Positions 1-64,000 of a DNA stretch of 64,000 bases are shown piece after piece; the stretch's first letter is position 1, and every line of letters begins with the position of its first letter. The translations under genes were made by a program, and so were the position numbers. Source of the DNA: Spirochaetales bacterium (GTDB lineage Bacteria; Spirochaetota; Spirochaetia; Sphaerochaetales; Sphaerochaetaceae); the NCBI GenBank assembly GCA_017470995.1, contig JAFUXI010000034.1, forward strand, positions 1 to 64,000. The letters are read 5' to 3'. Under the pieces are notes generated by a model. That model worked only from the letters and a program-made list of their open reading frames with translations. It was not told the origin of the DNA and did not search any database.

Positions 1-35
1 ATCATCATCATTGCTACTGTCATCTTCTTCATCAT
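1..35 (-). CDS. 5' end of a secreted or membrane protein, truncated by the window edge
   Basis: On the minus strand an AAGGAG Shine-Dalgarno (42-47) lies six bases before ATG at 33-35. The frame opens as Met-Met-Lys-Lys-Met-Thr-Val-Ala-Met-Met-Met and runs off the left edge. Two lysines followed by hydrophobic residues look like the start of a signal peptide. Only about 11 codons are visible, so no function can be given. The chief doubt is that the ATG/ATC repeats here are simple sequence that could mimic a start. Confidence 0.35.
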   Translation of the reverse strand, partial: MMKKMTVAMMM

Positions 36-294
36 CGTCTTCTCCTTCGGCGGTGGTGTGTTTTGTTTTTCCTTACACTTAAAGCCTAGCAGTCACACCG
101 ACATGAGAAGAACCCGTTTGAAGGGACAAAATGCCCCTTTGAGAGCTCTATTTGATGGTTTTACCCCTTATTTGCGATGAAAATTGAGCAAAGAAATGAG
201 CAATATTTCTTTTCTTTTACTAACCTCAGAAGATGATAAAAATGTTTAATTCTGAAAAACGAAGAGTCTTACTGTTGACTATATAATATGGATA
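36..294. other. AT-rich intergenic stretch
   Basis: No open frame with a credible ribosome site is visible. The stretch must hold the promoter of the leftward gene starting at 35 and the 3' end of the ORF6N transcript. TTGACT (274-279) and TATAAT (281-286) both occur, but they are almost adjacent and do not form a spaced promoter. No convincing terminator was found. Confidence 0.4.
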
Positions 295-768
295 TCATCC
301 ATCCAACTGCAGGTATTCATGCTGACCGATCATGGACCTGTTCTCGATGATGTAGTTCTTCATCGCCTGGAAAGCTCGGATCAAAGCCTTGCTCTGTTTT
401 ACTGCCAATTCGCCTTTGAGAACGGTCATCAACATATATATCCCTTGCTCCGTGAAGGCATACGGCATAACCCTTGAACCACCCCAACTTGATATCACAA
501 ATTGTGATTTCAAGATTATATCCAATTCTGATTCTTTCAAACGAAAGCAAAAATCAGCATCAAACTTCTCTCTATTTCGCTTAACCTGCTGATTAAAAGA
601 TATTGTGTCATATCCATAGATTGCAGCCAAGTCGAAGTCCAGCATGACCTTTACCCCACGGATTACATGGATCTTATCTCTGATTGAATTCTCATCGATT
701 ATCTGAATCTCTTTGACAGTTGCGGCGCTTTTTGAACCTTTATCTTTAATGGATAAAAACGAATACAA
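295..768 (-). CDS. ORF6N (KilA-N-type) DNA-binding domain protein
   Basis: The 157-residue product matches the ORF6N domain found in phage and mobile-element proteins. It has the IRGxxVMLDFDLAAIYGY opening, the FNQQVKRNxEKFxxDFxF core, and the YAFTEQGIYMLMTVL segment followed by a helical tail. Members are thought to bind DNA and are often phage antirepressor-like. The frame opens with TTG and has no clear Shine-Dalgarno; the conserved part begins near residue 18, so the true start is uncertain. The protein ends soon after the domain, while many relatives carry a further C-terminal helical region, so it may be 3'-truncated. No other phage gene is near. It is probably a mobile-element remnant or a solitary cargo gene. 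Confidence 0.65.
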   Translation of the reverse strand: MYSFLSIKDKGSKSAATVKEIQIIDENSIRDKIHVIRGVKVMLDFDLAAIYGYDTISFNQQVKRNREKFDADFCFRLKESELDIILKSQFVISSWGGSRVMPYAFTEQGIYMLMTVLKGELAVKQSKALIRAFQAMKNYIIENRSMIGQHEYLQLDG

Positions 769-822
769 TCTGTTTCATTTTTTTTCAGAGAGAAGATTAT
801 AGAGCGTGTGCCGTGATGTCTT

Positions 823-1308
823 TCAGTGCGCTGTCTTGACGATTGAGGATGCGTAATCGATGTGGTCGATGTTGTAATCCTGAATCAGGGATTTGATAAT
901 CGTGCGGATTTCGGTCTGTCCATGAACATCCAGGGCCGTGTAGGCAACACCGTCCTGGGAAATCTTGAACTGACTGCTGCTGGTGCGGATCAGGACCCCT
1001 GCCTTGCTGCCTTCATAGAAAGCGCCGCGGCTGATCTCCTCGGCAATCTTGTGGATGCAGGTGCCCATGACCTGATCCAGAACATCCGGAGACATGTTGA
1101 TGAGGTTGATTACAACACCGTTGTCCGTGTAGAGATCTTCAATGGCATTGGCGATTGCAATGGGATTATCGGTGGAAATCACCTGCTGGACCTCCGATGC
1201 CGGAGGAACCACGGCTATGAGAACAATCTCCTGTTTGTATACATCAGCAAAAAGCGGGCAGAAAAATGAAACAAAAATGAATATCAATACAAGGAGGCGT
1301 TTTCTCAT
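823..1308 (-). CDS. small secreted protein of unknown function
   Basis: The 161-residue product starts with a typical signal peptide: two basic residues, a long hydrophobic stretch rich in Phe/Ile/Val, then LFA-D as a probable signal peptidase I site near residue 21. The mature part of about 140 residues is mixed alpha/beta with no motif I recognise. No Shine-Dalgarno precedes the ATG. Instead a good promoter (TTGACT, 17 bases, AATAAT) ends five bases before it, so the mRNA is probably leaderless. It follows the gene at 1354-1941 but appears to have its own promoter. Confidence 0.65.
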   Translation of the reverse strand: MRKRLLVLIFIFVSFFCPLFADVYKQEIVLIAVVPPASEVQQVISTDNPIAIANAIEDLYTDNGVVINLINMSPDVLDQVMGTCIHKIAEEISRGAFYEGSKAGVLIRTSSSQFKISQDGVAYTALDVHGQTEIRTIIKSLIQDYNIDHIDYASSIVKTAH

Positions 1309-1313
1309 GCTTA

Positions 1314-1342
1314 ATTATTGATTTATTTGAGTGACAAGTCAA
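1314..1342 (-). promoter_or_regulatory. sigma-70 promoter for the gene at 823-1308
   Basis: Minus-strand TTGACT (1337-1342), a 17-base spacer and AATAAT (1314-1319). Only five bases separate the -10 box from the ATG at 1308, which places the predicted transcription start at the start codon. Confidence 0.5.
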
Positions 1343-1353
1343 GGAAAGACGTA

Positions 1354-1941
1354 TCAGTTTACAACGTATTTGAGCGTCAGATCAGCAGAATATGTGCCCG
1401 GATGCTCGACAAGTTCAGCGTTTCTTTCCCAGTTTGCGGTGAAGGTTGCGATCGTTGTCCCTCTGGCAACAGCCAATGACGAGTTCTTGTACCTGAGGGA
1501 AAGGATCAGAGTATTTTCCTCCGGAGTTTCGGAAACAACCTCAAGGTAATCCTCACTGACAGAGGGATCTCCGATTGCAGTGAAGAAGAACTCGGTGGTG
1601 GAGTAAACTTCATTGGAAGCATAATCCTTGTATGAAAGCTGGCCAGCCTCGACAGAGATGGTGATTGCCTCGTTGGTCATTGTGGTCTGCTGCTGCTTGA
1701 TCATGAAATCAACGATGACATTCTCTCTTGAGATGTCGGCATCTACAAGAATGTAGTTGCTGGCTTCTGCTGCATTGTCACCGCCGTTGACACAGAGCCT
1801 GTAGAGTCCACCTGCGCTATCCGTATTGGCCTGATCGAGCGTATAGCCCCTGACAAGGGACTGCACCTTGATTTCGCCCTTGGCAAAAAGCGCACATGAA
1901 ACGAGGAGAATTGTAATGAAAACAGATAAAATCTTCTTCAT
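1354..1941 (-). CDS. small secreted beta-rich protein
   Basis: An upstream in-frame ATG at 1974 lies inside the predicted -10 region. The ATG at 1941, preceded by AAGG and opening with MKKILSV, is therefore the better start and gives 195 residues. A signal peptide ends near the FAKG segment (about residue 20). The mature region is a predicted beta-sandwich ending in a GTYSADLTLKY strand. The same layout and a very similar C-terminus (AGIYKAKVSVIY) occur in the protein at 13452-14090, so the two are paralogues. The ending resembles the last strand of spore-coat-U/pilin-like beta-sandwich domains, but that link is only suggestive. Confidence 0.65.
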   Translation of the reverse strand: MKKILSVFITILLVSCALFAKGEIKVQSLVRGYTLDQANTDSAGGLYRLCVNGGDNAAEASNYILVDADISRENVIVDFMIKQQQTTMTNEAITISVEAGQLSYKDYASNEVYSTTEFFFTAIGDPSVSEDYLEVVSETPEENTLILSLRYKNSSLAVARGTTIATFTANWERNAELVEHPGTYSADLTLKYVVN

Positions 1942-1962
1942 ACTGGCCTTAACCCAATTAGA

Positions 1963-1991
1963 TTTATAACCCATGTATATCCAATAGTCAA
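1963..1991 (-). promoter_or_regulatory. sigma-70 promoter for the gene at 1354-1941
   Basis: Minus-strand TTGACT (1986-1991), a 17-base spacer and TATAAA (1963-1968). The predicted transcription start near 1956 leaves a leader of about 15 bases containing the AAGG ribosome site. Confidence 0.6.
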
Positions 1992-2042
1992 GATTTTGGA
2001 AAAAAATTTTTAAAAATTTTTATTTTGACCGTCAATTATTTT

Positions 2043-3158
2043 TTAAAGCCAGGTTCTCATCTTGGCCAACATGCTGGTCATGTAGACCCATTTATCAAGC
2101 GCAACCTCGGCTGCAGCCATGATATTGGCCTTCTCTCCCAGATGCGAGCGCTCGATTGTCATACCCGGACAGAGCTTTGCAAGCTCACGCAGACAGTAGT
2201 CCGTGATGGTAGCACCCTCCCCGCTTATCACGACCTTGTTTGAACCGGTGATCTGAACCGTCATGGCTATGGCATTGGCCATGCACTGCAGGCTGTCCTT
2301 CTCCACTCTGGACCAGAGGTCCTTGAGATGGACATCGCTGTTGCCCGACAGCGCCCAGGCGGAGACGTTTGCCTCAAGGCATCCGATCTGACCGCAGGAA
2401 CAGAGTCCTGTGGGGCTGACTTTCAGGTGTGCAAAGGAGTTTCCCTCTCCGAAGACACGGTCCTCGCAGACAAGGGCCATGTTCACCGAATTACCCCATT
2501 CTATATATATAATGGGGGCATCGGAGGAAAGAAGTCCGCTTCCGAACGAGGCATAGCGCTCGGCATCAACCAGGGCATAGGTGCTGTTTCTGCAGGTGGC
2601 GCGCATCTTGAGAACCTGTTCGAAGGCTTCCACGATGGGGATGTCCTTCCATGGAAGATAGGGGCAGCTCTCGATGATTCTTCCGTTGGCGGAGACCTTG
2701 CCTCCTACGGCGATTCCCGCGCCGATGATCTTCTCCTTGTCTACGGGGCGCATTACGCGCATGCAGCTCTTGATGATCTCTACGCAGAATTCCTCGACCT
2801 TGGGGGCATCGGTCTTGGTGGGCAGGCGTTCCAGATGGACAGGCTCGGACAGAAGATTGCACAAAGCCACCGTGGTATTGCGGCTTCCGATGTCCACGCT
2901 CAGAACGTATTTTGCGTCTGCAATGATCGAAAGACATGTGGGACGGCGGCCGTTGGCGCTCTCGAGCTTGCCGGTTTCGGTTACCAGACCGCGGTTGATG
3001 AGGTCATCGACGATCTCGCCGGTCGAGACCTTGTTGAGATCCAGGATTCTGGCGATCTCGGCCTTTGAGAGGTTGTCGTGGGTTCTCAGGCATCCGAAGA
3101 CCCTTGCCGTATTGATGGTTCTGGCAGCCTTTGGCTGCGAAAGCTTCATGTCAGTCAT
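2043..3158 (-). CDS. ROK-family transcriptional repressor
   Basis: The 371-residue protein has an N-terminal winged helix-turn-helix (about residues 12-65, with the SKAEIARIL helix typical of NagC/XylR repressors). A ROK sugar-kinase-like domain follows. It contains the zinc motif C-x-C-G-x2-G-C-x-E at 253-261 and a supporting His at 244. The phosphate-binding loop (DIGSRNTT, near 89) is degenerate, as expected for a regulator rather than a kinase. Its ATG overlaps the oppF stop by four bases (ATGA), so it is the last gene of the opp operon and translationally coupled to it. Such proteins usually bind a sugar or amino-sugar inducer. Its targets may include the opp operon itself or the mal and nag genes in this window; that is inference. 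Confidence 0.85.
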   Translation of the reverse strand: MTDMKLSQPKAARTINTARVFGCLRTHDNLSKAEIARILDLNKVSTGEIVDDLINRGLVTETGKLESANGRRPTCLSIIADAKYVLSVDIGSRNTTVALCNLLSEPVHLERLPTKTDAPKVEEFCVEIIKSCMRVMRPVDKEKIIGAGIAVGGKVSANGRIIESCPYLPWKDIPIVEAFEQVLKMRATCRNSTYALVDAERYASFGSGLLSSDAPIIYIEWGNSVNMALVCEDRVFGEGNSFAHLKVSPTGLCSCGQIGCLEANVSAWALSGNSDVHLKDLWSRVEKDSLQCMANAIAMTVQITGSNKVVISGEGATITDYCLRELAKLCPGMTIERSHLGEKANIMAAAEVALDKWVYMTSMLAKMRTWL

Positions 3159-4240
3159 GCTTCCTCTGATACTATCTTGGAATACTTCTCGAACTCGGCG
3201 TCATCGCAGAGCACGAAATGATCCGGGCATACCTCGCGGAAGGTAGGCTCGCCGTTGCGGTAATCGTGGTCGGCCACCGGGTTGTAGACGATTCTCTTTC
3301 TGTTGCGCTCGTAGTTCGGATCCGGCTGCGGGATTGCAGACAGAAGGCTTCTGGTGTACGGATGCAGCGGGTGGCGGAAGAGCTCCTCGGAGGAAGCCAG
3401 CTCCACCATGTGTCCGTAATACATGACTCCGATGCGGTCGGAGAAGTATTTGACAACCGAGAGGTCATGGGCGATGAACAGAATCGTCAGCCCCATCTTC
3501 TCCCTGAGGTCGTTCAGAAGGTTCATTATCTGGGCGCGGATGGAGACATCCAGAGCACTAATGGGCTCGTCTGCGATAATCAGCGAGGGTTCCATGATGA
3601 CGGCACGGGCGACGCCGATTCTCTGACGCTGTCCGCCGGAGAACTCATGCGGATAACGGGAGGCATGCTCGCGTACCAGACCAACGGTTTCCAGCATCTC
3701 GAACACCTTCTGGTCGATGTAGTTCTTGTCCTTTATGCCCTTGATAACCAGGCCTTCGGCAATGATGTCACGGACCGTCATTCTGGGATCCAGGGAGGCA
3801 ATCGGATCCTGGAAGATCATCTGGATCTGGTTGACCAGCTTGCGGTCAACGTTCTTGTTGCAGGCCTTTGCATCCTTTATTTTTGCTTTGTTGTCTGAAA
3901 TTATCTGCTCAAGCTCAGCTTTCCGGCCATCGTCCTTGCAATTGCGAAGCTCTTTCCTGGCTGCAGCTATGGCATCCTTGTAGCTTCTGGTTCCGGCGCT
4001 GATGCGCTGTCCCTTGAAGTACACGTTGCCGCTGGTGATATCATAGAGCTTGATGATCGCACGGCCGGTGGTGGTCTTTCCGCAACCGGACTCTCCGACC
4101 AGACCGAATACCTCGCCTTTCTTGATGTCGAAGCTGACGTTGTCCACAGCCTTGTTGACGGCGAACTTGCCCAGCTTGAAGTACTGGCAGAGGTTTTCGA
4201 CTCTCAGAAGGACTTCTCTGTCTTCAACTTTGTTTTCCAT
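3155..4240 (-). CDS. oppF: oligopeptide ABC transporter ATPase OppF
   Basis: This 361-residue cytoplasmic ATPase is one of two that drive peptide import. Walker A (GESGCGKT) is at 49-56, the Q-loop Gln at 144, the signature SGGQRQ at 201-206 and Walker B with DEP near 221-226. A C-terminal oligopeptide-transporter extension begins near HPLHPYTRSLL. A charged, coiled-coil-like insertion of about 45 residues (roughly 85-130) lies between Walker A and the Q-loop, making the protein longer than the usual 310-330. Its start shares one base with the oppD stop (TGATG), and its stop overlaps the ROK gene by four bases. Confidence 0.93.
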   Translation of the reverse strand: MENKVEDREVLLRVENLCQYFKLGKFAVNKAVDNVSFDIKKGEVFGLVGESGCGKTTTGRAIIKLYDITSGNVYFKGQRISAGTRSYKDAIAAARKELRNCKDDGRKAELEQIISDNKAKIKDAKACNKNVDRKLVNQIQMIFQDPIASLDPRMTVRDIIAEGLVIKGIKDKNYIDQKVFEMLETVGLVREHASRYPHEFSGGQRQRIGVARAVIMEPSLIIADEPISALDVSIRAQIMNLLNDLREKMGLTILFIAHDLSVVKYFSDRIGVMYYGHMVELASSEELFRHPLHPYTRSLLSAIPQPDPNYERNRKRIVYNPVADHDYRNGEPTFREVCPDHFVLCDDAEFEKYSKIVSEEA

Positions 4241-6387
4241 CAGTTCTGTCCTCCCATTCTCTCGATTCTTTCCTTCACTATCTCAGGCATCTCCACCTTG
4301 GGGGCGTTGGGATGCAGCAGCCAGGTGGCTGCATAGTGGGTATCCGAAATGCGGAACATCGGCGGCTGCTCCTCGAAATCTATCTCCATTGCATACTTGT
4401 TACGTGCAGCAAAGGCATCGCCCTTCGGCGGATAAATCATGTTGGGAGGAGTTCCGGGGATGGATTCCAGCTTGTTTCCCTTGCTGTTGAGATCCGGAAT
4501 CGATGCCAGAAGAGCCCATGTGTACGGATGTGCAGGATGGTAGAAGACATCCTCGCTGGTTCCGTATTCGACGATCTTTCCGGCATACATGACGGCGATT
4601 CTGTCGGCCATATTGGCAACGACACCCAGATCGTGGGTGATGAAGATGACGGACAGGTCCCTCTCCTTCTTGAGCTTGTTGATCAGTTCCAGGATCTGGG
4701 CCTGAATGGTCACATCAAGGGCTGTGGTGGGCTCGTCACAGATCAGGATGTCCGGATTGGCCGTAAGTGCGATGGCAATGACGATTCTCTGTCTCATTCC
4801 GCCCGAGAACTCGAACGGATACTGGCGGTATCTCTTTCTGGCCTCGGTGATTCCGACCTGCTCCATGACCCTGATGGCCCTGTCCTTTGCCAGCGATTTG
4901 GTAATGACACGGAACGATGCCATTGCGGTCTCGCGCATCCAGCTGACGAAAGCCTCCGTGCGCTTGTCAAAGTCATAGGCCCTGGCTACGGTAAGCTGCT
5001 GCTCGTACTGGGATACCATGTTGTCCAGGATCTTGATAATGTTGGCCTGAACCAGCGAAAGATCCGAAAGCGAAAGCGGGGCAACTGCTTCTTCCGGAGC
5101 CTTGCCCTTGGCCTCAAGACGCGCATAGCGTGCACTCTGGCGATCAAAACGCTTCTGCTCGGCAACGTTTCTGACAATATCGTCATAGTAGACGGTCATG
5201 GCAGAAGTCAGGCTCACGCGGAAGGTGTACGAGAAGCTGTCCTTGACTGTCTCGAACGGGTCAATTCCGGCCTCGACCTTATCGGAAAGCTCCTTGGCAA
5301 GCTTGGTGGCCTCTGCTCTCTCCGGCATTGCGGAGGAAAGTTTTGAAGAAGCCTCACGCAGGGCCTTGATTGCATTCTCCATGCCCTCGACGGACTTCTT
5401 TGCTGAGGCTATCAGGGCTCCCTTGATATCGCTCTTGAAACCCATCATGAACTGGTTGTTCACAAAAGGCTGTGCCTTTGCATTCAGCTCTGCGGAATTC
5501 TCGTCTCCGAGGGTATTGTTTCCAAGAACCAGATAGCAGCCTAGTGCGAAGAAATCGGGGCTTTCGTTCTCAAGAGCCTTCCGGAGCAAATCCCTTCCCT
5601 TCTCCACCTGAGCTTTGAGGGAATCGAATTTCTTGCTCTTTGCGCTCTCATGTGCAGCCTTCTCCATGGCGGAGATTATGCTCTTCATCTCTGCTTCGTC
5701 GCGGACCACAAAGCGGTCTACGGAGGCACGGAAATACTCGGCAAGCTCCCTGGTCTCTGCGACGGGATTGGCTACCGCATCCTTGGAAATGGAAAGCAGC
5801 ATGTCCTCTGCAGCCTTCAGTCCGCCCTCTGCGTTTGAACGGGCCTGTGAGTACGGAGCTTCATACTTGGACTGCTGTCCTATGATTTTCTTGAAGGTGT
5901 CGAAACGCTTGTCGTCATCGCCGCCCTTGGTTTCCTTCATCACGCTATCCAGCTTCCTGAAGATGGCATTGAGCTTCTTTCTGCTCTCGCGCCTGTTCGC
6001 CTTGTTCTTCAGAAGCATGGCCTCGGTGATCTGGTTTCCGATTCTCATGACCGGATTGAGGCTTGAAAGCGGATCCTGGAAGATCATCGAGATCTTGTCT
6101 CCGCGAATCTCATGGTAGTCGTCCTCGCTGATCTTCAGAAGGTCCTTGCCGTCATAGAGGATCTCACCGCTCTCGATGATGGTGTTTCCTGCCGATATTC
6201 CGAGGATGGTCTTGCTGGTTGCGCTCTTTCCGGATCCGGATTCACCGACTATGGCCAATGTCTCGCCTTTGTAGAGGTCAAAGGAGATGTTGCGCACGGC
6301 CTGCAGCTTTCCGTTGATGGTCCTGAACGAGATCGTCAGGTCCTTTACCTGGAGTTTCTTCTCTCTTGTGTCCATTTCAGTGCTCAT
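4240..6387 (-). CDS. oppD: oligopeptide ABC transporter ATPase OppD with a very large internal insertion
   Basis: The ends are ordinary OppD: Walker A GESGSGKS at 48-55, Q-loop Gln104 in FQDPLSSLNP, signature SGGMRQR at 528-534, Walker B/DEP at 547-553 and a C-terminal oligopeptide extension. In normal OppD the Q-loop and signature are about 65-70 residues apart. Here they are about 424 apart, so roughly 350 extra residues sit in the helical subdomain (about 127-490). The insert is charged, Ala/Lys/Glu-rich and mostly helical, with little hydrophobic sequence, so it should be cytosolic. Total length is 715 residues against about 330-350. The frame is intact across the insert, and the gene overlaps oppC by four bases and oppF by one. 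The insert's function is unknown. Confidence 0.9.
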   Translation of the reverse strand: MSTEMDTREKKLQVKDLTISFRTINGKLQAVRNISFDLYKGETLAIVGESGSGKSATSKTILGISAGNTIIESGEILYDGKDLLKISEDDYHEIRGDKISMIFQDPLSSLNPVMRIGNQITEAMLLKNKANRRESRKKLNAIFRKLDSVMKETKGGDDDKRFDTFKKIIGQQSKYEAPYSQARSNAEGGLKAAEDMLLSISKDAVANPVAETRELAEYFRASVDRFVVRDEAEMKSIISAMEKAAHESAKSKKFDSLKAQVEKGRDLLRKALENESPDFFALGCYLVLGNNTLGDENSAELNAKAQPFVNNQFMMGFKSDIKGALIASAKKSVEGMENAIKALREASSKLSSAMPERAEATKLAKELSDKVEAGIDPFETVKDSFSYTFRVSLTSAMTVYYDDIVRNVAEQKRFDRQSARYARLEAKGKAPEEAVAPLSLSDLSLVQANIIKILDNMVSQYEQQLTVARAYDFDKRTEAFVSWMRETAMASFRVITKSLAKDRAIRVMEQVGITEARKRYRQYPFEFSGGMRQRIVIAIALTANPDILICDEPTTALDVTIQAQILELINKLKKERDLSVIFITHDLGVVANMADRIAVMYAGKIVEYGTSEDVFYHPAHPYTWALLASIPDLNSKGNKLESIPGTPPNMIYPPKGDAFAARNKYAMEIDFEEQPPMFRISDTHYAATWLLHPNAPKVEMPEIVKERIERMGGQN

Positions 6388-7925
6388 TCGTCAGCTCCTC
6401 TAAGTGCAGGGTTGAATGCATCCCTGAGTCCGTTTCCGAACAGGTTGAACGACACCTCCAGAAGCGCTATGAACAACGCCGGGAAGAAGATGATATGCGG
6501 ATAGGTGGCCAGATAGTCCTTTCCGTTGGCAAGCATGGTTCCCACGCTTGTCATGGTGGAGCTGTCCAGATTGATGATGCCCAGGTATGTGAGGCTGGAC
6601 TCGCTGAAGATGACTCCCGGGATTACCAGGACACAGCCTGTGATCAGGGTTCCGAGCGAGTTCGGGAAGATGTGCTTGAACATCAGGCGCCTGTCGCTTG
6701 CTCCCAGGGTTCTGGCGGCAAGGACATACTCATGGTGCTTGAATCTGTAGAACTGCATTCGCACGCGGGAGGCCATTCCGATCCACCCCGTCACCACGAA
6801 GGCGAACAGAAGGCTCCAGACAGGACCTACTTTCTTTGCCAGATGCAGCTGGAACAGTGTGGCCACGACCATGAACGGGACCTCGACCAGAATGTCGCTG
6901 ATTCTTTCCATGATCAGGTCTGCAACTCCTCCGTAGTAGCCTTCGATTGCACCGTAGATGGAGCCTAGGAACAGGTTGATCATGGAGATGCACACTGCAA
7001 AGATCAGCGAGAATCTGGCTCCCGAGGCAAGGCGCGTGAAGATGTCCTGACCCAGGGAGTTTGTTCCGAAGAGGAACAGCGGCTCAAAGCCGTAGCGGTA
7101 CTCGAAATAGGTGTACTTGAAGATTCTGCACTTGTAGGAAATGGCGGACGAATCACCCGTGATGATGGCATAACGATATCTCTTGGCGGCATTGATATCG
7201 TCTTTTCCGGGGTCACCTTCGATTCTCAGGGAATCGTAGTTGCCGTCGTTGCCGCTTGTCTTGTATGCCGGGACAAGTTCGCCGTCCTTGAGAATCGCAG
7301 CGCCCTTGGCATTGGATTCATACCAGATGTTGGCATCGCTGACGTTCTTGAGGGTGACGGCGGGATAGATTATCTGCTTGCCCGTCTGGTCCTGCCAGGC
7401 CTGGATGTCCTCGTACTGGCTCTGTGTCAGGGTCATGTAGATGAATCCGTTGGCGGTGTAGCTGTCCAGCTTGACATCATAGAGGGTTTTTCCGGTATCC
7501 GAGACATCGGTTCCATAGAACTTATGCACGACATCGTATCCGGTTTCCTTCTCTATGGCATTGTAGTAGATGTAGTTGGTATCGGTGAGCTCTACACGCT
7601 TGCAGCCGTCCCATCCGAGCCAGGAAAAGAGCCTGGACTTGGGCAGAAGCTTGGTGTAGGTCAGGTATGTGGTGTCCGTCAGGGCTCTCGTGTAGTTGTT
7701 CAGTCCGGCAAACGGAGCGATGATGGCATAGAGGATCAGCAGCGCGATGATGATTGCAGCTGCAATGGAGCTCTTGTTCTTGCGGAATCGGTTCCAGGCA
7801 TCGCCGAAATAACCAATCTGCTTGGTCTTGAACTTCTCGTCACTCTCCGAGCGGTTGTTTGTGAAGCGGAACTTCTCTGCCGGAATCTCGGGGAAACTGG
7901 TTTTCATATCATCAATACTTGCCAT
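6384..7925 (-). CDS. oppC: oligopeptide ABC transporter permease OppC with a large external insertion
   Basis: Residues 52-72 form the first membrane helix. The permease core resumes at FGTNSLGQD (286-294) and continues through the five-helix domain, including the ATPase-contact motif (AARTLGASDRR followed by FKHIFPNSL). Normal OppC has about 50 residues between these two points; here there are about 210. The extra roughly 160-190 residues (about 80-280) are polar, Tyr/Asp-rich and lack membrane helices, so they should face the periplasm, where OppA docks. The protein is 513 residues against about 300 for the family. It overlaps oppB by 14 bases and oppD by four. Confidence 0.9.
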   Translation of the reverse strand: MASIDDMKTSFPEIPAEKFRFTNNRSESDEKFKTKQIGYFGDAWNRFRKNKSSIAAAIIIALLILYAIIAPFAGLNNYTRALTDTTYLTYTKLLPKSRLFSWLGWDGCKRVELTDTNYIYYNAIEKETGYDVVHKFYGTDVSDTGKTLYDVKLDSYTANGFIYMTLTQSQYEDIQAWQDQTGKQIIYPAVTLKNVSDANIWYESNAKGAAILKDGELVPAYKTSGNDGNYDSLRIEGDPGKDDINAAKRYRYAIITGDSSAISYKCRIFKYTYFEYRYGFEPLFLFGTNSLGQDIFTRLASGARFSLIFAVCISMINLFLGSIYGAIEGYYGGVADLIMERISDILVEVPFMVVATLFQLHLAKKVGPVWSLLFAFVVTGWIGMASRVRMQFYRFKHHEYVLAARTLGASDRRLMFKHIFPNSLGTLITGCVLVIPGVIFSESSLTYLGIINLDSSTMTSVGTMLANGKDYLATYPHIIFFPALFIALLEVSFNLFGNGLRDAFNPALRGADE

Positions 7926-8895
7926 TTGCCTTGCTCCCTATTCTGATTCTCGGGTCTATGAAGCCATAGCTGAGGTCCAGGAGAATTCCGGATGCCAGTC
8001 CGATGATGGTGTAGAAACCGGACAACAGCATGAAGAAGTTGTAATCCAGTGCCGTAATTGAGTTGACGTAAAGCGGTCCGACTCCGGGCACGACGAAGAT
8101 GTTCTCGATGATCAGCGAGCCGCCGATGATTCCGATGAACTCTCCGATGATCATCGGGAAGATGACGACCATGGCGTTTCTCAGGGCATGGCGTCTTGTG
8201 GTCTGACCCTTGGTAAGTCCCTTGGTTCTGGCAAGCAGCAGGTACTCGCTGGTAAGGACTTCGGTAAGCTCGGCACGAGTATAGCGGGCAAAGCCAGCAA
8301 TCGAACCGAACGACAGCGAAAGGATTGCCGGCAGCATGGAATGGAACATGCTCCAGGTCAGGTAGTTGGTTCCGCTTTTCATGACAAGCGGGAAAAGCTT
8401 TGCCTTGTAGCAGAGCAGATACTGTACCAGGAATGCGTAGACATAGCTGGGAACGGAGACGAAGATCATGACTCCCGTGGAGATCACGTGGTCCTGCCAC
8501 TTATTCTTTCGCAGGGCGGCATAGATGCCGAGAATCAGTCCCAGAGGAACCGAGAATATCATGGCATAGACATTCAGAAGCATCGTCGCCGGGAGCTTGC
8601 CCAGGAAGATCTTGAAACAGTCCTGTCCTATATAGAGACTTTCGCTGACACCCCAGTCCCCTCCTATCAGGGTTCTGGTGATGAAATGCCAGTATTGCTG
8701 AATCATCGGGATTGCATTTCCGTTGGCGTCCACCAGACCCTGTCTGACTCTGCGCTGGAGGACAAGGTTCATGTCCTTTCCGAACTGCTGGGCCGGGACG
8801 TTCGGAAGCAACCTTATTAGGATGAAGCATCCGGACATGATGATGAAGAACGTCAGAAGCATGAGAAGTACACGCTTGATAACGTATTTACCCAT
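7912..8895 (-). CDS. oppB: oligopeptide ABC transporter permease OppB
   Basis: A standard-size inner-membrane permease of 327 residues. The first helix lies near residues 5-27 (IKRVLLMLLTFFIIMSG), followed by a long periplasmic loop. The MetI-type transport domain then follows with the ATPase-contact motif (ARTKGLTKGQTTRRHALRNA). The ATG at 8895 is preferred over GTG at 8907, because GTGAGGG then acts as the ribosome site five to six bases before it. It is the first gene after the hairpin at 8971-8995 and pairs with OppC to form the channel. Confidence 0.93.
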   Translation of the reverse strand: MGKYVIKRVLLMLLTFFIIMSGCFILIRLLPNVPAQQFGKDMNLVLQRRVRQGLVDANGNAIPMIQQYWHFITRTLIGGDWGVSESLYIGQDCFKIFLGKLPATMLLNVYAMIFSVPLGLILGIYAALRKNKWQDHVISTGVMIFVSVPSYVYAFLVQYLLCYKAKLFPLVMKSGTNYLTWSMFHSMLPAILSLSFGSIAGFARYTRAELTEVLTSEYLLLARTKGLTKGQTTRRHALRNAMVVIFPMIIGEFIGIIGGSLIIENIFVVPGVGPLYVNSITALDYNFFMLLSGFYTIIGLASGILLDLSYGFIDPRIRIGSKANGKY

Positions 8896-8970
8896 ATTTA
8901 CCCTCACTTATTGTTTTGCAGTGATAGCCTGATCTCCCGTATGGGGCATCCGGCCATCATCACAAAACAG

Positions 8971-8995
8971 CTTCACCGGCTCAGTGCCGGTGAAG
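8971..8995 (-). terminator. intercistronic stem-loop between oppA and oppB
   Basis: A perfect 10-bp stem (CTTCACCGGC with its complement at 8986-8995) has a five-base loop. On the minus strand it follows the oppA stop, and there is only a short TTTT run after it. It probably gives partial termination or 3'-end protection, so that the binding protein is made in excess of the membrane subunits. Confidence 0.65.
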
Positions 8996-9019
8996 CCTTT
9001 GTTTGATCAATACAACTTA

Positions 9020-11485
9020 TTACTTGTACTGGAGGTTGTAGTTCTGTGATGCGCAGTATGCATCCCAGTCTGCATCAGTATAGTTGTAGGTGTAGTACTT
9101 GATTCCGCCGCGGCCCATTCCGAAGATGTAGTCCTCTGTGTAGTAGTGGATCTGCATACCTCTGAGAGAAGCTGAAGCGTCGTCCATGATGGGGATTTCC
9201 TCATAAGTCATGAGAACAGCCATCTCAAGAGCAGCCAGGATGTTGAGCCTTGTCTCGGGATCCTCGTCTGCATCTCCGCAGGAGTAAGCGATTGTCTCGC
9301 CCTTGCCGGAGCTGATTGTCTCGGTCTCGCCGAGCATGATGTTGTTCCATGCCTTGACGGATGCCGTGTAATCGGTTCCGTTGATGTTGATGGTCAGCAT
9401 CTCCTTGGTGGTATCCCAGGACGGGTTGTACTGATATGAGGAATCGGTGTAAGCCTCCATGAGGTTGTACGGATCGAGTGTGGAACCTGTCCAACCGACG
9501 CCGAAGAGCATGTCGACCTGGTTGTTCTTGAGAGCGGATGCGAATCCATTTCCAAGGGTATCGTCACGTGTGAATGTGAGCTTGCCCTCGAACTTGGTTC
9601 CCTTGACTGCCTCTGTGTAGCAGTTTACGAGATACTCGTAACCGTTGTTGTAGAACTTGCTTGTTCCGTTCGGTGTACCGATCTTGATCTCTACGACATC
9701 GCCTTCTTTCATGATTCCGGCTGCGATGGCCTCATCATAGGCCTGGTCGAAGAGCTGCTGTGCCTTGGTGAGGTTGTAACCGGTGATGGAATCGATTGCC
9801 TCATCGACGTCTGCGTAGAGCTTGCCTTCTCCGATGTCGTTGGCAAGACCCCAGAAGTTGACCAGAACGTTCTTGGCCTGATCGGTTGCTCTGTACGGAG
9901 TTCCCTCTTCCGGGTTGCAGATGATCAGTGAGCTGTAGAGGCCGAATCCGGGAGCGTTTGTCGGGCTTGTGGCAAGGCAGAAGTCTGCTCAGTTGAGAGC
10001 AAAGCTCATTGCCTGTCTGAAGCTCAGCAGTGTGAGGATGGTCTTGTTGATGTTGGGACCTGCAGCTTCCTGCATTGTGACCATTGCGTCGAAGTCCGGG
10101 TTGAATGCCATGAAGAATGTGGAATCGCCGGGTGTGTAGTAGCAGTAGTCGGACAGTGAGTAGGTCTCCATATCGTCGACTGTCAGTCCGTAACCGTCAA
10201 GCTTGCCCTGGAGGAACAGCTCAAGTCTTGTGCTTGCCTCGGGGACATAGTCGATGACGATGTTGGTTGTCTGATAGATGTCCTTTCCGTCGTTGTACTC
10301 GAAGTAGTACGGGTTCTTCTCATAGGTGTACTGCTTGTCGGCCTGGAAGCTTGTCAGCATGTAGGGACCATAGGAAGCTGTTGTCTCGAGAGAGGTTCCG
10401 TAGGTGTTGGTGTAGACGCCGTCAACGACAGATGTGCATGCATCGTAGAGGTCGATCTTGACCAGGTCGGATCCTGTGAGTGAATAGAGCAGATAGAAGC
10501 CCTTGAGCGGCTTTGCGAGGACGATCAGGATCTCATAGTCGCTGAGTGCCTGATATCCGACCTCTGACCAATCCATCTCGGGATAGGTTGCTTCGTAGAC
10601 GAAATAAGCGGGAATATCAGCCTCTGTCTCACCCCATGCCGGGTTGCCGGTTGTTACGGGAGCGAAGAGAGCATAGGTCTCGTCCGTAAGGGGAACAAGT
10701 CCCTCTTCATCTGCAAGAGCCTCAAGGTCTGCCCAGGTCTTTGTGTCGAAGTAAGCGTCGCCGTATGCTCCGACATAGTCAGCCAGAGTGTTTCCGCCAA
10801 GCCACTCCTGAAGAGGATACTTGACTGCCAGGTAGACGGGCTCGCCGCTCTGTGAGAAGTACTGTCCGCCCTCTCCGACTGTCAGGTCTTCCATGGCGTA
10901 GTAAGCATTGGTTGCGTTCTCAGCCATGACAGACTGTCCCTGATACAGATAGTTCTTGGCATTCACGATGACCATGTTGCCGCTGTAGAGGTTGTCAGCT
11001 CTGTAGTTCTGTGCTACCGGGTTGAGAAGTCTCTTCTGTGACTCAACGAAGTCATAGGCATTGATCGGTGTTCCGTCGTTCCACTTGATGTCGTTCCTGA
11101 TCTTGATGATGTAGGCCTGGTTCTTGGCATCCTCTGTCAGACCGAACTTTCCGATGTACTGATCGGTGACATCGATGGGCTCTTCGGTTGCCATGAGAGG
11201 TACGACTGCGTAACCGGTCTCATCTTCGTTGTAGTCGAAGGTGTAGAAACCGCACTGCATGTAGTCGAGAAGGTCACTGTCTGTGGCTGTCTCGTAGATA
11301 TGCGGGTTCCAGTTTGTCGGGAATGTGGAAGTTGCGCCGTTCCATGTATATGTGGCAGGCTTCTCCGCAGCTGCTGTCTTGGTGTTGGTCGTGACTGTTG
11401 CGGCAGGAGCTTCAGTTGAGCCGCCTGCGAAAACAGAAGCCATTGCAACAAGAAGAACAAGCATGATAACAGTTATTCTTTTCAT
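9020..11485 (-). pseudogene. oppA: oligopeptide-binding protein OppA interrupted by one in-frame TGA
   Basis: The reading frame of about 821 positions encodes a family-5 solute-binding protein. It starts with a signal peptide (MKRITVIMLVLL, cleavage near VFAGG), then TYTWNGA, and contains NDIKWNDGTPINAYDF. Codon 499 is TGA (9989-9991), after which the frame stays open and homologous for 92 codons to Met at 9712 and on to the TAA near 9020. The stop sits in the segment FRQAMSFALN-*-ADFC. The family usually has Arg there (RQAxxxAIDR), so a single change of CGA or AGA to TGA explains it. It may be a recent nonsense mutation, a sequence error or a readthrough site. No other oppA is present. The mature protein would be about 820 residues, larger than the usual 540. 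The ribosome site AGGAGG is strong. Confidence 0.8.
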
Positions 11486-11527
11486 CTTTTCCTCCTGATA
11501 AGAATTTGCTGGTAATTAGATTTTATT

Positions 11528-11557
11528 ATCATATCGATTAGTAAGAGTTTTGTTCAA
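11528..11557 (-). promoter_or_regulatory. sigma-70 promoter for the opp operon
   Basis: Minus-strand TTGAAC (11552-11557), an 18-base spacer and TATGAT (11528-11533). The leader is about 35 bases and contains AGGAGG before the oppA ATG at 11485. Confidence 0.5.
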
Positions 11558-11640
11558 TATTTTTTAATGGCGGGGAAAATCTTTTGAAATTCTCTTTACA
11601 TTTTTGTTGTTATTATAACAGTTTTATCAAACTTATTCGG

Positions 11641-12027
11641 CTATATTCCGTATATGATCATCAGGATAATGCTCACGGCAAGCAGGCTTCCTCCGCAGAT
11701 GAAGAACTCCGCGACATGCACCTTTTTGGAATGCTTGCGCTCCTTGTATTCGGAGTAGGTCTCGCGTCTGTCGTCATAGTTGGGCCCCCTGCGCCGGAAG
11801 AAGCGGCTTACACTGTAACCCAGCCCATCGGCGACCCCTTGGTCTGCGGTCCAGACTAGAGTTCCCGCAATCAAGAGAAGGGCTCCGCCCACGAAGAATC
11901 CGTCACAAAGACAGCGAAGGACATCCCTGCCCTCCGCTTGGGCAATGCCTCTGAGAAAGGCCACCGCGATTACGATCGCCAATGATATTCCGACCAGAAT
12001 AGCCATCTTCTTTCCCGATAAAGTCAT
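11641..12027 (-). CDS. DUF3899-type membrane protein
   Basis: The 128-residue protein has two N-terminal membrane helices (about 9-26 and 40-62) and one at the C-terminus (about 107-127). The conserved DUF3899 feature DGFFVGGALLLI is followed by GLGYSVSRFFRR, then a basic cytoplasmic stretch with YSEYKERK. The family is known mainly from Firmicutes and has no assigned function. Its start overlaps the MATE stop by four bases, so it is co-translated with the exporter and is the last gene of that transcript. Confidence 0.7.
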   Translation of the reverse strand: MTLSGKKMAILVGISLAIVIAVAFLRGIAQAEGRDVLRCLCDGFFVGGALLLIAGTLVWTADQGVADGLGYSVSRFFRRRGPNYDDRRETYSEYKERKHSKKVHVAEFFICGGSLLAVSIILMIIYGI

Positions 12028-13451
12028 CTGACACCTCCCTTTCTTGCCCTGAGACTTGCCCTGAAGGCCTCCATCCCGGCCTTTCCCTGGGGCGTTACGG
12101 GCCTTATGAAACGACCGCTGAACAGATGGATCTGCATGATGATGAATCGGATCGGTTCATCGCAGTAGACCAGGGGAAAGAGAATGAAGACGCTGACCTT
12201 GAACTTCAGCCCTGCCAGGCAGACTACCGGAATGACCATGACGTACATGAAAACAAGCTCCAACGTGGTGCCGGTCACCGAGTCCCCCGCGGAGCGGAAA
12301 GTATCGTTCATGCACCAGTTTCCCATGCGCATCACAGCTACTATCGCATAGACCAGAATGATATATGAAGCAATCTCAAACGATGTCCCAGAAAGACTCA
12401 TTGCACGCAAAATATTCGGTTTAAATATGTTAAGAAGCAATCCAACTGCAGCAACAGTGATTACACAAAGAGGTATGATACGCTTGGCTTTCTGATAGCC
12501 GTTCTCCAGATCTCCTGCCCCTACGCTCTTGCCCACAAGCACAGATGAGGAGCTCGAGAAACCGGCGAAGAATCCTATGATCAGACCTTCCAGTGTCCTG
12601 AATACGGCAAGGGCCGCGATGGCGCTTTCGCTCTGGCGCCCCAGAACGACATTAATAATCATATTGCCCACGCCCAGGAAGACCTCGTTTATGATGATCG
12701 GAAAGCACTTGATGAAGAACTCGCGGACCTTTGAGCCCACCCATCTGAAGTGTGCCCTGAAGCGGAAAATGTACGGATATCTGGTTGCCGCACAGCAGAC
12801 GAAGATCACTGCAAGGTTGATTCCCGAAGCTGCTACGGTTGCGATTGCAGCACCGCGCACTCCGAGTGCCGGAGCTCCGAGATGCCCGTAGATCAGGACC
12901 CAGTTCAAGAAGATATTGGAAAGTACGCTTGCAATTGCCGCATACAGCGGAATGCGCACTTTCTCCGTAGCCCTGAGCAAGGTGCTGGCGGAGATCGAGA
13001 AAAGCTGCAGGGGATATGCGAATCCGACGATTTTCAGGTACTTGATGCCTATTTCCTGGATGGCGACTTTGTCGGTATACAGGCGCATGATTACCTGCGG
13101 AGCAAAGAGTGCGGCTGAAGCGAAAATCAATGCAACGCTCATTATGCAGCAGAGCATAAGTCCGTAGCTGCGGCAGATTCCCTCCTCGTCCTGGGCTCCC
13201 CAGTACTGGGAAATGAACAGCATTCCGCCGCCGACAAAGCCCCAGTAGCAGCCGAGCATCAGCACCGAGAACTGGGAACACAGCCCGACGGCACCGACTG
13301 CAGTCTCCCCTATGCGGGCGATCATCATGGTATCGACCATGGTGCCTGTTGAGGACAATAGATTCTGAAGTGCTACGGGTATGGCGATGACGGCGACGCT
13401 TCGGATGAAGTGTCCCCAGTCGAATCTGCCTGAGATCGTTCGGTCTTTCAC
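12024..13451 (-). CDS. MATE-family multidrug/toxin exporter
   Basis: The 475-residue inner-membrane protein has the two six-helix halves of MATE transporters. The diagnostic segment IPVALQNLLSSTGTMVDTMMIARIGETAVGAVGL is in the first half, and an equivalent IINEVFLGVGNMIINVVLGRQ is near residue 255. These carriers expel drugs or metabolites using Na+ or H+. The frame begins with GTG immediately after the TAA of the upstream secreted-protein gene and lacks a good ribosome site, so translation probably depends on coupling. The substrate cannot be told from sequence. Confidence 0.9.
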   Translation of the reverse strand: MKDRTISGRFDWGHFIRSVAVIAIPVALQNLLSSTGTMVDTMMIARIGETAVGAVGLCSQFSVLMLGCYWGFVGGGMLFISQYWGAQDEEGICRSYGLMLCCIMSVALIFASAALFAPQVIMRLYTDKVAIQEIGIKYLKIVGFAYPLQLFSISASTLLRATEKVRIPLYAAIASVLSNIFLNWVLIYGHLGAPALGVRGAAIATVAASGINLAVIFVCCAATRYPYIFRFRAHFRWVGSKVREFFIKCFPIIINEVFLGVGNMIINVVLGRQSESAIAALAVFRTLEGLIIGFFAGFSSSSSVLVGKSVGAGDLENGYQKAKRIIPLCVITVAAVGLLLNIFKPNILRAMSLSGTSFEIASYIILVYAIVAVMRMGNWCMNDTFRSAGDSVTGTTLELVFMYVMVIPVVCLAGLKFKVSVFILFPLVYCDEPIRFIIMQIHLFSGRFIRPVTPQGKAGMEAFRASLRARKGGVR

Positions 13452-14090
13452 TTAATTTGTACTGTAGATTACGGAAACCTTTGCCTTGTAGATTCCGGCA
13501 TCAAGCGGTCTCTTGCCTTCCCATGCCACATTGAATGTACCGAGAATAAGATCCGCCTTGGTAACTCCCTTGTTGAACTGGATATTGATCTTGTTCTTTT
13601 CAGGGGAAATATGGTTTACGGTGACATTCTCGTTGCTGCCGTAGAACTGCGGGATTTCGATCTCGGGAGTCGTGGACAGAAGAGGAACGGCATTGCGCTC
13701 CTTGATATTGGCCTCATCCATGGAAGAGCCTTCCATGATTCCGGTGTAATCGTAGTCATAGAGATGGAAACCTTCGGCAATGATCTCAACCTGAAGCGAC
13801 ATCTTGTTGTTGTTGCTTACGATATTGATCTCCTCACTGGTCATCAGTGCGAATGTAAAGGTTCCGTCCTTCATGAGGTTCAAGCCCGTTATGACCGTGG
13901 TCTCAGTCTCTGGGCTGACATAGGAAGAGAGCTCGGCAGATCCGATTCCGATGATGATCGAAGGATTTACCTGCAGTGGAGCCTGAACGATGCTTGCAAC
14001 GGTAACGGTGGAAGATGTCAGATCTTCCGCGAAAACCGAGCAGCATATAATCAATGAGAGCATTGCTATGGTGAAAAGAATCTTCTTCAT
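13452..14090 (-). CDS. small secreted beta-rich protein, paralogue of 1354-1941
   Basis: The 212-residue product has a signal peptide (MKKILFTIAMLSLIICC, cleavage near VFAED) and a beta-rich mature domain. It ends in GTFNVAWEGKRPLDAGIYKA, which parallels the C-terminus of the protein at 1354-1941. A ribosome site AAGG lies seven bases before the ATG, and a promoter is visible at 14111-14139. It is the first gene of a three-gene transcript with the MATE exporter and the DUF3899 protein. I do not recognise the family. A pilin-like or surface-exposed role is possible but unproven. Confidence 0.65.
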   Translation of the reverse strand: MKKILFTIAMLSLIICCSVFAEDLTSSTVTVASIVQAPLQVNPSIIIGIGSAELSSYVSPETETTVITGLNLMKDGTFTFALMTSEEINIVSNNNKMSLQVEIIAEGFHLYDYDYTGIMEGSSMDEANIKERNAVPLLSTTPEIEIPQFYGSNENVTVNHISPEKNKINIQFNKGVTKADLILGTFNVAWEGKRPLDAGIYKAKVSVIYSTN

Positions 14091-14110
14091 CTATAACCTT
14101 CTTGAAAAAT

Positions 14111-14139
14111 AGGATACACTCCCAATCTTTTTTTGTAAA
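14111..14139 (-). promoter_or_regulatory. sigma-70 promoter for the secreted protein/MATE/DUF3899 transcript
   Basis: Minus-strand TTTACA (14134-14139), a 17-base spacer and TATCCT (14111-14116), with a leader of about 15-20 bases containing AAGG. Confidence 0.4.
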
Positions 14140-14214
14140 TATATATTAGAAACCCGTGCGCTTACGTGCGATTCTGTTGTATAATTTGCTACAATCATAC
14201 CCATGGAGGGAAAC

Positions 14215-14805
14215 ATGAAGCGCTGCAGCATCGTCATACATAGCGTTAGCGGAAACTGCTACATCATCGGTTCATGCCTGAAAGAGGCACTTGAGAAGAG
14301 AAACGTGGACGTGAGGTTCTACAGGGTCGAGGATCCGGACCTTCACATCTGGGCAAACAGGGAAGAGACGGCCAACGATTACTACGAGGAAATCATCGAG
14401 CTGCCGGTCGTCACCCCGGAAAAGCTTCTCAAGAGCGATATGATCATTCTGGGCTGTCCCACCCGCTTCGGGAACGTGTCTGCAGAAATGAAGACCTTCC
14501 TGGACAGCACGGTGGATATGTGCGAGGACCGCGCTCTGGAAGACAAGTTCTTCGCCTGCTTCACCAGCTGCAAGTACTCTCTCTGCGAGGGATCCAGGGC
14601 CCTGGATTCCATGCTCTTCTGGGCACAGAGCAACGGCATGATCCATATTCCGTTCGGCATCCACAAGAGCATGGCCAATTGCCACCAGCCGTCACAGGGC
14701 ATCGCCCATCTGGAAGGCAATGAGAGTCTTGTACGTCCATCGGCCCAGTTCGGCGAGGAGATAGACCTCTATGCCGACAATCTTGCTTCCTACATCCAGG
14801 AGTAA
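14215..14805 (+). CDS. flavodoxin-fold NAD(P)H-dependent oxidoreductase
   Basis: The ATG at 14215 is preferred because GGAGGG lies five bases upstream; an ATG at 14203 is in frame but overlaps that site. The 196-residue product has the flavodoxin fold: an FMN phosphate loop in the N-terminal HSVSGNCYIIG segment, and a second FMN-binding loop, LGCPTRFGNVSAEMKTFLD, typical of WrbA/NAD(P)H:quinone oxidoreductase relatives. A TATAAT box (14180-14185) lies about 30 bases upstream without a clear -35 partner. It precedes the glucan operon by only 25 bases and may be co-transcribed with it. The substrate is unknown. Confidence 0.8.
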   Translation: MKRCSIVIHSVSGNCYIIGSCLKEALEKRNVDVRFYRVEDPDLHIWANREETANDYYEEIIELPVVTPEKLLKSDMIILGCPTRFGNVSAEMKTFLDSTVDMCEDRALEDKFFACFTSCKYSLCEGSRALDSMLFWAQSNGMIHIPFGIHKSMANCHQPSQGIAHLEGNESLVRPSAQFGEEIDLYADNLASYIQE

Positions 14806-14830
14806 GAAACATCCTAAGGTGGGGATAAAA

Positions 14831-17434
14831 ATGAAAAAACTCTTCAGAATCTTGATATTAGGAGCGCTTTGCATGTTGTTGGCAAGTTGTGCTACGGGAA
14901 ATGTTGAATCAAAAGGCGGTCAGCAGAAGGCCGTCGAGAGGCAGGAAGGCTGCAATCTCCTGACCTTCTATTGGAAAGGGACTGCCGACCTCGAGTCCTG
15001 CGATGTCTGGGCCTGGTGGGAAGGCAAGGACGGAAGCGGCTATCCGCTTGTTCCCTGTGAATACGGCGGAATGTGCTCCATCAATGTCCCGGATTACATC
15101 GAAGAAGTCGGATTCATCGTCAGAACCGACTGTTCGGATCCCTGCCAGAACTTCTGGGGTACTGCAACAAAAGACTGGGCCGAAGACAGGACCGCAACAA
15201 TCACATCACAGGAAACCGATATCTATCTCAAGACGGGCGATCCCAGCCAGTACAAGAGCGATGACGGCGGACAGACCCTCACCCAGATCAGGTTCTTCAA
15301 CCTTGCCGGGATAATCTCTGCCAACCGCATCCGCATCTTCATTGCCCCGGGCTGTGAAGGGCTTGCCGACGGAAGCACGAAGGTCACTGTCCTCGATGGA
15401 GATCGCGAGGTTCCCGTTACAAGCATCTCGGACATCTGGGGAAACAAGACAAGCGCAATCCTGAATCTCGGCGAAGATCTGGACATTTCCAAGGAATACA
15501 CGGTCGAAATCGAAGGGTATGGCAAGAGAAACGCTCTTCCGACCGAAATCTTCGACTCCCCTGACTTCATCGAGAACTATACCTATGACGGAGACGATTT
15601 GGGATCAACGATCCTTGCAGACGGCAAGACTCAGTTCAAGGTCTGGGCCCCCACAGCCAGTGAAGTCGTGCTCTGCCTCTATGAGAACGGAGACGGAGGC
15701 GAAGCCTTCGCAAAGGTCCCGATGACAAGGCAGGACAAGGGAATCTGGTGCCAAAGCTATGACTGCGGCAGCGGAACCTATTACACATATCTGGTCACCA
15801 CCGCTTCCGGAACACAGGAAGCCGTGGACCCCTATGCATGGACAACCGGTGTCAACGGCAACCGCGGCATGGTGCTGGACCTTTCATCCACCGATCCGGA
15901 GGGTTTTGAGAATGACAGCTATGTATCTTTGAAGAACTACAGCAACGCAGTCATCTGGGAAGTGCATGTACGGGATTTCTCCAACAAGATCGCCGCTTCG
16001 GCATACCCCGGAAAGTACATGGCCTTCACCGAAACAGGCCTGAAGAACTCCAGCGGAGTTGCTGTGGGAGTCGACTATCTGCAGAATCTGGGAATCACCC
16101 ATGTGCACCTTCAGCCGGTATACGACTATGCCACGGTCGATGAGACAAAGCTCGATCAGCCGCAGTTCAACTGGGGCTATGACCCGAAGAACTACAACGT
16201 ACCCGAAGGCAGCTACAGCACAGATCCGTACCATGGTGAAGTCAGGGTCAATGAGTTCAAGCAGATGGTCCAGGGACTGCACAAGGCAGGTCTGGGTGTC
16301 GTAATGGATGTGGTCTACAACCACACCTATGACATCAACTCCTCGCTGAACAAGATCGTCCCCTATTACTACTACAGGTACAACACCTCGGGCGTTCCTT
16401 CCAATGGAAGCGGATGCGGAAACGAGACAGCCTCGGAACGCACCATGTACCGCAAGTTCATGGTCGACAGCCTGCGCCACTGGCTGACCGAGTATCATCT
16501 GGACGGCTTCAGATTCGATCTCATGGCAATCCATGATATCGAAACGATGGCCCAGATCGAGAAGATGGTACACGAAATCAACCCGAATGCAATAATCTAC
16601 GGCGAAGGATGGGCCGGAGGGTCCGTTGCAATCGACGGTTCCAAGCAGGCCACGCAGGGCAACATCAGCAAGGTCGGGACAACCAACCATGCAGCCGGAA
16701 GCATCGCGGTTTTCAACGACAGCATCCGAGACGGCCTCAAGGGCAGCGTCTTCAGCCTGATCACGAGAGGATACGTAAACGGCTCCCCTTCCAAGGAGAC
16801 TGCGAACAAGGTCATCTTCGGACTCAACGGCGGAAAGTCCACCACGGGAACTTCCTGGAGCGTCAAGAATGCAATGGTCATCAACTACATGAGTGCCCAC
16901 GACAACTACACCCTCTGGGACAAGCTCGAGGCATCAAATCCCGAAGCTTCCAGGGAACAGCTTCTTGCAATGAACCGGCTGGGAGCCACGATCATGATGA
17001 TTTCCAAGGGCACCCCGTTCATGCTTGCCGGAGAGGAAATGCTGAGGACCAAGGACGGAGACGGCAACAGCTACATGTCTTCCGATGCAATCAACAACAT
17101 CGACTGGGAGGCCCTGAAGCCGGGAAGCGACGAAGCCTCGATGGCATCGTTCTATGCCTCTCTGATCGACCTGCGTGAAGAATGCCAGTTCCTCAGCGAC
17201 TGTGACGTCACCTGCAGGATTCTGGACGGCTTTGTGATCGAGGCCACCTACAGGGTCCACGGAAACGTCAAGGCGCTGGCGGTGATCAACCCGAACGACG
17301 ATGCTTTCACCTACAATCTGCCTGCCGGAGACTGGAAGGTCCTGCTTGAGAACGAAAAACTCCTGCACGAAGGAACAGTTGTCTCCGGAACGCGTACAGT
17401 TGCCGGTAAAACCGTTTTACTTGTGGACAGATAA
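14831..17434 (+). CDS. pulA: lipoprotein type I pullulanase (GH13)
   Basis: The enzyme hydrolyses alpha-1,6 branches in pullulan, amylopectin and glycogen-like glucans. The 867-residue form starts at 14831 (GGTGGGGA ribosome site) with a lipoprotein signal ending LLASC near residue 20. Then come a CBM41-like carbohydrate domain (about 40-135), an Ig-like linker, and a CBM48 domain beginning FKVWAPTASEV. The catalytic GH13 barrel carries FNWGYDP at 446-452 (the type I pullulanase signature with Phe for Tyr). The nucleophile is Asp563 (GFRFD), the acid/base Glu592 (GEGW) and the third acidic residue Asp691 (AHDN). The lipid anchor puts it at the cell surface or periplasm. It is the first enzyme of the pul-mal operon. 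Confidence 0.95.
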   Translation: MKKLFRILILGALCMLLASCATGNVESKGGQQKAVERQEGCNLLTFYWKGTADLESCDVWAWWEGKDGSGYPLVPCEYGGMCSINVPDYIEEVGFIVRTDCSDPCQNFWGTATKDWAEDRTATITSQETDIYLKTGDPSQYKSDDGGQTLTQIRFFNLAGIISANRIRIFIAPGCEGLADGSTKVTVLDGDREVPVTSISDIWGNKTSAILNLGEDLDISKEYTVEIEGYGKRNALPTEIFDSPDFIENYTYDGDDLGSTILADGKTQFKVWAPTASEVVLCLYENGDGGEAFAKVPMTRQDKGIWCQSYDCGSGTYYTYLVTTASGTQEAVDPYAWTTGVNGNRGMVLDLSSTDPEGFENDSYVSLKNYSNAVIWEVHVRDFSNKIAASAYPGKYMAFTETGLKNSSGVAVGVDYLQNLGITHVHLQPVYDYATVDETKLDQPQFNWGYDPKNYNVPEGSYSTDPYHGEVRVNEFKQMVQGLHKAGLGVVMDVVYNHTYDINSSLNKIVPYYYYRYNTSGVPSNGSGCGNETASERTMYRKFMVDSLRHWLTEYHLDGFRFDLMAIHDIETMAQIEKMVHEINPNAIIYGEGWAGGSVAIDGSKQATQGNISKVGTTNHAAGSIAVFNDSIRDGLKGSVFSLITRGYVNGSPSKETANKVIFGLNGGKSTTGTSWSVKNAMVINYMSAHDNYTLWDKLEASNPEASREQLLAMNRLGATIMMISKGTPFMLAGEEMLRTKDGDGNSYMSSDAINNIDWEALKPGSDEASMASFYASLIDLREECQFLSDCDVTCRILDGFVIEATYRVHGNVKALAVINPNDDAFTYNLPAGDWKVLLENEKLLHEGTVVSGTRTVAGKTVLLVDR

Positions 17435-17460
17435 TAATCTGAGATATAATATTTTGTTTA

Positions 17461-17484
17461 CGGGACTATCTGAGCATAGTCCCG
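17461..17484 (+). terminator. intercistronic stem-loop after pulA
   Basis: A perfect 9-bp stem (CGGGACTAT with ATAGTCCCG) has a six-base loop, 27 bases after the pulA stop. No T-run follows, so it is more likely an mRNA-processing or stabilising hairpin than a full terminator. Confidence 0.5.
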
Positions 17485-17519
17485 AACTGAATTGAATGCA
17501 CTTTTTTGGAGGTAATAAC

Positions 17520-19205
17520 ATGAAAAAGCTTAGCATCATTGCTATTGCATTCCTTGTTGTTGCACTTGTTCTGACAAGCTGCGCAACAAAGTCACAGGGC
17601 GGAGACATCCTGGTCTCCTGGTATGACGGAACAAAGCTTCTCAAGGAAGAATATGTTCCTGCAGGAACCAAGCTCCAGAGCTGGACTCCCGAGAAAGAGG
17701 GCGCAACCTTCATGGCATGGTATGCCGAAGCCTCAAAGACACAGCTCTTCGATTTCGACACCCCGATCACTGAAGAGACAGACCTCTTTGCCGGTTACAA
17801 GGGCGCTTTCATCGTTGATGACACAACATGGTGTCTGATCGGAAGCGGTGCAGGAACCCTCAAGGACAGCCAGTGGCACGAGGATGAGGCCACCGAGTCC
17901 CAGTTCGAGCTCCACAGACTCGCAACTGCAGAAGACAAGAACATCTTCTACATCGACAACGTGGTTCTCTATGAAGGCGACCAGTTCCAGGTCAGAGTCA
18001 AGGGCACATGGACAGGCCAGCACGGCGTAGGATACCTGAAGGACTACACGGAGCTTGCAGTTGCTGACGGAGACATCGTCGGTGAGGTCCTCGTTGACGG
18101 AGAGCGCTGGTTCTACGCCAACGGCGGTTTCGGCGAGTCCCCGAAGGGATGGAACGTCAACGTCGCAAAGAGCGGTATCTACACCATCTACATCGAGACC
18201 AACCCGGGTTCCAACGACTATGATGTCATGTGGCTCGAGAGAATCGGAGATGCACAGGAAATCGAGATCACCAACGACATGTACGTTGTAGGAACGGTAT
18301 TCGACTGGGCAGCCACTCCGGAAGGACAGATGGAAACAGATGCTGTCAGGGAAGACTTTGCGCTTACAATCAACGTCACGGAAGACCATTATGCTGACTG
18401 GACGGCAGACAATGCCGTATACGGAACAGCCTGCGCTGCAGTCAAGGTTCTCAACGATGTGAACGGAACATGGTACGGTGTCAGCGAGCAGACAGCCGGC
18501 CAGACCAGCTGGACGCTTACACCCGCAGGTCAGGACAACCTGCTCCTGCAGGCCGGCCAGTACAACGTAAAGTACAACGCATCGACCGATACGGTGGAGA
18601 TCTCCCTTTCTGAAAAGGGATACTTCCTTGCCGGTGTAGTAGACGGAGCAGACCATTGGGACTGCACGGCAGTAGATCATCAGCTTGAGAAGGTTTCCGA
18701 TGATGAGTATGTCGTGTACTACACATTCACGGAAGCAGACACGGCTTCATGGATCCGCGACAGCGGTTTCAAGGGCGCAGTCAAGGTCACATACGGCTTC
18801 AGCGGAAGCGGTGCTGACGAGTGGTTCGGACGTGAAGGCGACCAGGAGAACATGATGGTCGATTCCTATGGTCTCTATGAGATCAAGCTCCATCTGGACG
18901 GCGGCTACATCACGGCAGAGAAGCTCGAGGGCTACTTCCTTGTCGGAACAATCGGCGACGGAGACACCTGGAGAGCAGAGAGCGCATACTTCATCGGAGC
19001 AGAGCCAAAGGCAATCACATACACATGGACCGCACAGGATCCGGCATCCTGGCTCGGAAGCGACATCGCCGCAATCAAGATCGTCTATGTCGATGCCGAC
19101 GGAAACGTCACATGGTATGGTGCTGCTGACGGAAACAACGTCATGATCCCGAAGACAGGAACCTACACCATCACCTTGGCTGACGGAGTCGTTACAGCCA
19201 AATAA
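17520..19205 (+). CDS. surface lipoprotein with starch-binding-like repeat domains
   Basis: The start at 17520 has GGAGG eight bases upstream. The 561-residue protein has a lipobox (LVLTSC near residue 21) and a Listeria-Bacteroides-type repeat domain (about 28-85, with VSWYDGTKL and FMAWYAEA). A carbohydrate-binding-like module follows (about 90-245). Three tandem modules of about 100 residues start near 248, 368 and 472; each opens with a Y-V/F-V/L-x-G strand and contains W-Y/F-G. This recalls SusE/SusF-like starch-binding proteins of Bacteroides, but I infer function from layout and from its place between pullulanase and malE. It probably holds alpha-glucan at the surface for the lipoprotein enzymes. 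Confidence 0.7.
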   Translation: MKKLSIIAIAFLVVALVLTSCATKSQGGDILVSWYDGTKLLKEEYVPAGTKLQSWTPEKEGATFMAWYAEASKTQLFDFDTPITEETDLFAGYKGAFIVDDTTWCLIGSGAGTLKDSQWHEDEATESQFELHRLATAEDKNIFYIDNVVLYEGDQFQVRVKGTWTGQHGVGYLKDYTELAVADGDIVGEVLVDGERWFYANGGFGESPKGWNVNVAKSGIYTIYIETNPGSNDYDVMWLERIGDAQEIEITNDMYVVGTVFDWAATPEGQMETDAVREDFALTINVTEDHYADWTADNAVYGTACAAVKVLNDVNGTWYGVSEQTAGQTSWTLTPAGQDNLLLQAGQYNVKYNASTDTVEISLSEKGYFLAGVVDGADHWDCTAVDHQLEKVSDDEYVVYYTFTEADTASWIRDSGFKGAVKVTYGFSGSGADEWFGREGDQENMMVDSYGLYEIKLHLDGGYITAEKLEGYFLVGTIGDGDTWRAESAYFIGAEPKAITYTWTAQDPASWLGSDIAAIKIVYVDADGNVTWYGAADGNNVMIPKTGTYTITLADGVVTAK

Positions 19206-19225
19206 TGGTTCAAAGGAATAGAAAC

Positions 19226-20494
19226 ATGAAGAGATTTATCACAATACTTGCTGTTCTTGCCATCGTCTGCGGCGTAGCATTCGCCGGCGGAGATGACGAG
19301 AAGAGCTCAACGCCTGCAGCCTCATCCGGTGAGAGGATTACCCTCACCGTCTGGGGCTCCCAGGAAGATCAGGCAATGCTCAAGGAAATGTGCAACGCCT
19401 ACGCAGCTGCCAACCCGGACAAGAACTACAAGTTCCTCTACGGTGTGCAGTCCGAATCCGATGCAGCCGACAAGGTCCTCAACGACCCCGAGTCAGGTCC
19501 GGATGTCTTCGCTTTTGCAAGCGACCAGATCAACAAGCTCATCCAGGCCGGTGCCCTTGCAAGAATCGGAGGAGCAATCCTCGATGACATCAAGGCAGTC
19601 AACAGCGCCGAAAGCATCGATGCAGCCACAGTTACCATCAGCGGCGAAGAGAGAACCTATGCCTACCCGATGACGGGAGACAACACCTTCTTCCTTTACT
19701 ACGACAGCTCCAAGCTCACGGCCGAGGACGTCAAGAGCCTCGACAGGATGCTCGAAGTTGCAGCAGCCACAGGCAAGCAGGTTGCCTTCAAGCTCTACGA
19801 CGACGGCTGGTATCTGTCATCCTTCTTCTTTGCAGACCCGGAGCTCTACTACAAGGTCACCTACTCCGATGATCTGACAGAGTCCGCAGTCTCGATCAAC
19901 TATGACAATGCAAACGGCCTTGAGGTAATGAAAGCCCTCAGAAGCTACTTCGCAAACCCGGCTCTTTCGGCAAACGTCGATGATTCCAAGATCATTGCAG
20001 GAATCCAGAGCGGCACAATCATCGCTGCAGTCTCCGGAACCTGGAACAAGACACAGATCGAGGCTGTCTGGGGAGACAACATGGCTGTTGCAGTCCTTCC
20101 GTCGGCCACAATCGGCGGAAAGCAGATTGCCCTCAACGGATTCTTCGGCTACAAGCTCATCGGAGTCAACGGTTACTCCCAGAACAAGGGCGAAGCCCAC
20201 AAGCTGGCACAGTGGCTGACCAATGAACAGAACCAGCTGCTGCGCTTCAAGACCCGCGGATTCGGACCGACCAACAAGGTCGTCAAGGCCAGCGCCGAGG
20301 TCCAGAACGACAAGGTCATCAGCGTGGTCCTCCAGCAGTCCGAGTACTTCCGCACACAGAAGGGAGTCCCGGGAGCCTACTGGACACCGATGGCAAGCCT
20401 TACGAAGCAGTTCGCTGACGTAGACCCCATGACGGTCTCCGATGCGGATCTTCAGGCCCTGCTTGATTCGCTCTGCGCGCAGGTCAGAAAGTAA
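19226..20494 (+). CDS. malE: maltose/maltodextrin-binding protein MalE
   Basis: A 422-residue family-1 solute-binding protein that delivers maltodextrins to MalFG. The start at 19226 has AAAGGAA eight bases upstream. A signal peptide is cleaved near AFAGG. The mature protein shows LTVWGSQEDQAMLKEM, the GPDVFAFASDQINKL segment, AYPMTGDNTFFLYYD and the C-terminal GVPGAYWTPMASL, all characteristic of the maltose-binding family. There is no lipobox, so it should be a free periplasmic protein. A hairpin directly after the gene probably raises its level over the membrane subunits. Confidence 0.92.
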   Translation: MKRFITILAVLAIVCGVAFAGGDDEKSSTPAASSGERITLTVWGSQEDQAMLKEMCNAYAAANPDKNYKFLYGVQSESDAADKVLNDPESGPDVFAFASDQINKLIQAGALARIGGAILDDIKAVNSAESIDAATVTISGEERTYAYPMTGDNTFFLYYDSSKLTAEDVKSLDRMLEVAAATGKQVAFKLYDDGWYLSSFFFADPELYYKVTYSDDLTESAVSINYDNANGLEVMKALRSYFANPALSANVDDSKIIAGIQSGTIIAAVSGTWNKTQIEAVWGDNMAVAVLPSATIGGKQIALNGFFGYKLIGVNGYSQNKGEAHKLAQWLTNEQNQLLRFKTRGFGPTNKVVKASAEVQNDKVISVVLQQSEYFRTQKGVPGAYWTPMASLTKQFADVDPMTVSDADLQALLDSLCAQVRK

Positions 20495-20512
20495 GACAAT
20501 CTTCTTTTAAAC

Positions 20513-20533
20513 GGCAGGCCCTCGCGGCCTGCC
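20513..20533 (+). terminator. intercistronic stem-loop between malE and malF
   Basis: A perfect 8-bp stem (GGCAGGCC with GGCCTGCC) has a CTCGC loop, followed by AATTGTTT. The position matches the known malE-malF stabilising element of enteric bacteria and the hairpins after oppA and fbpA in this window. Confidence 0.65.
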
Positions 20534-20549
20534 AATTGTTTATCGGCTT

Positions 20550-22085
20550 ATGGACAAGACTAATTATTTCTTAATGAATCCCTTTCAGAAGTTCTTCCAC
20601 AAGACCAGGAAAGCCATAGTGGGTTTCCCTGCGGCATTCGTGAGGTTCTTCGCCGGACTGGGCAAGGGAATCGCAAACTGTTTCATACGCCTGGGTAAGG
20701 GAATAAAGGACTACTGTGTAGGTTTTGTCAAAGGAAATGCACTGACAAAAGGATCCTACGCCATCATGGGCCTCGGACACATGGGGCGCGGCCAGACCTG
20801 GAAAGGCCTGATCTACCTGCTTGTGGAAGCCCTTTTCATACTCTACATGGTGTTTTTCGGAGCACCCTACCTCGGCAAGTTCTTCTACGGTTTCTTCACC
20901 AAGGGAACCGTGGGAATAACGGAAACCCACGACTACTGGGACGACAACGCCGGACATTACGAGAAGATCGTAGGAGACAACAGTTTCCATGTGATTCTAT
21001 ATGGAATCCTGACTCTCTTCATGATTTTCTTCTTCCTGGCAATCTATCTCAGGAGCATCAAGGAAAGCAGAGAACTCGAAACCCTGATAAAGGACGGCAA
21101 GAAGGCGGCCTCTTTCCGCAAGGAAGCCGGCGAGCTTCTGAACGAGAAGTTCCACATTCCGCTTCTCTCCCTGCCGATGCTGGGCCTGTTCGTCTTCACC
21201 GTAGTTCCTTTGGTGACGATGATCGTAATCGCATTCACCAACTACGATGCATCGACGGAAGTACCGCAGCACCTGTTCAGATGGGTAGGCTTTGCGAACT
21301 TCAAAGATATCTTCGGTGGAAACACAGCACTGAGCGGAACCTTCCTGAGGGTCCTGGGCTGGACGCTCATCTGGGCGTTCTTCGCAACGTTCTCCAACTA
21401 TTTCGGCGGCATGATCGTGGCCCTTCTGATCAATAAGAAGGGAATCAAATTCAAGAAGCTCTTCAGAACCATCTTCGTCATGACGATTGCCGTCCCGCAG
21501 TTCGTCTCTCTGATGATAGTTTCCAAGATGCTCACAGCCGGAGACAGCATGGAGATGAGCGGAATCATAACGCAGATCCTCTACAAGCTCTTCGGTTTCC
21601 AGCTCAAGTTCGGAATCAACATCACCCATACCAGAATCGCAATCATCCTGGTGAACATGTGGATCGGTATCCCCTATTCCATGCTCATCTGCTCGGGAAT
21701 CCTCATGAATATCCCGGCAGACCTCTACGAGAGCGCAAGAATCGACGGAGCCGGCCCCGTGAAGACCTTCATGAAAATCACGCTGCCGTACATGCTGTTC
21801 GTGACCGGACCCTATCTGATTACGACCTTCATCGGCAACATCAACAACTTCAACGTCATCTTCCTGCTTTCGGGTGGAGGACCTGGAGACCTGCTGAAGT
21901 ACACTTCAGGAGCAAAGGGCACCGACCTGCTTATCACGTGGCTCTACAAGCTGTCGCTGGGCGTTGACCGCAACTACAAGCTTGCATCCGTCATCGGTAT
22001 CCTCGTGTTCATCATCTCGGCTACGTTCTCGCTGCTGGTGTACAACAAATCCTCTGCGGTAACAAAGGAGGACCAGTTCCAGTGA
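20550..22085 (+). CDS. malF: maltodextrin ABC transporter permease MalF
   Basis: A 511-residue inner-membrane permease. Residues 1-85 are an amphipathic, basic N-terminal region with repeated FxxGLGKGI segments, followed by a first helix pair (about 90-112 and 145-170). The six-helix core starts near residue 215 (LPMLGLFVFTVVPLV). The ATPase-contact motif is YESARIDGAGPVKTFMKITLP. The long N-terminus resembles the extended MalF of Firmicutes and Thermotogae. There is no Shine-Dalgarno at 20550, nor at a second ATG at 20574, so the start is not certain. The stop overlaps malG by four bases. Confidence 0.9.
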   Translation: MDKTNYFLMNPFQKFFHKTRKAIVGFPAAFVRFFAGLGKGIANCFIRLGKGIKDYCVGFVKGNALTKGSYAIMGLGHMGRGQTWKGLIYLLVEALFILYMVFFGAPYLGKFFYGFFTKGTVGITETHDYWDDNAGHYEKIVGDNSFHVILYGILTLFMIFFFLAIYLRSIKESRELETLIKDGKKAASFRKEAGELLNEKFHIPLLSLPMLGLFVFTVVPLVTMIVIAFTNYDASTEVPQHLFRWVGFANFKDIFGGNTALSGTFLRVLGWTLIWAFFATFSNYFGGMIVALLINKKGIKFKKLFRTIFVMTIAVPQFVSLMIVSKMLTAGDSMEMSGIITQILYKLFGFQLKFGINITHTRIAIILVNMWIGIPYSMLICSGILMNIPADLYESARIDGAGPVKTFMKITLPYMLFVTGPYLITTFIGNINNFNVIFLLSGGGPGDLLKYTSGAKGTDLLITWLYKLSLGVDRNYKLASVIGILVFIISATFSLLVYNKSSAVTKEDQFQ

Positions 22086-23011
22086 ACTACAACGAAGACA
22101 ACAAACCCAAAAGAAGAAGAAGAGACCAGTTCAAGAACTACCCGACTGGCGTCCTGACCGGAAGCATGAAGGTCCGCAACAGGATATCCAACGGAGTCAC
22201 CTACATCGTTCTGATCATTCTGAACATCCTGGCACTCACCCCGCTGGTATACCTTGTCGGACAGTCCTTCCGCGCCGAAGCCGGAGCCTGGAGCAGCACG
22301 TTCTTCCCCAAGACCTGGACGCTGGCGAACTACAAGAGACTCTTCACGGAAACCCCGTTCCTGCGCTGGTACGGCAACACGTTCTTCGTGGCCGTAATCT
22401 CCTGCATAATCACCACGGCTTTCGTACTTGCAGTCAGCTATGCTTTCAGCAGAATCCGATTCAAGATGCGCCGTCCGATGATGAATGTCATGCTGGTCCT
22501 GGGAATGTTCCCGGGCTTCATGTCCATGACGGCGGTCTACTTCCTGTTGAAGATACTGCTTCCCAACCACTTCCAGTCGCTGACAAGCCTGATCATCGTC
22601 TACAGCGCCGGAGCAGCCCTTTCCTACTATGTAGCCAAAGGCTTCTTCGATACCGTGCCGAAGTCCCTCGACGAGGCTGCCTTCATAGACGGAGCGACAA
22701 GGGCCCAGATCTTCTGGAAGATCACGATCCCGCTCAGCAAACCCATCGTCATCTACACGGTCCTCATCTCGTTCATCGCCCCATGGTGCGACTTCATCTT
22801 CGTGTCGTTCATCATGTCCGGTGTGCCTGATGTAGGCATGTACACGGTATCCCTGGGAATGTACAAGTGGCTGGAGCGTGAGCAGATCCAGCAGTACTTC
22901 ACCACCTTCTGTGCAGCTGCCACACTGGTCGCAATACCTATCACGGCACTGTTCATCTGGCTGCAGAAGTACTATGTGGAAGGCATCACAGGTGGTGCCG
23001 TAAAGGGATAA
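22082..23011 (+). CDS. malG: maltodextrin ABC transporter permease MalG
   Basis: A 309-residue partner permease starting at GTG (GTGA overlap with the malF stop) and preceded by AAGGAGGA. A basic cytoplasmic N-terminus is followed by helices from about residue 38, and by the contact motif LDEAAFIDGATRAQIFWKITIP. No dedicated ATPase of the MalK type lies in the operon. The ATPase at 45551-46627 is linked to a different permease, so MalFG probably uses a shared MsmX-like ATPase encoded elsewhere. Confidence 0.92.
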   Translation: MNYNEDNKPKRRRRDQFKNYPTGVLTGSMKVRNRISNGVTYIVLIILNILALTPLVYLVGQSFRAEAGAWSSTFFPKTWTLANYKRLFTETPFLRWYGNTFFVAVISCIITTAFVLAVSYAFSRIRFKMRRPMMNVMLVLGMFPGFMSMTAVYFLLKILLPNHFQSLTSLIIVYSAGAALSYYVAKGFFDTVPKSLDEAAFIDGATRAQIFWKITIPLSKPIVIYTVLISFIAPWCDFIFVSFIMSGVPDVGMYTVSLGMYKWLEREQIQQYFTTFCAAATLVAIPITALFIWLQKYYVEGITGGAVKG

Positions 23012-23017
23012 TTCACT

Positions 23018-24616
23018 ATGAACAGACATCGTATTCGTGTTTTTCTTATCACCGCTCTGGCAGTCATCTGCCTGGTCTCCTGCGCATCCACGAGCAGCTC
23101 CTCCGCAAAAGCCGAGCCCCTGGATGACGAGATCCGCAACTACTACGAAATATACGTAGGGTCCTACTTCGATACGGACAATGACGGAATCGGAGACCTC
23201 AACGGGGTGACCGAAAAGCTCCCCTACATAAAGGACATGGGCTTCAACGGAATCTGGCTCATGCCGATTACCGTGGGATCCAGCTATCACAAATACGATG
23301 TCGAGAACTATTACGACGTCGATCCCCAGTTCGGAACGCTCGATGACATGAGAAACCTTGTGCAGACAGCACATTCCATGGGGATCGATATCATAATCGA
23401 CCTTGTAGTCAACCATTCGTCCAGCAACCACCCCTGGTTCAAGAGCGCCTGCGAGTACCTTGTGACACACGGACAGCCGGGCGGCGACTACGGCGAATAC
23501 TACAACTTCTCCCAGACACAGAAGCAGGGCTACCAAAGGGTTTCAGGCAGCGCCTGGTACTACGAGTGCCAGTTTGTAGGCACCATGCCGGACCTGAATC
23601 TCGATAGCCCGAAAGTCAGAGATGAGATTGGAAACATCATGAAGTTCTGGCTGCAGGATATCGGAATCGATGGCTTCAGGCTGGATGCAGTTACCAGTTT
23701 CTACACGAACAGCACACAGAAGAGCATTGATTTTCTTGCCTGGCTGAACCAAACGGCCAAAGCCATCAAGGGCGACTGCTACATAGTCGGCGAAGCCTGG
23801 CTGGGAAACAACAAGGCCGTACGTGAATACTACGCCAGCGGTATAGACAGCTTCTTCTGTTTCCCGCTGGCAACGGGTACCGGACGGGTGGCGGACACTC
23901 TTAAGGACATCAGAAGCAATCCCGGCGAGATTCTGGGCAACCTGATGCTTGAGCTTGAGGAAGTCTATGATACGGGAATCCTGGCACCGTTTTTGAGCAA
24001 CCACGACACGGCCAGAGTCGCATCGTTTACCGGACGCAGCCAGACGGACAAGATCAAGATGTCCCAGGGTATTCTCTCCCTTATGAGCGGAAGCCCCTTC
24101 GTTTACTACGGAGAGGAAATCGGCATGATCAGCACCTCGGACGGTTCTGATCCCTACAAGCGCATTGCAATGACGTGGTCGGCCAAGAGCGTCTACGAGG
24201 GCTGGTGCTACACTTCTCCGCAGGGCATTCCGGTAACTAAGGACAACTACTACTATCCTTCGGTCGAAGCCCAGCTTCAGGACCCTGAAAGCATTCTCAA
24301 TTACTACAAGGCGTCCCTGAACATGCGCAATGCCAACCCCCAGATCGCACGCGGAGAGCTCAGCATCCGCGATGAGTATTACTCCCAGACAAAGTACGTC
24401 TGCGTGATGCAGCGCACATGGAACGGAAGCACTGTAACCATCGCAGTGAACCTGGATCGCGAGTGGGCCCATGACATCAATCTGGATGTGGCGGCTCTGG
24501 GTATCTCGGAAATGGCGGATGCCCTCCACGCCTCGGCAGACCCTGACAGGGCAAGCTTCAATGCCAAGACCGGAGCCCTGCACCTGCCGCCCTATTCAAT
24601 CGTTGTCCTAAAATAG
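23018..24616 (+). CDS. lipoprotein alpha-amylase-family enzyme (GH13)
   Basis: A 532-residue lipoprotein (lipobox LVSC near residue 23). It carries a complete GH13 barrel: VVNHSS, GFRLDAV with nucleophile Asp223, GEAW with acid/base Glu259 and SNHD with Asp330. The short opening YEIYVGSYFDTDNDGIGDL is typical of the oligo-1,6-glucosidase/trehalose-synthase branch and of periplasmic maltodextrin amylases. It is seven bases behind malG, so it is the last gene of the operon. It should trim oligosaccharides in the periplasm or on the surface before uptake. Exact bond specificity cannot be told from sequence. Confidence 0.9.
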   Translation: MNRHRIRVFLITALAVICLVSCASTSSSSAKAEPLDDEIRNYYEIYVGSYFDTDNDGIGDLNGVTEKLPYIKDMGFNGIWLMPITVGSSYHKYDVENYYDVDPQFGTLDDMRNLVQTAHSMGIDIIIDLVVNHSSSNHPWFKSACEYLVTHGQPGGDYGEYYNFSQTQKQGYQRVSGSAWYYECQFVGTMPDLNLDSPKVRDEIGNIMKFWLQDIGIDGFRLDAVTSFYTNSTQKSIDFLAWLNQTAKAIKGDCYIVGEAWLGNNKAVREYYASGIDSFFCFPLATGTGRVADTLKDIRSNPGEILGNLMLELEEVYDTGILAPFLSNHDTARVASFTGRSQTDKIKMSQGILSLMSGSPFVYYGEEIGMISTSDGSDPYKRIAMTWSAKSVYEGWCYTSPQGIPVTKDNYYYPSVEAQLQDPESILNYYKASLNMRNANPQIARGELSIRDEYYSQTKYVCVMQRTWNGSTVTIAVNLDREWAHDINLDVAALGISEMADALHASADPDRASFNAKTGALHLPPYSIVVLK

Positions 24617-24657
24617 AGAAAACTCAATAAGGCGCCGAGTCGAAGCAAAGAAAATTC

Positions 24658-25317
24658 TTATTTCGGCCAGACGAAGCTGGCATTCAGGTGGGTCTCTCCG
24701 TTATCAATGAGGATATCCTCACCCGTACATGACTTGTTGACCACAGTCATGAAATAGCACCACTGTGCAATCTCCTCTGCACTGGCCCACTTCTTCAGCG
24801 GAGTGACGTCCATGATCTGCTTCCAGAGAACAGGGTCATCCATTACGGGCTTGTTGAGAGGTGTCTTCACCCCGCCCGGGGAAAGACTGTTGCAGGTTGC
24901 ACCGTATCCTGCCAGCCTGATGGCCACATTGCGATTATAGGCAAGAAGCCCGCCCTTGGATGCGCTGTATTTCGGAAACTCAGCGCCGGTATGGGCAGAG
25001 GCCGAGGCTATGATCAGAACGCTCTTTATCGCCTTTTGGAATGCATACTTCTCAGTGACATTGATTGTCCCCTTGAGGTTGACATCTATATCATCTGCAG
25101 AATCCTGCACCCCTGCGCAGTTGATGAGAATCTCGACATCGTCTATTGCAGGGAGAGAAGAAGCGTCCGAGATGTCTGCTATGAAGTGCCTGTAGCAGGA
25201 ATGCTTTATCCCGGATTCCCTTATGTCCAGACCATAGACGGTATGGCCGTTCTGCAGAAAGAGCTCCGAAACTGCCTTTCCAATTCCTCCGCAGGAACCT
25301 GTAATCAAGACTTTCAT
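24658..25317 (-). CDS. short-chain dehydrogenase/reductase
   Basis: The 219-residue Rossmann protein has TGSCGGIG at 6-13, Asp31 suggesting NAD(H) preference, NCAG at 66-69 and the catalytic pair Tyr117/Lys121 (YSASK). The start at 25317 has AGGAGGT seven bases upstream and overlaps the yhhQ stop by four bases (ATGA). Loss of a residue or two in the usual NAG motif (NCAG) is seen in related enzymes. The substrate is unknown, and the link with queuosine-precursor uptake may simply be operon convenience. Confidence 0.85.
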   Translation of the reverse strand: MKVLITGSCGGIGKAVSELFLQNGHTVYGLDIRESGIKHSCYRHFIADISDASSLPAIDDVEILINCAGVQDSADDIDVNLKGTINVTEKYAFQKAIKSVLIIASASAHTGAEFPKYSASKGGLLAYNRNVAIRLAGYGATCNSLSPGGVKTPLNKPVMDDPVLWKQIMDVTPLKKWASAEEIAQWCYFMTVVNKSCTGEDILIDNGETHLNASFVWPK

Positions 25318-26015
25318 GCTGCGACCTCCTGTTTCTTCTTGTTCTGCAACCACCTTGTAAGCGGCATGGTAATGAATGGCATGAAACACGATTCGACTAC
25401 CAGTTCCAAGATTGTTCCCGACAAAACTGCAGTCATTATATCAAACCAGGACATCTCATAGACGGAAAGACCAATGGGCGCAAAAGCGAGTGCCATGAAC
25501 AGAATGTTGTCCACGAACTGTCCCACCAGAGTCGAGAATGCCGCCCTTCCGAAAAACTTCACGCCATTGTCCCTATGCCTCTTCTCCAGAGCCTGCTTGA
25601 TCCTGTAGATAATATGGGCATTCACCAGGTTTCCGACCCAGAAGGCCGTTACCGATGCAAATATTGTTCTGGGTCCGTTGGAGAATATCAGGGCAAATGC
25701 ATGCTCCTGTTCTGCATATTCGGGCAATGTGGGAATGAATACTATCAGACGCCCGATCACCATAAGCACAAACGATACTATGGCTGCAACCGTGGACAGG
25801 AAGACGGCAGTACGCTCATCCCAGACTTCAACAATCACATTCGATGTAAGAAAGACAAGCCAGCTTATCAGAAGGCCGCCGTCGCAGATTATGACGGACG
25901 TACCGAAACTGAGGGCTTTCATGCAGAAGATGTTCATCGTCACCGCTACGGCGACGTAGATGACAGACAACCCTATCAGACACTCCTGAGCGGTTGCCTT
26001 TTTCAATGGTTTCAT
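25314..26015 (-). CDS. yhhQ: queuosine-precursor (VUT/DUF165) transporter
   Basis: The 233-residue inner-membrane protein has about six helices and the family hallmarks TSNVIVEVWDERTA and the segment FWVGNLVNAHIIYRIKQ. GRAAFSTLVGQFVDNILF follows, with QxxD in the fifth helix. Family members import preQ0/preQ1 for queuosine synthesis. A GAGGA ribosome site precedes the ATG, and a GC-rich hairpin ends three bases upstream of it. It does not match the preQ1 riboswitch consensus I know. The gene is coupled to the downstream SDR. Confidence 0.88.
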   Translation of the reverse strand: MKPLKKATAQECLIGLSVIYVAVAVTMNIFCMKALSFGTSVIICDGGLLISWLVFLTSNVIVEVWDERTAVFLSTVAAIVSFVLMVIGRLIVFIPTLPEYAEQEHAFALIFSNGPRTIFASVTAFWVGNLVNAHIIYRIKQALEKRHRDNGVKFFGRAAFSTLVGQFVDNILFMALAFAPIGLSVYEMSWFDIMTAVLSGTILELVVESCFMPFITMPLTRWLQNKKKQEVAA

Positions 26016-26026
26016 GTTTCCTCTTC

Positions 26027-26053
26027 GGGGCCGACGGCAAAACCGGCAACCCC
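26027..26053 (-). promoter_or_regulatory. GC-rich leader hairpin before yhhQ
   Basis: On the minus strand GGG-GTT-GCCG pairs with CGGC-CCC around a 10-base loop, and ends just before the GAGGA ribosome site (26019-26023). It could control translation start, but this is inference. Confidence 0.35.
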
Positions 26054-26190
26054 ATGGTTTTATTTTGTATGCCGAAGGATTTCCAGGAATTGTACGAACT
26101 CCGGCCCTCAGAAATAAATCGTCCGCAGATTACGCATATCGTCTCTGCAACCGATTCTCTTTCTGAGACTGTCCTAACAGAACAGAAGTG

Positions 26191-27474
26191 TTATACCAGT
26201 TTGGAGGCGGCCGTGTAAACAGTATCGATCAGGTCTTCTATCTTCTCCGCATCGACACTTGAGAATGCAAGCCTGATGTGATGCTCGTCACAGCGGATGA
26301 CTCCGGTCTGATATTCGTCCATCAGAACCGTGCGGAGCTTCTCTGCATCGCAGGCGCACCAGAAGAGCATGAAATAACCGCTGTTGAACGGAAGGGCCTT
26401 CAGGAAGGACTCGGAGGAATGTCTCTTCAGGGCTTTCTTGAGCGCAAAGTATCGCTCCCCTATCTTCTTCACTCCCAGAGCCTTGTCCGCACCATGGTTC
26501 GGATCTGCCATTCCCTTGAGAAGGATGTTCTGGGCAGGCATGGAGCAGTTGGAAAGGCTTCCGCGGATTGCGCCCATGGTCTTCTGCATGAGGGCATCGT
26601 ACTGGGCTTCCGAGAAATTCTTGCTTCCATAGGTGATGAATGCGATTCTGAAACCCCATACCATCTCTTCCTTGGTTGCCGCATCGCACTTGATTGCAAG
26701 AATGTTCTCGCTCAGGTCGCAGGTTTTTGCGAATATGCTCTGGTGACAGGGCTCGTCATCGAAGAACAGTCCGAAGTAGGCATCGTCCGTGACCAGTACG
26801 ATCTTCTTGCCGGCATCGGCATGCTTCTTGAGGACGGCTGCAATGGCATCGGTCTCTGAGTCCGTCGGGGTATATCCGGTGGGGTTGTTGGGGAAATTGA
26901 GAATCACCATGACGCAGTCCTCGGCCGACTCGAGAGCCTGATCCAGACCCTCGCAGTTGAAGCCCTCCCCCTTGAAGAGCGGGAACAGGATCTTGTTGGC
27001 CTGACGCTGCTCGTCCAGGATCAGGTTGTAATTCTCCCAGTACATGTCAGGAAGAACGACGTCTCCTCCGATTTCCAGAAAGAGCGAGCACACGAGACTG
27101 AGGCTGTTGGTAAGACCGCTTGCGACAATAGGAAGGGAAATGCTCTTGCCTTCAAGCAGAGGGTTCTTGGCATACATATCCTCTTTCCATTTCTTCCTGA
27201 GCCCGGGAAGGCCTCCCATAGGTGCATAGGGGAAGATCTCCCCCACCTTCATATCGGGGGCGAACTCGGCCTTCATTGCGGGGATATACATGGCGCTGCC
27301 GTTCTCGAGGGCAACACCTATGGTTGCATTGAACCTTGTGGCCTTCTGCTTTGCCTCTGCGCTTTGGACGATGATTCCCTTGGGAACATACATCCTCAGG
27401 CCGTAGTCGGAAAGAAGATCATAGGCACAGGTACCTTTCAGAGCCTCATTGAGTCCAACAGCAAGTTCATGCAT
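26191..27474 (-). CDS. PLP-dependent aminotransferase, class I/II
   Basis: The 427-residue enzyme has the fold-type I pattern: ASGLTNSLSLVCSLF cofactor-phosphate segment, NFPNNPTGY, TDDAYFGLFFD, the Schiff-base lysine region CDAATKEE, and the substrate-carboxylate Arg near IRLAFSSV. It transfers amino groups between an amino acid and a 2-oxo acid; the donor is not clear. The ATG at 27474 is seven bases behind GAGGGG and is preferred over an ATG two codons earlier. The family branch with the TKEEMVWGFR segment is common in anaerobes. Confidence 0.85.
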   Translation of the reverse strand: MHELAVGLNEALKGTCAYDLLSDYGLRMYVPKGIIVQSAEAKQKATRFNATIGVALENGSAMYIPAMKAEFAPDMKVGEIFPYAPMGGLPGLRKKWKEDMYAKNPLLEGKSISLPIVASGLTNSLSLVCSLFLEIGGDVVLPDMYWENYNLILDEQRQANKILFPLFKGEGFNCEGLDQALESAEDCVMVILNFPNNPTGYTPTDSETDAIAAVLKKHADAGKKIVLVTDDAYFGLFFDDEPCHQSIFAKTCDLSENILAIKCDAATKEEMVWGFRIAFITYGSKNFSEAQYDALMQKTMGAIRGSLSNCSMPAQNILLKGMADPNHGADKALGVKKIGERYFALKKALKRHSSESFLKALPFNSGYFMLFWCACDAEKLRTVLMDEYQTGVIRCDEHHIRLAFSSVDAEKIEDLIDTVYTAASKLV

Positions 27475-27523
27475 ACTCATACCCCTCTTTTTGATATTTA
27501 TAGAGAATTATATCAATTTTTAT

Positions 27524-28666
27524 TCAAAAGAGAAGTCCCTGATCGAGGGAAACAGGTCTTCTGTTGTCCGCAAGGACCCTTGACATGTACTCGCGGTTGA
27601 GGTTCAGGTCGTTCACGATGCGCACCAGCATGTCCTCGGACACAAGGTTCTGCTCATTGAACAGGTAGATCAGGGCCTTTTCCGCAATGTATTCGGGCCT
27701 GAGAGAGTTCATGTAGACTTCCTCGTTCGGATCTCCCTTGTACCTGGCGCTCAGATTCTTGTAGAGCTGGCTCTTCTTCATGCTGTACTTGAGGTTCTCG
27801 ATCTCGGCCTTGAGCTTTCTGGGATTCCCCTTGTTTGCCTCCTCTGCCATCGGCTTGAGAGTGAAGAACGTATACTCCTTTCCGGGCAGGAAGTGATGCT
27901 CGTCGCATCTGGAGGCGTAGTTGGGAGTCTCCGAACCGGTCTTGGTGCTGTCACCTCCGACTACGATCAGCGGATCGAAATACAGCGCCGGACACTCCTT
28001 GCCGTCCACCGTGTAGTAGCGGTACGTGTAGAAAGCATCCTTTATGCAATCCGCATGCTCGCAGTAGGCCGTAAGCGGAATGACATCTGTGGCGATATCC
28101 AGCATCAGACGTGCAGTGGAATTGAAGATGTCGCGCCTGAAGTTGAGAATCAGCGTCGGGAAGATGAACATCACCCCGCGCTCGAGACTCTGGTTGCGGA
28201 TCACATAGGCCAGCCTCTCATCAAAGAACGATGCCTCATCGATTATGTAGGTTCCTACGGTGGGATTGTCCTCAATAACCTTCTCGAAGTCGAAGGAATC
28301 GCGGATACGTGCGATGTTCTCTCCGCAACGGATATAGCCGCTGCGGAAAGCCATTGCATCCTCCGGATATTCGGTGAATCTGGCTCCGTCTATCTGGCTT
28401 CTGATGAAGAACACATTGCGCCTGTCCACATCACCGGTACTGGTGAGGGCCTTGACGGTATCGCTCTTCTTCATGGCCACGGAGGCATCGCGCCAGACCT
28501 TGGCGGCGAACTCCGTCTTTCCGGAGCCCATGGGCCCTATCAGAAGAACCCTGCGCCCCGGACGCGTGAAATCGAAGTGCGTGAAGGTCTGGTGGACTTC
28601 CAACGTGGGAAAGCCCAGACTCTTGAGGAAATCTTCGCTTGAATTGATTGCTCCCAGCGGACTCAT
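27524..28666 (-). CDS. thymidine-kinase-like P-loop protein with N- and C-terminal extensions
   Basis: The 380-residue product has Walker A GPMGSGKTEF (about 44-53), Walker B YIIDEASFF (thymidine kinase has DEAQFF), and a zinc region with CEHADC and later YASRCDEHHF. These are the landmarks of type II thymidine kinase. It is about twice the usual 190-200 residues. About 40 residues precede the P-loop, about 30 are inserted after it, and a helical C-terminus of about 120 residues follows the zinc region. The Gln of the DEAQ motif is Ser here. It starts two bases after the deoC stop, so both genes are co-expressed. A nucleoside kinase role fits the context but is unproven. Confidence 0.6.
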   Translation of the reverse strand: MSPLGAINSSEDFLKSLGFPTLEVHQTFTHFDFTRPGRRVLLIGPMGSGKTEFAAKVWRDASVAMKKSDTVKALTSTGDVDRRNVFFIRSQIDGARFTEYPEDAMAFRSGYIRCGENIARIRDSFDFEKVIEDNPTVGTYIIDEASFFDERLAYVIRNQSLERGVMFIFPTLILNFRRDIFNSTARLMLDIATDVIPLTAYCEHADCIKDAFYTYRYYTVDGKECPALYFDPLIVVGGDSTKTGSETPNYASRCDEHHFLPGKEYTFFTLKPMAEEANKGNPRKLKAEIENLKYSMKKSQLYKNLSARYKGDPNEEVYMNSLRPEYIAEKALIYLFNEQNLVSEDMLVRIVNDLNLNREYMSRVLADNRRPVSLDQGLLF

Positions 28667-28668
28667 GC

Positions 28669-29316
28669 TTACTTGGCCGCCGTGACGATGGCAATACCTG
28701 CGCTGCAACCGAGGCGGTTTGCTCCGGCTTCGATCATCTTGAGGGCATCCTCATATGTTCTGATTCCGCCGGCAGCCTTGACGCCGACCTTGGAACCGAC
28801 TGTCTTTCTCATCAGTGCAACATCCTCTGCCTTGGCTCCGCCTGTGGAGAATCCGGTTGATGTCTTGACGAAATCTGCACCGGCTTTGACTGAAAGCTCG
28901 CAGGCGCGGACCTTCTCCTCGTCTGTGAGGAGGCAGGCTTCGATGATGACCTTCAGGTGCTTGTCGCCGCAGGCCTTCTTGACCTCACGGATATCGTTCT
29001 CAACCAGATCGTTCTTGCCGTCCTTGAGCCATCCGATGTTGATGACCATGTCTACCTCGTCGGCACCGTCTGCGACTGCACAGGCAGCTTCATAGGCCTT
29101 GGCCTTGGTGCACATGGCTCCGAGGGGGAATCCGACTACCACGCAGACGTTCACGCCGGTGCCCTTGAGCTGCTCGGCGCAGAACCTGGTCCAGCAGGTA
29201 TTGACGCAGACGCTTGCGAACTTCCACTCCTTGGCCTCCGCACAGAGTTTCTCAATCTTTTCCTGGGTAGCATTGGCAGCCAGAACGGTATGGTCAATGT
29301 ATGATGCAATGTTCAT
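28669..29316 (-). CDS. deoC: deoxyribose-phosphate aldolase
   Basis: The 215-residue class I aldolase splits 2-deoxyribose-5-phosphate into acetaldehyde and glyceraldehyde-3-phosphate. The Schiff-base lysine is Lys151 (VKTSTGF), with Asp88 and Lys180 as the supporting pair. The start at 29316 has AAGGAGA eight bases upstream; a longer frame upstream lacks homology. Followed by the thymidine-kinase-like gene, it suggests a deoxynucleoside salvage/catabolism unit. Confidence 0.95.
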
Positions 29317-29347
29317 TTTAAGTCTCCTTGTACTCGATAGCTTACCA

Positions 29348-29376
29348 TTAACAAGTATCAGTTTACAAGTTATAAT
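29348..29376 (+). promoter_or_regulatory. sigma-70 promoter for the aldo/keto reductase
   Basis: TTAACA (29348-29353), a 17-base spacer and a perfect TATAAT (29371-29376). Seven bases then precede the ATG at 29384, so the mRNA should start at or one base before the start codon. Confidence 0.65.
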
Positions 29377-29383
29377 GCTCCCC

Positions 29384-30292
29384 ATGAGAACCTATCTGGG
29401 CACCTGGCAGACAGCTCCGTCCGACGGATTCTGGACAGACCAGAGCCTCCGTGACAGCGAAAACGTGATCTCAAGAGCCGTCAGACTCGGGATGCGGTGT
29501 TTCGATACCGCCCAAAGCTACGGAAAGGGCCGCTCGGAGCAGACGCTTGCCAAGATCCTTCGCCGCTTCCCGGACCTTTCGTTTACGGTCGATACCAAGA
29601 TAATGCCCAGCTCCAAGAGCCCCGAAGAGCTTCTGGAAATCAGCCTCGAGCGTCTGAAACCTCTGACCATAGATTGCCTCTACCTGCACTGGCCAAGAAG
29701 CGGGTTCGATAATTTGGATTTCCTCAGGAAGATGGATTATCTGAAGAAAAAGAAGCTGATCGGAAAGCTCGGGGTCTGCAACATTCCGCTGAAGGACCTC
29801 AGGCAGTTTGTCCGATCCGGCCTGAAGATCGACCGCATACAGAGACCGGTCTCCCTTCTCTGGACCAGAGAGCTTGATGAGACACTTGCCTTCTGCAGGG
29901 AAAACAATATGGAACTTGCAGCCTACAGCCCTACGGGAATGGGCCTTCTGAGCGGCAAATACCGCAACGCACAAGATCTCCGGGACGGAAGATCCAAGTT
30001 ATTCTGCTTCAACGAAAAGTGTCTGAAAGCCTATCACGACCTTCTTGACTTGGTTGCCCGGACAGCAGAAAACAATGGCCTGACAAACACAGATGTTGCC
30101 AGAATATGGACAGGGAATACAAATTCGGACATCATTATCCTTGGAGCCCGGAACACGGACCAGCTTGAGCAGAACCTGAGAGAGAACCTGAAACTCAGCT
30201 CTTCGGAACTTTCCGACCTCAGTGCGGCGGCAAAGAAACTGGACAGATCAAGCATGGACGTCTGCGAAAACATCTTTTCGTACAACTGGTAA
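29384..30292 (+). CDS. aldo/keto reductase
   Basis: The 302-residue TIM-barrel oxidoreductase has the catalytic tetrad Asp41, Tyr46, Lys72 and His102, seen in FDTAQSY, DTK and LYLHW. The C-terminal NADPH-binding segment is [14 protein letters not shown]. The start is fixed by homology (RTYLGTW) and by the promoter lying directly upstream. There is no ribosome site, so translation is predicted to be leaderless. The substrate is unknown. It faces away from deoC and shares the intergenic region with it. Confidence 0.88.
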
Positions 30293-30324
30293 GCAGTTAG
30301 AATCAGAATCAGGACGGCAGTGGA

Positions 30325-30906
30325 ATGAAGGTACTTAGGCAAGAGCGCAAGGCAGAACTCATAGTAAAGAAATCCCGCTTCATCTCCATTGCCAGAACCT
30401 GCAACGACCCTGCCGAGGTTAAGAGAATCGTGGAGGAAACAAGGGCGATGTACCCCGATGCCACCCACGTTGTCCATGCGGCGGTAATGGGAAACCAGTT
30501 CTCCTTTTCAGATGACCACGAGCCCAAGAACACCGCAGGGCGCCCTGCGCTCGAAGTCCTCAAGGGATCGGGGATCACAAACATCATCGTCCTGATCATC
30601 AGATATTTCGGAGGCACCCTTCTGGGCACCGGAGGCCTTGTCAAAGCCTATGGCGACAGTACCAAGCTGGTCCTTGACGGGATAGAGACGGAAGAACTGG
30701 TGGAGAAGACCCCCTTCTCCATAACCATCGGCTATGACATGTACGAGAACACAAAGCGAATCCTGAGCTCGGTCAACGCCGACTCCGTAAAGGAGGACTT
30801 CGGCACGGAGATAACAATCAGCGGCCAGATTCCGGTTTCCGAGAAGGAAAACCTTGTCTCCAGGATTTCGGACCTATCAAACGGCAAACGCCAGGTATCT
30901 TTCTGA
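30325..30906 (+). CDS. yigZ: IMPACT/YigZ family protein
   Basis: The 193-residue protein has the family core FSDDHEPKNTAGRPALEVL followed by RYFGGTLLGTGGLVKAYGD, and the C-terminal DUF1949-like beta-alpha domain (from about residue 135). YigZ proteins bind nucleic acid or ribosome-linked partners; their exact bacterial role is not settled. It lies 32 bases after the aldo/keto reductase. The ribosome site is weak. The usual SDDGEP motif has His in place of Gly, a minor variation. Confidence 0.9.
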   Translation: MKVLRQERKAELIVKKSRFISIARTCNDPAEVKRIVEETRAMYPDATHVVHAAVMGNQFSFSDDHEPKNTAGRPALEVLKGSGITNIIVLIIRYFGGTLLGTGGLVKAYGDSTKLVLDGIETEELVEKTPFSITIGYDMYENTKRILSSVNADSVKEDFGTEITISGQIPVSEKENLVSRISDLSNGKRQVSF

Positions 30907-30968
30907 TTAGGAAAACCGGTCTTAAAAAAAGCGTGATAATACTTTAGAATAGAACCCAGGAGGCCCGC

Positions 30969-32210
30969 ATGCAGACACTCAGACAGGACGCCGACAGAAT
31001 AATCGAAGCAGCAATACACGCAGCTCTTCCGGATACCGCAGTGAAGAAGGCTCTCAAGGAAATCTCCTTCCCGGAAGGAGGACGGCTGATACTCGTTGCC
31101 ACAGGCAAAGCCGCCTGGCAGATGGCCAAGGCAGCCTGGGATGAAATCGGCGGCAGAGTCGACCGCGGCGTGGTTGTCACAAAATATGACCACAGCAAGG
31201 GTGCAATCGGAAATCTTGAAATCTACGAAGCCGGACACCCCGTCTCGGACAAAAACAGCTACGAGGCAACAGGAAAGGCCATAGAAGCGGTAAGCAATCT
31301 GACAGACAAGGACAGCGTCCTCTTTTTGCTTTCCGGCGGAGGTTCCGCCCTCTTCGAGAAGCCGCTGATCGATGAATCGGAAAACCAGAGCATAACGAAA
31401 CAGCTTCTCAAGTGCGGAGCAAGCATAGTGGAGATGAACACGATCAGAAAGCGCCTTTCAGCAGTCAAGGGAGGCCGTTTTGCACAGCTCTGCAGCCCTG
31501 CCCACGTATACACCATCGTCCTTTCCGACATCATCGGAGATCCGCTGGACATGATTGCCTCCGGCCCTGCCTACCCTGACAGCTCGACATGCGACCAAGC
31601 CATGGAGATTGCCTCACGATACAACCTTCAGCTGTCAGACAAGGCACAGGCTCTTCTCAGGCAGGAAACTCCCAAGACCCTGGATAATGTCACCACCTAT
31701 GTCACGGGAAGCGTGAAGCAGCTCTGCAAGGCCGCAGAAGAGACTGCCGCGCAGCTCGGCTACACCCCCGTCTTTTTAAGTGCCAGCCTTGAATGCGAAG
31801 CCCGAGAAGCCGGATCATTTCTGGCATCGATTGCCCGGGACCATCAGGACAGCAGAAAGTCTCTGGCCTTCATTGCCGGAGGAGAAACCGTCGTACACCT
31901 TACCGGCCATGGCCTCGGCGGCCGCAACCAGGAGATTGCCCTCTCTGCCGCCGACAGTATCGACAACTGCAGGGAGACCTGTGTTTTCTCGGTAGGATCC
32001 GACGGAACCGATGGCCCGACCGACGCTGCCGGCGGATACTGTGACCAGGATACAAATCAAGCGCTCAAAGCCCAGGGTCTGGACATCAAGGCCGTCCTAT
32101 CGGACAACGATGCCTACCACGCCCTGCAGAAATCTGATGGGCTTATCTTCACCGGCGCAACGGGCACCAACGTCAACGACCTGAGCGTGCTTCTGATCCG
32201 CAGGCACTGA
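30969..32210 (+). CDS. glycerate 2-kinase (DUF4147/MOFRL type)
   Basis: The 413-residue cytoplasmic kinase phosphorylates glycerate to 2-phosphoglycerate. The N-terminal DUF4147 domain has VATGKAAWQMAKAA, FLLSGGGSALFE and the MNTIRKRLSAVKGGRFA lysine region. The C-terminal MOFRL domain has GGETVVHLTGHGLGGRNQE and the acidic SDGTDGPTDAAGG loop. AGGAGG precedes the ATG. The methyltransferase gene follows without a gap. Confidence 0.88.
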   Translation: MQTLRQDADRIIEAAIHAALPDTAVKKALKEISFPEGGRLILVATGKAAWQMAKAAWDEIGGRVDRGVVVTKYDHSKGAIGNLEIYEAGHPVSDKNSYEATGKAIEAVSNLTDKDSVLFLLSGGGSALFEKPLIDESENQSITKQLLKCGASIVEMNTIRKRLSAVKGGRFAQLCSPAHVYTIVLSDIIGDPLDMIASGPAYPDSSTCDQAMEIASRYNLQLSDKAQALLRQETPKTLDNVTTYVTGSVKQLCKAAEETAAQLGYTPVFLSASLECEAREAGSFLASIARDHQDSRKSLAFIAGGETVVHLTGHGLGGRNQEIALSAADSIDNCRETCVFSVGSDGTDGPTDAAGGYCDQDTNQALKAQGLDIKAVLSDNDAYHALQKSDGLIFTGATGTNVNDLSVLLIRRH

Positions 32211-32975
32211 ATGGACATCTACGAAGCCAACCGCAAGGCCTGGAACAACGAAGCCTCTTTAGGCAACTTCTGGACGCTCATGGTCAAGGACGAGCAGATC
32301 CGGAAAGCACGTGAGGGCAATCCCGAAATCTGGGTCACCCCGTTCAAGGCTGTTCCCCTGACCTGGATCTCCGATCTCAAGGGGCAGGAGGTCCTCCTTG
32401 CATGTTCAGGCGGAGGCCAGCAGACCCCTATTCTTGCGGCATACGGAGCAAACGTCACCACGCTGGACATCTCGGACAGCCAGATCAGTCAGGATAGAGC
32501 CGCCCTTGAAAAGTATGGCCTCAAAGCCACCCTGGTGCGGGCCAACGTACTTGAAATGCCGTTTGAAGACAACAGTTTCAAAGCCGTCATCATGCCCCAG
32601 GCAATGAATTTCATCGATGACCTGGAAAAACTGTACACCGAAGTCAAGCGCGTCCTAAGAAGCGGCGGAGTCTTCATCTTCGGCACGGCGAACCCCATCC
32701 TCTACACCTTCGACGAGCGCATACAAGACAGAAAGCTCAAGGTCAGATACACAATCCCCTTCTCCCATTCCAAAAGCCTCTCGGAAAAGGCCCTCGCCTC
32801 CAGGTTGTCTGAAAACGATACCCTTGAGTTCTCGCACACCCTGGATTCAATTCTGGGATTGCTTACACTAAAGGGCTTTGCCATAACCGGGTTCTATACC
32901 GACAGCGCCGGAAGCGAGCCTACGGACTCCTTTGTCCATGACAGCCATCTGGCCGTCAGAGCCGTTCTGGCATAA
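32211..32975 (+). CDS. class I SAM-dependent methyltransferase
   Basis: The 254-residue enzyme has the SAM-binding LACSGGGQQTPILAAYG loop (motif I, with Cys-Ser for the usual Gly-x-Gly start). It also has the acidic TLDIS at the end of strand 2, and motifs LEMPFEDNSF and VLRSGGVFIFGT. It begins on the base after the kinase stop, has no ribosome site of its own, and probably depends on coupling. The substrate is unknown; related proteins methylate small molecules. Confidence 0.83.
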   Translation: MDIYEANRKAWNNEASLGNFWTLMVKDEQIRKAREGNPEIWVTPFKAVPLTWISDLKGQEVLLACSGGGQQTPILAAYGANVTTLDISDSQISQDRAALEKYGLKATLVRANVLEMPFEDNSFKAVIMPQAMNFIDDLEKLYTEVKRVLRSGGVFIFGTANPILYTFDERIQDRKLKVRYTIPFSHSKSLSEKALASRLSENDTLEFSHTLDSILGLLTLKGFAITGFYTDSAGSEPTDSFVHDSHLAVRAVLA

Positions 32976-33052
32976 GAGAACGGATGTTTACTATCCTTTC
33001 GCTGTCCGGTGTAACTTCTCGGATGGCGATTGTTTTATAGTTTAGATATTCA

Positions 33053-33081
33053 TTTACATAAACCGAATATATGGGGATAAT
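33053..33081 (+). promoter_or_regulatory. sigma-70 promoter for the lipoprotein/beta-barrel pair
   Basis: TTTACA (33053-33058), a 17-base spacer and GATAAT (33076-33081). The predicted leader of about 43 bases contains the palindrome at 33103-33118. Confidence 0.5.
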
Positions 33082-33102
33082 AGGTTTATTGGATTCGTTT
33101 CT

Positions 33103-33118
33103 CGGAGCCCGGGCTCCG
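33103..33118 (+). promoter_or_regulatory. perfect 16-base palindrome directly upstream of the ribosome site
   Basis: CGGAGCCCGGGCTCCG ends three bases before AGGAGG in the leader of the gene at 33132. It can fold as a 6-bp hairpin with a four-base loop, or serve as an operator for a dimeric regulator. Confidence 0.45.
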
Positions 33119-33131
33119 ACAGGAGGAAAAC

Positions 33132-34946
33132 GTGAAGAAAATTCTTCTGGGACTTTTTGTAGTTGTCATGATCATCGGTCTTACGGCATGTTCTCAGGAC
33201 CTTTCGTCCAAAATGGGTGCGAACATGAAGAAGATGGGCAACAACATCTATGGAATCAGAGCCAATATGGCTGATGTAAACAAGGCTTCCGGCGCCGTTG
33301 ACAGCTCGGTCGACAGTGACGGAAATGTCAATATCAACAAAGCCGCAGATATCATGAAGTTGCTCGACGGCATCAAGCAGTCCAAGCAGAAAACCGATGC
33401 TCTCAGGGAGAGCCTTCAGGAGTCGGCCGGAACAACGGATGCGCAGCTTGCAGCAAGCGTCACGGAAACAAAGGCAGCCCTTGCGGCAAAGATCGCAACT
33501 CTCGAAGACGGAAACCAGAAGACGGTTGCAAACGTTATCAAGAGCGCCCTCGAATCGGTGGAAACCAGTGTTTCACCCAATCCCACAAAAGCAGAAGTCG
33601 CTACGGTGGCAATCCTCAACGAAATGGCAAAAGTCATCACCAATCTGGATGATGACAGCATTGAAAACATCGCCGATCAGGGACAGGAAGCTCTCGATGC
33701 GCTTCTCATTGTCTCGGGACTCGGAAGCATGGATCTGCTTGACAATCTTACCCTTCAGAACATCCTCGGAAGCGTAGGGTCCAAGGCTGCCGGAGACGAT
33801 GACGAACAATTCTTCCAGCACATGGTTACTAATCTCGTGAAGTTTGTCTGTACCGACGGAAAGTTCAGCCAGCTCCGTTACAATTCCTTCATTTTCCAGG
33901 CAAAAACCCTGAGAGCCGCCTATGAGATGATTTCGCTGAAGTACATCAGAAACGCAACTTCCGTCAATGACTACGATGCGATTCTGAAAACCAGCTTCAG
34001 CCACGGTCTGGATGTTGAAGACCTGATAAAGTACATCATCTCATGGAACTTTATCGAACTTGACAACATCATCGGCAATGACATAATCGGAGAGACCCTC
34101 GGTGCAATGATTTCGCCGACCAACTATGATAAGCTCACGAATCTCTCCGATCCGAGCAAGAATTTCGACGATGAAGCAATGCAGGAGGCATTGAAGAAAT
34201 TCTCCGATGCGGCTCTGTTGGCTTTCGGGCTGAACTTCGACGCACTAAAGGATTTCTCTTTCCCCTCAACCAGACAGTATTCAGATGATGAACTTCTGGA
34301 AGATATCCTGAGGGATGAGCTGAACAAAATCTACGAAGACAAGGCCGTTGAGGACAAGCAGAAAACGGATCCGGAATTCCCCAGAAGCGACGAGGAACTT
34401 GAGGAGTACCTGAACGATAATGAGGTTTCGATTCAGATAATCCTTGCCGTGGCGGATGCCATGAGTCAGGAAAAAAACGGTGAATATGCCATTCCGTCCA
34501 ATCCCACTTATGATACTGAATCCCGCACGGAAGAGGAGATTGCAGCAATAAGGGCAGAGAGGGAAACCCTTATCAGGGGCTATCTCAAGGCTGAACCTTT
34601 CAATTATACGGATGAAAGCCTGCAGGAAGCCATGAATGCGGCTCTTGAAGCAGCACGTGAAAATGACATGATGTTCATGGTTCTTGCGATTACCTTCCAG
34701 GTCTCCGAGATCCTCGACCCGGAAAAAGGCAAAGACAAGATTGCCGATCTCGGAGATGCCGTGAAGGCGCTTCCCGGGGATTTCATGAGGTTTGTCGGAA
34801 CCGCAGTCGTGATTCTTACGGATGCCGAATGGCATGAAACCCTTCTCTCTCTTGCCAAAGTTCCGGCAAGTGAAGAGCACAAGGTGTCATACCTTCTCAA
34901 AGTATCTTCCGGCAGTCTGTTCGGCTTCGGAGAGGAGGATGAATAA
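33132..34946 (+). CDS. large lipoprotein of unknown function
   Basis: The 604-residue product starts at GTG behind AGGAGG. The signal peptide ends in a lipobox (GLTAC, Cys20). The mature protein is almost entirely helical: an N-terminal part rich in Lys/Asn/Asp with coiled-coil character (about 25-150), a middle helical bundle, and an acidic stretch around 385-470. I recognise no enzymatic motif. Its stop shares a base with the start of the beta-barrel gene (TAATG), so the two are translationally coupled. They probably act together at the outer membrane. The pair has its own promoter and terminator. Confidence 0.7.
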   Translation: MKKILLGLFVVVMIIGLTACSQDLSSKMGANMKKMGNNIYGIRANMADVNKASGAVDSSVDSDGNVNINKAADIMKLLDGIKQSKQKTDALRESLQESAGTTDAQLAASVTETKAALAAKIATLEDGNQKTVANVIKSALESVETSVSPNPTKAEVATVAILNEMAKVITNLDDDSIENIADQGQEALDALLIVSGLGSMDLLDNLTLQNILGSVGSKAAGDDDEQFFQHMVTNLVKFVCTDGKFSQLRYNSFIFQAKTLRAAYEMISLKYIRNATSVNDYDAILKTSFSHGLDVEDLIKYIISWNFIELDNIIGNDIIGETLGAMISPTNYDKLTNLSDPSKNFDDEAMQEALKKFSDAALLAFGLNFDALKDFSFPSTRQYSDDELLEDILRDELNKIYEDKAVEDKQKTDPEFPRSDEELEEYLNDNEVSIQIILAVADAMSQEKNGEYAIPSNPTYDTESRTEEEIAAIRAERETLIRGYLKAEPFNYTDESLQEAMNAALEAARENDMMFMVLAITFQVSEILDPEKGKDKIADLGDAVKALPGDFMRFVGTAVVILTDAEWHETLLSLAKVPASEEHKVSYLLKVSSGSLFGFGEEDE

Positions 34947-36199
34947 TGAAAAAACTGACGATTGCACTTCTTCTGATTCTGACTGCATGTGCCTTTGCTT
35001 TTGCCGAAAACGAACCTGTCGTCACCTATGACGATATCGATTTCACATTCAGTCCCACAATGACATGGTACGATTCCATGGGACAGAGCGGCCTTGCCAA
35101 GCCCGAGAGACTTGACAGCTTCTTCACCAATCCCGCTTCCATTCAGGGAAAGGGATTCAGGCTTGATTTCCCCTCTTTCTCATTCACCTTCTACAATCTG
35201 GAGAAACTTGTTTCGGATCCCGAGGCCGTGGATATTTTCAACAAGCTGATCAAGGGCGAAGCCTCCGATGAAGAGAAAACGAAATACATGGTCAAGATTC
35301 TCGACAATCTCGGTTCGGGTCACAACCTTGCGGCAAAAGTTGACCTCGGATTCTCCGCAAGAATCGGTTCCGTCGGATTCGGAACGAATGTCCAGATCAA
35401 ACTGCACTCCCTGAATTCGGGCAGCAACATCACAAGCCAGACCCTCATTCCCGAGATAAACATCACACAGACAGTCGGATTAGGCTTCAAGTTCATCGAC
35501 ACGGACACCCTTTCGCTTTCTGCAGGAGCCTCCCTGCACGGAGTACTCAAGGCTTACTACAAGGGAATTGGCGCCAGCAAGATCCTTTCCCTTCTCTCCA
35601 GCGGCGAAGATATCACCACGCCTCTCATGTGGGATACTCCCGTAATGGGAGGATGGGCACTGCCTTTCGACCTCGGCGTGACGCTCGGTCTCTTCGATGA
35701 TACGTTCACAATTGCCGCGACAGCCAATAACATCAATGGAATCTATCACATGAAGAGCTACACCGGTACCGGCTATATGTTTAACAAGGAGGCTCCGGAA
35801 GATGCTCCCGAAAAGAAGGACTCCGTAGCTTTCGAAGTCAGGACCCCATGGACACTGAACTTCGGTGTTGCATTCGCTCCTGAGCTCGGCTTCTTCAAGC
35901 CTGTCGTAACGCTTGATTTCATCGACATGTTCGATCTGTGCAAGAGCTTCGGCTCCGAATCCTTCAGGGCAAGCGATATCCTTCTGCATATTAATTTCGG
36001 TACTGAACTCAACCTGACAGACTTCATCCAGCTCAGAGCAGGAGTAAACCGCGGCTTCCTATCCATCGGAACCGGAATTTGGCTCAAGTTCGCACAGCTT
36101 GATGTTTCGTACGGCTGGCAGGAGTTCGGCGCAGAGCTCGGAGACAAACCTGTCGATGCACTGACCGTCAGATTCATCCTCGGTTATGACAAAAAGTAA
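34946..36199 (+). CDS. outer-membrane beta-barrel protein
   Basis: The 417-residue protein has a signal peptide (cleavage near FAFAE). It then shows alternating hydrophobic/polar strands, Gly- and aromatic-rich, typical of a barrel. Examples are LAAKVDLGFSARIGSVGFG, INITQTVGLGFKFI, SLSAGASLHGVLKAYY and the closing ALTVRFILGYDKK. The NPASIQGKGF opening recalls PorV/FadL-like and spirochaete outer-membrane proteins that begin with a small hatch. AGGAGG lies about seven bases before the ATG inside the upstream gene. It is probably the pore or anchor partner of the lipoprotein. The ligand is unknown. Confidence 0.75.
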   Translation: MKKLTIALLLILTACAFAFAENEPVVTYDDIDFTFSPTMTWYDSMGQSGLAKPERLDSFFTNPASIQGKGFRLDFPSFSFTFYNLEKLVSDPEAVDIFNKLIKGEASDEEKTKYMVKILDNLGSGHNLAAKVDLGFSARIGSVGFGTNVQIKLHSLNSGSNITSQTLIPEINITQTVGLGFKFIDTDTLSLSAGASLHGVLKAYYKGIGASKILSLLSSGEDITTPLMWDTPVMGGWALPFDLGVTLGLFDDTFTIAATANNINGIYHMKSYTGTGYMFNKEAPEDAPEKKDSVAFEVRTPWTLNFGVAFAPELGFFKPVVTLDFIDMFDLCKSFGSESFRASDILLHINFGTELNLTDFIQLRAGVNRGFLSIGTGIWLKFAQLDVSYGWQEFGAELGDKPVDALTVRFILGYDKK

Positions 36200-36220
36200 C
36201 AGCAGATAATTCAACAACCC

Positions 36221-36252
36221 AAGGGCTGCCGGAAATGACAGCCCTTTTCTTC
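36221..36252 (+). terminator. intrinsic terminator of the lipoprotein/beta-barrel operon
   Basis: An 8-bp stem (AAGGGCTG with CAGCCCTT) with a 10-base loop is followed by TTCTTCTT, 21 bases after the stop codon. Confidence 0.75.
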
Positions 36253-36332
36253 TTCGCCTGTTGAACTCCACGAAACGTAGGTTGCCATACAACAACCCGT
36301 CTGCTACGCTGATGCCGAAAACGGAGATGAAT

Positions 36333-36932
36333 ATGGATAACTATGTAACTGGATCCCTGATAAAGAAGCTCAGGGAGAACAAACAACTTACCCAGGAGGA
36401 GCTGGCAGAAAGAGTCTGTGTCAGCAGCAAGGCAATCAGCAAGTGGGAAACCGGTAGAGGCTTCCCGGATATCGGGCTGATAGAGCCCCTTGCAAAGGCC
36501 CTCGGTATTTCCGTGGTCGAACTGCTTACGGGTGTGGACATAACAAACAAGAACAGGTCCTCCGACATGAAGAAATGCAAATTCTACGTCTGCCCGGTCT
36601 GCGGAAATGCCATACAGGCCACAGGCGAGGCTGTCATGAGCTGCTGTGGCATCACACTACCCCCACTGGAGGCGGAAGAAGATGATTGTGAGCACCCCAT
36701 AGGCATTGAGATCATCGAGGACGAATACTACGTCACCGTGGACCATCCGATGACAAAGACCCACTACATCTCTTTCCTTGCAGCGGTATCTGACCAGACA
36801 GTCCAGTTTACGAAACTCTATCCGGAGGGGGATGCAGCCACGCGCTTCAAGATCAACCGGGTTGAACGCATCTACGCATACTGCAACCGTCACGGACTGT
36901 TTGGACTGGACCTGAGAAAGAAAAGGAAGTGA
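36333..36932 (+). CDS. XRE-family regulator fused to a complete desulfoferrodoxin
   Basis: Residues 8-63 form an XRE helix-turn-helix (IKKLRENKQLTQEELAERV, then SSKAISKWETGRG). The rest aligns with class I superoxide reductase. A desulforedoxin-type iron site is formed by Cys87, Cys90, Cys104 and Cys105 (CPVCGN followed by CCG). The reductase iron site has His121, His138, His144, Cys184 and His187 (HPMTKTH and CNRHG). All expected ligands of both centres are present. The start at 36333 has GGAG six bases upstream. The simplest idea is a one-component sensor in which superoxide, oxygen or iron status alters DNA binding. Residual reductase activity is also possible. There is no obvious target gene next to it. 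Confidence 0.8.
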   Translation: MDNYVTGSLIKKLRENKQLTQEELAERVCVSSKAISKWETGRGFPDIGLIEPLAKALGISVVELLTGVDITNKNRSSDMKKCKFYVCPVCGNAIQATGEAVMSCCGITLPPLEAEEDDCEHPIGIEIIEDEYYVTVDHPMTKTHYISFLAAVSDQTVQFTKLYPEGDAATRFKINRVERIYAYCNRHGLFGLDLRKKRK

Positions 36933-36938
36933 TAGGCT

Positions 36939-36975
36939 TTCTACCAAATTACGGGTTTTTTCGTAATTGGTAGAA
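36939..36975 (+). terminator. hairpin after the XRE-desulfoferrodoxin gene
   Basis: TTCTACCAAATTACG pairs with CGTAATTGGTAGAA (one bulged A) and is followed by a T-rich tail. It can serve as the terminator of the upstream gene. It is also the first element of the TTCTAC repeat cluster. Confidence 0.6.
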
Positions 36976-37132
36976 TCTTTTTCTACAAAAAAGGCCGATA
37001 CCATTCAAATTGGCTGAATTTTTTGCTTTTTCAAACAGGACTTTCTACAAAAACATTGGGGCTTCCTTGTTTCGGTAGAAACTTCATCCCTAAATTTCTA
37101 CCAATTTCTACCTTTTTCCTGTTTTTGTAGAA
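36939..37132. repeat. cluster of eight TTCTAC/GTAGAA repeats
   Basis: The hexamer TTCTAC occurs at 36939, 36981, 37043, 37096 and 37106. Its complement GTAGAA occurs at 36970, 37075 and 37127. Longer matches exist: TTCTACCAA occurs at 36939 and 37096, with its complement at 36967. TTCTACAAAAAC (37043) is exactly complementary to 37121-37132. The stretch has no coding potential and is AT-rich. It lies between a regulator gene and the tRNA array. Its function is unknown; folding, recombination or protein binding are all possible. Confidence 0.7.
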
Positions 37133-37138
37133 GGGCAC

Positions 37139-37161
37139 CTTCGAATCCCACGTGCCCCCCA
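37139..37161 (+). other. orphan tRNA 3'-end-like fragment
   Basis: CTTCGAATCCCACGTGCCCC looks like a T-loop, T-stem and acceptor strand, but no matching 5' half lies upstream. GGGCAC/GTGCCC can also pair across it. It may be a decayed tRNA or an attachment-site remnant. Confidence 0.35.
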
Positions 37162-37164
37162 GAT

Positions 37165-37207
37165 AAAAGCAAAGGGACCAGAATTGCTTCTGATCCCTTT
37201 TGCTTTT
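37165..37207 (-). terminator. terminator of tRNA-Ser(CGA)
   Basis: A long nearly perfect inverted repeat (AAAAGC-AAAGGGACCAGAA against its complement) directly follows the tRNA 3' end and ends in TTTT on the minus strand. It could also act on transcripts from the other side. Confidence 0.65.
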
Positions 37208-37295
37208 CGGAGTGATAGGGATTCGAACCCTAGGTGAGGACGAGCCCCACACCAGATTTCGAGTCTGGCTCCTTCGACCACTCGGACATCGCTCC
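37208..37295 (-). tRNA. tRNA-Ser (anticodon CGA)
   Basis: An 88-base class II tRNA with a long variable arm. The anticodon loop CTCGAAA is closed by CCAGA/TCTGG, which gives anticodon CGA and reads UCG. Discriminator is G and CCA is not encoded. The acceptor stem has a C5-A68 mismatch (GGAGCGA against TCACTCC), shared with tRNA-Ser(GCT) at 37570. Confidence 0.95.
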
Positions 37296-37305
37296 AACGT
37301 TGTGC

Positions 37306-37334
37306 ATTATCACCATATTTTGCCTTCGTGTCAA
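37306..37334 (-). promoter_or_regulatory. promoter of tRNA-Ser(CGA)
   Basis: Minus-strand TTGACA (37329-37334), 17 bases, GATAAT (37306-37311). It is divergent from the tRNA promoter at 37361-37389. Confidence 0.7.
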
Positions 37335-37360
37335 ACGCTGTAAAGCTCTTAGAACATCTA

Positions 37361-37389
37361 TTGACAAAGAATAGAACTATCATTATGTT
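37361..37389 (+). promoter_or_regulatory. promoter of the rightward tRNA array
   Basis: TTGACA (37361-37366), 17 bases, TATGTT (37384-37389), about 12 bases before tRNA-Ser(TGA). Confidence 0.65.
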
Positions 37390-37401
37390 TTAAAGGCTAT
37401 T

Positions 37402-37486
37402 GGATGGATGGCCGAGTGGTCGAAGGCGGCGGTCTTGAAAACCGTTGAGGTGCAAGCCTCCGGGGGTTCGAATCCCTCTCCATCCG
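37402..37486 (+). tRNA. tRNA-Ser (anticodon TGA)
   Basis: An 85-base class II tRNA. The acceptor GGATGGA/TCCATCC pairs fully. The loop CTTGAAA gives anticodon TGA and reads UCA and UCG. Discriminator is G and CCA is not encoded. Confidence 0.95.
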
Positions 37487-37569
37487 TCCTTGGTAACATT
37501 GGGGCCGTGGGGTTCAGCAGGCCGGATTCTGATCCAGCCGTATCCCACAACCACAATGGACCAATAGTT

Positions 37570-37656
37570 GGAGCGATGGCCGAGCGGTCGAAGGCGCTTC
37601 CCTGCTAAGGAAGTATACTGGTAACGGTATCCGGGGTTCAAATCCCCGTCACTCCG
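37570..37656 (+). tRNA. tRNA-Ser (anticodon GCT)
   Basis: An 87-base class II tRNA. The anticodon loop CTGCTAA reads AGC/AGU. The acceptor has a C5-A68 mismatch like tRNA-Ser(CGA). Probably co-transcribed with tRNA-Ser(TGA), since no terminator is clear between them. Confidence 0.95.
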
Positions 37657-37667
37657 AATCGCGCAAA

Positions 37668-37698
37668 GCCATTGGGAAACCAGTGGCGTTGTGTTTTT
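37668..37698 (+). terminator. terminator after tRNA-Ser(GCT)
   Basis: An 8-bp stem (GCCATTGG with CCAGTGGC, one G-T pair) closed by a GAAA tetraloop, followed by GTTGTGTTTTT. Confidence 0.7.
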
Positions 37699-37717
37699 AA
37701 TAGAGCATTGAGTGAAG

Positions 37718-37738
37718 GGGCAAGTCCTCGTCACTCAA
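37718..37738 (+). other. degenerate copy of a tRNA-Ser 3' end
   Basis: GGCAAGTCCTCGTCACTCAA matches the T-arm and acceptor end of tRNA-Ser(GCT) at 14 of about 19 positions. There is no 5' half. It may be a remnant of duplication or of site-specific integration. Confidence 0.35.
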
Positions 37739-37745
37739 ACAAAAT

Positions 37746-37819
37746 GAGGTTGTAGCTCAGCTGGATAGAGCATCAGATTGCGGATCTGAGGGTCAGAAGT
37801 TCGAATCTTCCCAGCCTCG
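37746..37819 (+). tRNA. tRNA-Arg (anticodon GCG)
   Basis: A 74-base tRNA with full cloverleaf. The acceptor is GAGGTTG/CAGCCTC with one G-T pair. The anticodon stem TCAGA/TCTGA closes loop TTGCGGA, giving GCG, which reads CGC and possibly CGU. Most bacteria use ACG (inosine) for this box, so the anticodon is unusual. Confidence 0.9.
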
Positions 37820-37822
37820 AAC

Positions 37823-37860
37823 AAACCCTTGCTGTGTAGTTTTACATGCAAGGGTTTTTT
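37823..37860 (+). terminator. terminator of the rightward tRNA array
   Basis: A 10-bp perfect stem (AAACCCTTGC with GCAAGGGTTT) with a 15-base loop, followed by a T-run. Confidence 0.85.
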
Positions 37861-37940
37861 CTTGTTTTAGCGGAAAAGCGGTATAACCCATACCCAAGAA
37901 AACCCAAAAGTCTTTTTTCCCAGTCAATTGCTCTCAAGAA

Positions 37941-37973
37941 AATAAAAGAGGCCATCGCTATGCGACAGCCTCT
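37941..37973 (-). terminator. terminator of the BspA-like lipoprotein gene
   Basis: On the minus strand AGAGGCTGTCGC pairs with GCGATGGCCTCT (two G-T pairs) around ATA, followed by TTTTATT. Confidence 0.75.
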
Positions 37974-38005
37974 TACGAATCTCAGTCATCGACAATCAAA
38001 TGATG

Positions 38006-39226
38006 TCAGGGTGCAGCCTGGATTCTGTCTGCGTATGTGCTCCAGTTCTCCGCGGCCTTGTAGGTATCGACGGAAGCTGCAGGAACATAAATCGGGAATT
38101 CAGTCTTGTCGAAAGCATTCCAATTGACAAGAGTGGGAGGTGTCGTGGCAGTAAATGTCAATGAAGGCAAGGACGAACATCCTTGGAAAGCACTTGCCCC
38201 TATGCTAGTCACATCCCCAGTGAGGACAAGGGTTTTCAACGATGCACAACTAAAGAAACCACAAGTCCCGATTTCAGTTATCTGGCCTTTGAACTCTACG
38301 GTTTCAAGGTTGGAACAACAATAGAACAGATGAGTCGGCACTATAGTGATTGAGGAAGGAATCACCATTTCAGTCAGTCGCTCACAACTTGAAAAAGCAT
38401 AAGTTCCGATTGAAGTCACAGACTCGGGGATTACAACAGATTCAAGCAGATAGCACTGAGAGAAAGCACTGCTTCCAATTGATTTGAGAGATGAAGGTAG
38501 CTCAATCTCCTCTAGGGAGCAACATCCGGTGAAAGCACCTGCACATATGGTTTCAAGTGTGTCCGGGAATGAAACATCGGATAATCTGCGGCAGCAGTAA
38601 AATGCATCAATGCTGATTTCTTCCAGAGCGTCAGGCAGAGTGACCTTCGAGAAGTTGCTATACACGAAGGCATATTTTCCTAGTTTTGTCATAGAATCCG
38701 GAAGAGCTATCTCCTTCACGCTATCGAGCCTGAACTCACCGCTACTATAATCAGGCCTGTCTATGATGGATTTCACTTCCACGTCTCCGATATATTTCGG
38801 AAATGCAAGTTTAAGCGGAAGCTTATAAGCCTTGAATCCGGTCCCTTTCTTGAGCACTCCGCCCTCTTCCACTGCAAATGTGTTTGCCGGGACCCACTGG
38901 GCATATAGTGTGAGGTCTGATTCGGGAGTGAAGGAATCCTCGTCTGTATAGATGTCACCGGTGTAATCAGCCTTTGTGTTCCATCCGGTGAACTGCTCCT
39001 CGCCCTTTGTGAATGTTCCACGTGAAAGAACTGCCTTTTCACCGACCTTCACAACCAGGGAAGCCATCGTACCCTCTCCTCCGTTTGCATCGAAGGTGAT
39101 CTTATACTCTGTTACGGCAGGTTTTACTGGATCATCTCCGGGTGATGCCGGATCCTGCTTGCATGAGATCAGGACTGAGCCCAATGCCAATAATGTCACA
39201 AGAATCAAAATGGTTATTTTTCTCAT
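38006..39226 (-). CDS. BspA-like leucine-rich-repeat surface lipoprotein
   Basis: The 406-residue protein has a lipobox (VLISC, Cys22) and an InlB/Listeria-Bacteroides repeat (about 42-112, with ITFDANGGEGTM and FTGWNTKADY). It then has about eight LRR_5 repeats of the IGxxAFxxCxxLxxVxIPxSVTS kind (about 165-370) and a short C-terminal cap with FPIYVPAASVDTYKAA. BspA-type proteins are surface adhesins of oral and gut anaerobes, including treponemes. A GGAGGG ribosome site precedes the ATG. It is the second gene after the small lipoprotein at 39280 and is followed by a strong terminator. Confidence 0.9.
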   Translation of the reverse strand: MRKITILILVTLLALGSVLISCKQDPASPGDDPVKPAVTEYKITFDANGGEGTMASLVVKVGEKAVLSRGTFTKGEEQFTGWNTKADYTGDIYTDEDSFTPESDLTLYAQWVPANTFAVEEGGVLKKGTGFKAYKLPLKLAFPKYIGDVEVKSIIDRPDYSSGEFRLDSVKEIALPDSMTKLGKYAFVYSNFSKVTLPDALEEISIDAFYCCRRLSDVSFPDTLETICAGAFTGCCSLEEIELPSSLKSIGSSAFSQCYLLESVVIPESVTSIGTYAFSSCERLTEMVIPSSITIVPTHLFYCCSNLETVEFKGQITEIGTCGFFSCASLKTLVLTGDVTSIGASAFQGCSSLPSLTFTATTPPTLVNWNAFDKTEFPIYVPAASVDTYKAAENWSTYADRIQAAP

Positions 39227-39279
39227 TGTTTTCCCTCCACGTTTTCGAACCTATTTACTAAATAATGTAGGAATAGATG

Positions 39280-39642
39280 CTATTTGATTCTGGAATACTC
39301 GTAGGAATCGATTACCAGCGTGTCCGGCCCTTTGAAGCTGAAGGAAAGGCTCTTGTCCAAAGAGTGGTTCATCTTGTGGTTCGTGTTGATTGTGTGATTG
39401 CTCCAGTCAACAGAATACTCACCGGAGTCCAGATCCCCGTTCTGGTTATTCGAATAGCTGTAGGTTCCGTCTGCCTTGAGGTAGTATGTGATGGTCGCAC
39501 CCCACTCGCCTGCAGTTCTTCGCCAGTTACCTGCTATCTCATACCTCGGCTCTTCTGTCTGAGAAAAAAGCAGCATGCAGCTTGAAAGGGTGACGATGCT
39601 GAGAGCAAGGATAACCAATGCAAAGATCTTATTCTTTTTCAT
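39280..39642 (-). CDS. small lipoprotein
   Basis: The 120-residue protein has a lipobox (TLSSC, Cys22). Its mature part is a short beta-rich domain (AGNWRRTAGEWGATITYYL, YSYSNNQNGDLDSGEYSVDW) resembling lipocalin-like stress or META-type folds, without a firm family match. A promoter at 39693-39720 (TTGATG, 16 bases, TATAAT) drives a leader of about 45 bases with a GGCAG/CTGCC hairpin and an AGGAG site. It is probably co-transcribed with the BspA-like gene 53 bases downstream. Confidence 0.65.
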   Translation of the reverse strand: MKKNKIFALVILALSIVTLSSCMLLFSQTEEPRYEIAGNWRRTAGEWGATITYYLKADGTYSYSNNQNGDLDSGEYSVDWSNHTINTNHKMNHSLDKSLSFSFKGPDTLVIDSYEYSRIK

Positions 39643-39692
39643 TTGTGACTCCTAAGCAAAGGCAGAGCTGGACCTGCCGGTTTGATGTTTTA

Positions 39693-39720
39693 ATTATAAT
39701 CCCGATATCCGAACCATCAA
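39693..39720 (-). promoter_or_regulatory. sigma-70 promoter for the small lipoprotein/BspA-like pair
   Basis: Minus-strand TTGATG (39715-39720), a 16-base spacer and a perfect TATAAT (39693-39698). Confidence 0.6.
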
Positions 39721-39727
39721 GAGCAAA

Positions 39728-40774
39728 TCAGATGCCAAGATAGCCCTTGATGACCTTCATGGTATTGAAAACTCCGTCGATATGGCTTCTCTCGTAGCCG
39801 TGGCTGGCATAGACACCCGGACCTATCAGACCGTGTCTGATGTCATATCCGGCCCTCAGGGAGGCTTCGACATCCGAACCGTAGAACGGATAGACATCCA
39901 GGGCATAATCGGCCTTCTCCTTCTGTGCGGCCTTGACCAGGGCATCGGTGACATCATAGTCATAAGGTCCGCCGGAATCCTTCACACAGATCGAGGCCTG
40001 GCGCTCGGTACACTGAAGACCGGACCCCACGCAGCCCATGTCCACACTGATGGCTTCTCTGACATCGGAGGGAATCGAGGTGCTTCCGCCGTGGCCGACC
40101 TCCTCATAGACGGTGATCAGGCAGTATACCCTTCTCTGAAGTTCTATCGAGTTGTCCTTGATGTACTTTGCCACACCCAGAAGGATTCCCACGGAAAGCT
40201 TGTCATCAAGATAGCGGCTCTTGATGTAACCGGACTTGGTGATATGGGCTCTCGGGAACGGACAGACGAAATCTCCGACCTCAAGGCCGAGCTTGCGCAC
40301 ATCGGCGGCGCTTTTCACATCCTCGTCCAGCACGACTTCAACGGTGTTGAAATCACGAACCGTAGTCCCCAGATCCTTGTTGACATGAGAAGAAGCATTT
40401 ATAAGTTGGATGGTTCCTTCATAGACTTCACCGCTTCTGCTGTAGACATTGACGTTTTCGGCCTCGGTATTGCAGGCCTGAAGGCCTCCGATATTGGAGA
40501 GTCTGAGTCTTCCGTTTCCCTTGATCTCTGCAATCACGGCACCGAGGGTATCGGCATGGGCTGCAAACAGTACAGCTCCACTTTCGGACTCCTTTCCTCC
40601 CAGATCAACGAGAACAGCACCCTTGTTTGTCAGCTCTGCCTTGAAACCAAGGCCTCGAAATGCATCAAGAACCCAGGCTGCAGCCTTCTTCGTGAAGCCT
40701 GTCGGGCTGTCGATGTTCAGAAGTTCAATGGCTTTGTTTGCCGCAAACTTAGCATATTTCTTATCAAGTCCCAT
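39728..40774 (-). CDS. M42-family metallo-aminopeptidase
   Basis: The 348-residue cytoplasmic peptidase has the M42 metal-binding layout: His in AAHADTLGAV, Asp in YLDDKLSV, the Glu pair in TVYEEVGHGG, Asp in VDMGCVG, and the terminal His in SHGYERSHIDG. Such enzymes form dodecamers and trim peptides from the N-terminus, which suits the peptide uptake encoded at 3-11 kb. GGAGG lies six bases before the ATG. The leftward neighbours are separated by a promoter, and the PrsW-like gene lies 65 bases upstream. Confidence 0.9.
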   Translation of the reverse strand: MGLDKKYAKFAANKAIELLNIDSPTGFTKKAAAWVLDAFRGLGFKAELTNKGAVLVDLGGKESESGAVLFAAHADTLGAVIAEIKGNGRLRLSNIGGLQACNTEAENVNVYSRSGEVYEGTIQLINASSHVNKDLGTTVRDFNTVEVVLDEDVKSAADVRKLGLEVGDFVCPFPRAHITKSGYIKSRYLDDKLSVGILLGVAKYIKDNSIELQRRVYCLITVYEEVGHGGSTSIPSDVREAISVDMGCVGSGLQCTERQASICVKDSGGPYDYDVTDALVKAAQKEKADYALDVYPFYGSDVEASLRAGYDIRHGLIGPGVYASHGYERSHIDGVFNTMKVIKGYLGI

Positions 40775-40839
40775 GATGAGCCTCCGTTTTCCGTTGATAT
40801 GTTAGCACGTTCAGCGGATGTTAAACAGAGGAGCTTCAA

Positions 40840-41589
40840 TCATCTATACTGCCGCCATGGACGAGAAAGGTAATGGTCGTTTTTGGACATCCTATTCACA
40901 AGAAGGAAGGCCACCGCAAACAGGGCAAGGACAAAGATGATGAATGTCCAGCTGAAGTCCTGTCCGTCCATCGAGGCCAGATAGTCGTAGGCACCGTGCA
41001 GCAGAACGGGGACAACAACCGCCAGAGCGTTGAAGAAGCCGCTCTGCTGTCTGTTTCCCAAATAGTCATTGCTCTTTGCAAGCGAGTAGAAAACGCCCAT
41101 GAAGACTCCGAAACAGGCATGTCCGGGTACGGCGGTAACCGCCCTGACCAGTGCAACGGAAAAGCCGTACATGGTCACATAGGAGATGTTCTCCCACAGT
41201 GCGAAGCCAAGAGAAACGGCTGTCGCATAGACCACACCGTCATAGAGACAATTGAACTCCGAATTGTTCCAAGTACGTCTCTTCAGAAGCAGGAACTTGG
41301 AGAGCTCCTCGGAAATTGCCACCACTCCGAAATAGAGAATCACGTTGTAGGACGGAGAAGTCGTCGGAACCATTGCGGACAACAGTGCTCCGAAGAGTCT
41401 CTCGCTTATCAGGGCAAAGAACGTGGCGATGATTCCGCCGATCACCAAGCGGCCGATCAGATAGGGAGATTCCCTTTCGATCTTATCGGCTCTATATACC
41501 TTTATCAGAAGAAAAATAGCCGGAAATACAGCTGCGGCTATCAGAATCCACCTATAAGTTAAAATTGGAGACATCATCCAAAAGAACAT
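40840..41589 (-). CDS. prsW: PrsW-like intramembrane metalloprotease
   Basis: The 249-residue protein has about seven membrane helices. It carries the PrsW motifs: EELSK (Glu pair), FALWENISYV (Glu-Asn), AVPGHACFGVFMG (His) and the LLHGAYDYLA (His and Asp) segment. Family members cleave anti-sigma factors within the membrane; the target here is not evident. Candidate ribosome sites AAAGGAAT and GAGGAG lie just upstream of the ATG. Whether it acts with the partner-switch proteins at 44.6-45.5 kb is unknown. Confidence 0.85.
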   Translation of the reverse strand: MFFWMMSPILTYRWILIAAAVFPAIFLLIKVYRADKIERESPYLIGRLVIGGIIATFFALISERLFGALLSAMVPTTSPSYNVILYFGVVAISEELSKFLLLKRRTWNNSEFNCLYDGVVYATAVSLGFALWENISYVTMYGFSVALVRAVTAVPGHACFGVFMGVFYSLAKSNDYLGNRQQSGFFNALAVVVPVLLHGAYDYLASMDGQDFSWTFIIFVLALFAVAFLLVNRMSKNDHYLSRPWRQYR

Positions 41590-41706
41590 ATTCCTTTACT
41601 CCTCTGGGATAATATAACAATTCCACATTCGGTCGGCCAGCAAAGATAGCTCCTAGCCAGAAACCTGAAAAGACATGTATAGTTTTAAGAGACGGGATAT
41701 CGGCAA

Positions 41707-42231
41707 ATGAAGAAGGAACTATCATTCTATCTGCAGGATGCATACGAAGCCGCAAGGGCAATCTGCGGCAAGATACTCTGCGTGCGTCAGACTGACGGCT
41801 CTGTTCTGCGCAGGAGAATCACCGAAACCGAGTGCTATATGGGAGAGGAAGACAGCGCCTGTCATGCCCATAGGGGAAGAACCGCCCGTACCGATGTCAT
41901 GTACAGACAAGGCGGCGTAGCCTATGTCTATCTCTGCTACGGGATGCATAACATGCTCAACATCGTCACCGGAGAGGAAAACCATCCTCAGGCCGTCCTG
42001 ATCAGAGGCGTTGACGGAGCCTCGGGACCCGGAAGACTTACAAAGCTTCTAGGCATAGACCGCTCGTTCAACGGAATTTCATTTCTAGATTCGGACAAGA
42101 TCTGGCTCGAGGACGATTCCTTCAAGCCTGAATTGAAGGAGACACCCCGCATCGGAATCCAATATGCAACCGAGGAAGACCAGAAGCGACTTTGGAGGTT
42201 TATCGTGATAAACGCACCCAAAACAATCTAG
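41707..42231 (+). CDS. alkyladenine (3-methyladenine) DNA glycosylase
   Basis: The 174-residue enzyme excises alkylated purines. It matches the MPG/AAG family: ITETECYMGEEDSACHAHRG contains the catalytic Glu region, and GGVAYVYLCYGMHNMLNIVT and ASGPGRLTKLLGID are conserved core strands. It is slightly shorter than many relatives (about 190-210) but keeps all core blocks. A TATAGT box lies about 24 bases upstream; no clear Shine-Dalgarno is visible. Confidence 0.92.
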   Translation: MKKELSFYLQDAYEAARAICGKILCVRQTDGSVLRRRITETECYMGEEDSACHAHRGRTARTDVMYRQGGVAYVYLCYGMHNMLNIVTGEENHPQAVLIRGVDGASGPGRLTKLLGIDRSFNGISFLDSDKIWLEDDSFKPELKETPRIGIQYATEEDQKRLWRFIVINAPKTI

Positions 42232-42278
42232 CAGCCTGCTGGAACAACTGCTAGAATTAAAAAACAGGGAGAAAAACA

Positions 42279-43166
42279 ATGCAGAAATCTGAACCGAAAT
42301 CTCTAGCATCAACCTACACGCTTTCAAACGGGATCGAAATTCCGTGCGTCGGATTCGGTACATGGCAGACACCAGACGGAGATGTGGCATACAACTCCGT
42401 TCTCTCCGCCCTGAAGTGCGGATACAGACACATCGATACGGCAACAGCCTACGGCAATGAAGAAAGCGTCGGAAGGGCAATCAATGATTTTCTCAAGACT
42501 GGGGAAGTCAAACGTTCCGAACTATTCATAGCCACGAAACTCCATAACAGGGATCATGGTTATGAGGCAGCCAAGGCGGCAATCGAAAAATCACTGTCGG
42601 CCCTGGGTCTTGAGTATCTGGATCTCTATCTGATCCACTGGCCCAATCCGCTTGCCTTCAGGGCAAATTGGGCAGAGGCGAATGCAGGTGCATGGAAGGC
42701 AATGGAAGAGGCCTACCGGGCCGGCAAGATCAGGGCTATCGGTCTTTCAAATTTCTTCGAGAGGCATATCGAGAAACTTCTGGAGAGTGCCGTCGTTGCT
42801 CCGATGGTCAACCAGATCAAAATCTGCCCGGGCATTGCACAGACAGAACTCGTGAAATACTGCAAGGCCCATGCTATAGCAGTTGAAGGCTACAGTCCGC
42901 TGGGGACGGGCGGAACATTCAGAAGCGAGGTTCTGAAAGACCTCTCCGAGAAGTACGGCAGACCCATTTCCCAGATCTGTGTCCGCTGGAGCATGCAGCA
43001 GGGAGCAATCCCACTGCCGAAGAGCGTCAATGCAGAAAGAATAGCTCAGAATGCGCAGGTGTTTGATTTTTCCCTGTCAGAAGAGGATTGCAAGGCTATA
43101 GCAGAGATTGACTTTGCAGCTCTGGGAATAACTGCGCAGCGCAACCCGGACGAAGCTACATTCTAA
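42279..43166 (+). CDS. aldo/keto reductase (AKR5-like)
   Basis: The 295-residue NADPH-dependent reductase has the tetrad Asp53, Tyr58, Lys87 and His120 (HIDTATAYGN, IATKL, LIHWP) and the typical VGFGTWQ and AIGLSNF segments. The C-terminal cofactor region is IPLPKSVNAERIAQN. These enzymes reduce aldehydes or keto sugars such as 2,5-diketogluconate; the substrate here is unknown. GGGAG precedes the ATG. The GH5 gene follows 25 bases later and is probably co-transcribed. Confidence 0.9.
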   Translation: MQKSEPKSLASTYTLSNGIEIPCVGFGTWQTPDGDVAYNSVLSALKCGYRHIDTATAYGNEESVGRAINDFLKTGEVKRSELFIATKLHNRDHGYEAAKAAIEKSLSALGLEYLDLYLIHWPNPLAFRANWAEANAGAWKAMEEAYRAGKIRAIGLSNFFERHIEKLLESAVVAPMVNQIKICPGIAQTELVKYCKAHAIAVEGYSPLGTGGTFRSEVLKDLSEKYGRPISQICVRWSMQQGAIPLPKSVNAERIAQNAQVFDFSLSEEDCKAIAEIDFAALGITAQRNPDEATF

Positions 43167-43191
43167 AATCACTTTCCGGAGGAAACATATC

Positions 43192-44241
43192 ATGAGAAGT
43201 TTTGAAGGATTCAGGAGAGGCGTAAATCTCGGCGGATGGATTTCACAGTTCAAGGAATATGATGTGAACCATTTCAATTCTTTCATCACCGAGAAGGACA
43301 TAGAAGACATCGCTTCGTTGGGCTTTGACCATGTCAGGGTTCCGGTAGACTACAACGTGCTGGAAGACGAACAGGGCAATGCCATGGAAAGCGGGTTCCG
43401 CTATCTGGACAACTGCAGGCTGTGGTGCGAAAAACACGGGCTGAACATGCTCATCGATCTTCATGAATGCTTCGGATACTCCTTCGACCCCCTCAAGAAG
43501 GATATGGACAGGAGAAAGTTCTTCTATGACGAAGTCCTTCAGAAAAGATTCTTCTCGCTTTGGGAAAAGATAGCAGATCGGTTCAAAGGCTATCCGGACC
43601 AGGTGGCCTTCGAACCCCTGAACGAGGTTGTCCTTTTTGAGGTAAAGGATGCCTGGAACGGAATCCTCAGAAAGTACATAAAGCTCATCAGATCAATTGC
43701 TCCGGAAAGCTACATCGTAGTAGGCGGGGTGTTCTACAACAGCGTCATGACGGTTGCCTGGCTTGATGTTCCCGTTGACCCGAAGATTGTCTACAACTTC
43801 CACTGCTACGAACCCATAGTCTTCACCCACCAGGGAGCCTATTGGCAGGAACAGATGCCTCTGGATTTCAGAATCGGCTATCCCAAGTCCGTGGAGGAGT
43901 ACAGGCAGAAGCATAGGGAGATCTACAGGGATACCGACGGGGCTGTCTTCATGGACGGCCTGTCCGAGATGGGTGTCGGATTCTTCGAGAGAATCTTCGA
44001 GCCTGCGGTCGCCAAGGCGGAGAAGGATAATGTTGCTCTGTACTGCGGAGAATACGGGGTGATAGACAAGGCCGACAACAATTCCAAGAAGCTCTGGCTG
44101 AAGGATATCAATCAGGCCTTTGACAAATACGCGATCGGAAGGGCACTGTGGAACTATAAGGAGAAGGACTTCGGACTTGTCGGCGATTCTTCATTTGAAG
44201 AAGTCGCTTCGATACTGGGTTCGGATTCCCGAGGACGCTGA
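43192..44241 (+). CDS. intracellular GH5-family glycoside hydrolase
   Basis: The 349-residue TIM-barrel enzyme opens with FRRGVNLGGWIS and has DHVRVPVDYN and LIDLHECFGYSF. The acid/base is Glu145 (FEPLNEV) and the nucleophile Glu287 (CGEYGV). GH5 enzymes cleave beta-1,4-linked glucans, mannans or related oligosaccharides. There is no signal peptide, so it should act in the cytoplasm on imported oligosaccharides. GGAGG lies eight bases before the ATG. Pairing with an aldo/keto reductase suggests sugar catabolism. Confidence 0.88.
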   Translation: MRSFEGFRRGVNLGGWISQFKEYDVNHFNSFITEKDIEDIASLGFDHVRVPVDYNVLEDEQGNAMESGFRYLDNCRLWCEKHGLNMLIDLHECFGYSFDPLKKDMDRRKFFYDEVLQKRFFSLWEKIADRFKGYPDQVAFEPLNEVVLFEVKDAWNGILRKYIKLIRSIAPESYIVVGGVFYNSVMTVAWLDVPVDPKIVYNFHCYEPIVFTHQGAYWQEQMPLDFRIGYPKSVEEYRQKHREIYRDTDGAVFMDGLSEMGVGFFERIFEPAVAKAEKDNVALYCGEYGVIDKADNNSKKLWLKDINQAFDKYAIGRALWNYKEKDFGLVGDSSFEEVASILGSDSRGR

Positions 44242-44250
44242 ACCAGACAC

Positions 44251-44279
44251 TTGAAGTCAATCGAGGTTTTTGGTATAGT
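44251..44279 (+). promoter_or_regulatory. promoter of tRNA-Ser(GGA)-SRP RNA
   Basis: TTGAAG (44251-44256), a 17-base spacer and TATAGT (44274-44279), 13 bases before the tRNA. Confidence 0.6.
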
Positions 44280-44292
44280 CATTCTGTTATTT

Positions 44293-44378
44293 GGAGAGAT
44301 GTCCGAGTGGTCGAAGGTGCACGATTGGAAGTCGTGTAAGGTCAAAAGCCTTCCGGGGTTCGAATCCCCGTCTCTCCG
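44293..44378 (+). tRNA. tRNA-Ser (anticodon GGA)
   Basis: An 86-base class II tRNA with fully paired acceptor GGAGAGA/TCTCTCC. The loop TTGGAAG gives anticodon GGA and reads UCC/UCU. Discriminator is G, with CCA not encoded. Only three bases separate it from the SRP RNA. Confidence 0.95.
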
Positions 44379-44381
44379 TCT

Positions 44382-44478
44382 GGGACAGATTCTGCGCTGC
44401 TGGCGCCACCCAACCCCGCCAGGACCGGGAGGTAGCAACGGTAAGTGGTTAGTCAGAGAGACGCAGGTGATTTGTCCC
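44382..44478 (+). ncRNA. ffs: bacterial small SRP RNA (4.5S type)
   Basis: The 97-base RNA is the scaffold of the signal recognition particle with Ffh. The ends pair (GGGACA with TGTCCC, then TCTGCG with CGCAG). The apex holds the conserved Ffh-binding motif: CAGGACC, a GGGA tetraloop, GGTAGCAA, close to the usual CAGGTCCGGAAGGAAGCA. A T-run (44479-44487) ends the transcript. It lies directly behind tRNA-Ser(GGA), with which it is probably co-transcribed and processed. Confidence 0.9.
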
Positions 44479-44501
44479 TCTTTTTTTGCCCATACAACAA
44501 A

Positions 44502-44551
44502 AAAGCTGACAGTAACAGCCTATCGAAATGATAGACGCACTTGTCAGCTTT
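44502..44551 (-). terminator. terminator of the ATPase/STAS pair
   Basis: On the minus strand AAAGCTGACA pairs with TGTCAGCTTT, with an inner CTATC/GATAG stem, followed by six Ts. It may also back up SRP RNA termination from the other side. Confidence 0.75.
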
Positions 44552-44569
44552 ATTTGATTTTATCAGATA

Positions 44570-44866
44570 TTACTGAATTGTCAGGATATCGTTGAAGCCT
44601 GTAACCTCGAAGATCTCCGAGATGGTCTCATTGACGTTCCTGACAACCATCGTGCCCTGCTTGTTCATGCACTTCTGGGCTGCGAGAAGAACACGGAGTC
44701 CTGCGGATGAGATATACTCGAGCTTGTCGAAATCGAACGAGAGAGCCTGAATTCCGTTCAGAGAAGCATTGAGCTCCTTCTCCAGTTCGGGAGCTGTGAT
44801 GGTGTCCAGCCTTCCTTCCAGTGAAATAGTAAGTTCGGTACCCTTGAGGTCTTTATTGATTGTCAT
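44570..44866 (-). CDS. STAS-domain anti-sigma-factor antagonist
   Basis: The 98-residue single-domain protein has the SpoIIAA/RsbV pattern. This includes the LEGRLDTITAPELEKEL strand-helix and YISSAGLRVLL with the phosphorylatable Ser54. A closing VTGFNDILTI helix follows. In partner switching the unphosphorylated form binds the anti-sigma kinase and frees its target. AAGGAG precedes the ATG, 22 bases after the upstream ATPase-like gene, so the two form a pair. No sigma factor or phosphatase is nearby. Confidence 0.9.
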   Translation of the reverse strand: MTINKDLKGTELTISLEGRLDTITAPELEKELNASLNGIQALSFDFDKLEYISSAGLRVLLAAQKCMNKQGTMVVRNVNETISEIFEVTGFNDILTIQ

Positions 44867-44888
44867 TTTTCTACTCCTTCCCCTTTTA

Positions 44889-45479
44889 TCAGAATGCCTT
44901 GATGATATCGATCTGAACCTTGGATCCGACGATGCTCACAAGAACTTCGTCTGCCAGGCTGGCCACGATGGATCTCTCGAGATCCTCGGCCTCTTCGCTT
45001 TCTTCGATCTTTTCCTTGTAGTTGTTCAGGGACCAGATATAGGAACTCATCCCTGCATTCTCACCGACAGGACTGCCGGCGCTCATCATTCCGAGGGAAA
45101 GACCGGACAGAACAGACGGACCCTGGGCGCTCGGAATCATCACGCTTGCGATCATCTCCCTGAGTTTTCCCATAAAGCCCTTGGCTGCAGAGTTCTTTCC
45201 GGACGTTGCAGTGGAAAGAAGCAGCTCCCTGACTTCCTTGTTCATGATGACCTCTGCCTTCAGATGAAGGGTAAATGTATTGCCCTGTCTGTCGACCCAG
45301 TACAACGCATCGATGTAACCCGAAAGATTCTGAATCATGCCCATGAGCTCTTCTGCCAGAAGCCTGAGCCTGAGGTTGGCTTTCTGGTTCAGTCCGCTCT
45401 CGCCACACTCTTTCTCGGTAGCCTGCAGAGCTCTCAGACAATCATCGGAATTGGTGATCTTGATTTCTACTATCTTCAT
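44889..45479 (-). CDS. GHKL-ATPase-like anti-sigma/partner-switch protein
   Basis: The 196-residue protein has the conserved helix RLRLLAEELMGMIQNLSG, a divergent version of the ATP-binding N-box of anti-sigma kinases (ELxxNxxxH), and a TSGKNSAAKGFMGKLR segment characteristic of a branch found in anaerobes. The N-box Asn is replaced by Met/Ile-Gln, so the usual Mg-binding residue is not evident. Activity may differ from SpoIIAB. A promoter at 45508-45537 and an AGGAG site precede it. Paired with the STAS protein, it should belong to a partner-switch regulator. The controlled target is unknown. Confidence 0.6.
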   Translation of the reverse strand: MKIVEIKITNSDDCLRALQATEKECGESGLNQKANLRLRLLAEELMGMIQNLSGYIDALYWVDRQGNTFTLHLKAEVIMNKEVRELLLSTATSGKNSAAKGFMGKLREMIASVMIPSAQGPSVLSGLSLGMMSAGSPVGENAGMSSYIWSLNNYKEKIEESEEAEDLERSIVASLADEVLVSIVGSKVQIDIIKAF

Positions 45480-45507
45480 GGAAACTCCTGTCTGTATCGT
45501 TGATTCA

Positions 45508-45537
45508 ATAATACTTCAAAGCCGTCCCTTTCATCAA
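45508..45537 (-). promoter_or_regulatory. sigma-70 promoter for the ATPase/STAS pair
   Basis: Minus-strand TTGATG (45532-45537), an 18-base spacer and TATTAT (45508-45513). It lies between the partner-switch genes and the Fbp operon, so the two units are separate transcripts. Confidence 0.55.
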
Positions 45538-45550
45538 TGATGAAATGTAA

Positions 45551-46627
45551 CTAAAGGACGTGTACCGATTCCGCCTCGAACTTCAGGAAGCATTCGTCTC
45601 CGACGTTGTAGATCTTCTTGTTCTTGGGGTTTTTCTCCTCGAGCTTAACCAGGGTGTTTCCTACCATGACGTGGTAGTTCTGATAACTGCCCATGAAGCA
45701 GGAAAGCACGACACGGCACGGTAGGGATCCCTCGTCGGCCAGAGTTGCAGCCTCGGGACGAAGAACCATCGTATAGGTCTCCCCTTCCTTCATCTTGTCC
45801 GAGTATTCGACACAGGTCCTGTTGCCCTCGACCTCAAGAACGGCATACTTGCCCTCACGTCCGACCATCGGTCCGCGGAGGAAGTTGGCTTCACCGATGA
45901 AGTCTGCGACGAACTCGTTCACGGGGTGATAGTAAATCTCCTGCGGGGTTCCCATCTGTGCGACGACACCCTTGTCCATGATGATGATCTTGTCTGAGAT
46001 TGCCATGGCCTCGCTCTGGTCATGCGTGACATAGATTGCCGTAATTCCGACTTCCTGCTGGATGCGCCTGATTTCGGTTCTCATCTGGACACGCAGCTTG
46101 GCGTCGAGGTTCGAAAGCGGCTCGTCGAAAAGCAGAACGGACGGCTCGATGACCAGGGCTCTGGCTAGTGCGACTCTCTGCTGCTGTCCGCCTGAAAGCT
46201 GGTTTGTCATTCTGGATTCCATTCCGGAAAGTTCGACCAATTCCAGTATTCTGGTGACCTTCTCCTTGATGACGTCCTTGGGGAACTTGCGCAGCTTGAG
46301 TCCGTAGGCAACATTGTCGAAGATGTTGTAGTGCGGCAGAAGGGCATAGCTCTGGAAGACCATTGCGGTATCGCGCTTGTTGGGGGTCAGCTCGTTGATG
46401 GCCTCGTTTCCGAGATAGATTTCACCCTCGTCCGGGCTCTCGAAACCTGCAATCATCCTGAGCGTGGTAGTCTTTCCGCATCCCGACGGACCCAGAAGGG
46501 TCACGAAGGTACCGGGTTCGATGTTCAGGGATGTATCCTTGACCGCATAGAAATCCTTTCCGGTCTTCGGGTCCTTGTAGATTTTTGAAATATGTTCAAG
46601 GCGAACGCCTTTCTTTTCCTTAGCCAT
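45551..46627 (-). CDS. ABC transporter ATPase, Fbp/Pot type
   Basis: The 358-residue ATPase has Walker A GPSGCGKTT (46-54), Q-loop FQSYAL, signature LSGGQQQR, Walker B/DEP in LLFDEPLSNLDAKLR, and a C-terminal TOBE-like domain (from about 275). Such ATPases pair with two-domain Fbp permeases to import ferric iron, thiamine-like compounds or polyamines. Its start shares one base with the permease stop (TGATG), so the two are coupled. It is the last gene of the operon. Confidence 0.92.
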   Translation of the reverse strand: MAKEKKGVRLEHISKIYKDPKTGKDFYAVKDTSLNIEPGTFVTLLGPSGCGKTTTLRMIAGFESPDEGEIYLGNEAINELTPNKRDTAMVFQSYALLPHYNIFDNVAYGLKLRKFPKDVIKEKVTRILELVELSGMESRMTNQLSGGQQQRVALARALVIEPSVLLFDEPLSNLDAKLRVQMRTEIRRIQQEVGITAIYVTHDQSEAMAISDKIIIMDKGVVAQMGTPQEIYYHPVNEFVADFIGEANFLRGPMVGREGKYAVLEVEGNRTCVEYSDKMKEGETYTMVLRPEAATLADEGSLPCRVVLSCFMGSYQNYHVMVGNTLVKLEEKNPKNKKIYNVGDECFLKFEAESVHVL

Positions 46628-48339
46628 CAGTCAACCTCCTTGATTGCCCGGCTGGTACCGAAATGTTTGATGATGGTGTTCATGATGAGAACAGCACCGT
46701 ATGTGATGAGAATGAGAATCGAAGCGAATGCACATGCAAGTCCGTAGGCGCCCTTCTCCGCGAACTCGTTGATCTGGACCGTGATGAGCAGGTAGCTCGG
46801 AGTGACCAGAAGAATGATTGCGGAAATTGCGGTGATGCTACGCACGAATGCAGTGACAAGTCCGCTGAGGAACGAGTCCTTGATCAGCGGCAGCGTTACC
46901 GTGGTAAACACCTTGAAGCTGTCGGCGCCCATATCGTAGGCACTCTCCTCGATTGATTTGTCTATCTGCCTCAGGGCGGCTATTCCGCTTCTTGTTCCGG
47001 TAGGCAGGGATCTGATGATGAAGACGATCACCAGGATTGCGCCGGTTCCGTAAAGACCCTGCATGAAGCCCGTGCGGAAGATTCCGCCGCTGAAACCCCT
47101 GATGTATCCGACGCCGAGAACGGTTCCGGGAACAGCCATTGCCAGCATGGAGACGGCCTCTATGAAGCCCTTGGCCTTGAATTTCCGCTTGACTACCAGG
47201 TAGGAGATTATCATCGAAAGCAGAGCCGTAATCGGAGCTGAGATGAAGGACAGGACAAAGGAGTCCTTGAATGCCTTGAACCCCTTGTACTTGGTGAATA
47301 CCTGGTTGAACCACTTGAACGTGAACGGGAAGAACTTGTACCCCCAAGTGGGGAACAGAGCTCCGATGGGCACGCAGATGTACATGAGAATGACGAACAA
47401 TGCACCGAGGCTGCAGATGGTGGTAAGCGGGATTCTGACGCTCTTGTCCTCGATGAGCATCCTTGCCCTGGAGGCCTTTCCCGTCAGGGTGGCTGTGGAC
47501 TTCTTCTCAAGCACATACTTCTGGACGGCGAACATGGCCAGCGTGATGCACAGAAGCACCACTGCCATTGCGGAGGCTCCGGCCTTGTCGTAGGCACCGG
47601 TGATCTGCAGATAGATGGTGGTGGCCAAAGTATCGTAGGAACCTCCGATGATCATCGGGTTGGCGAAATCCGCGATGGACTCGATGAACGTCACCAGGAA
47701 GGCGTTTCCGATACCGGGAAGCAGCAGGGGCAGCGTCACGCTTGTGAAGACCTTCATACGTGAAGCACCCATGTCTCTGGCAGCCTCCTCCAAAGACGGG
47801 TCGATATTCTTCAGAAGTCCCCGGAACATCATGTAACAGACAGGGAAGAACGTCAGGGACTGAACGACGACAATACCCCAGAATCCATAGACGCTGTTGT
47901 CATAGATCTTGAACAGGTATCTGGTAATCAGTCCCGATTTGCCGAAGAGCATTATAACCGAAAGTGAAAGGACAAACGGAGGAGAGACGACGGGCAGCAT
48001 GGAAACCACCTTGAAGAGTCCTCCCGCGAACTTGTTTATCCTCACATAGATTTCAACGTAGGCGAACAGCAGTCCGACTGCTGTAGCGAATATTCCGACA
48101 ACGAAGCCCACCTTCAGGGTGTTGGTTATGGCTGTCGTGAATGTCGGTATCTTGAAGACCCTCTTGAAGACGGAGAAGGAAAAACCTCCGTCCCCCACTA
48201 CGCTGTCCACGAGAAGGATAGCCAGGGGATACAGGATGAAGAGGGTCAGGAAAGCGATGAGAAGGATGATGGTCGTGACCATTATCGGGTCAGCCAACAG
48301 TTTCTTCTTATCCAGTCTGGCACTTTGAGCGCTTGCCAT
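46627..48339 (-). CDS. Fbp-type ABC transporter permease, two fused domains
   Basis: The 570-residue protein contains two MetI-type permease domains of about six helices each. They carry contact motifs LEEAARDMGASRMKVFTSVTLP (near 180-200) and the matching segment IEESAYDMGADSFKVFTTVTLP in the second half. This head-to-tail fusion is standard for FbpB-like iron(III) permeases. It is preceded by a hairpin after the binding-protein gene. The substrate is inferred only from family. Confidence 0.92.
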   Translation of the reverse strand: MASAQSARLDKKKLLADPIMVTTIILLIAFLTLFILYPLAILLVDSVVGDGGFSFSVFKRVFKIPTFTTAITNTLKVGFVVGIFATAVGLLFAYVEIYVRINKFAGGLFKVVSMLPVVSPPFVLSLSVIMLFGKSGLITRYLFKIYDNSVYGFWGIVVVQSLTFFPVCYMMFRGLLKNIDPSLEEAARDMGASRMKVFTSVTLPLLLPGIGNAFLVTFIESIADFANPMIIGGSYDTLATTIYLQITGAYDKAGASAMAVVLLCITLAMFAVQKYVLEKKSTATLTGKASRARMLIEDKSVRIPLTTICSLGALFVILMYICVPIGALFPTWGYKFFPFTFKWFNQVFTKYKGFKAFKDSFVLSFISAPITALLSMIISYLVVKRKFKAKGFIEAVSMLAMAVPGTVLGVGYIRGFSGGIFRTGFMQGLYGTGAILVIVFIIRSLPTGTRSGIAALRQIDKSIEESAYDMGADSFKVFTTVTLPLIKDSFLSGLVTAFVRSITAISAIILLVTPSYLLITVQINEFAEKGAYGLACAFASILILITYGAVLIMNTIIKHFGTSRAIKEVD

Positions 48340-48372
48340 TTATTCCTCCACAAAGGATGTCGATATCAAAAA

Positions 48373-48404
48373 GAGGATGGCGGCTCGGATAGACCACCAT
48401 CCTC
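48373..48404 (-). terminator. stem-loop between the Fbp binding-protein and permease genes
   Basis: GAGGATGG (48373-48380) pairs with CCATCCTC (48397-48404), extended by GG/CC inside. On the minus strand a run of five Ts follows, so it can act as a partial terminator. Confidence 0.65.
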
Positions 48405-48428
48405 ATTGCTGCTGATGAAACGCAGACC

Positions 48429-49550
48429 TTACTTGGTCTGGAATCTTGTTGTGTCGCCTGTTGCTGCGCCGGCGTTGGCAAGAGCAGTCATGACCTCTTC
48501 GATGTACTTCTTGGTATTTGCAGTTGCATCGTCGAAGTCGTAGTCGATGACGTTGCTCGGATCAAGACCGAACTCGTATGCAATCTGGGGCTGCTCGGCG
48601 TTGTCGAGAACCAGGAACTGATAGGATCCGTTCTCCTTGGCGAGGTTGACGCAGTTCGGAGACAGAGCATATTCGATCCAGAGCTTTGCTGCATTGGTGT
48701 GCTTTGCACCCTTGAAGATGGCTGTAGCACCGATCTCGCAGGTTGTTCCGCTTGACGGGATGACAAGGCCGATGTTGGCATAGCCGTTGTCTACGATCTG
48801 ATAGATGCCATCGTGCAGGAAGCCGATTCCAACGACACACTCACCTGTTCCGACGTTCTTGGAAGGACCGGAACCGGACTTTGTGTAGACCTCGATGTTC
48901 TTGTCCAGATCCACGAGGTACTGGATTCCCTGGTCATGACCGTACTTCTGGATGACGGTGTTGATGACAAGCTTTGCTGTTCCTGCAGTGTTGTAGTTTG
49001 ACAGCCAGACAAGACCCTTGAACTCGGGCTTGAGCAGATCGGGGAAGTCCTTCGGGGGCTCGATGCCGCGTCTCTGGAGCTCGTCGATGTTGTACATGAA
49101 GCCAAGGATACCGGTGTAGATACCGTACCAGAGGTTGTCCTTGTGCTTGTAAACGCTCTTTGTGATGTGTGCTGCGTTTGCTGCGTCATATCTCTCGAGA
49201 AGACCCTCGGAAGCGAGCATGTTGTACGGATCTGTCGTGCCGCCGAAGAAGACATCGGCGGAAGGATTGCCCTTCTCTTCCTCGATCTTGGCCTGAACCT
49301 CACCTGTTGAAAGGCGCTGATAGGTTGTCTTGATGCCGAACAGCTTCTCGAAATTCTCGCAGACAGCTGAAAGATACTGCTCCTCGCAGGAACCGTAGAC
49401 AACGAGCTCACCCTCTGCCTGAGCGGCCTTGATGAGAGCTGAGTCGAATCCCTCGACCTTTGTCTCTGCGGCTGTTTCCTGAGCAGCCTGTGCGAAAACA
49501 CCAGCGATTGCCACTACGAGAACGAGCAGCAGAACTGAAAGTTTCTTCAT
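48429..49550 (-). CDS. Fbp-type periplasmic substrate-binding protein
   Basis: The 373-residue protein has a signal peptide (cleavage near VFAQA, no lipobox), then GELVVYGSCEEQYLSAV, GNPSADVFFGGTTDPYNML and WYGIYTGILGFMYN. The FEYALSPN-like C-lobe is represented by WIEYALSPNCVNLAKE. These are hallmarks of family-1/8 ferric-iron or 2-aminoethylphosphonate binding proteins. Two adjacent Tyr of classic iron-binding FbpA are not obvious, so the ligand is open. AGGAGG-like AGAGGAGG precedes the ATG, and a palindrome lies in the leader. Confidence 0.88.
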   Translation of the reverse strand: MKKLSVLLLVLVVAIAGVFAQAAQETAAETKVEGFDSALIKAAQAEGELVVYGSCEEQYLSAVCENFEKLFGIKTTYQRLSTGEVQAKIEEEKGNPSADVFFGGTTDPYNMLASEGLLERYDAANAAHITKSVYKHKDNLWYGIYTGILGFMYNIDELQRRGIEPPKDFPDLLKPEFKGLVWLSNYNTAGTAKLVINTVIQKYGHDQGIQYLVDLDKNIEVYTKSGSGPSKNVGTGECVVGIGFLHDGIYQIVDNGYANIGLVIPSSGTTCEIGATAIFKGAKHTNAAKLWIEYALSPNCVNLAKENGSYQFLVLDNAEQPQIAYEFGLDPSNVIDYDFDDATANTKKYIEEVMTALANAGAATGDTTRFQTK

Positions 49551-49562
49551 AATTCCTCCTCT

Positions 49563-49577
49563 TGACCCCTAGGGTCA
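49563..49577 (-). promoter_or_regulatory. palindrome in the leader of the Fbp operon
   Basis: TGACCC-CTA-GGGTCA is a perfect 6+3+6 inverted repeat immediately upstream of the ribosome site. It could be an operator for a metal- or substrate-responsive repressor, or a short RNA hairpin. Confidence 0.4.
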
Positions 49578-49630
49578 TATTGAACCGTTACATATGCGCA
49601 TTCTTTGTTATCTCTGCGCACGCGAAGTTA

Positions 49631-49659
49631 ATTATCGCACCGCTTTAGAGTGCGGTCAA
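49631..49659 (-). promoter_or_regulatory. sigma-70 promoter for the Fbp operon
   Basis: Minus-strand TTGACC (49654-49659), a 17-base spacer and GATAAT (49631-49636). The spacer contains an ACCGC/GCGGT inverted repeat, a possible second operator. It is divergent from dnaX. Confidence 0.6.
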
Positions 49660-49693
49660 TCGAATTATTATTGTGGTCTAGAATGTTATTATT

Positions 49694-49702
49694 TGTTATC
49701 AT
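49694..49702 (+). promoter_or_regulatory. extended -10 element for dnaX
   Basis: TGT-TATCAT (TGn plus -10 box) ends six bases before the dnaX ATG. No good -35 box is spaced from it. There is no Shine-Dalgarno, so the transcript is probably leaderless. Confidence 0.45.
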
Positions 49703-49708
49703 TGCAGT

Positions 49709-51475
49709 ATGGCTTACGAAGTTACCGCTACCAGGAAAAGACCACAGAGATTCGAGGATCTCGTCGGTCAGGAATTCGTCGTCTCAACACTTAGAAACGC
49801 CATAGAACAGGGCCGCATCGCCCATGCCTATCTGTTCAGCGGTCCGCGGGGTGTCGGAAAGACCACCAGCGCAAGGCTTCTTGCAAAGGCCCTCAACTGC
49901 GTTCACGGCCCCACGGCCGAGCCATGCGACGAATGCGACAACTGCCGCGGGATTGCAAAGGGCAGCAGCCTTGACGTCATAGAGATAGACGGAGCCAGCA
50001 ACACCGGAGTCAACGATGTGCGCGTGATAAAGGAAGAGGTCATGTTCCCGCCAACCTCCTCGCGCTACAAGATCTACATAATCGACGAAGTCCACATGCT
50101 CAGCCAGAGCGCCTTCAATGCACTTCTCAAAACCATAGAGGAGCCGCCGGAGTACGTGGTCTTCATCTTTGCCACAACAGAGACCCAGAAGGTCCCGGCA
50201 ACCATCCGGAGCCGCTGCCAGCAATTCAACTTCCAGCTCATCCCTCTTGAAACCATAAAAGGCCTTCTTGAGCAGGCAGCTTCCGAGATGGGCATAGAGG
50301 CCGATTCCGACGCACTCTTCTGGATTGCAAAGGAAGCTACAGGCTCCATGAGAGACGCCTACACCCTGTTCGATCAGGTAGTCGCATTCTCCAACGGCAA
50401 GATCACGCTTGCGCAGATTCGCGAAAAGCTCGGACTTGTGGGAATCGACCGCATAAACGATATCATGAAAGATGTCCTGGCAAAGAACCAGAGCTCCTCT
50501 TTGGATAAGGTCCATGCGCTTCTTGCCCGCGGAGTCAGCATCGAGCAGATCATCAAGGACTTCTCCGACTATTTCCGCTCCCTGCTTCTCATCAAAAAGG
50601 GCGTCAGAAGCGAGAACGTCCTGGGAGAACAGGTCCAGAGCTTCCCTGCAGAGATCCAGAATGCATTCAATGAGGAGCAGCTCGAGGCTGCTCTGGATAT
50701 GTTCCTCAACCTCTACCGGGACATCAGATACTCGCTGAATCCCCGTTTCGAGCTGGAACTGGCGATGTCCAAGCTCTCCAAACTGCGCTATGTGGCTTCA
50801 ACCGCCAGCATCATAGAGCAGCTTGCAAGACTCAAGAACGATCTCATCAACGGTACGATTTCCCCTCTGAATCCTATCCTGGCAGACCAGAAAACGGTTC
50901 AGCCGGAAGCTCCTTCTGCTCCTGCGCCACAACCTGCAGCACAGCCCGAGGTTGCTGAAAAAGAAGAGAAACCGACCCCTGCTCCGGAGCCGGTCAAAGA
51001 AGAACCCGAAGCTCCCAAGACCGAGCTTACGCTCGAGGCCCTGAAGGATATCCTTCCTGTCGGAACAAAGGAAGTCAGAAACACTGATGATGGCCTGGTT
51101 TTGGTGTTTGATGATAGATTTTACCACAAGATGGCCATTAGAAGCCTTGAAGAGACAAAAGAGAAAGTCAGCAAAAAAGCCGGATACGAGGTAAACGTCA
51201 TATCCAGCTATTCAGAGTCGAAGGCTGAAATCCCAGTCCAGGAAGCACCTCCCGCTGTAAAGGAAGAGCCGATCGAAACCCCGGCGGAACCCGAGCCTGC
51301 TGCACAGGCTCCCGCAGAAGAGCCGGAACAGGAAACCGTGGAGAATGCATCCGAAGCAGAAGTCCCGGAGGACACTGCGGAGCTTACCTCGGCTCCGATT
51401 TCCAAGATGAACGATGAGCAGAAGAACCTCATAAGCGATATTCTTCTCTGCTTCGACGGAAGGGAGGAACGCTGA
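49709..51475 (+). CDS. dnaX: DNA polymerase III subunit gamma/tau
   Basis: The 588-residue clamp-loader ATPase has Walker A GPRGVGKTTSARLL (about 45-52), a four-Cys zinc site, Walker B DEVHMLS, and sensor TIRSRCQQF. Domain III follows, then a Pro/Glu/Ala-rich tail (about 395-560) resembling the tau linker. There is no ribosome site; a -10 element lies directly upstream. It is followed by ybaB (TGATG overlap) and recR. This dnaX-ybaB-recR order is conserved in many bacteria. Confidence 0.96.
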   Translation: MAYEVTATRKRPQRFEDLVGQEFVVSTLRNAIEQGRIAHAYLFSGPRGVGKTTSARLLAKALNCVHGPTAEPCDECDNCRGIAKGSSLDVIEIDGASNTGVNDVRVIKEEVMFPPTSSRYKIYIIDEVHMLSQSAFNALLKTIEEPPEYVVFIFATTETQKVPATIRSRCQQFNFQLIPLETIKGLLEQAASEMGIEADSDALFWIAKEATGSMRDAYTLFDQVVAFSNGKITLAQIREKLGLVGIDRINDIMKDVLAKNQSSSLDKVHALLARGVSIEQIIKDFSDYFRSLLLIKKGVRSENVLGEQVQSFPAEIQNAFNEEQLEAALDMFLNLYRDIRYSLNPRFELELAMSKLSKLRYVASTASIIEQLARLKNDLINGTISPLNPILADQKTVQPEAPSAPAPQPAAQPEVAEKEEKPTPAPEPVKEEPEAPKTELTLEALKDILPVGTKEVRNTDDGLVLVFDDRFYHKMAIRSLEETKEKVSKKAGYEVNVISSYSESKAEIPVQEAPPAVKEEPIETPAEPEPAAQAPAEEPEQETVENASEAEVPEDTAELTSAPISKMNDEQKNLISDILLCFDGREER

Positions 51476-51777
51476 TGAATCCTTTTGAACTGTTCAAGAA
51501 CATGAACGAGATAAAGAGCCAGGCCGAGGCCATGAAGGCAAAGATAGCCACCATTCGCTGCACGGGCTATGCCGGCGGCAATATGGTTCAGGCCGTTGCA
51601 AACGGCAACATGGAAATAGAAAGCATTACAATCGATCCCGAGTTTGCCAAGGCGGAGAATGCTCAGCTTCTGGAAGTCATGGTGACCAGTGCGGTCAATA
51701 CCGCAATCAAAAACGTTAAGGACCGCATTCAGGAGGAAGCCGGGCAGACAATGGCCCAGTACGGACTTGGACTATGA
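51475..51777 (+). CDS. ybaB: YbaB/EbfC nucleoid-associated protein
   Basis: The 100-residue DNA-binding protein shows the family pattern: FELFKNMNEIKSQAEAM helix, GYAGGNMVQAVANGNMEIESI sheet, and a C-terminal amphipathic helix. Homologues bind DNA as dimers and affect nucleoid structure and gene expression. It overlaps dnaX by one base and recR by four, giving a tightly coupled operon. Confidence 0.94.
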   Translation: MNPFELFKNMNEIKSQAEAMKAKIATIRCTGYAGGNMVQAVANGNMEIESITIDPEFAKAENAQLLEVMVTSAVNTAIKNVKDRIQEEAGQTMAQYGLGL

Positions 51778-52364
51778 CAGCACTTGAAAATCTCTCGAAA
51801 CTTCTTTCCCGCCTCCCCGGGGTGGGACCCAAGAGCGCATCGCGCATCGCCTTCTCCCTGATCAACACATCAAAGGACTACAACGAGCTTCTTGCCAAGA
51901 GCATTGCGGAAATCAAGGACCGGATCCGCCCCTGTTCAATCTGCGGATCATTCTCGGAAACCGAAATCTGCCCGGTATGCTCGGATGCAATGAGGGACAG
52001 GACCCAGCTCTGCATCGTGGAGCAGCCGCAGGATGTGATTACAATCCAGGCAAGCGGCGCATACAACGGGCTGTTCCATGTTCTGGGCGGTGCAATCAAT
52101 CCGCTCAACGGCGTGGGACCGGAGAACCTCAGCTTTGACAAACTGATCCAGAGAATCAACGAGGGATCTTTCAAGGAAATCATAATTGCCACAAACCCCA
52201 CGGAAGAAGGTGACACCACAGCCCTCTATATCCGGCACATACTGAAGGACCGCGAAGGCCTGTCCCTCACGCGCCTGGCCTCGGGCTTGCCCATCGGCGG
52301 AGATCTGGAATATGCGGACAGGACAACACTGACACGCTCTTTCCGCGGCCGCATACAGTTCTGA
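51774..52364 (+). CDS. recR: recombination mediator RecR
   Basis: The 196-residue protein acts with RecF/RecO in RecA loading at gaps. It has the helix-hairpin-helix LSRLPGVGPKSASRIAF, a four-Cys zinc finger (CSICG...CPVC), and a Toprim domain starting LCIVEQPQDV. The C-terminal region ends LTRSFRGRI. The start overlaps ybaB by four bases (ATGA). Confidence 0.96.
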   Translation: MTALENLSKLLSRLPGVGPKSASRIAFSLINTSKDYNELLAKSIAEIKDRIRPCSICGSFSETEICPVCSDAMRDRTQLCIVEQPQDVITIQASGAYNGLFHVLGGAINPLNGVGPENLSFDKLIQRINEGSFKEIIIATNPTEEGDTTALYIRHILKDREGLSLTRLASGLPIGGDLEYADRTTLTRSFRGRIQF

Positions 52365-52384
52365 CATCGTCGGTATGGTTCTGT

Positions 52385-53191
52385 TTATTTGATATTGCGT
52401 TCCCTGCAGATTGACTCGTAGGCTTCCTGAACTTCCCGGAACCGCTTTGTGGCGTACTCCTTGAATTCGTCCGCCATGCCCTTTGCAGCTATGGTATCGG
52501 GGTGGTATTCGAGAATCAGCTTGCGGTAGGCCTTCTTGATTTCGGCTTCGGTGGCGCTTTCCGTAAGACCCAATGTCGCATAGGCCTTGGATGAGCCCTT
52601 TACGTTGTATTTGCGGCGGATACTGTCGTGGATGGACTCCGGGATGCGGAAGGCGCGAACGGCATAGTCTATCAGACGCTCCTCGTTGGAAGACATCCTT
52701 CCGTCCACCATGGCCACGCGATAGAAGATATCCACCATCAGATTGAGAATCTGCGGCGTACCTCTGAAGTTCTCGTAGAACTGGTCGGCAAGGTTCTCGA
52801 ATGTGGAGTTCTGGTTAAGAGCCTGCTCGAATATGCTCTGGGCATACTGGTAGCTCTGACCGGAGAGGCTCAGGTCGTTGACCATGAATTCATTGACCTT
52901 GCGTCTGGCGCCGTCGGAAACCTGACCGTCTGCCGAAGCCAGCTTGGCAAGCATCGAGAATGCGCCGACAAAGAAGACCATCTGGGACCTGTTGTAGCCG
53001 GTATTGAAGAAATAGTAGCGATCCGAATCGCCGAAACGGCGGCTGTAGCCCTGCTCGCCAGAGCCTTCCCCGTTCTGCAGGTCGTTACTCTTGTCGATCA
53101 TGTGGCCGAAGACTGCACCCGCAATCATTCCCAAAGGACCACCGAGAAAAAAACCTATTGTGCCGCCGAGTATTTTACCGAACCAGGACAT
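52385..53191 (-). CDS. djlA: DjlA-like co-chaperone: TerB domain plus J domain
   Basis: The 268-residue protein has a Gly-rich hydrophobic N-terminus (FGKILGGTIGFFLGGPLGMIA) like that of DjlA. A TerB-type helical domain follows (about 70-190, with FSMLAKLASADGQVS and VAMVDGRMSSNEERLI). A C-terminal J domain with the HPD motif (EYHPDT near 238) recruits DnaK. It is coupled to the glycosidase gene by TAATG. In E. coli DjlA is an inner-membrane DnaK co-chaperone. The same role at the membrane is likely here. Confidence 0.85.
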   Translation of the reverse strand: MSWFGKILGGTIGFFLGGPLGMIAGAVFGHMIDKSNDLQNGEGSGEQGYSRRFGDSDRYYFFNTGYNRSQMVFFVGAFSMLAKLASADGQVSDGARRKVNEFMVNDLSLSGQSYQYAQSIFEQALNQNSTFENLADQFYENFRGTPQILNLMVDIFYRVAMVDGRMSSNEERLIDYAVRAFRIPESIHDSIRRKYNVKGSSKAYATLGLTESATEAEIKKAYRKLILEYHPDTIAAKGMADEFKEYATKRFREVQEAYESICRERNIK

Positions 53192-54609
53192 TACAGTTTG
53201 TCAATGAGCATGGAGCACTTGCCGCTTGGAATCGGCAGTGTCTTTTTCTTCTTTTCATCGAGAATCTCGATTGTGAAATAGTAGAGCTTCTCGCTCTCCA
53301 GGCGGATTTCCCAACCTCTGGTATTCTTGTTGCTCAGGATTGTTATCAGATTGCGCTTGAGGGAAAGCTTCTCGATTCCCATGACCTCGAGATTCGGAAC
53401 GGTCCAGTCTACGGTCTTTCTTGGAAGCGAAACATTGAGACCGATGATGTCCTCGATCATCAGGGTGATGGTCACAAGGCATGCCTGCGGCAGAAAACGC
53501 TTTCTGGGGAACTCTCCGTCGGAAGCGGGTACGCCTTCCCTGTTCGGAAGATAGGCTTCCCAGACATCACCGGGCTTGTCCCCTTCCGGATGAAGGGTAT
53601 CGAGGATGAAATACATGTGTCTGATGGCACACTCGCGGGCAAAGACATACTCTCCGTACTTCTCAAGTCCCTTGACTACGGCATAGACATTGGAAGGCAC
53701 GACAGCCGAGCAATAGCCTTCGGCGTTTTCCTTGTAGCAGTCGGAATCTGCGCTGACGCTCGGGAACGGATTGTCCGTACCGAAATACTGCGGATCCTTG
53801 AGGTACTCGATCATGAACGAGGCTCGCTCGTCGTTGGGGATCTCTGCCAGCATGGTCCAGTATGCACCGATGATCTTCAGCGGGATACGGTTCTCCGATT
53901 TGTCGAGATCATAGTAGAATTTGGTCTCCGGATCCCACATCAGGTTATTGATTCTGGTCTTGAGCGAGAAGTAGAGTCTCTTGTATTTGAAGCTCAGTTC
54001 CTTGTCGTTGAGGATGTCTCCGATCTCCGAGAGATAGAAGGCATTTAGAGCAACGACGGTGTTGAAATCAACCGGATAGCAGACGTTTTCCCTCGGGATA
54101 TTGCCTGTCAGGCAGGCAGATGCCGGGACGGAGAACAGCACGTTTTCTTTCTGGAAGGTGTCTTTCAGCCAAGTGAAGTAGTTCTCCAGAACGGGCACGA
54201 TATCCTTCAGGCGCTTCTTGTTTCCGATTTTATGGTAGAACAGATATTCGACATAGGCGAACATCGGGAAGGTCACTCCCTCCGGATTGTCTTCGGAGAC
54301 GACTACGCTTCCGTCCTCGACGCTGTAATCACAGCGGATGGCTCCGTTCTCCTCCTGCTTGGAGTAGAAGAAGTCGATCATGTCGAACGGGGAATATGTC
54401 TGGTTACTGTAGTTCAAAAAGAGAGCGGAAAGACAACAATTGAACAGATTGATGGTCTTCTGGTCTGCATAGGAAACGTAATTGCCGGCAAAGCCGTTCT
54501 GCTCCGTCCCCTGCTTCCAGTATTCATCAATCCAGACCCAGGATCTGTCATAGAGGTCTACGAAATCCTGATCATAGAAATGTACCGATGGAATTGAATC
54601 GCGGTTCAT
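53191..54609 (-). CDS. six-hairpin (trehalase/GH63-like) glycosidase, cytoplasmic
   Basis: The 472-residue protein has an alpha/alpha-barrel pattern of repeated helices with aromatic-rich loops, and the diagnostic GDVWEAYLPNREGVPASDGEF segment near the catalytic end of GH37/GH63-type enzymes. It also has NTVVALNAFYLSEIGDIL and IGAYWTMLAEIP. A C-terminal beta-sandwich of about 80 residues follows. There is no signal peptide. The ATG at 54609 has GGGAG six bases upstream; an earlier frame start lies within the leader hairpin. The exact glycosidic bond is unknown. Pairing with a co-chaperone gene may simply be operon history. Confidence 0.6.
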   Translation of the reverse strand: MNRDSIPSVHFYDQDFVDLYDRSWVWIDEYWKQGTEQNGFAGNYVSYADQKTINLFNCCLSALFLNYSNQTYSPFDMIDFFYSKQEENGAIRCDYSVEDGSVVVSEDNPEGVTFPMFAYVEYLFYHKIGNKKRLKDIVPVLENYFTWLKDTFQKENVLFSVPASACLTGNIPRENVCYPVDFNTVVALNAFYLSEIGDILNDKELSFKYKRLYFSLKTRINNLMWDPETKFYYDLDKSENRIPLKIIGAYWTMLAEIPNDERASFMIEYLKDPQYFGTDNPFPSVSADSDCYKENAEGYCSAVVPSNVYAVVKGLEKYGEYVFARECAIRHMYFILDTLHPEGDKPGDVWEAYLPNREGVPASDGEFPRKRFLPQACLVTITLMIEDIIGLNVSLPRKTVDWTVPNLEVMGIEKLSLKRNLITILSNKNTRGWEIRLESEKLYYFTIEILDEKKKKTLPIPSGKCSMLIDKL

Positions 54610-54628
54610 TAGTGCTCCCAAAAAAAAC

Positions 54629-54656
54629 CCCAATATCATACGATACCGATATTGGG
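54629..54656 (-). promoter_or_regulatory. terminator-like hairpin at the 5' end of the glycosidase mRNA
   Basis: CCCAATATC pairs perfectly with GATATTGGG around a 10-base loop, followed on the minus strand by a T8 run and then the GGGAG ribosome site. It lies between the promoter at 54664-54692 and the ATG, so it is not at a gene end. It may be an attenuator or a 5' stabilising stem. Confidence 0.6.
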
Positions 54657-54663
54657 TGTTGTT

Positions 54664-54692
54664 ATCATACTACAGATTTTAGAAAACGTCAA
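54664..54692 (-). promoter_or_regulatory. sigma-70 promoter for the glycosidase/djlA pair
   Basis: Minus-strand TTGACG (54687-54692), a 17-base spacer and TATGAT (54664-54669). The transcript should begin near 54657, the first base of the hairpin. Confidence 0.65.
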
Positions 54693-54784
54693 AGTTTTTT
54701 GTAAAATTATTTAGTACTATTGGATTTGTGCGCTTGCGGTTTTCTTGAAACAGCTTTGAAACAGACAAAACGGGCCTTTCAGGA

Positions 54785-54813
54785 TTGTTAGTCGAGGCCA
54801 AACCAATTACAAT
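54785..54813 (+). promoter_or_regulatory. sigma-70 promoter for ygiQ
   Basis: TTGTTA (54785-54790), a 17-base spacer and TACAAT (54808-54813), seven bases before the ATG at 54821. A leaderless transcript is predicted. Confidence 0.5.
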
Positions 54814-54820
54814 CTCATGT

Positions 54821-56674
54821 ATGCAGAACGCTTCGGAAAAACTGTTTCTTCCCATCTCCAGATCCGATATGCAGCAACGAGGATGGAATGAACTGGACAT
54901 CCTGTTTGTCTCGGGTGATGCCTATGTTGATCACCCTTCTTTTGCCGCCGCCCTTCTGGGAAGGCTTCTGGAGCATGCAGGCTACCGCGTGGGGATCCTG
55001 GCGCAGCCGGACTGGCGAAGCGCAGAGTCATTCAAGGCCATGGGCAAGCCGCGGCTGTGCACGATGATTGCCGGCGGAAACATAGATTCCATGGTTGCCC
55101 ACTATACCAGCACAAGAAAGAAACGGAGCGAGGACTATTATTCTCCGGACGGCAAGGCGGGATACAGACCAGACAGGCCGACGATCGTGTACAGCAACCT
55201 TGCAAGGCAGGCTTTCCCCGGAGTGCCCGTTATCATCGGAGGCCTGGAAGCCTCTCTCAGACGCCTTGCACACTACGACTACTGGCAGGATCTTGTGAAG
55301 AAATCCATCCTCCTGGACTCTAAGGCCGACCTTCTGGTCTTCGGAATGGGAGAACTGCAGGTACTGGAAATCGCACGGAGACTCAAGGAAGGAATACCCG
55401 TTAGGGAAATCAGGGACATCCCCGGCACCTGCTACAGCGTAGCTGAAAAAGAGCGTTCGGAAATAGGACCGTTCGAAGTCATCGAACTTCCCTCCTTCGA
55501 GGAGGTTTCCCTGCGGGACAAAGCCTCCAACAAGCCTGATCCAAAAGGACAGAAGGCCTATGCAAAAGCCTTCAACCTTCAGCTGCTGCACGAGAACCCA
55601 TTTGAAAAACGATGTCTCATACAGTCATGCAATGGAAGAATTGTTGTTCAGAACCCTCCGGTTAGGCCATTAACTGAAGCAGAGTTCGATTCCATTTATG
55701 AGCTTCCCTTCCAAAGACTCTGCCACCCGATATATGACAAGGACGGCGGAATTCCAGCAATCAAGGAAGTCCAGTTCTCCATCACCAGCAACCGCGGTTG
55801 TTTCGGGGGCTGCTCGTTCTGCGCGATCACGAATCATCAGGGCCGCATCATCCAGACCAGAAGCACCGCATCACTTGTAAAGGAAGCAAAGCTGCTTACA
55901 AAGCACAGGGACTTCAAGGGCTACATCAACGACCTCGGCGGACCGACCGCGAACTTCCAGTGCCCCGCATGCGAGAAGCAGCTGAAGACCGGACCGTGTG
56001 CGCACAGGCAGTGTCTGTTTCCAGAGCCCTGCCCCAACGTCCGCGATTCGCACAGGATTTACCTTGAAAAACTTGCAGCCGTGGCCGCCGTCCCCGGAGT
56101 TAAGAAGGTTTTCATCAGAAGCGGCATCCGCTTCGATTACCTGATGCTCTGCACGGACGAGAAAACCCGCTCTCTCTTTCTGCAGAAGCTTGTGGAGAAC
56201 CACGTCAGCGGACAGCTGAAGGTTGCCCCGGAGCATATCTGCGATGAAGTGCTTTACTGCATGGGAAAGAGTCCCGTGGAAGTCTATGACAGATTCAGGG
56301 AGACTTACTTCGAAGAGAACTGCAGGCAGGGCAAGAAGCAGTTCATCATCCCCTACCTGATTGCGGCACATCCGGGCTCAACGCTTGAAAGTGCAATAGA
56401 GCTTGCCCTCTACCTGAAGAAGAACGGCTTTGTCCCTGACCAGGTACAGGAGTTCTACCCCACTCCGTCCACGGTATCCACCACAATGTATTACACAGGT
56501 CTGGACCCCCGTCCCGGAGAGAACTTCCGTGAGGTCTATATCCCACGGGGAAGGGATGCCAATCTCCAGAGAGCATTGCTGCAGTTCAACAAAAGCGAAA
56601 ACCGTCCCCTGGTGCTCGAAGCGCTGAAGAAGGCAGGACGGACAGACCTTGCAAAGGTTCTTTTGCACAAGTAG
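54821..56674 (+). CDS. ygiQ: YgiQ-family radical SAM protein
   Basis: The 617-residue protein has an N-terminal cobalamin-binding-like domain (LDILFVSGDAYVDHPSF) followed by a radical SAM barrel. The iron-sulfur cysteines are Cys327, Cys331 and Cys334 (C-x3-C-x2-C, RGCFGGCSFC). A Cys-rich segment with CPAC, CAHRQC and CPN follows. The C-terminal GLDPRPGENFREVYIPRG block is typical of the family. Its physiological reaction is not established. The start at 54821 is chosen over an in-frame TTG at 54785 that falls inside the predicted -35 box. Confidence 0.93.
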   Translation: MQNASEKLFLPISRSDMQQRGWNELDILFVSGDAYVDHPSFAAALLGRLLEHAGYRVGILAQPDWRSAESFKAMGKPRLCTMIAGGNIDSMVAHYTSTRKKRSEDYYSPDGKAGYRPDRPTIVYSNLARQAFPGVPVIIGGLEASLRRLAHYDYWQDLVKKSILLDSKADLLVFGMGELQVLEIARRLKEGIPVREIRDIPGTCYSVAEKERSEIGPFEVIELPSFEEVSLRDKASNKPDPKGQKAYAKAFNLQLLHENPFEKRCLIQSCNGRIVVQNPPVRPLTEAEFDSIYELPFQRLCHPIYDKDGGIPAIKEVQFSITSNRGCFGGCSFCAITNHQGRIIQTRSTASLVKEAKLLTKHRDFKGYINDLGGPTANFQCPACEKQLKTGPCAHRQCLFPEPCPNVRDSHRIYLEKLAAVAAVPGVKKVFIRSGIRFDYLMLCTDEKTRSLFLQKLVENHVSGQLKVAPEHICDEVLYCMGKSPVEVYDRFRETYFEENCRQGKKQFIIPYLIAAHPGSTLESAIELALYLKKNGFVPDQVQEFYPTPSTVSTTMYYTGLDPRPGENFREVYIPRGRDANLQRALLQFNKSENRPLVLEALKKAGRTDLAKVLLHK

Positions 56675-56684
56675 ACTAAGAACC

Positions 56685-57869
56685 ATGAAAGCCGATTGCA
56701 AGAAAAGATTGATAATCAATGCAACTCTGGTGTCTGCAGGAACAGTCAGAGACCGGAGCGGACTGTTCATCAACGAGGACGGACGCATAGCAGATGTCTT
56801 CAATATGGCCGATTTCGACAGATCAAAATACGGTGAATGCGAGACTCTGGATGCAAACGGCCGTCTGGTAACTCCTGGCCTGATTGATACCCACATCCAT
56901 GGTATAGGCGGATTCGGCCCGGATGACTGTACAATGCAGAGCGCCCTAGGAATGTCCGAGAAACTTGCTCAGTTCGGAGTAACGGGTTTCTTCCCCACCC
57001 TCTATGCCGGCAGTGCCGACAAGATGGAAAGGGAAACGAAGGAAGCCGTGAAGGCCATGGGAAAGGAAAGCGGAGCCAGAATCCTGGGAATAAACCTCGA
57101 AGGACCTTTTCTGAATCCGAAGAAATGCGGCGCCCAGGACCCCAAGGCCCTCATACAGCCCGATGCTTCAACGTTCCTGCGCCTCATCCAGGCAGGCGAA
57201 GGACATGTCAAGGCAATGACAATTGCTCCGGAGCTTCCCGGACTTGAGGAAATAACGAATCTTGCCGAGAAGCAGAAAGTCGTCCTTCTGATGGGGCACA
57301 CGGACGCAACTTACAATCAGGCGGTCAGGGGCATGAATTTGGGAATCCGACATGCAACCCATACCTTCAACGCAATGAGCCGTATGGACCACAAGAATCC
57401 GGGGGTCGCAGGCTGTGCGCTCTTCCATGACATTATGCATTGCGAACTGATTGCCGACGGAGTCCATGTCCACAGGGATCTGGTTTCATTCCTGATAAAG
57501 ACAAAACCGCAGGACAAGGTGGTTCTGATTACGGACAGCCTCAAGCCCACGGCACTCGGCCCCGGACACTACATTGCCAACGGAGATCCCGTTGTCCTCG
57601 GGGAAAGAGGCGCGTTCGTGATGGAGCGCGATCCGTCTGTCCTCTGCGGATCGGCCCTCACTCTGAATGCGGCAGTCAGAAATGTCGTCTGCTGGACAGG
57701 AGACAGGGCTCAGGCGGTCCGCATGGCAACCGAGAACCCTGCTGCGGTATACGGCTTCGGGGAAATCGGAGCATTGGCAAAGGGAAAACTGGCTGACATA
57801 GCGGTCTTCGATGAAGACTTCAATGCAACGGAAGTTTTTGTCTGCGGAAAGTTTGTTTATAAGAAATAA
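56685..57869 (+). CDS. nagA: N-acetylglucosamine-6-phosphate deacetylase
   Basis: The 394-residue amidohydrolase removes acetate from GlcNAc-6-phosphate in amino-sugar catabolism. It has the HxH metal site in DTHIHG, the metal Glu in NLEGPFLN, His in MGHTDAT and HATHTFNAM, and the catalytic Asp in ITDSLKPT. The start at 56685 is 10 bases after ygiQ; a frame opening at 56649 lies inside ygiQ. There is no nagB next to it. The GlcNAc supply may come from turnover of the cell wall or from host glycans. Confidence 0.92.
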   Translation: MKADCKKRLIINATLVSAGTVRDRSGLFINEDGRIADVFNMADFDRSKYGECETLDANGRLVTPGLIDTHIHGIGGFGPDDCTMQSALGMSEKLAQFGVTGFFPTLYAGSADKMERETKEAVKAMGKESGARILGINLEGPFLNPKKCGAQDPKALIQPDASTFLRLIQAGEGHVKAMTIAPELPGLEEITNLAEKQKVVLLMGHTDATYNQAVRGMNLGIRHATHTFNAMSRMDHKNPGVAGCALFHDIMHCELIADGVHVHRDLVSFLIKTKPQDKVVLITDSLKPTALGPGHYIANGDPVVLGERGAFVMERDPSVLCGSALTLNAAVRNVVCWTGDRAQAVRMATENPAAVYGFGEIGALAKGKLADIAVFDEDFNATEVFVCGKFVYKK

Positions 57870-57916
57870 TAGTGAAAAACTAGCAAAGTTATATAAAAAT
57901 TCTATAGGAGCAATAT

Positions 57917-59356
57917 ATGAACATGTTCGAGTACTTCAGGGAAATCTGCAAGATTCCAAGAGAGTCCGGAAATGAGGAGGGCATGAGGCAGTACCTTCTT
58001 TCCTGGGCTAGGGAAAACGGATTCGAGGCAATCAGGGACTCCGTGGGAAACATCATAATCAGAGCAGAGGCTACCCCCGGCTTTGAAGATATCCCCTATG
58101 TGGCTCTTCAGTCACACATGGATATGGTATGCGTAAGAACTCCGGAAAGCACCCATGATTTTCTCAAGGATCCGATCGAAGTATATCAGGACGGAGACTT
58201 CCTCAAGGCCAAGGACACAAGCCTGGGCGGAGACGACGGAATAGGCGTTGCCATGACCATGGCGCTGTTTACTGACCGCCATTGCGTACACGGTCCCCTG
58301 GAGGCGCTTTTCACCTTCTCCGAGGAAACCGGAATGAACGGAGCATACGGGCTGGACGGAAGCCTCATCAGAAGCAAGAAGATGATCAACCTGGACAGCG
58401 AGGATGAAGGTATTATCTTCATCGGCTGTGCAGGCGGGATAGACCTGGTGGGCAAGGCCTCCTATGAAACGGAGGATGTTCCCGCAGATTGGGACACTCT
58501 GGAAATCGGCGTCTCCGGCCTCAAGGGCGGCCACAGCGGCGGAGAAATCCACCAGCAGCATCTGAATGCAATCTGTGCGCTTTCCAGGATGCTCCTTTCA
58601 ATAGAGGAAACGGGAGTTCCGTTCATGCTGGCGGCCTTCAACGGCGGAACAAAACGGAATGTAATCCCCTTCAGCGCAAGCTGCTCTATTTGCGTTCCGG
58701 AGAACATCAAGCACGACGTCGTAGGGAAACTGGTAGAGACATTCGAAGAGATCAGGGAAGAGAACAAGATAGAGGAGCCCGGCTTCACCCTGGAAAAGAA
58801 ATGCTCTCACCATGGCGCAAAACGTTTTGACAAGGCCCTTGATGCAGAGACCTCCCTGCTGGTGATCAAGGCCCTGTTTGCCTGTCCGCATGGAGTTTTC
58901 ACAATGAGCAAGGCCATACCGGGCATCGTCGAGACTTCCGACAACCTGGCCATCGTAAGACTGAACGAAGGACATCTTGACCTGCAGGTAAGCGTCAGAA
59001 GCAACATCGACAGCGCGAAATACTATCTGGTCAACAAGATCAAGGTCGGTTTCGAGAGCTTCGGAATCGACTGCACCATCGGAGACGGCTATCCTGCTTG
59101 GACCCCGGATCCCGATTCGGCTCTTGCAAAATTCTGCGCCCAGGCATATGAACAGCAGACTGGCAAGAAGCCGGTTGTAACTGCAATCCATGCAGGCCTT
59201 GAATGCAGCGTAATCAACAGCAGATGTCCGGGCATGGACAGTGTTTCCATAGGTCCTCAGATGTATGACATCCACTCCACCGCGGAGCGTCTGTCCATCA
59301 GCTCCTCCGAGAGAGTCTATGCGTTCATGAGACACCTGCTTTCGATAATCAGATAA
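57917..59356 (+). CDS. pepD: aminoacyl-histidine dipeptidase (M20)
   Basis: The 479-residue cytosolic dipeptidase has the M20C metal residues: His in SHMDMVC, Asp in LGGDDGIGVA, the Glu pair in FSEETGMNGA, Asp in LDSEDEG, and the closing His in YDIHSTAERLSI. It hydrolyses a broad range of dipeptides, which complements Opp uptake and the M42 peptidase. AGGAG lies seven bases before the ATG. It follows nagA by 47 bases. Confidence 0.95.
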   Translation: MNMFEYFREICKIPRESGNEEGMRQYLLSWARENGFEAIRDSVGNIIIRAEATPGFEDIPYVALQSHMDMVCVRTPESTHDFLKDPIEVYQDGDFLKAKDTSLGGDDGIGVAMTMALFTDRHCVHGPLEALFTFSEETGMNGAYGLDGSLIRSKKMINLDSEDEGIIFIGCAGGIDLVGKASYETEDVPADWDTLEIGVSGLKGGHSGGEIHQQHLNAICALSRMLLSIEETGVPFMLAAFNGGTKRNVIPFSASCSICVPENIKHDVVGKLVETFEEIREENKIEEPGFTLEKKCSHHGAKRFDKALDAETSLLVIKALFACPHGVFTMSKAIPGIVETSDNLAIVRLNEGHLDLQVSVRSNIDSAKYYLVNKIKVGFESFGIDCTIGDGYPAWTPDPDSALAKFCAQAYEQQTGKKPVVTAIHAGLECSVINSRCPGMDSVSIGPQMYDIHSTAERLSISSSERVYAFMRHLLSIIR

Positions 59357-59357
59357 A

Positions 59358-60053
59358 TCAGACGATATTGTATGTCCAGCCGGACTTGGTGATCTCACTA
59401 AGTCTGGTTTTTCTTTCATCAAGGTCTCCCATGTTGGCTTTCATGAGATTCCAGAAGTCCCTTCCGTGTCCTCTGAATCTCAGATGGCAGACTTCATGGA
59501 GGACCGTCATGTCCATCAGGTCCTCCGGTAAGGTCGCGCACATGTAGCTCAGATAAAGGCGCTTCTCCTGCGGATAGCAGACCCCCCACTTGCCTTTTGC
59601 CCGGTTTACACCGAACTCGGGAACATCGACGCCGATAGTCCTGCACCAGAAGGGAACGCGCTCTTTCAGGACTTTCTCCACTGTTTCGACATATAGTTTT
59701 CTGATGATTTCCTTGATCTTCTTGATGTCTTGATTCTTGGAAGTTATGATAATTTTATCGTCAACAATATCGTATCGGGCTACTTTTCCTTCTATAACCA
59801 AAAGAGTCATCTTTCTACCGAGATAAGGAACGAAATCCCCCGTCTCATAGTCATGAAACGACACTTTTCCCGTATGTCTGGCTATCCAGTCGGAGCTTCC
59901 GGACACAAAGGCATCGATCTCGGAGATTGAGGCAAAATAAGGCGCGCTTACTATGACCTTGCCCTCGGAAGATATGTGCAGTCTGAGGTTTCTCTGTCTC
60001 CTGTTTCGCTTGAGTGTATAGCTGATGCCTTCGCAAGTACGATCCGTAGTCAC
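59358..60053 (-). CDS. YgjP/SprT-like zinc metallopeptidase (DUF45)
   Basis: The 231-residue product has the family start ISYTLKRNRRQRNLRLHIS, the AKGKWGVCYPQEKRLYLSY region, and the zinc motif HEVCHLRFRGHGRDFW (HExxH with downstream His). Known members are soluble, poorly characterised metalloproteins. The GTG at 60053 is chosen because homology begins eight codons later, and TATATT ends six bases upstream of it. This points to a leaderless start; the longer upstream frame runs antisense into traB. Confidence 0.85.
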   Translation of the reverse strand: MTTDRTCEGISYTLKRNRRQRNLRLHISSEGKVIVSAPYFASISEIDAFVSGSSDWIARHTGKVSFHDYETGDFVPYLGRKMTLLVIEGKVARYDIVDDKIIITSKNQDIKKIKEIIRKLYVETVEKVLKERVPFWCRTIGVDVPEFGVNRAKGKWGVCYPQEKRLYLSYMCATLPEDLMDMTVLHEVCHLRFRGHGRDFWNLMKANMGDLDERKTRLSEITKSGWTYNIV

Positions 60054-60083
60054 GTTTTTAATATAATGGGGAACGAAGCATTG

Positions 60084-60112
60084 TTGAATACTTCTCACAT
60101 AGATTGTATATT
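60084..60112 (+). promoter_or_regulatory. sigma-70 promoter for the TraB-like gene
   Basis: TTGAAT (60084-60089), a 17-base spacer and TATATT (60107-60112). The leader is about 17 bases and contains GGAGG. Confidence 0.5.
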
Positions 60113-60135
60113 TCAATGTACCCTTGGAGGCCAAA

Positions 60136-61329
60136 GTGAGAACAGAGCACATCAGCGACACCATAAACAAGATATTCCTGGACAACGGGGATGAAATCAT
60201 TCTCGTGGGAACCGCGCATGTCTCCCAGGATAGCGTGGATGAGGTGCGCTCTGTCATAGAAAACGAACAGCCGGATCACATATGCCTGGAGCTGGACAAG
60301 GGCCGCTATGAGAGCAAGACCAAGGAACAGAGCTATGCGAACATGAACCTGACCAAGGTCTTCAAAGAGGGCAAGACCTTCCTGGTTCTGGCCAATACCG
60401 CTCTGGCATCATTTCAGAAGAAGATGGGAAACCAGACGGGATCAGCCCCCGGAGAGGAGATTATCGGTGCAAGCAGAATCGCCGAGGAGAAGGGCATCCC
60501 CTATTCGTTCTGCGACCGCGAGATCGCCACAACCCTCAAGCGCGCCTGGGCCAAGAGCAACCTCTGGAACAAGGCCAAGCTGATCGGAACCCTCCTTTCG
60601 AGCGCCTTTGACAAGGAAGAGTTCTCTCCCGAGGAGATGGAGAAACTCAAGAGCTCTGATACACTTCAGGAAATGATGAACGAGCTGGCCAAGGAGCTCC
60701 CCGGTGCAAAGGAAGCCCTCATCGACGAGCGCGACCGCTATCTTGCCACTAACATAATGCAGGCCCCGGGCCACAGGAAGGTTGCGGTAATCGGCGCAGG
60801 CCATGCAAGCGGAATCATCAGAACAATGGAAGGACTTGAGAACGGAAAGCTCTCGACCGACCTATCCGAAATCTTGAAGGTTCCAAAGCCTTCCAAGCTT
60901 GGAAAGATCATCGGCTGGTCCATTCCCGTGATCCTGGTTGCCATAATCGTTCTTGCAGGAGTGTTCAACGGCTTCCACGAGAGCCTCAGGTACTTCACCA
61001 TCTGGGCATGCACGAACGCCGCCACGACAGTACTCTTCAGCATTCTTTCCCTTGCCCATCCCCTGAACTGGATAGTCTCGGCCATTGCGGCGCCGATAGC
61101 GGTTCTTAATCCGGCAATAGGAGTAGGAGTGTTCACGGGCATAGTCGAGGCTACCATGAGAAAGCCTGCGGTAAAGGATTTCGAGAATCTCTCCGATGAT
61201 ATTTCGAAGTTCAAGGGCTGGTTCAAGAACCGCGTTCTTCACGCCTTCCTGATTTTCTTCACTTCAAGCCTCGGCAGCATCATCGGAACATTCGTACTGT
61301 TCCCCATCATGCTCAAGGTATTCAGCTGA
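60136..61329 (+). CDS. TraB/PrgY-family membrane protein
   Basis: The 397-residue protein has the TraB domain: LVGTAHVSQDSVDEV, CLELDKGR, a conserved Glu/Arg region and VIGAGHASGI. Three to four membrane helices follow (about 265-397, including IPVILVAIIVLAGVF and the terminal GTFVLFPIMLKVF). Relatives include PrgY, which inactivates pheromone peptides in Enterococcus, and TIKI-like proteases. A peptide-hydrolysing or peptide-binding role is plausible, though not shown. The GTG at 60136 with GGAGG six bases upstream is preferred to TTG at 60124. Confidence 0.85.
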   Translation: MRTEHISDTINKIFLDNGDEIILVGTAHVSQDSVDEVRSVIENEQPDHICLELDKGRYESKTKEQSYANMNLTKVFKEGKTFLVLANTALASFQKKMGNQTGSAPGEEIIGASRIAEEKGIPYSFCDREIATTLKRAWAKSNLWNKAKLIGTLLSSAFDKEEFSPEEMEKLKSSDTLQEMMNELAKELPGAKEALIDERDRYLATNIMQAPGHRKVAVIGAGHASGIIRTMEGLENGKLSTDLSEILKVPKPSKLGKIIGWSIPVILVAIIVLAGVFNGFHESLRYFTIWACTNAATTVLFSILSLAHPLNWIVSAIAAPIAVLNPAIGVGVFTGIVEATMRKPAVKDFENLSDDISKFKGWFKNRVLHAFLIFFTSSLGSIIGTFVLFPIMLKVFS

Positions 61330-61336
61330 AGCCTTT

Positions 61337-62674
61337 TCATTTCACGATAAATGCGTCTCTGATTTTCTGACAACGCTTGAGAAGCACGTTGTTCTTCTCG
61401 AAGTTCATGCTTGCAGGAACCATCGCCTTGTCGAAGCCCATGTCCGAAGCGGCTTTAAGGCGTCTGTCGCCGTAATTGACGGGCCTTACCTCTCCGGCAA
61501 GCGAAAGCTCTCCGAAGCTGACCATCTTGGCCGGAAGGTTTGTCTCGCTGTATGCAGACCAGAGAGCCAGAGCCAGGGAAAGCTCCACGGAAACCTCGTT
61601 GACCTTTATGCCGCCGGCCACATTGACGTAGATATCCTTATCTGTCAGCCTGATGCCTGCATGCCGCTCCAGAATCGCGCAGACACGCAGAACCCGGGAA
61701 GAATCTATCCTGTCGGAATAAACGCGGCTGTAGCCGCTTTTTGCCTCTACTATGAGGGCCTGGATTTCAACCAGAAAAGTTCTCGTGCCCTCTGTTATGG
61801 CAGTGTAGGAGATTCCTGGAGGCAGCGTGCTTTCTTTTCTTTCCGATATGAAGAAGCTGGCCGGATCCTTGACTCCCTCGAGGCCTGCGGAGGACATGGT
61901 GAAGATGCCGATTTCATCCACCGAACCGAAGCGGTTCTTGGCAGCACGTACAAGTCTGACACCCATCGAAGCCTGCTCGAAATAAAGTACGGTATCGACC
62001 ATGTGCTCGATGATTTTCGGCCCTGCCAGAGTTCCTTCCTTGGTAACGTGACCGATGAAGAAAACGGCGGTTCCTATGGCCTTGCAGAGGCCTGTGATTT
62101 CCATGCAGCAGTTGCGGATCTGGGTCACCGATCCGGCAACGGAAGTAAGCTCGTCCGTAGCCAGGGTCTGAAGGGAATCGATGACTGCAATCTGAGGCTT
62201 CTCCGACTTGAGTACACTCATTATCTTCTCGAGTTTCGTCTCACAGAAGATATTGATTCCGCCCAGCTCGAGACCGAGTCTCTCGGCTCGCTGGCGCACC
62301 TGGCTGGCGCTCTCCTCTCCGGAGACGTACAGGACCTTACGCCTTGCGGAACAGGCAGCCACGACCTGCAGCAACAGGGTTGATTTTCCGATGCCTGGTT
62401 CTCCGCCCACAAGCACCGAGCTCGATCTTACTATTCCGCCGCCGAGGACACGGTCCAATTCTGGAATACCGCTCTCAAAACGGAACTCAGTATCATAGGG
62501 AACTTCAGACAAGGCCTTCGATGAATATTGTGAGGAATCCTTACTAACTGCTTTCTTATCTTCTATCTTCTCTTCTGTAAAGGAGTTCCACGATCCGCAT
62601 TCCGGACAGCGTCCCAACCATTTGGAACTGGTATACCCACATTGGGAACAGAGAAACTGTGTACTTGCCTTCAT
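61337..62674 (-). CDS. radA: DNA repair protein RadA
   Basis: The 445-residue protein promotes branch migration in recombination. It has the N-terminal four-Cys zinc finger (CSQCGYTSSKWLGRCPECG), Walker A GGEPGIGKSTLLLQ, the RadA-specific KNRFGSVDEIGIF motif and a C-terminal Lon-like domain (AGGIKVNEVSVELSLALAL). A strong AAGGAGGT precedes the ATG. It is convergent with the TraB-like gene, eight bases apart, without an obvious shared terminator. Confidence 0.95.
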   Translation of the reverse strand: MKASTQFLCSQCGYTSSKWLGRCPECGSWNSFTEEKIEDKKAVSKDSSQYSSKALSEVPYDTEFRFESGIPELDRVLGGGIVRSSSVLVGGEPGIGKSTLLLQVVAACSARRKVLYVSGEESASQVRQRAERLGLELGGINIFCETKLEKIMSVLKSEKPQIAVIDSLQTLATDELTSVAGSVTQIRNCCMEITGLCKAIGTAVFFIGHVTKEGTLAGPKIIEHMVDTVLYFEQASMGVRLVRAAKNRFGSVDEIGIFTMSSAGLEGVKDPASFFISERKESTLPPGISYTAITEGTRTFLVEIQALIVEAKSGYSRVYSDRIDSSRVLRVCAILERHAGIRLTDKDIYVNVAGGIKVNEVSVELSLALALWSAYSETNLPAKMVSFGELSLAGEVRPVNYGDRRLKAASDMGFDKAMVPASMNFEKNNVLLKRCQKIRDAFIVK

Positions 62675-62730
62675 GATAAGACCTCCTTACAAACCCTCTT
62701 CCTGCCTTTGATTGTAGGCCGAATGAAAAG

Positions 62731-62790
62731 AAACCTGCAACATCGCAACAAGCCCATCAAGGCGGAATTTGCTAATTGTGTTGCAGGTTT
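62731..62790 (-). terminator. terminator of the immunophilin gene
   Basis: A perfect 12-bp stem (AAACCTGCAACA with its complement) spans a 36-base loop and is followed on the minus strand by CTTTTC. The large loop is unusual. A second small hairpin precedes it. Confidence 0.6.
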
Positions 62791-62796
62791 TTCAAG

Positions 62797-62817
62797 TTAG
62801 TCAGTCATCCTGACTAA
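62797..62817 (-). repeat. short inverted repeat after the immunophilin stop codon
   Basis: TTAGTCAG and CTGACTAA form a perfect 8-bp stem with a five-base loop, two bases after the stop codon. It may help define the 3' end of the mRNA. Confidence 0.45.
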
Positions 62818-62818
62818 A

Positions 62819-63766
62819 TCAGAAATCCAGTAGTTCCACATCAAAGATCAGGTAGGAATTAGGCGGGATGATTCCGGGATATCCCTGCACTCCGTACCCG
62901 AGCTCGGGCGGGATTATAAGAGTCCTCTTCTCTCCCTTGCTCATCGTGACGAGCGCCTCGTTCCAACCCTCGATCACCTGTCCGATCTGGAAGGTTGCAG
63001 GCTGTCCGCGATGTACGGAGGAGTCGAACATGCGGCCGTCCAGAAGGGTTCCCGTATAGTGGACCGTGACCGGTTTTCCATACTTCGGGCAACCTTTTCC
63101 GTCTCCCTTTTTCAGGACAACATACTGCAGCCCGCTGGGGGTTTTCACGGTGTTGGGCCAACGGTTGGCAATCTCCTTTTCAACCTTTTCTATCTCGGCT
63201 CTCCTGCGGTCCATGGCACGCTTGGCAGCACTCTGTACAAGGTCTGCGAAACTCTGCTTGGTGACCTTGAAATTCTTGGCATCCTCACCGATTCTCTCGA
63301 TGGTGATCGTGTTGATTTTATCCCCCTGGCGGATGGAATTGACAACATCCTGACCCTCAACGACGCGTCCGAAGACAGAATGCTTGTCATTCAGCCACGG
63401 AGTCTTCACATGAGTGATGAAAAACTGGCTTCCGTTGGTTCCGGGACCGGCATTTGCCATGCTCAGAACGCCGGGACCGTCATGGCGCAGCGAAGGATCG
63501 AACTCATCAGGGAAGGAATAACCGGGGCCGCCGGTACCATCCCCCTTGGGACAACCACCCTGAATCATGAAATTATCGATTACCCTATGGAAATTCAGGC
63601 CTTCATAGAAGTTCTCTCCGGGATCTTCCATATTCAGTTCGCCTTCGACAAGGCCCACGAAGTTTGCAACGGTCATGGGAACCTTCTGGTATTCAAGGCG
63701 CAAAACGATGTCACCTTTCTGTGTATCAATCACGGCATAAAGGCCGTCTGTATCTTTATAACTCAT
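62819..63766 (-). CDS. dual-family immunophilin: cyclophilin plus FKBP peptidyl-prolyl isomerase
   Basis: The 315-residue protein has a cyclophilin domain (about 8-165) and an FKBP domain (about 205-315), joined by a charged helix (about 170-200). Cyclophilin active-site residues are present: Arg61, Phe66, Gln69, and Trp124 at the cyclosporin-binding position. FKBP pocket residues are also present: Tyr237, Phe247, Asp248, Phe259, Val264/Ile265, Trp268 and Tyr291. Both halves should therefore be active proline isomerases. No signal peptide is present, so it works in the cytoplasm. AAGGA precedes the ATG. Such two-family fusions are reported in few organisms, including treponemes. Confidence 0.93.
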
Positions 63767-63791
63767 AGTTAATTCCTTATGTTATAAGTAA

Positions 63792-64000
63792 TTATTCGTA
63801 CAGTTCATCGCCGGGAGCCAGAATCTGATAGATCTGTTCAAGCTCTTCTTCCGAAGTAAACGGAATTAGAACCTTTCCTTTCTTGATGATTCCGTTCTTA
63901 ACCTTTCCCTTGATCTCAACCTTATAACCGGTAGCAGAAAGGAACTTTTCCTCAAGATGGACAAGAACCGGGGCCCTATCGTCGGATTTGGCGGGTTTTT
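63792..64000 (-). CDS. parB: 3' end of chromosome-partitioning protein ParB
   Basis: Only the last 69 codons lie in the window. They encode a Lys/Pro linker followed by HLEEKFLSATGYKVEI, the GIIKKGKVLIPF strand region and EELEQIYQIL, the typical C-terminal dimerisation domain of ParB/Spo0J. The protein ends in a short acidic tail. The immunophilin gene follows 25 bases later and may be in the same transcript. Confidence 0.85.
   Translation of the reverse strand, partial: KPAKSDDRAPVLVHLEEKFLSATGYKVEIKGKVKNGIIKKGKVLIPFTSEEELEQIYQILAPGDELYE

Follow-up and report, generated by a model that had tools for sequence, protein, structure and literature searches.

The gene, its protein and its promoter

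The window, by which we mean the whole stretch of 64,000 nucleotides analysed here from a Spirochaetales bacterium, carries on its forward strand a gene for a protein of 199 residues in which a helix-turn-helix (HTH) domain is followed by a desulforedoxin (Dx) module and a superoxide reductase (SOR) domain. The features of the locus, all of them on the forward strand, are the following.

36221–36246 (+): terminator-like hairpin, assigned to the upstream gene; TTTTCTTCTTC comes next (RNA fold −13.6 kcal/mol, z −2.5)
36267–36281 (+): operator palindrome TCCACGAAACGTAGG, core CYACG-NNN-CGTRG, dyad centre at 36274 (~−43), matched with 0 mismatches
36282–36310 (+): promoter, with −35 TTGCCA at 36282–36287, a 17-nt spacer and extended −10 TG-C-TACGCT at 36302–36310 (comparative; exact operator-plus-promoter match)
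36323–36326 (+): ribosome-binding site GGAG, read from the sequence
36333–36932 (+): HTH-Dx-SOR gene, 199 aa, MDNYVTGS...RKKRK (ORF translation, Pfam, NCBIfam, phmmer, AF2)
36351–36530 (+): XRE helix-turn-helix domain, residues 7–66 (Pfam HTH_3)
36591–36647 (+): desulforedoxin Cys4 site, Cys87, Cys90, Cys104 and Cys105 (family alignment)
36687–36692 (+): Cys119-Glu120, replacing the SOR catalytic pair Glu47-Lys48 (alignment)
36693–36893 (+): SOR iron centre II ligands His121, His138, His144, Cys184 and His187 (alignment)
36939–36984 (+): hairpin (36939–36975) and T-rich tail, terminator-like, just past the stop codon (RNA fold −17 kcal/mol, z −6.6)

The preliminary description had read this gene as a helix-turn-helix regulator fused to a superoxide reductase, with four cysteines in one metal site and four histidines and one cysteine in the other, and this was borne out by Pfam, phmmer and an AF2 model. 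Pfam HTH_3 matched residues 10–64 (E 5e-14), which correspond to the N-terminal helix-turn-helix; the Desulfoferrodox family PF01880 scored 26.1 bits against a Pfam cut-off of 22.2, and the NCBIfam desulfoferrodoxin model TIGR00320 matched residues 81–190 with an E-value of 9e-12, under its equivalog cut-off. When phmmer was run against solved desulfoferrodoxins, every ligand was aligned (1dfx, E 3e-8). The AF2 model, obtained with 52 family members, has a mean pLDDT of 90.8 and a pTM of 0.69; in the PDB it is closest to superoxide reductases (E 1e-9, TM by target 0.69–0.78), and its N-terminus matches the P22 c2/434 fold of phage-type repressors. At the level of sequence and predicted fold, it is thus confirmed that the protein consists of an XRE helix-turn-helix, a Cys4 desulforedoxin and an SOR domain with all the His4Cys1 ligands. 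The Cys4 site, the His4Cys1 site and the fold are common to desulfoferrodoxin, the class I 2Fe-SOR (1DFX, 2JI1); however, the window protein has an extra HTH, has Glu47-Lys48 replaced, and is ~26% identical over the matched region. Likewise, the HTH fold is shared with the XRE/CI-type repressors (P22 c2, 434 and lambda CI), whereas the C-terminal half is a metal-binding SOR domain and not LexA/CI peptidase-like.

The start of the gene was set by the conserved N-terminus M-D-x-Y-[VI]-T-G. A TTG at 36261 was rejected as the start on two grounds: translation from there would begin upstream of the operator and the promoter, and 36333 is where the conserved N-terminus begins. Since a generic sigma-70 scan of the window called no promoter for this gene, the promoter assignment rests on comparative evidence, and transcription is predicted to start near 36317. 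The hairpin 3' of the gene was not called by a terminator pattern scanner; judged from their folding, the two hairpins that flank the gene (36221–36246 and 36939–36975) suggest that it is probably transcribed as a single-gene unit. The region directly 3' of the gene (window 37207–37820) holds clustered genes for tRNA-Ser (cga, tga, gct) and tRNA-Arg (gcg), and an additional tRNA-Ser (gga) occupies 44292–44380.

The fused family and its metal sites

In 2011 SORGOdb defined an HTH-Dx-SOR class of 19 proteins with an N-terminal HTH, a desulforedoxin and SOR centre II, and suggested that multi-domain SORs imply a new function (PMC3116461). The window protein has the same domain order as this class (PMC3116461), i.e., an N-terminal helix-turn-helix, a CXXC...CC desulforedoxin module and a centre II of four His and one Cys; the second-sphere pair Glu47-Lys48 that marks a functional SOR is Cys119-Glu120 in this protein. 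The text that SORGOdb gives for the class (PMC3116461) covers neither function nor operator nor catalytic residues; the loss of the lysine, the own operator, the FMN-reductase target in three species and the single fused clade are additions made here. In the open-access literature no characterised HTH-SOR protein was found, the SORGOdb listing standing alone. TrtA, an XRE protein of Treponema denticola, was set aside as a different kind of protein, since it has 104 aa and a tail without resemblance to any known domain.

A degenerate-pattern scan, with one genome per species, confirmed at least 576 relatives of the C-terminal domain; the best 80 of these were fetched, and an HTH was present in all those with sufficient upstream sequence. 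Fused-type matches, defined by length and score, were counted by hand in 63 of the 291 genomes of one clostridial class, and 29 of these 63 had no second SOR match (also a hand count). Spirochaetes as a phylum rarely have the fused form beyond the window genus and a few Treponema-type genomes; one cultured carrier from the rumen is Treponema bryantii (L051 and L068). By this sampling, in which many genomes are incomplete metagenome assemblies and the fetched sequences are biased to close relatives, HTH-Dx-SOR is common in Clostridia and patchy among rumen-type Treponema and Spirochaetes. The search for the domain pair across genomes that had been proposed at the outset found it widespread, but not new, since it was catalogued in 2011. 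In a 200-row tree the fused proteins form one clade (support 100/100), and the spirochaete members are scattered at several places among the Bacillota, which suggests repeated transfer; the inner forks of this tree are weak because it is built on 119 columns. Two members of the fused clade (L191 and L198) apparently have no HTH domain, possibly through secondary loss or a split. The genome of the window also encodes a canonical SOR with EKH, as well as a second HTH-Dx-SOR protein (L033:6571–7200, G000 contig C79) that is 53% identical in the SOR part; the gene of the latter starts just 3' of a probable iron-dependent alcohol dehydrogenase gene (5392–6546).

The ligand set given in the preliminary description is not a product of chance, as the identical residues are conserved over 148 fused homologues. 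Among these, H69 is present in 148/148, C116 in 142, H75 in 141, H49 in 133 and H119 in 128, the full HHHCH set being found in 118; in the main clade H49, H69, H75 and C116 occur in 106/106. The desulforedoxin site, covered by 146 fused proteins, reads CCCC in 138 and CCCH in 8. Residues S36, K37, W38 and E39 of the HTH are invariant in 52 diverse members. In one paralogue (L165:2950–3603, G097) the Cys4 site is a Cys-His variant, and Asp replaces the last SOR histidine.

The residues next to the iron have had a different fate. In the numbering of the D. baarsii SOR, the first iron ligand His49 comes directly after Glu47-Lys48; the catalytic role of both residues was reportedly the subject of a study by Lombard et al. 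in 2001, cited in PMC3116461. Lys48 is present in 5 of the 148 fused proteins versus 48 of 55 standalone domains (Fisher p 4e-33). The p value is descriptive, because the sequences are related and were counted as independent, and around Lys48 the alignment is prone to gaps. Of the 7 standalone exceptions, some belong to the fused clade but are truncated, decayed or without HTH, and the others are long-branch sequences. With the lysine gone in nearly the whole fused family, and Cys119-Glu120 in its place in the window protein, the initial term "complete superoxide reductase" was overstated. Given that the ligands were retained while Lys48 was dropped, selection kept the metal site and let go the substrate-steering residues.

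About six divergent members (L251 and L264–L268) have lost four of the five SOR ligands and retain the Cys4 site; in four of the six there is an operator-like site that matches 10–11 of 13 positions, against ~8 in shuffled controls. Across the sequences compared, what the fused family has never given up is the Cys4 site together with the HTH. Selection on the metal ligands is supported, but the earlier argument that the metal sites still work because every ligand is kept is weakened by these divergent members, since they lose the SOR iron ligands, keep the Cys4 site and mostly keep the operator-like site.

The operator and the genes that carry it

Shared operators and shared neighbours had both been named as checks in the preliminary description. 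Upstream of 78/78 fused genes (77 loci and the window) the palindrome TCYACG-NNN-CGTRGGT was found, with at least 12 of the 15 scored positions in each case and with C-Y-A-C-G paired with C-G-T-R-G in the dyad. An extended −10, TGNTANNNT, lies at a single fixed offset from the operator in 67 of the 78 upstream regions, whereas the start codon lies at a variable distance of 18 to 74 nt. When the −10 is placed at −12 to −7, the dyad centre falls at ~−43 and the operator abuts a −35 of the T[TA]G type, a position that we take to be like that of OR2 at PRM, where lambda CI is a class-II activator.

The type of operator changes together with the HTH: proteins with ...KAVSKWE have CYAC-N5-GTRGG, those with NISDKTISKWE have CTACGnnnCGTTTATTG and those with xxxPKTVSKWE have TGTACGnnnnGTGGATTG; in this typing an "other" bin received some of the rows, in part because start codons were misassigned or contigs truncated. 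No operator was found at the C79 paralogue of the same genome, whose recognition region (GVSWDTVTKWE) has a different recognition helix. As the operator type tracks the HTH and the site is exclusive, self-binding is the simplest reading, and from its conservation, its exclusivity and its co-variation with the HTH we infer that the fused protein binds its own palindrome.

In the genome of the window (~81% complete) the palindrome has one exact match, at the HTH-Dx-SOR gene. Among the loci that have the strict core there is exactly one match per locus, and the exact operator plus promoter occurs once per genome, at the fused gene, in 36 of 50 clostridial genomes. Degenerate sites in these 50 genomes showed no excess over a reversed-pattern control, and 50 genomes without a detected fused gene gave zero exact matches and 4 with one mismatch. 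A broad regulon was rejected, since exact and near-exact searches of the genome of the window, of 17 spirochaete genomes and of 50 clostridial genomes showed no excess over the reversed-pattern control. Of the additional strict matches examined in other genomes, several Clostridia among them, two belong to paralogous HTH-Dx-SOR genes (L165 in G097 and the decayed L176 in G065); at the rest, neither a promoter nor a gene start was convincing. An 8-copy match in the genome of the window (GTACAAATGGTAGGTCCC...) was rejected as an operator, being a repeat mostly near contig ends. The repeat GTACAAATGGTAGGTCCCGGGTAAAAAAGAAGGCTGTAACCCT has at least 8 copies (G000 contigs C2, C3, C32, C40, C60, C69, C78 and C81), several of them at contig ends.

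As for the neighbours, no recurrent operon partner of the fused genes was found; for acetyltransferases and an EamA-type transporter, recurrence is weak or limited to close relatives, metal-transport genes do not recur beside the fused genes, and in the searched genomes no operator was seen at such genes. The operator-promoter module was found at a gene for an FMN-reductase/flavodoxin-fold protein with a CxxCxxC-type motif in G001, G002 and G007 (L310, L307 and L306); these orthologues match 13–15 of 16 operator positions at the right geometry, versus 8–11 for other FMN_red genes. This gene is a credible second regulon member in these three sister species of the window genus. The genome of the window has no close orthologue of it, and therefore the predicted target of the window protein is its own gene alone. 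A regulator with almost no target besides itself is unusual. The early proposal that the protein is a DNA-binding regulator is thus favoured by the conserved operator of its own and by the change of operator type with the HTH; its control of genes, however, does not appear to be wide, the matches being confined to its own gene and one flavin reductase gene.

A possible metal-containing autoregulator and its alternatives

Considering this evidence, we lean with moderate confidence towards the HTH-Dx-SOR protein being a one-component, metal-containing autoregulator derived from SOR, which would sense through its metal sites and control mainly itself. Its ancestor would be a desulforedoxin-superoxide reductase of clostridial origin, to which an XRE DNA-binding domain was added. 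Desulfoferrodoxins are dimers, and with a dimeric desulfoferrodoxin fold two HTHs would sit on the palindrome; the protein would probably act in this form on CYACG-NNN-CGTRG beside its own −35. It is proposed that the Fe(Cys)4 site, joined in most members by the His4Cys SOR iron, alters DNA binding upon oxidation, loss of metal or binding of an oxidant (superoxide, O2 or a related species). As to the signal, the SOR iron may respond to superoxide or oxygen, the Cys4 metal may be oxidised or lost, or the cue may be metal supply; the identity of the metal, the dimerisation, the signal and the sign of control are points that we infer. The members without SOR ligands suggest that the device is centred on the Cys4 site, the SOR iron being an added input in most members. 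Sensing of superoxide is plausible, and the missing lysine would agree with a change of role from rapid turnover to sensing. Between self-activation and self-repression we slightly favour the former, because an operator just upstream of the −35, together with the extended −10, resembles the arrangement of lambda CI at OR2/PRM; a repressor could also act from this position.

The chief rival is that the protein is a "trigger enzyme", mainly a scavenger of superoxide or of another oxidant, whose HTH tunes only its own expression. The full HHHCH set in 118 of the 148 fused proteins could equally reflect retained enzyme activity; the near restriction of the operator to the own promoter and the absence of a second SOR match from 29 of the 63 clostridial genomes with a fused gene point the same way. 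Nevertheless, we consider it unlikely, given that the catalytic Lys48 is lost in 143/148, that the most divergent members are without iron ligands and several of them still have an operator-like site, and that the genome of the window already has a canonical EKH SOR. Somewhat less probable still is a regulator of metal availability, in which the Cys4 site would bind Zn or Fe and report metal status while the SOR core is a scaffold. The persistence of CCCC or CCCH in 146/146 fused proteins that cover the site, even in those without SOR ligands, speaks for such a role, but the main clade retains H49, H69, H75 and C116 in 106/106, and metal-transport genes are neither recurrent nearby nor seen to carry the operator.

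It is also conceivable, although highly improbable, that the palindrome belongs to another regulator and that the fused protein acts elsewhere; the palindrome is confined to HTH-Dx-SOR genes, is absent in exact form from genomes without a detected fused gene, and changes along with the HTH. That the fusion is non-functional or decaying, as occasional decayed copies such as L176 might indicate, has next to no likelihood in view of its conservation across phyla and the clear constraint on ligands, HTH and operator.

For the preferred autoregulator, a more specific version is quite possible, if somewhat short of an even chance: an SOR turned sensor in a widespread family of anaerobes, whose lysine-less iron would report superoxide or oxygen via an Fe(Cys)4-linked dimer to a lambda-CI-like promoter position, acting as a one-gene autoregulatory switch, with a flavin reductase occasionally recruited as well. 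SoxR, PerR, RsrR and the XRE-cupin regulators are, like the protein proposed here, one-component regulators with a sensor domain that binds a metal or cofactor; to our knowledge, their sensor folds are unrelated to SOR and none has an SOR domain. If sensing via the SOR iron is true, strict anaerobes would have an oxidant sensor of a new kind, and the family would show how an enzyme turns into a regulator while the intermediates persist. The domain pair has been known since 2011; what is new, as far as the open-access literature was searched, is the operator, along with the loss of the lysine, the regulon of one gene and the flavin-reductase target. The operator, the promoter geometry, the natural series of full, lysine-less and iron-ligand-less SOR domains, and the one other target make the role directly testable. 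In the few relatives with this target, the same protein would also act at the FMN-reductase gene. An unusual fusion occurs in Treponema-type genomes (L312, L313 and L328; G064 and G065), where proteins of ~550 residues join an FMN-reductase domain to a region that ends in probable membrane helices.
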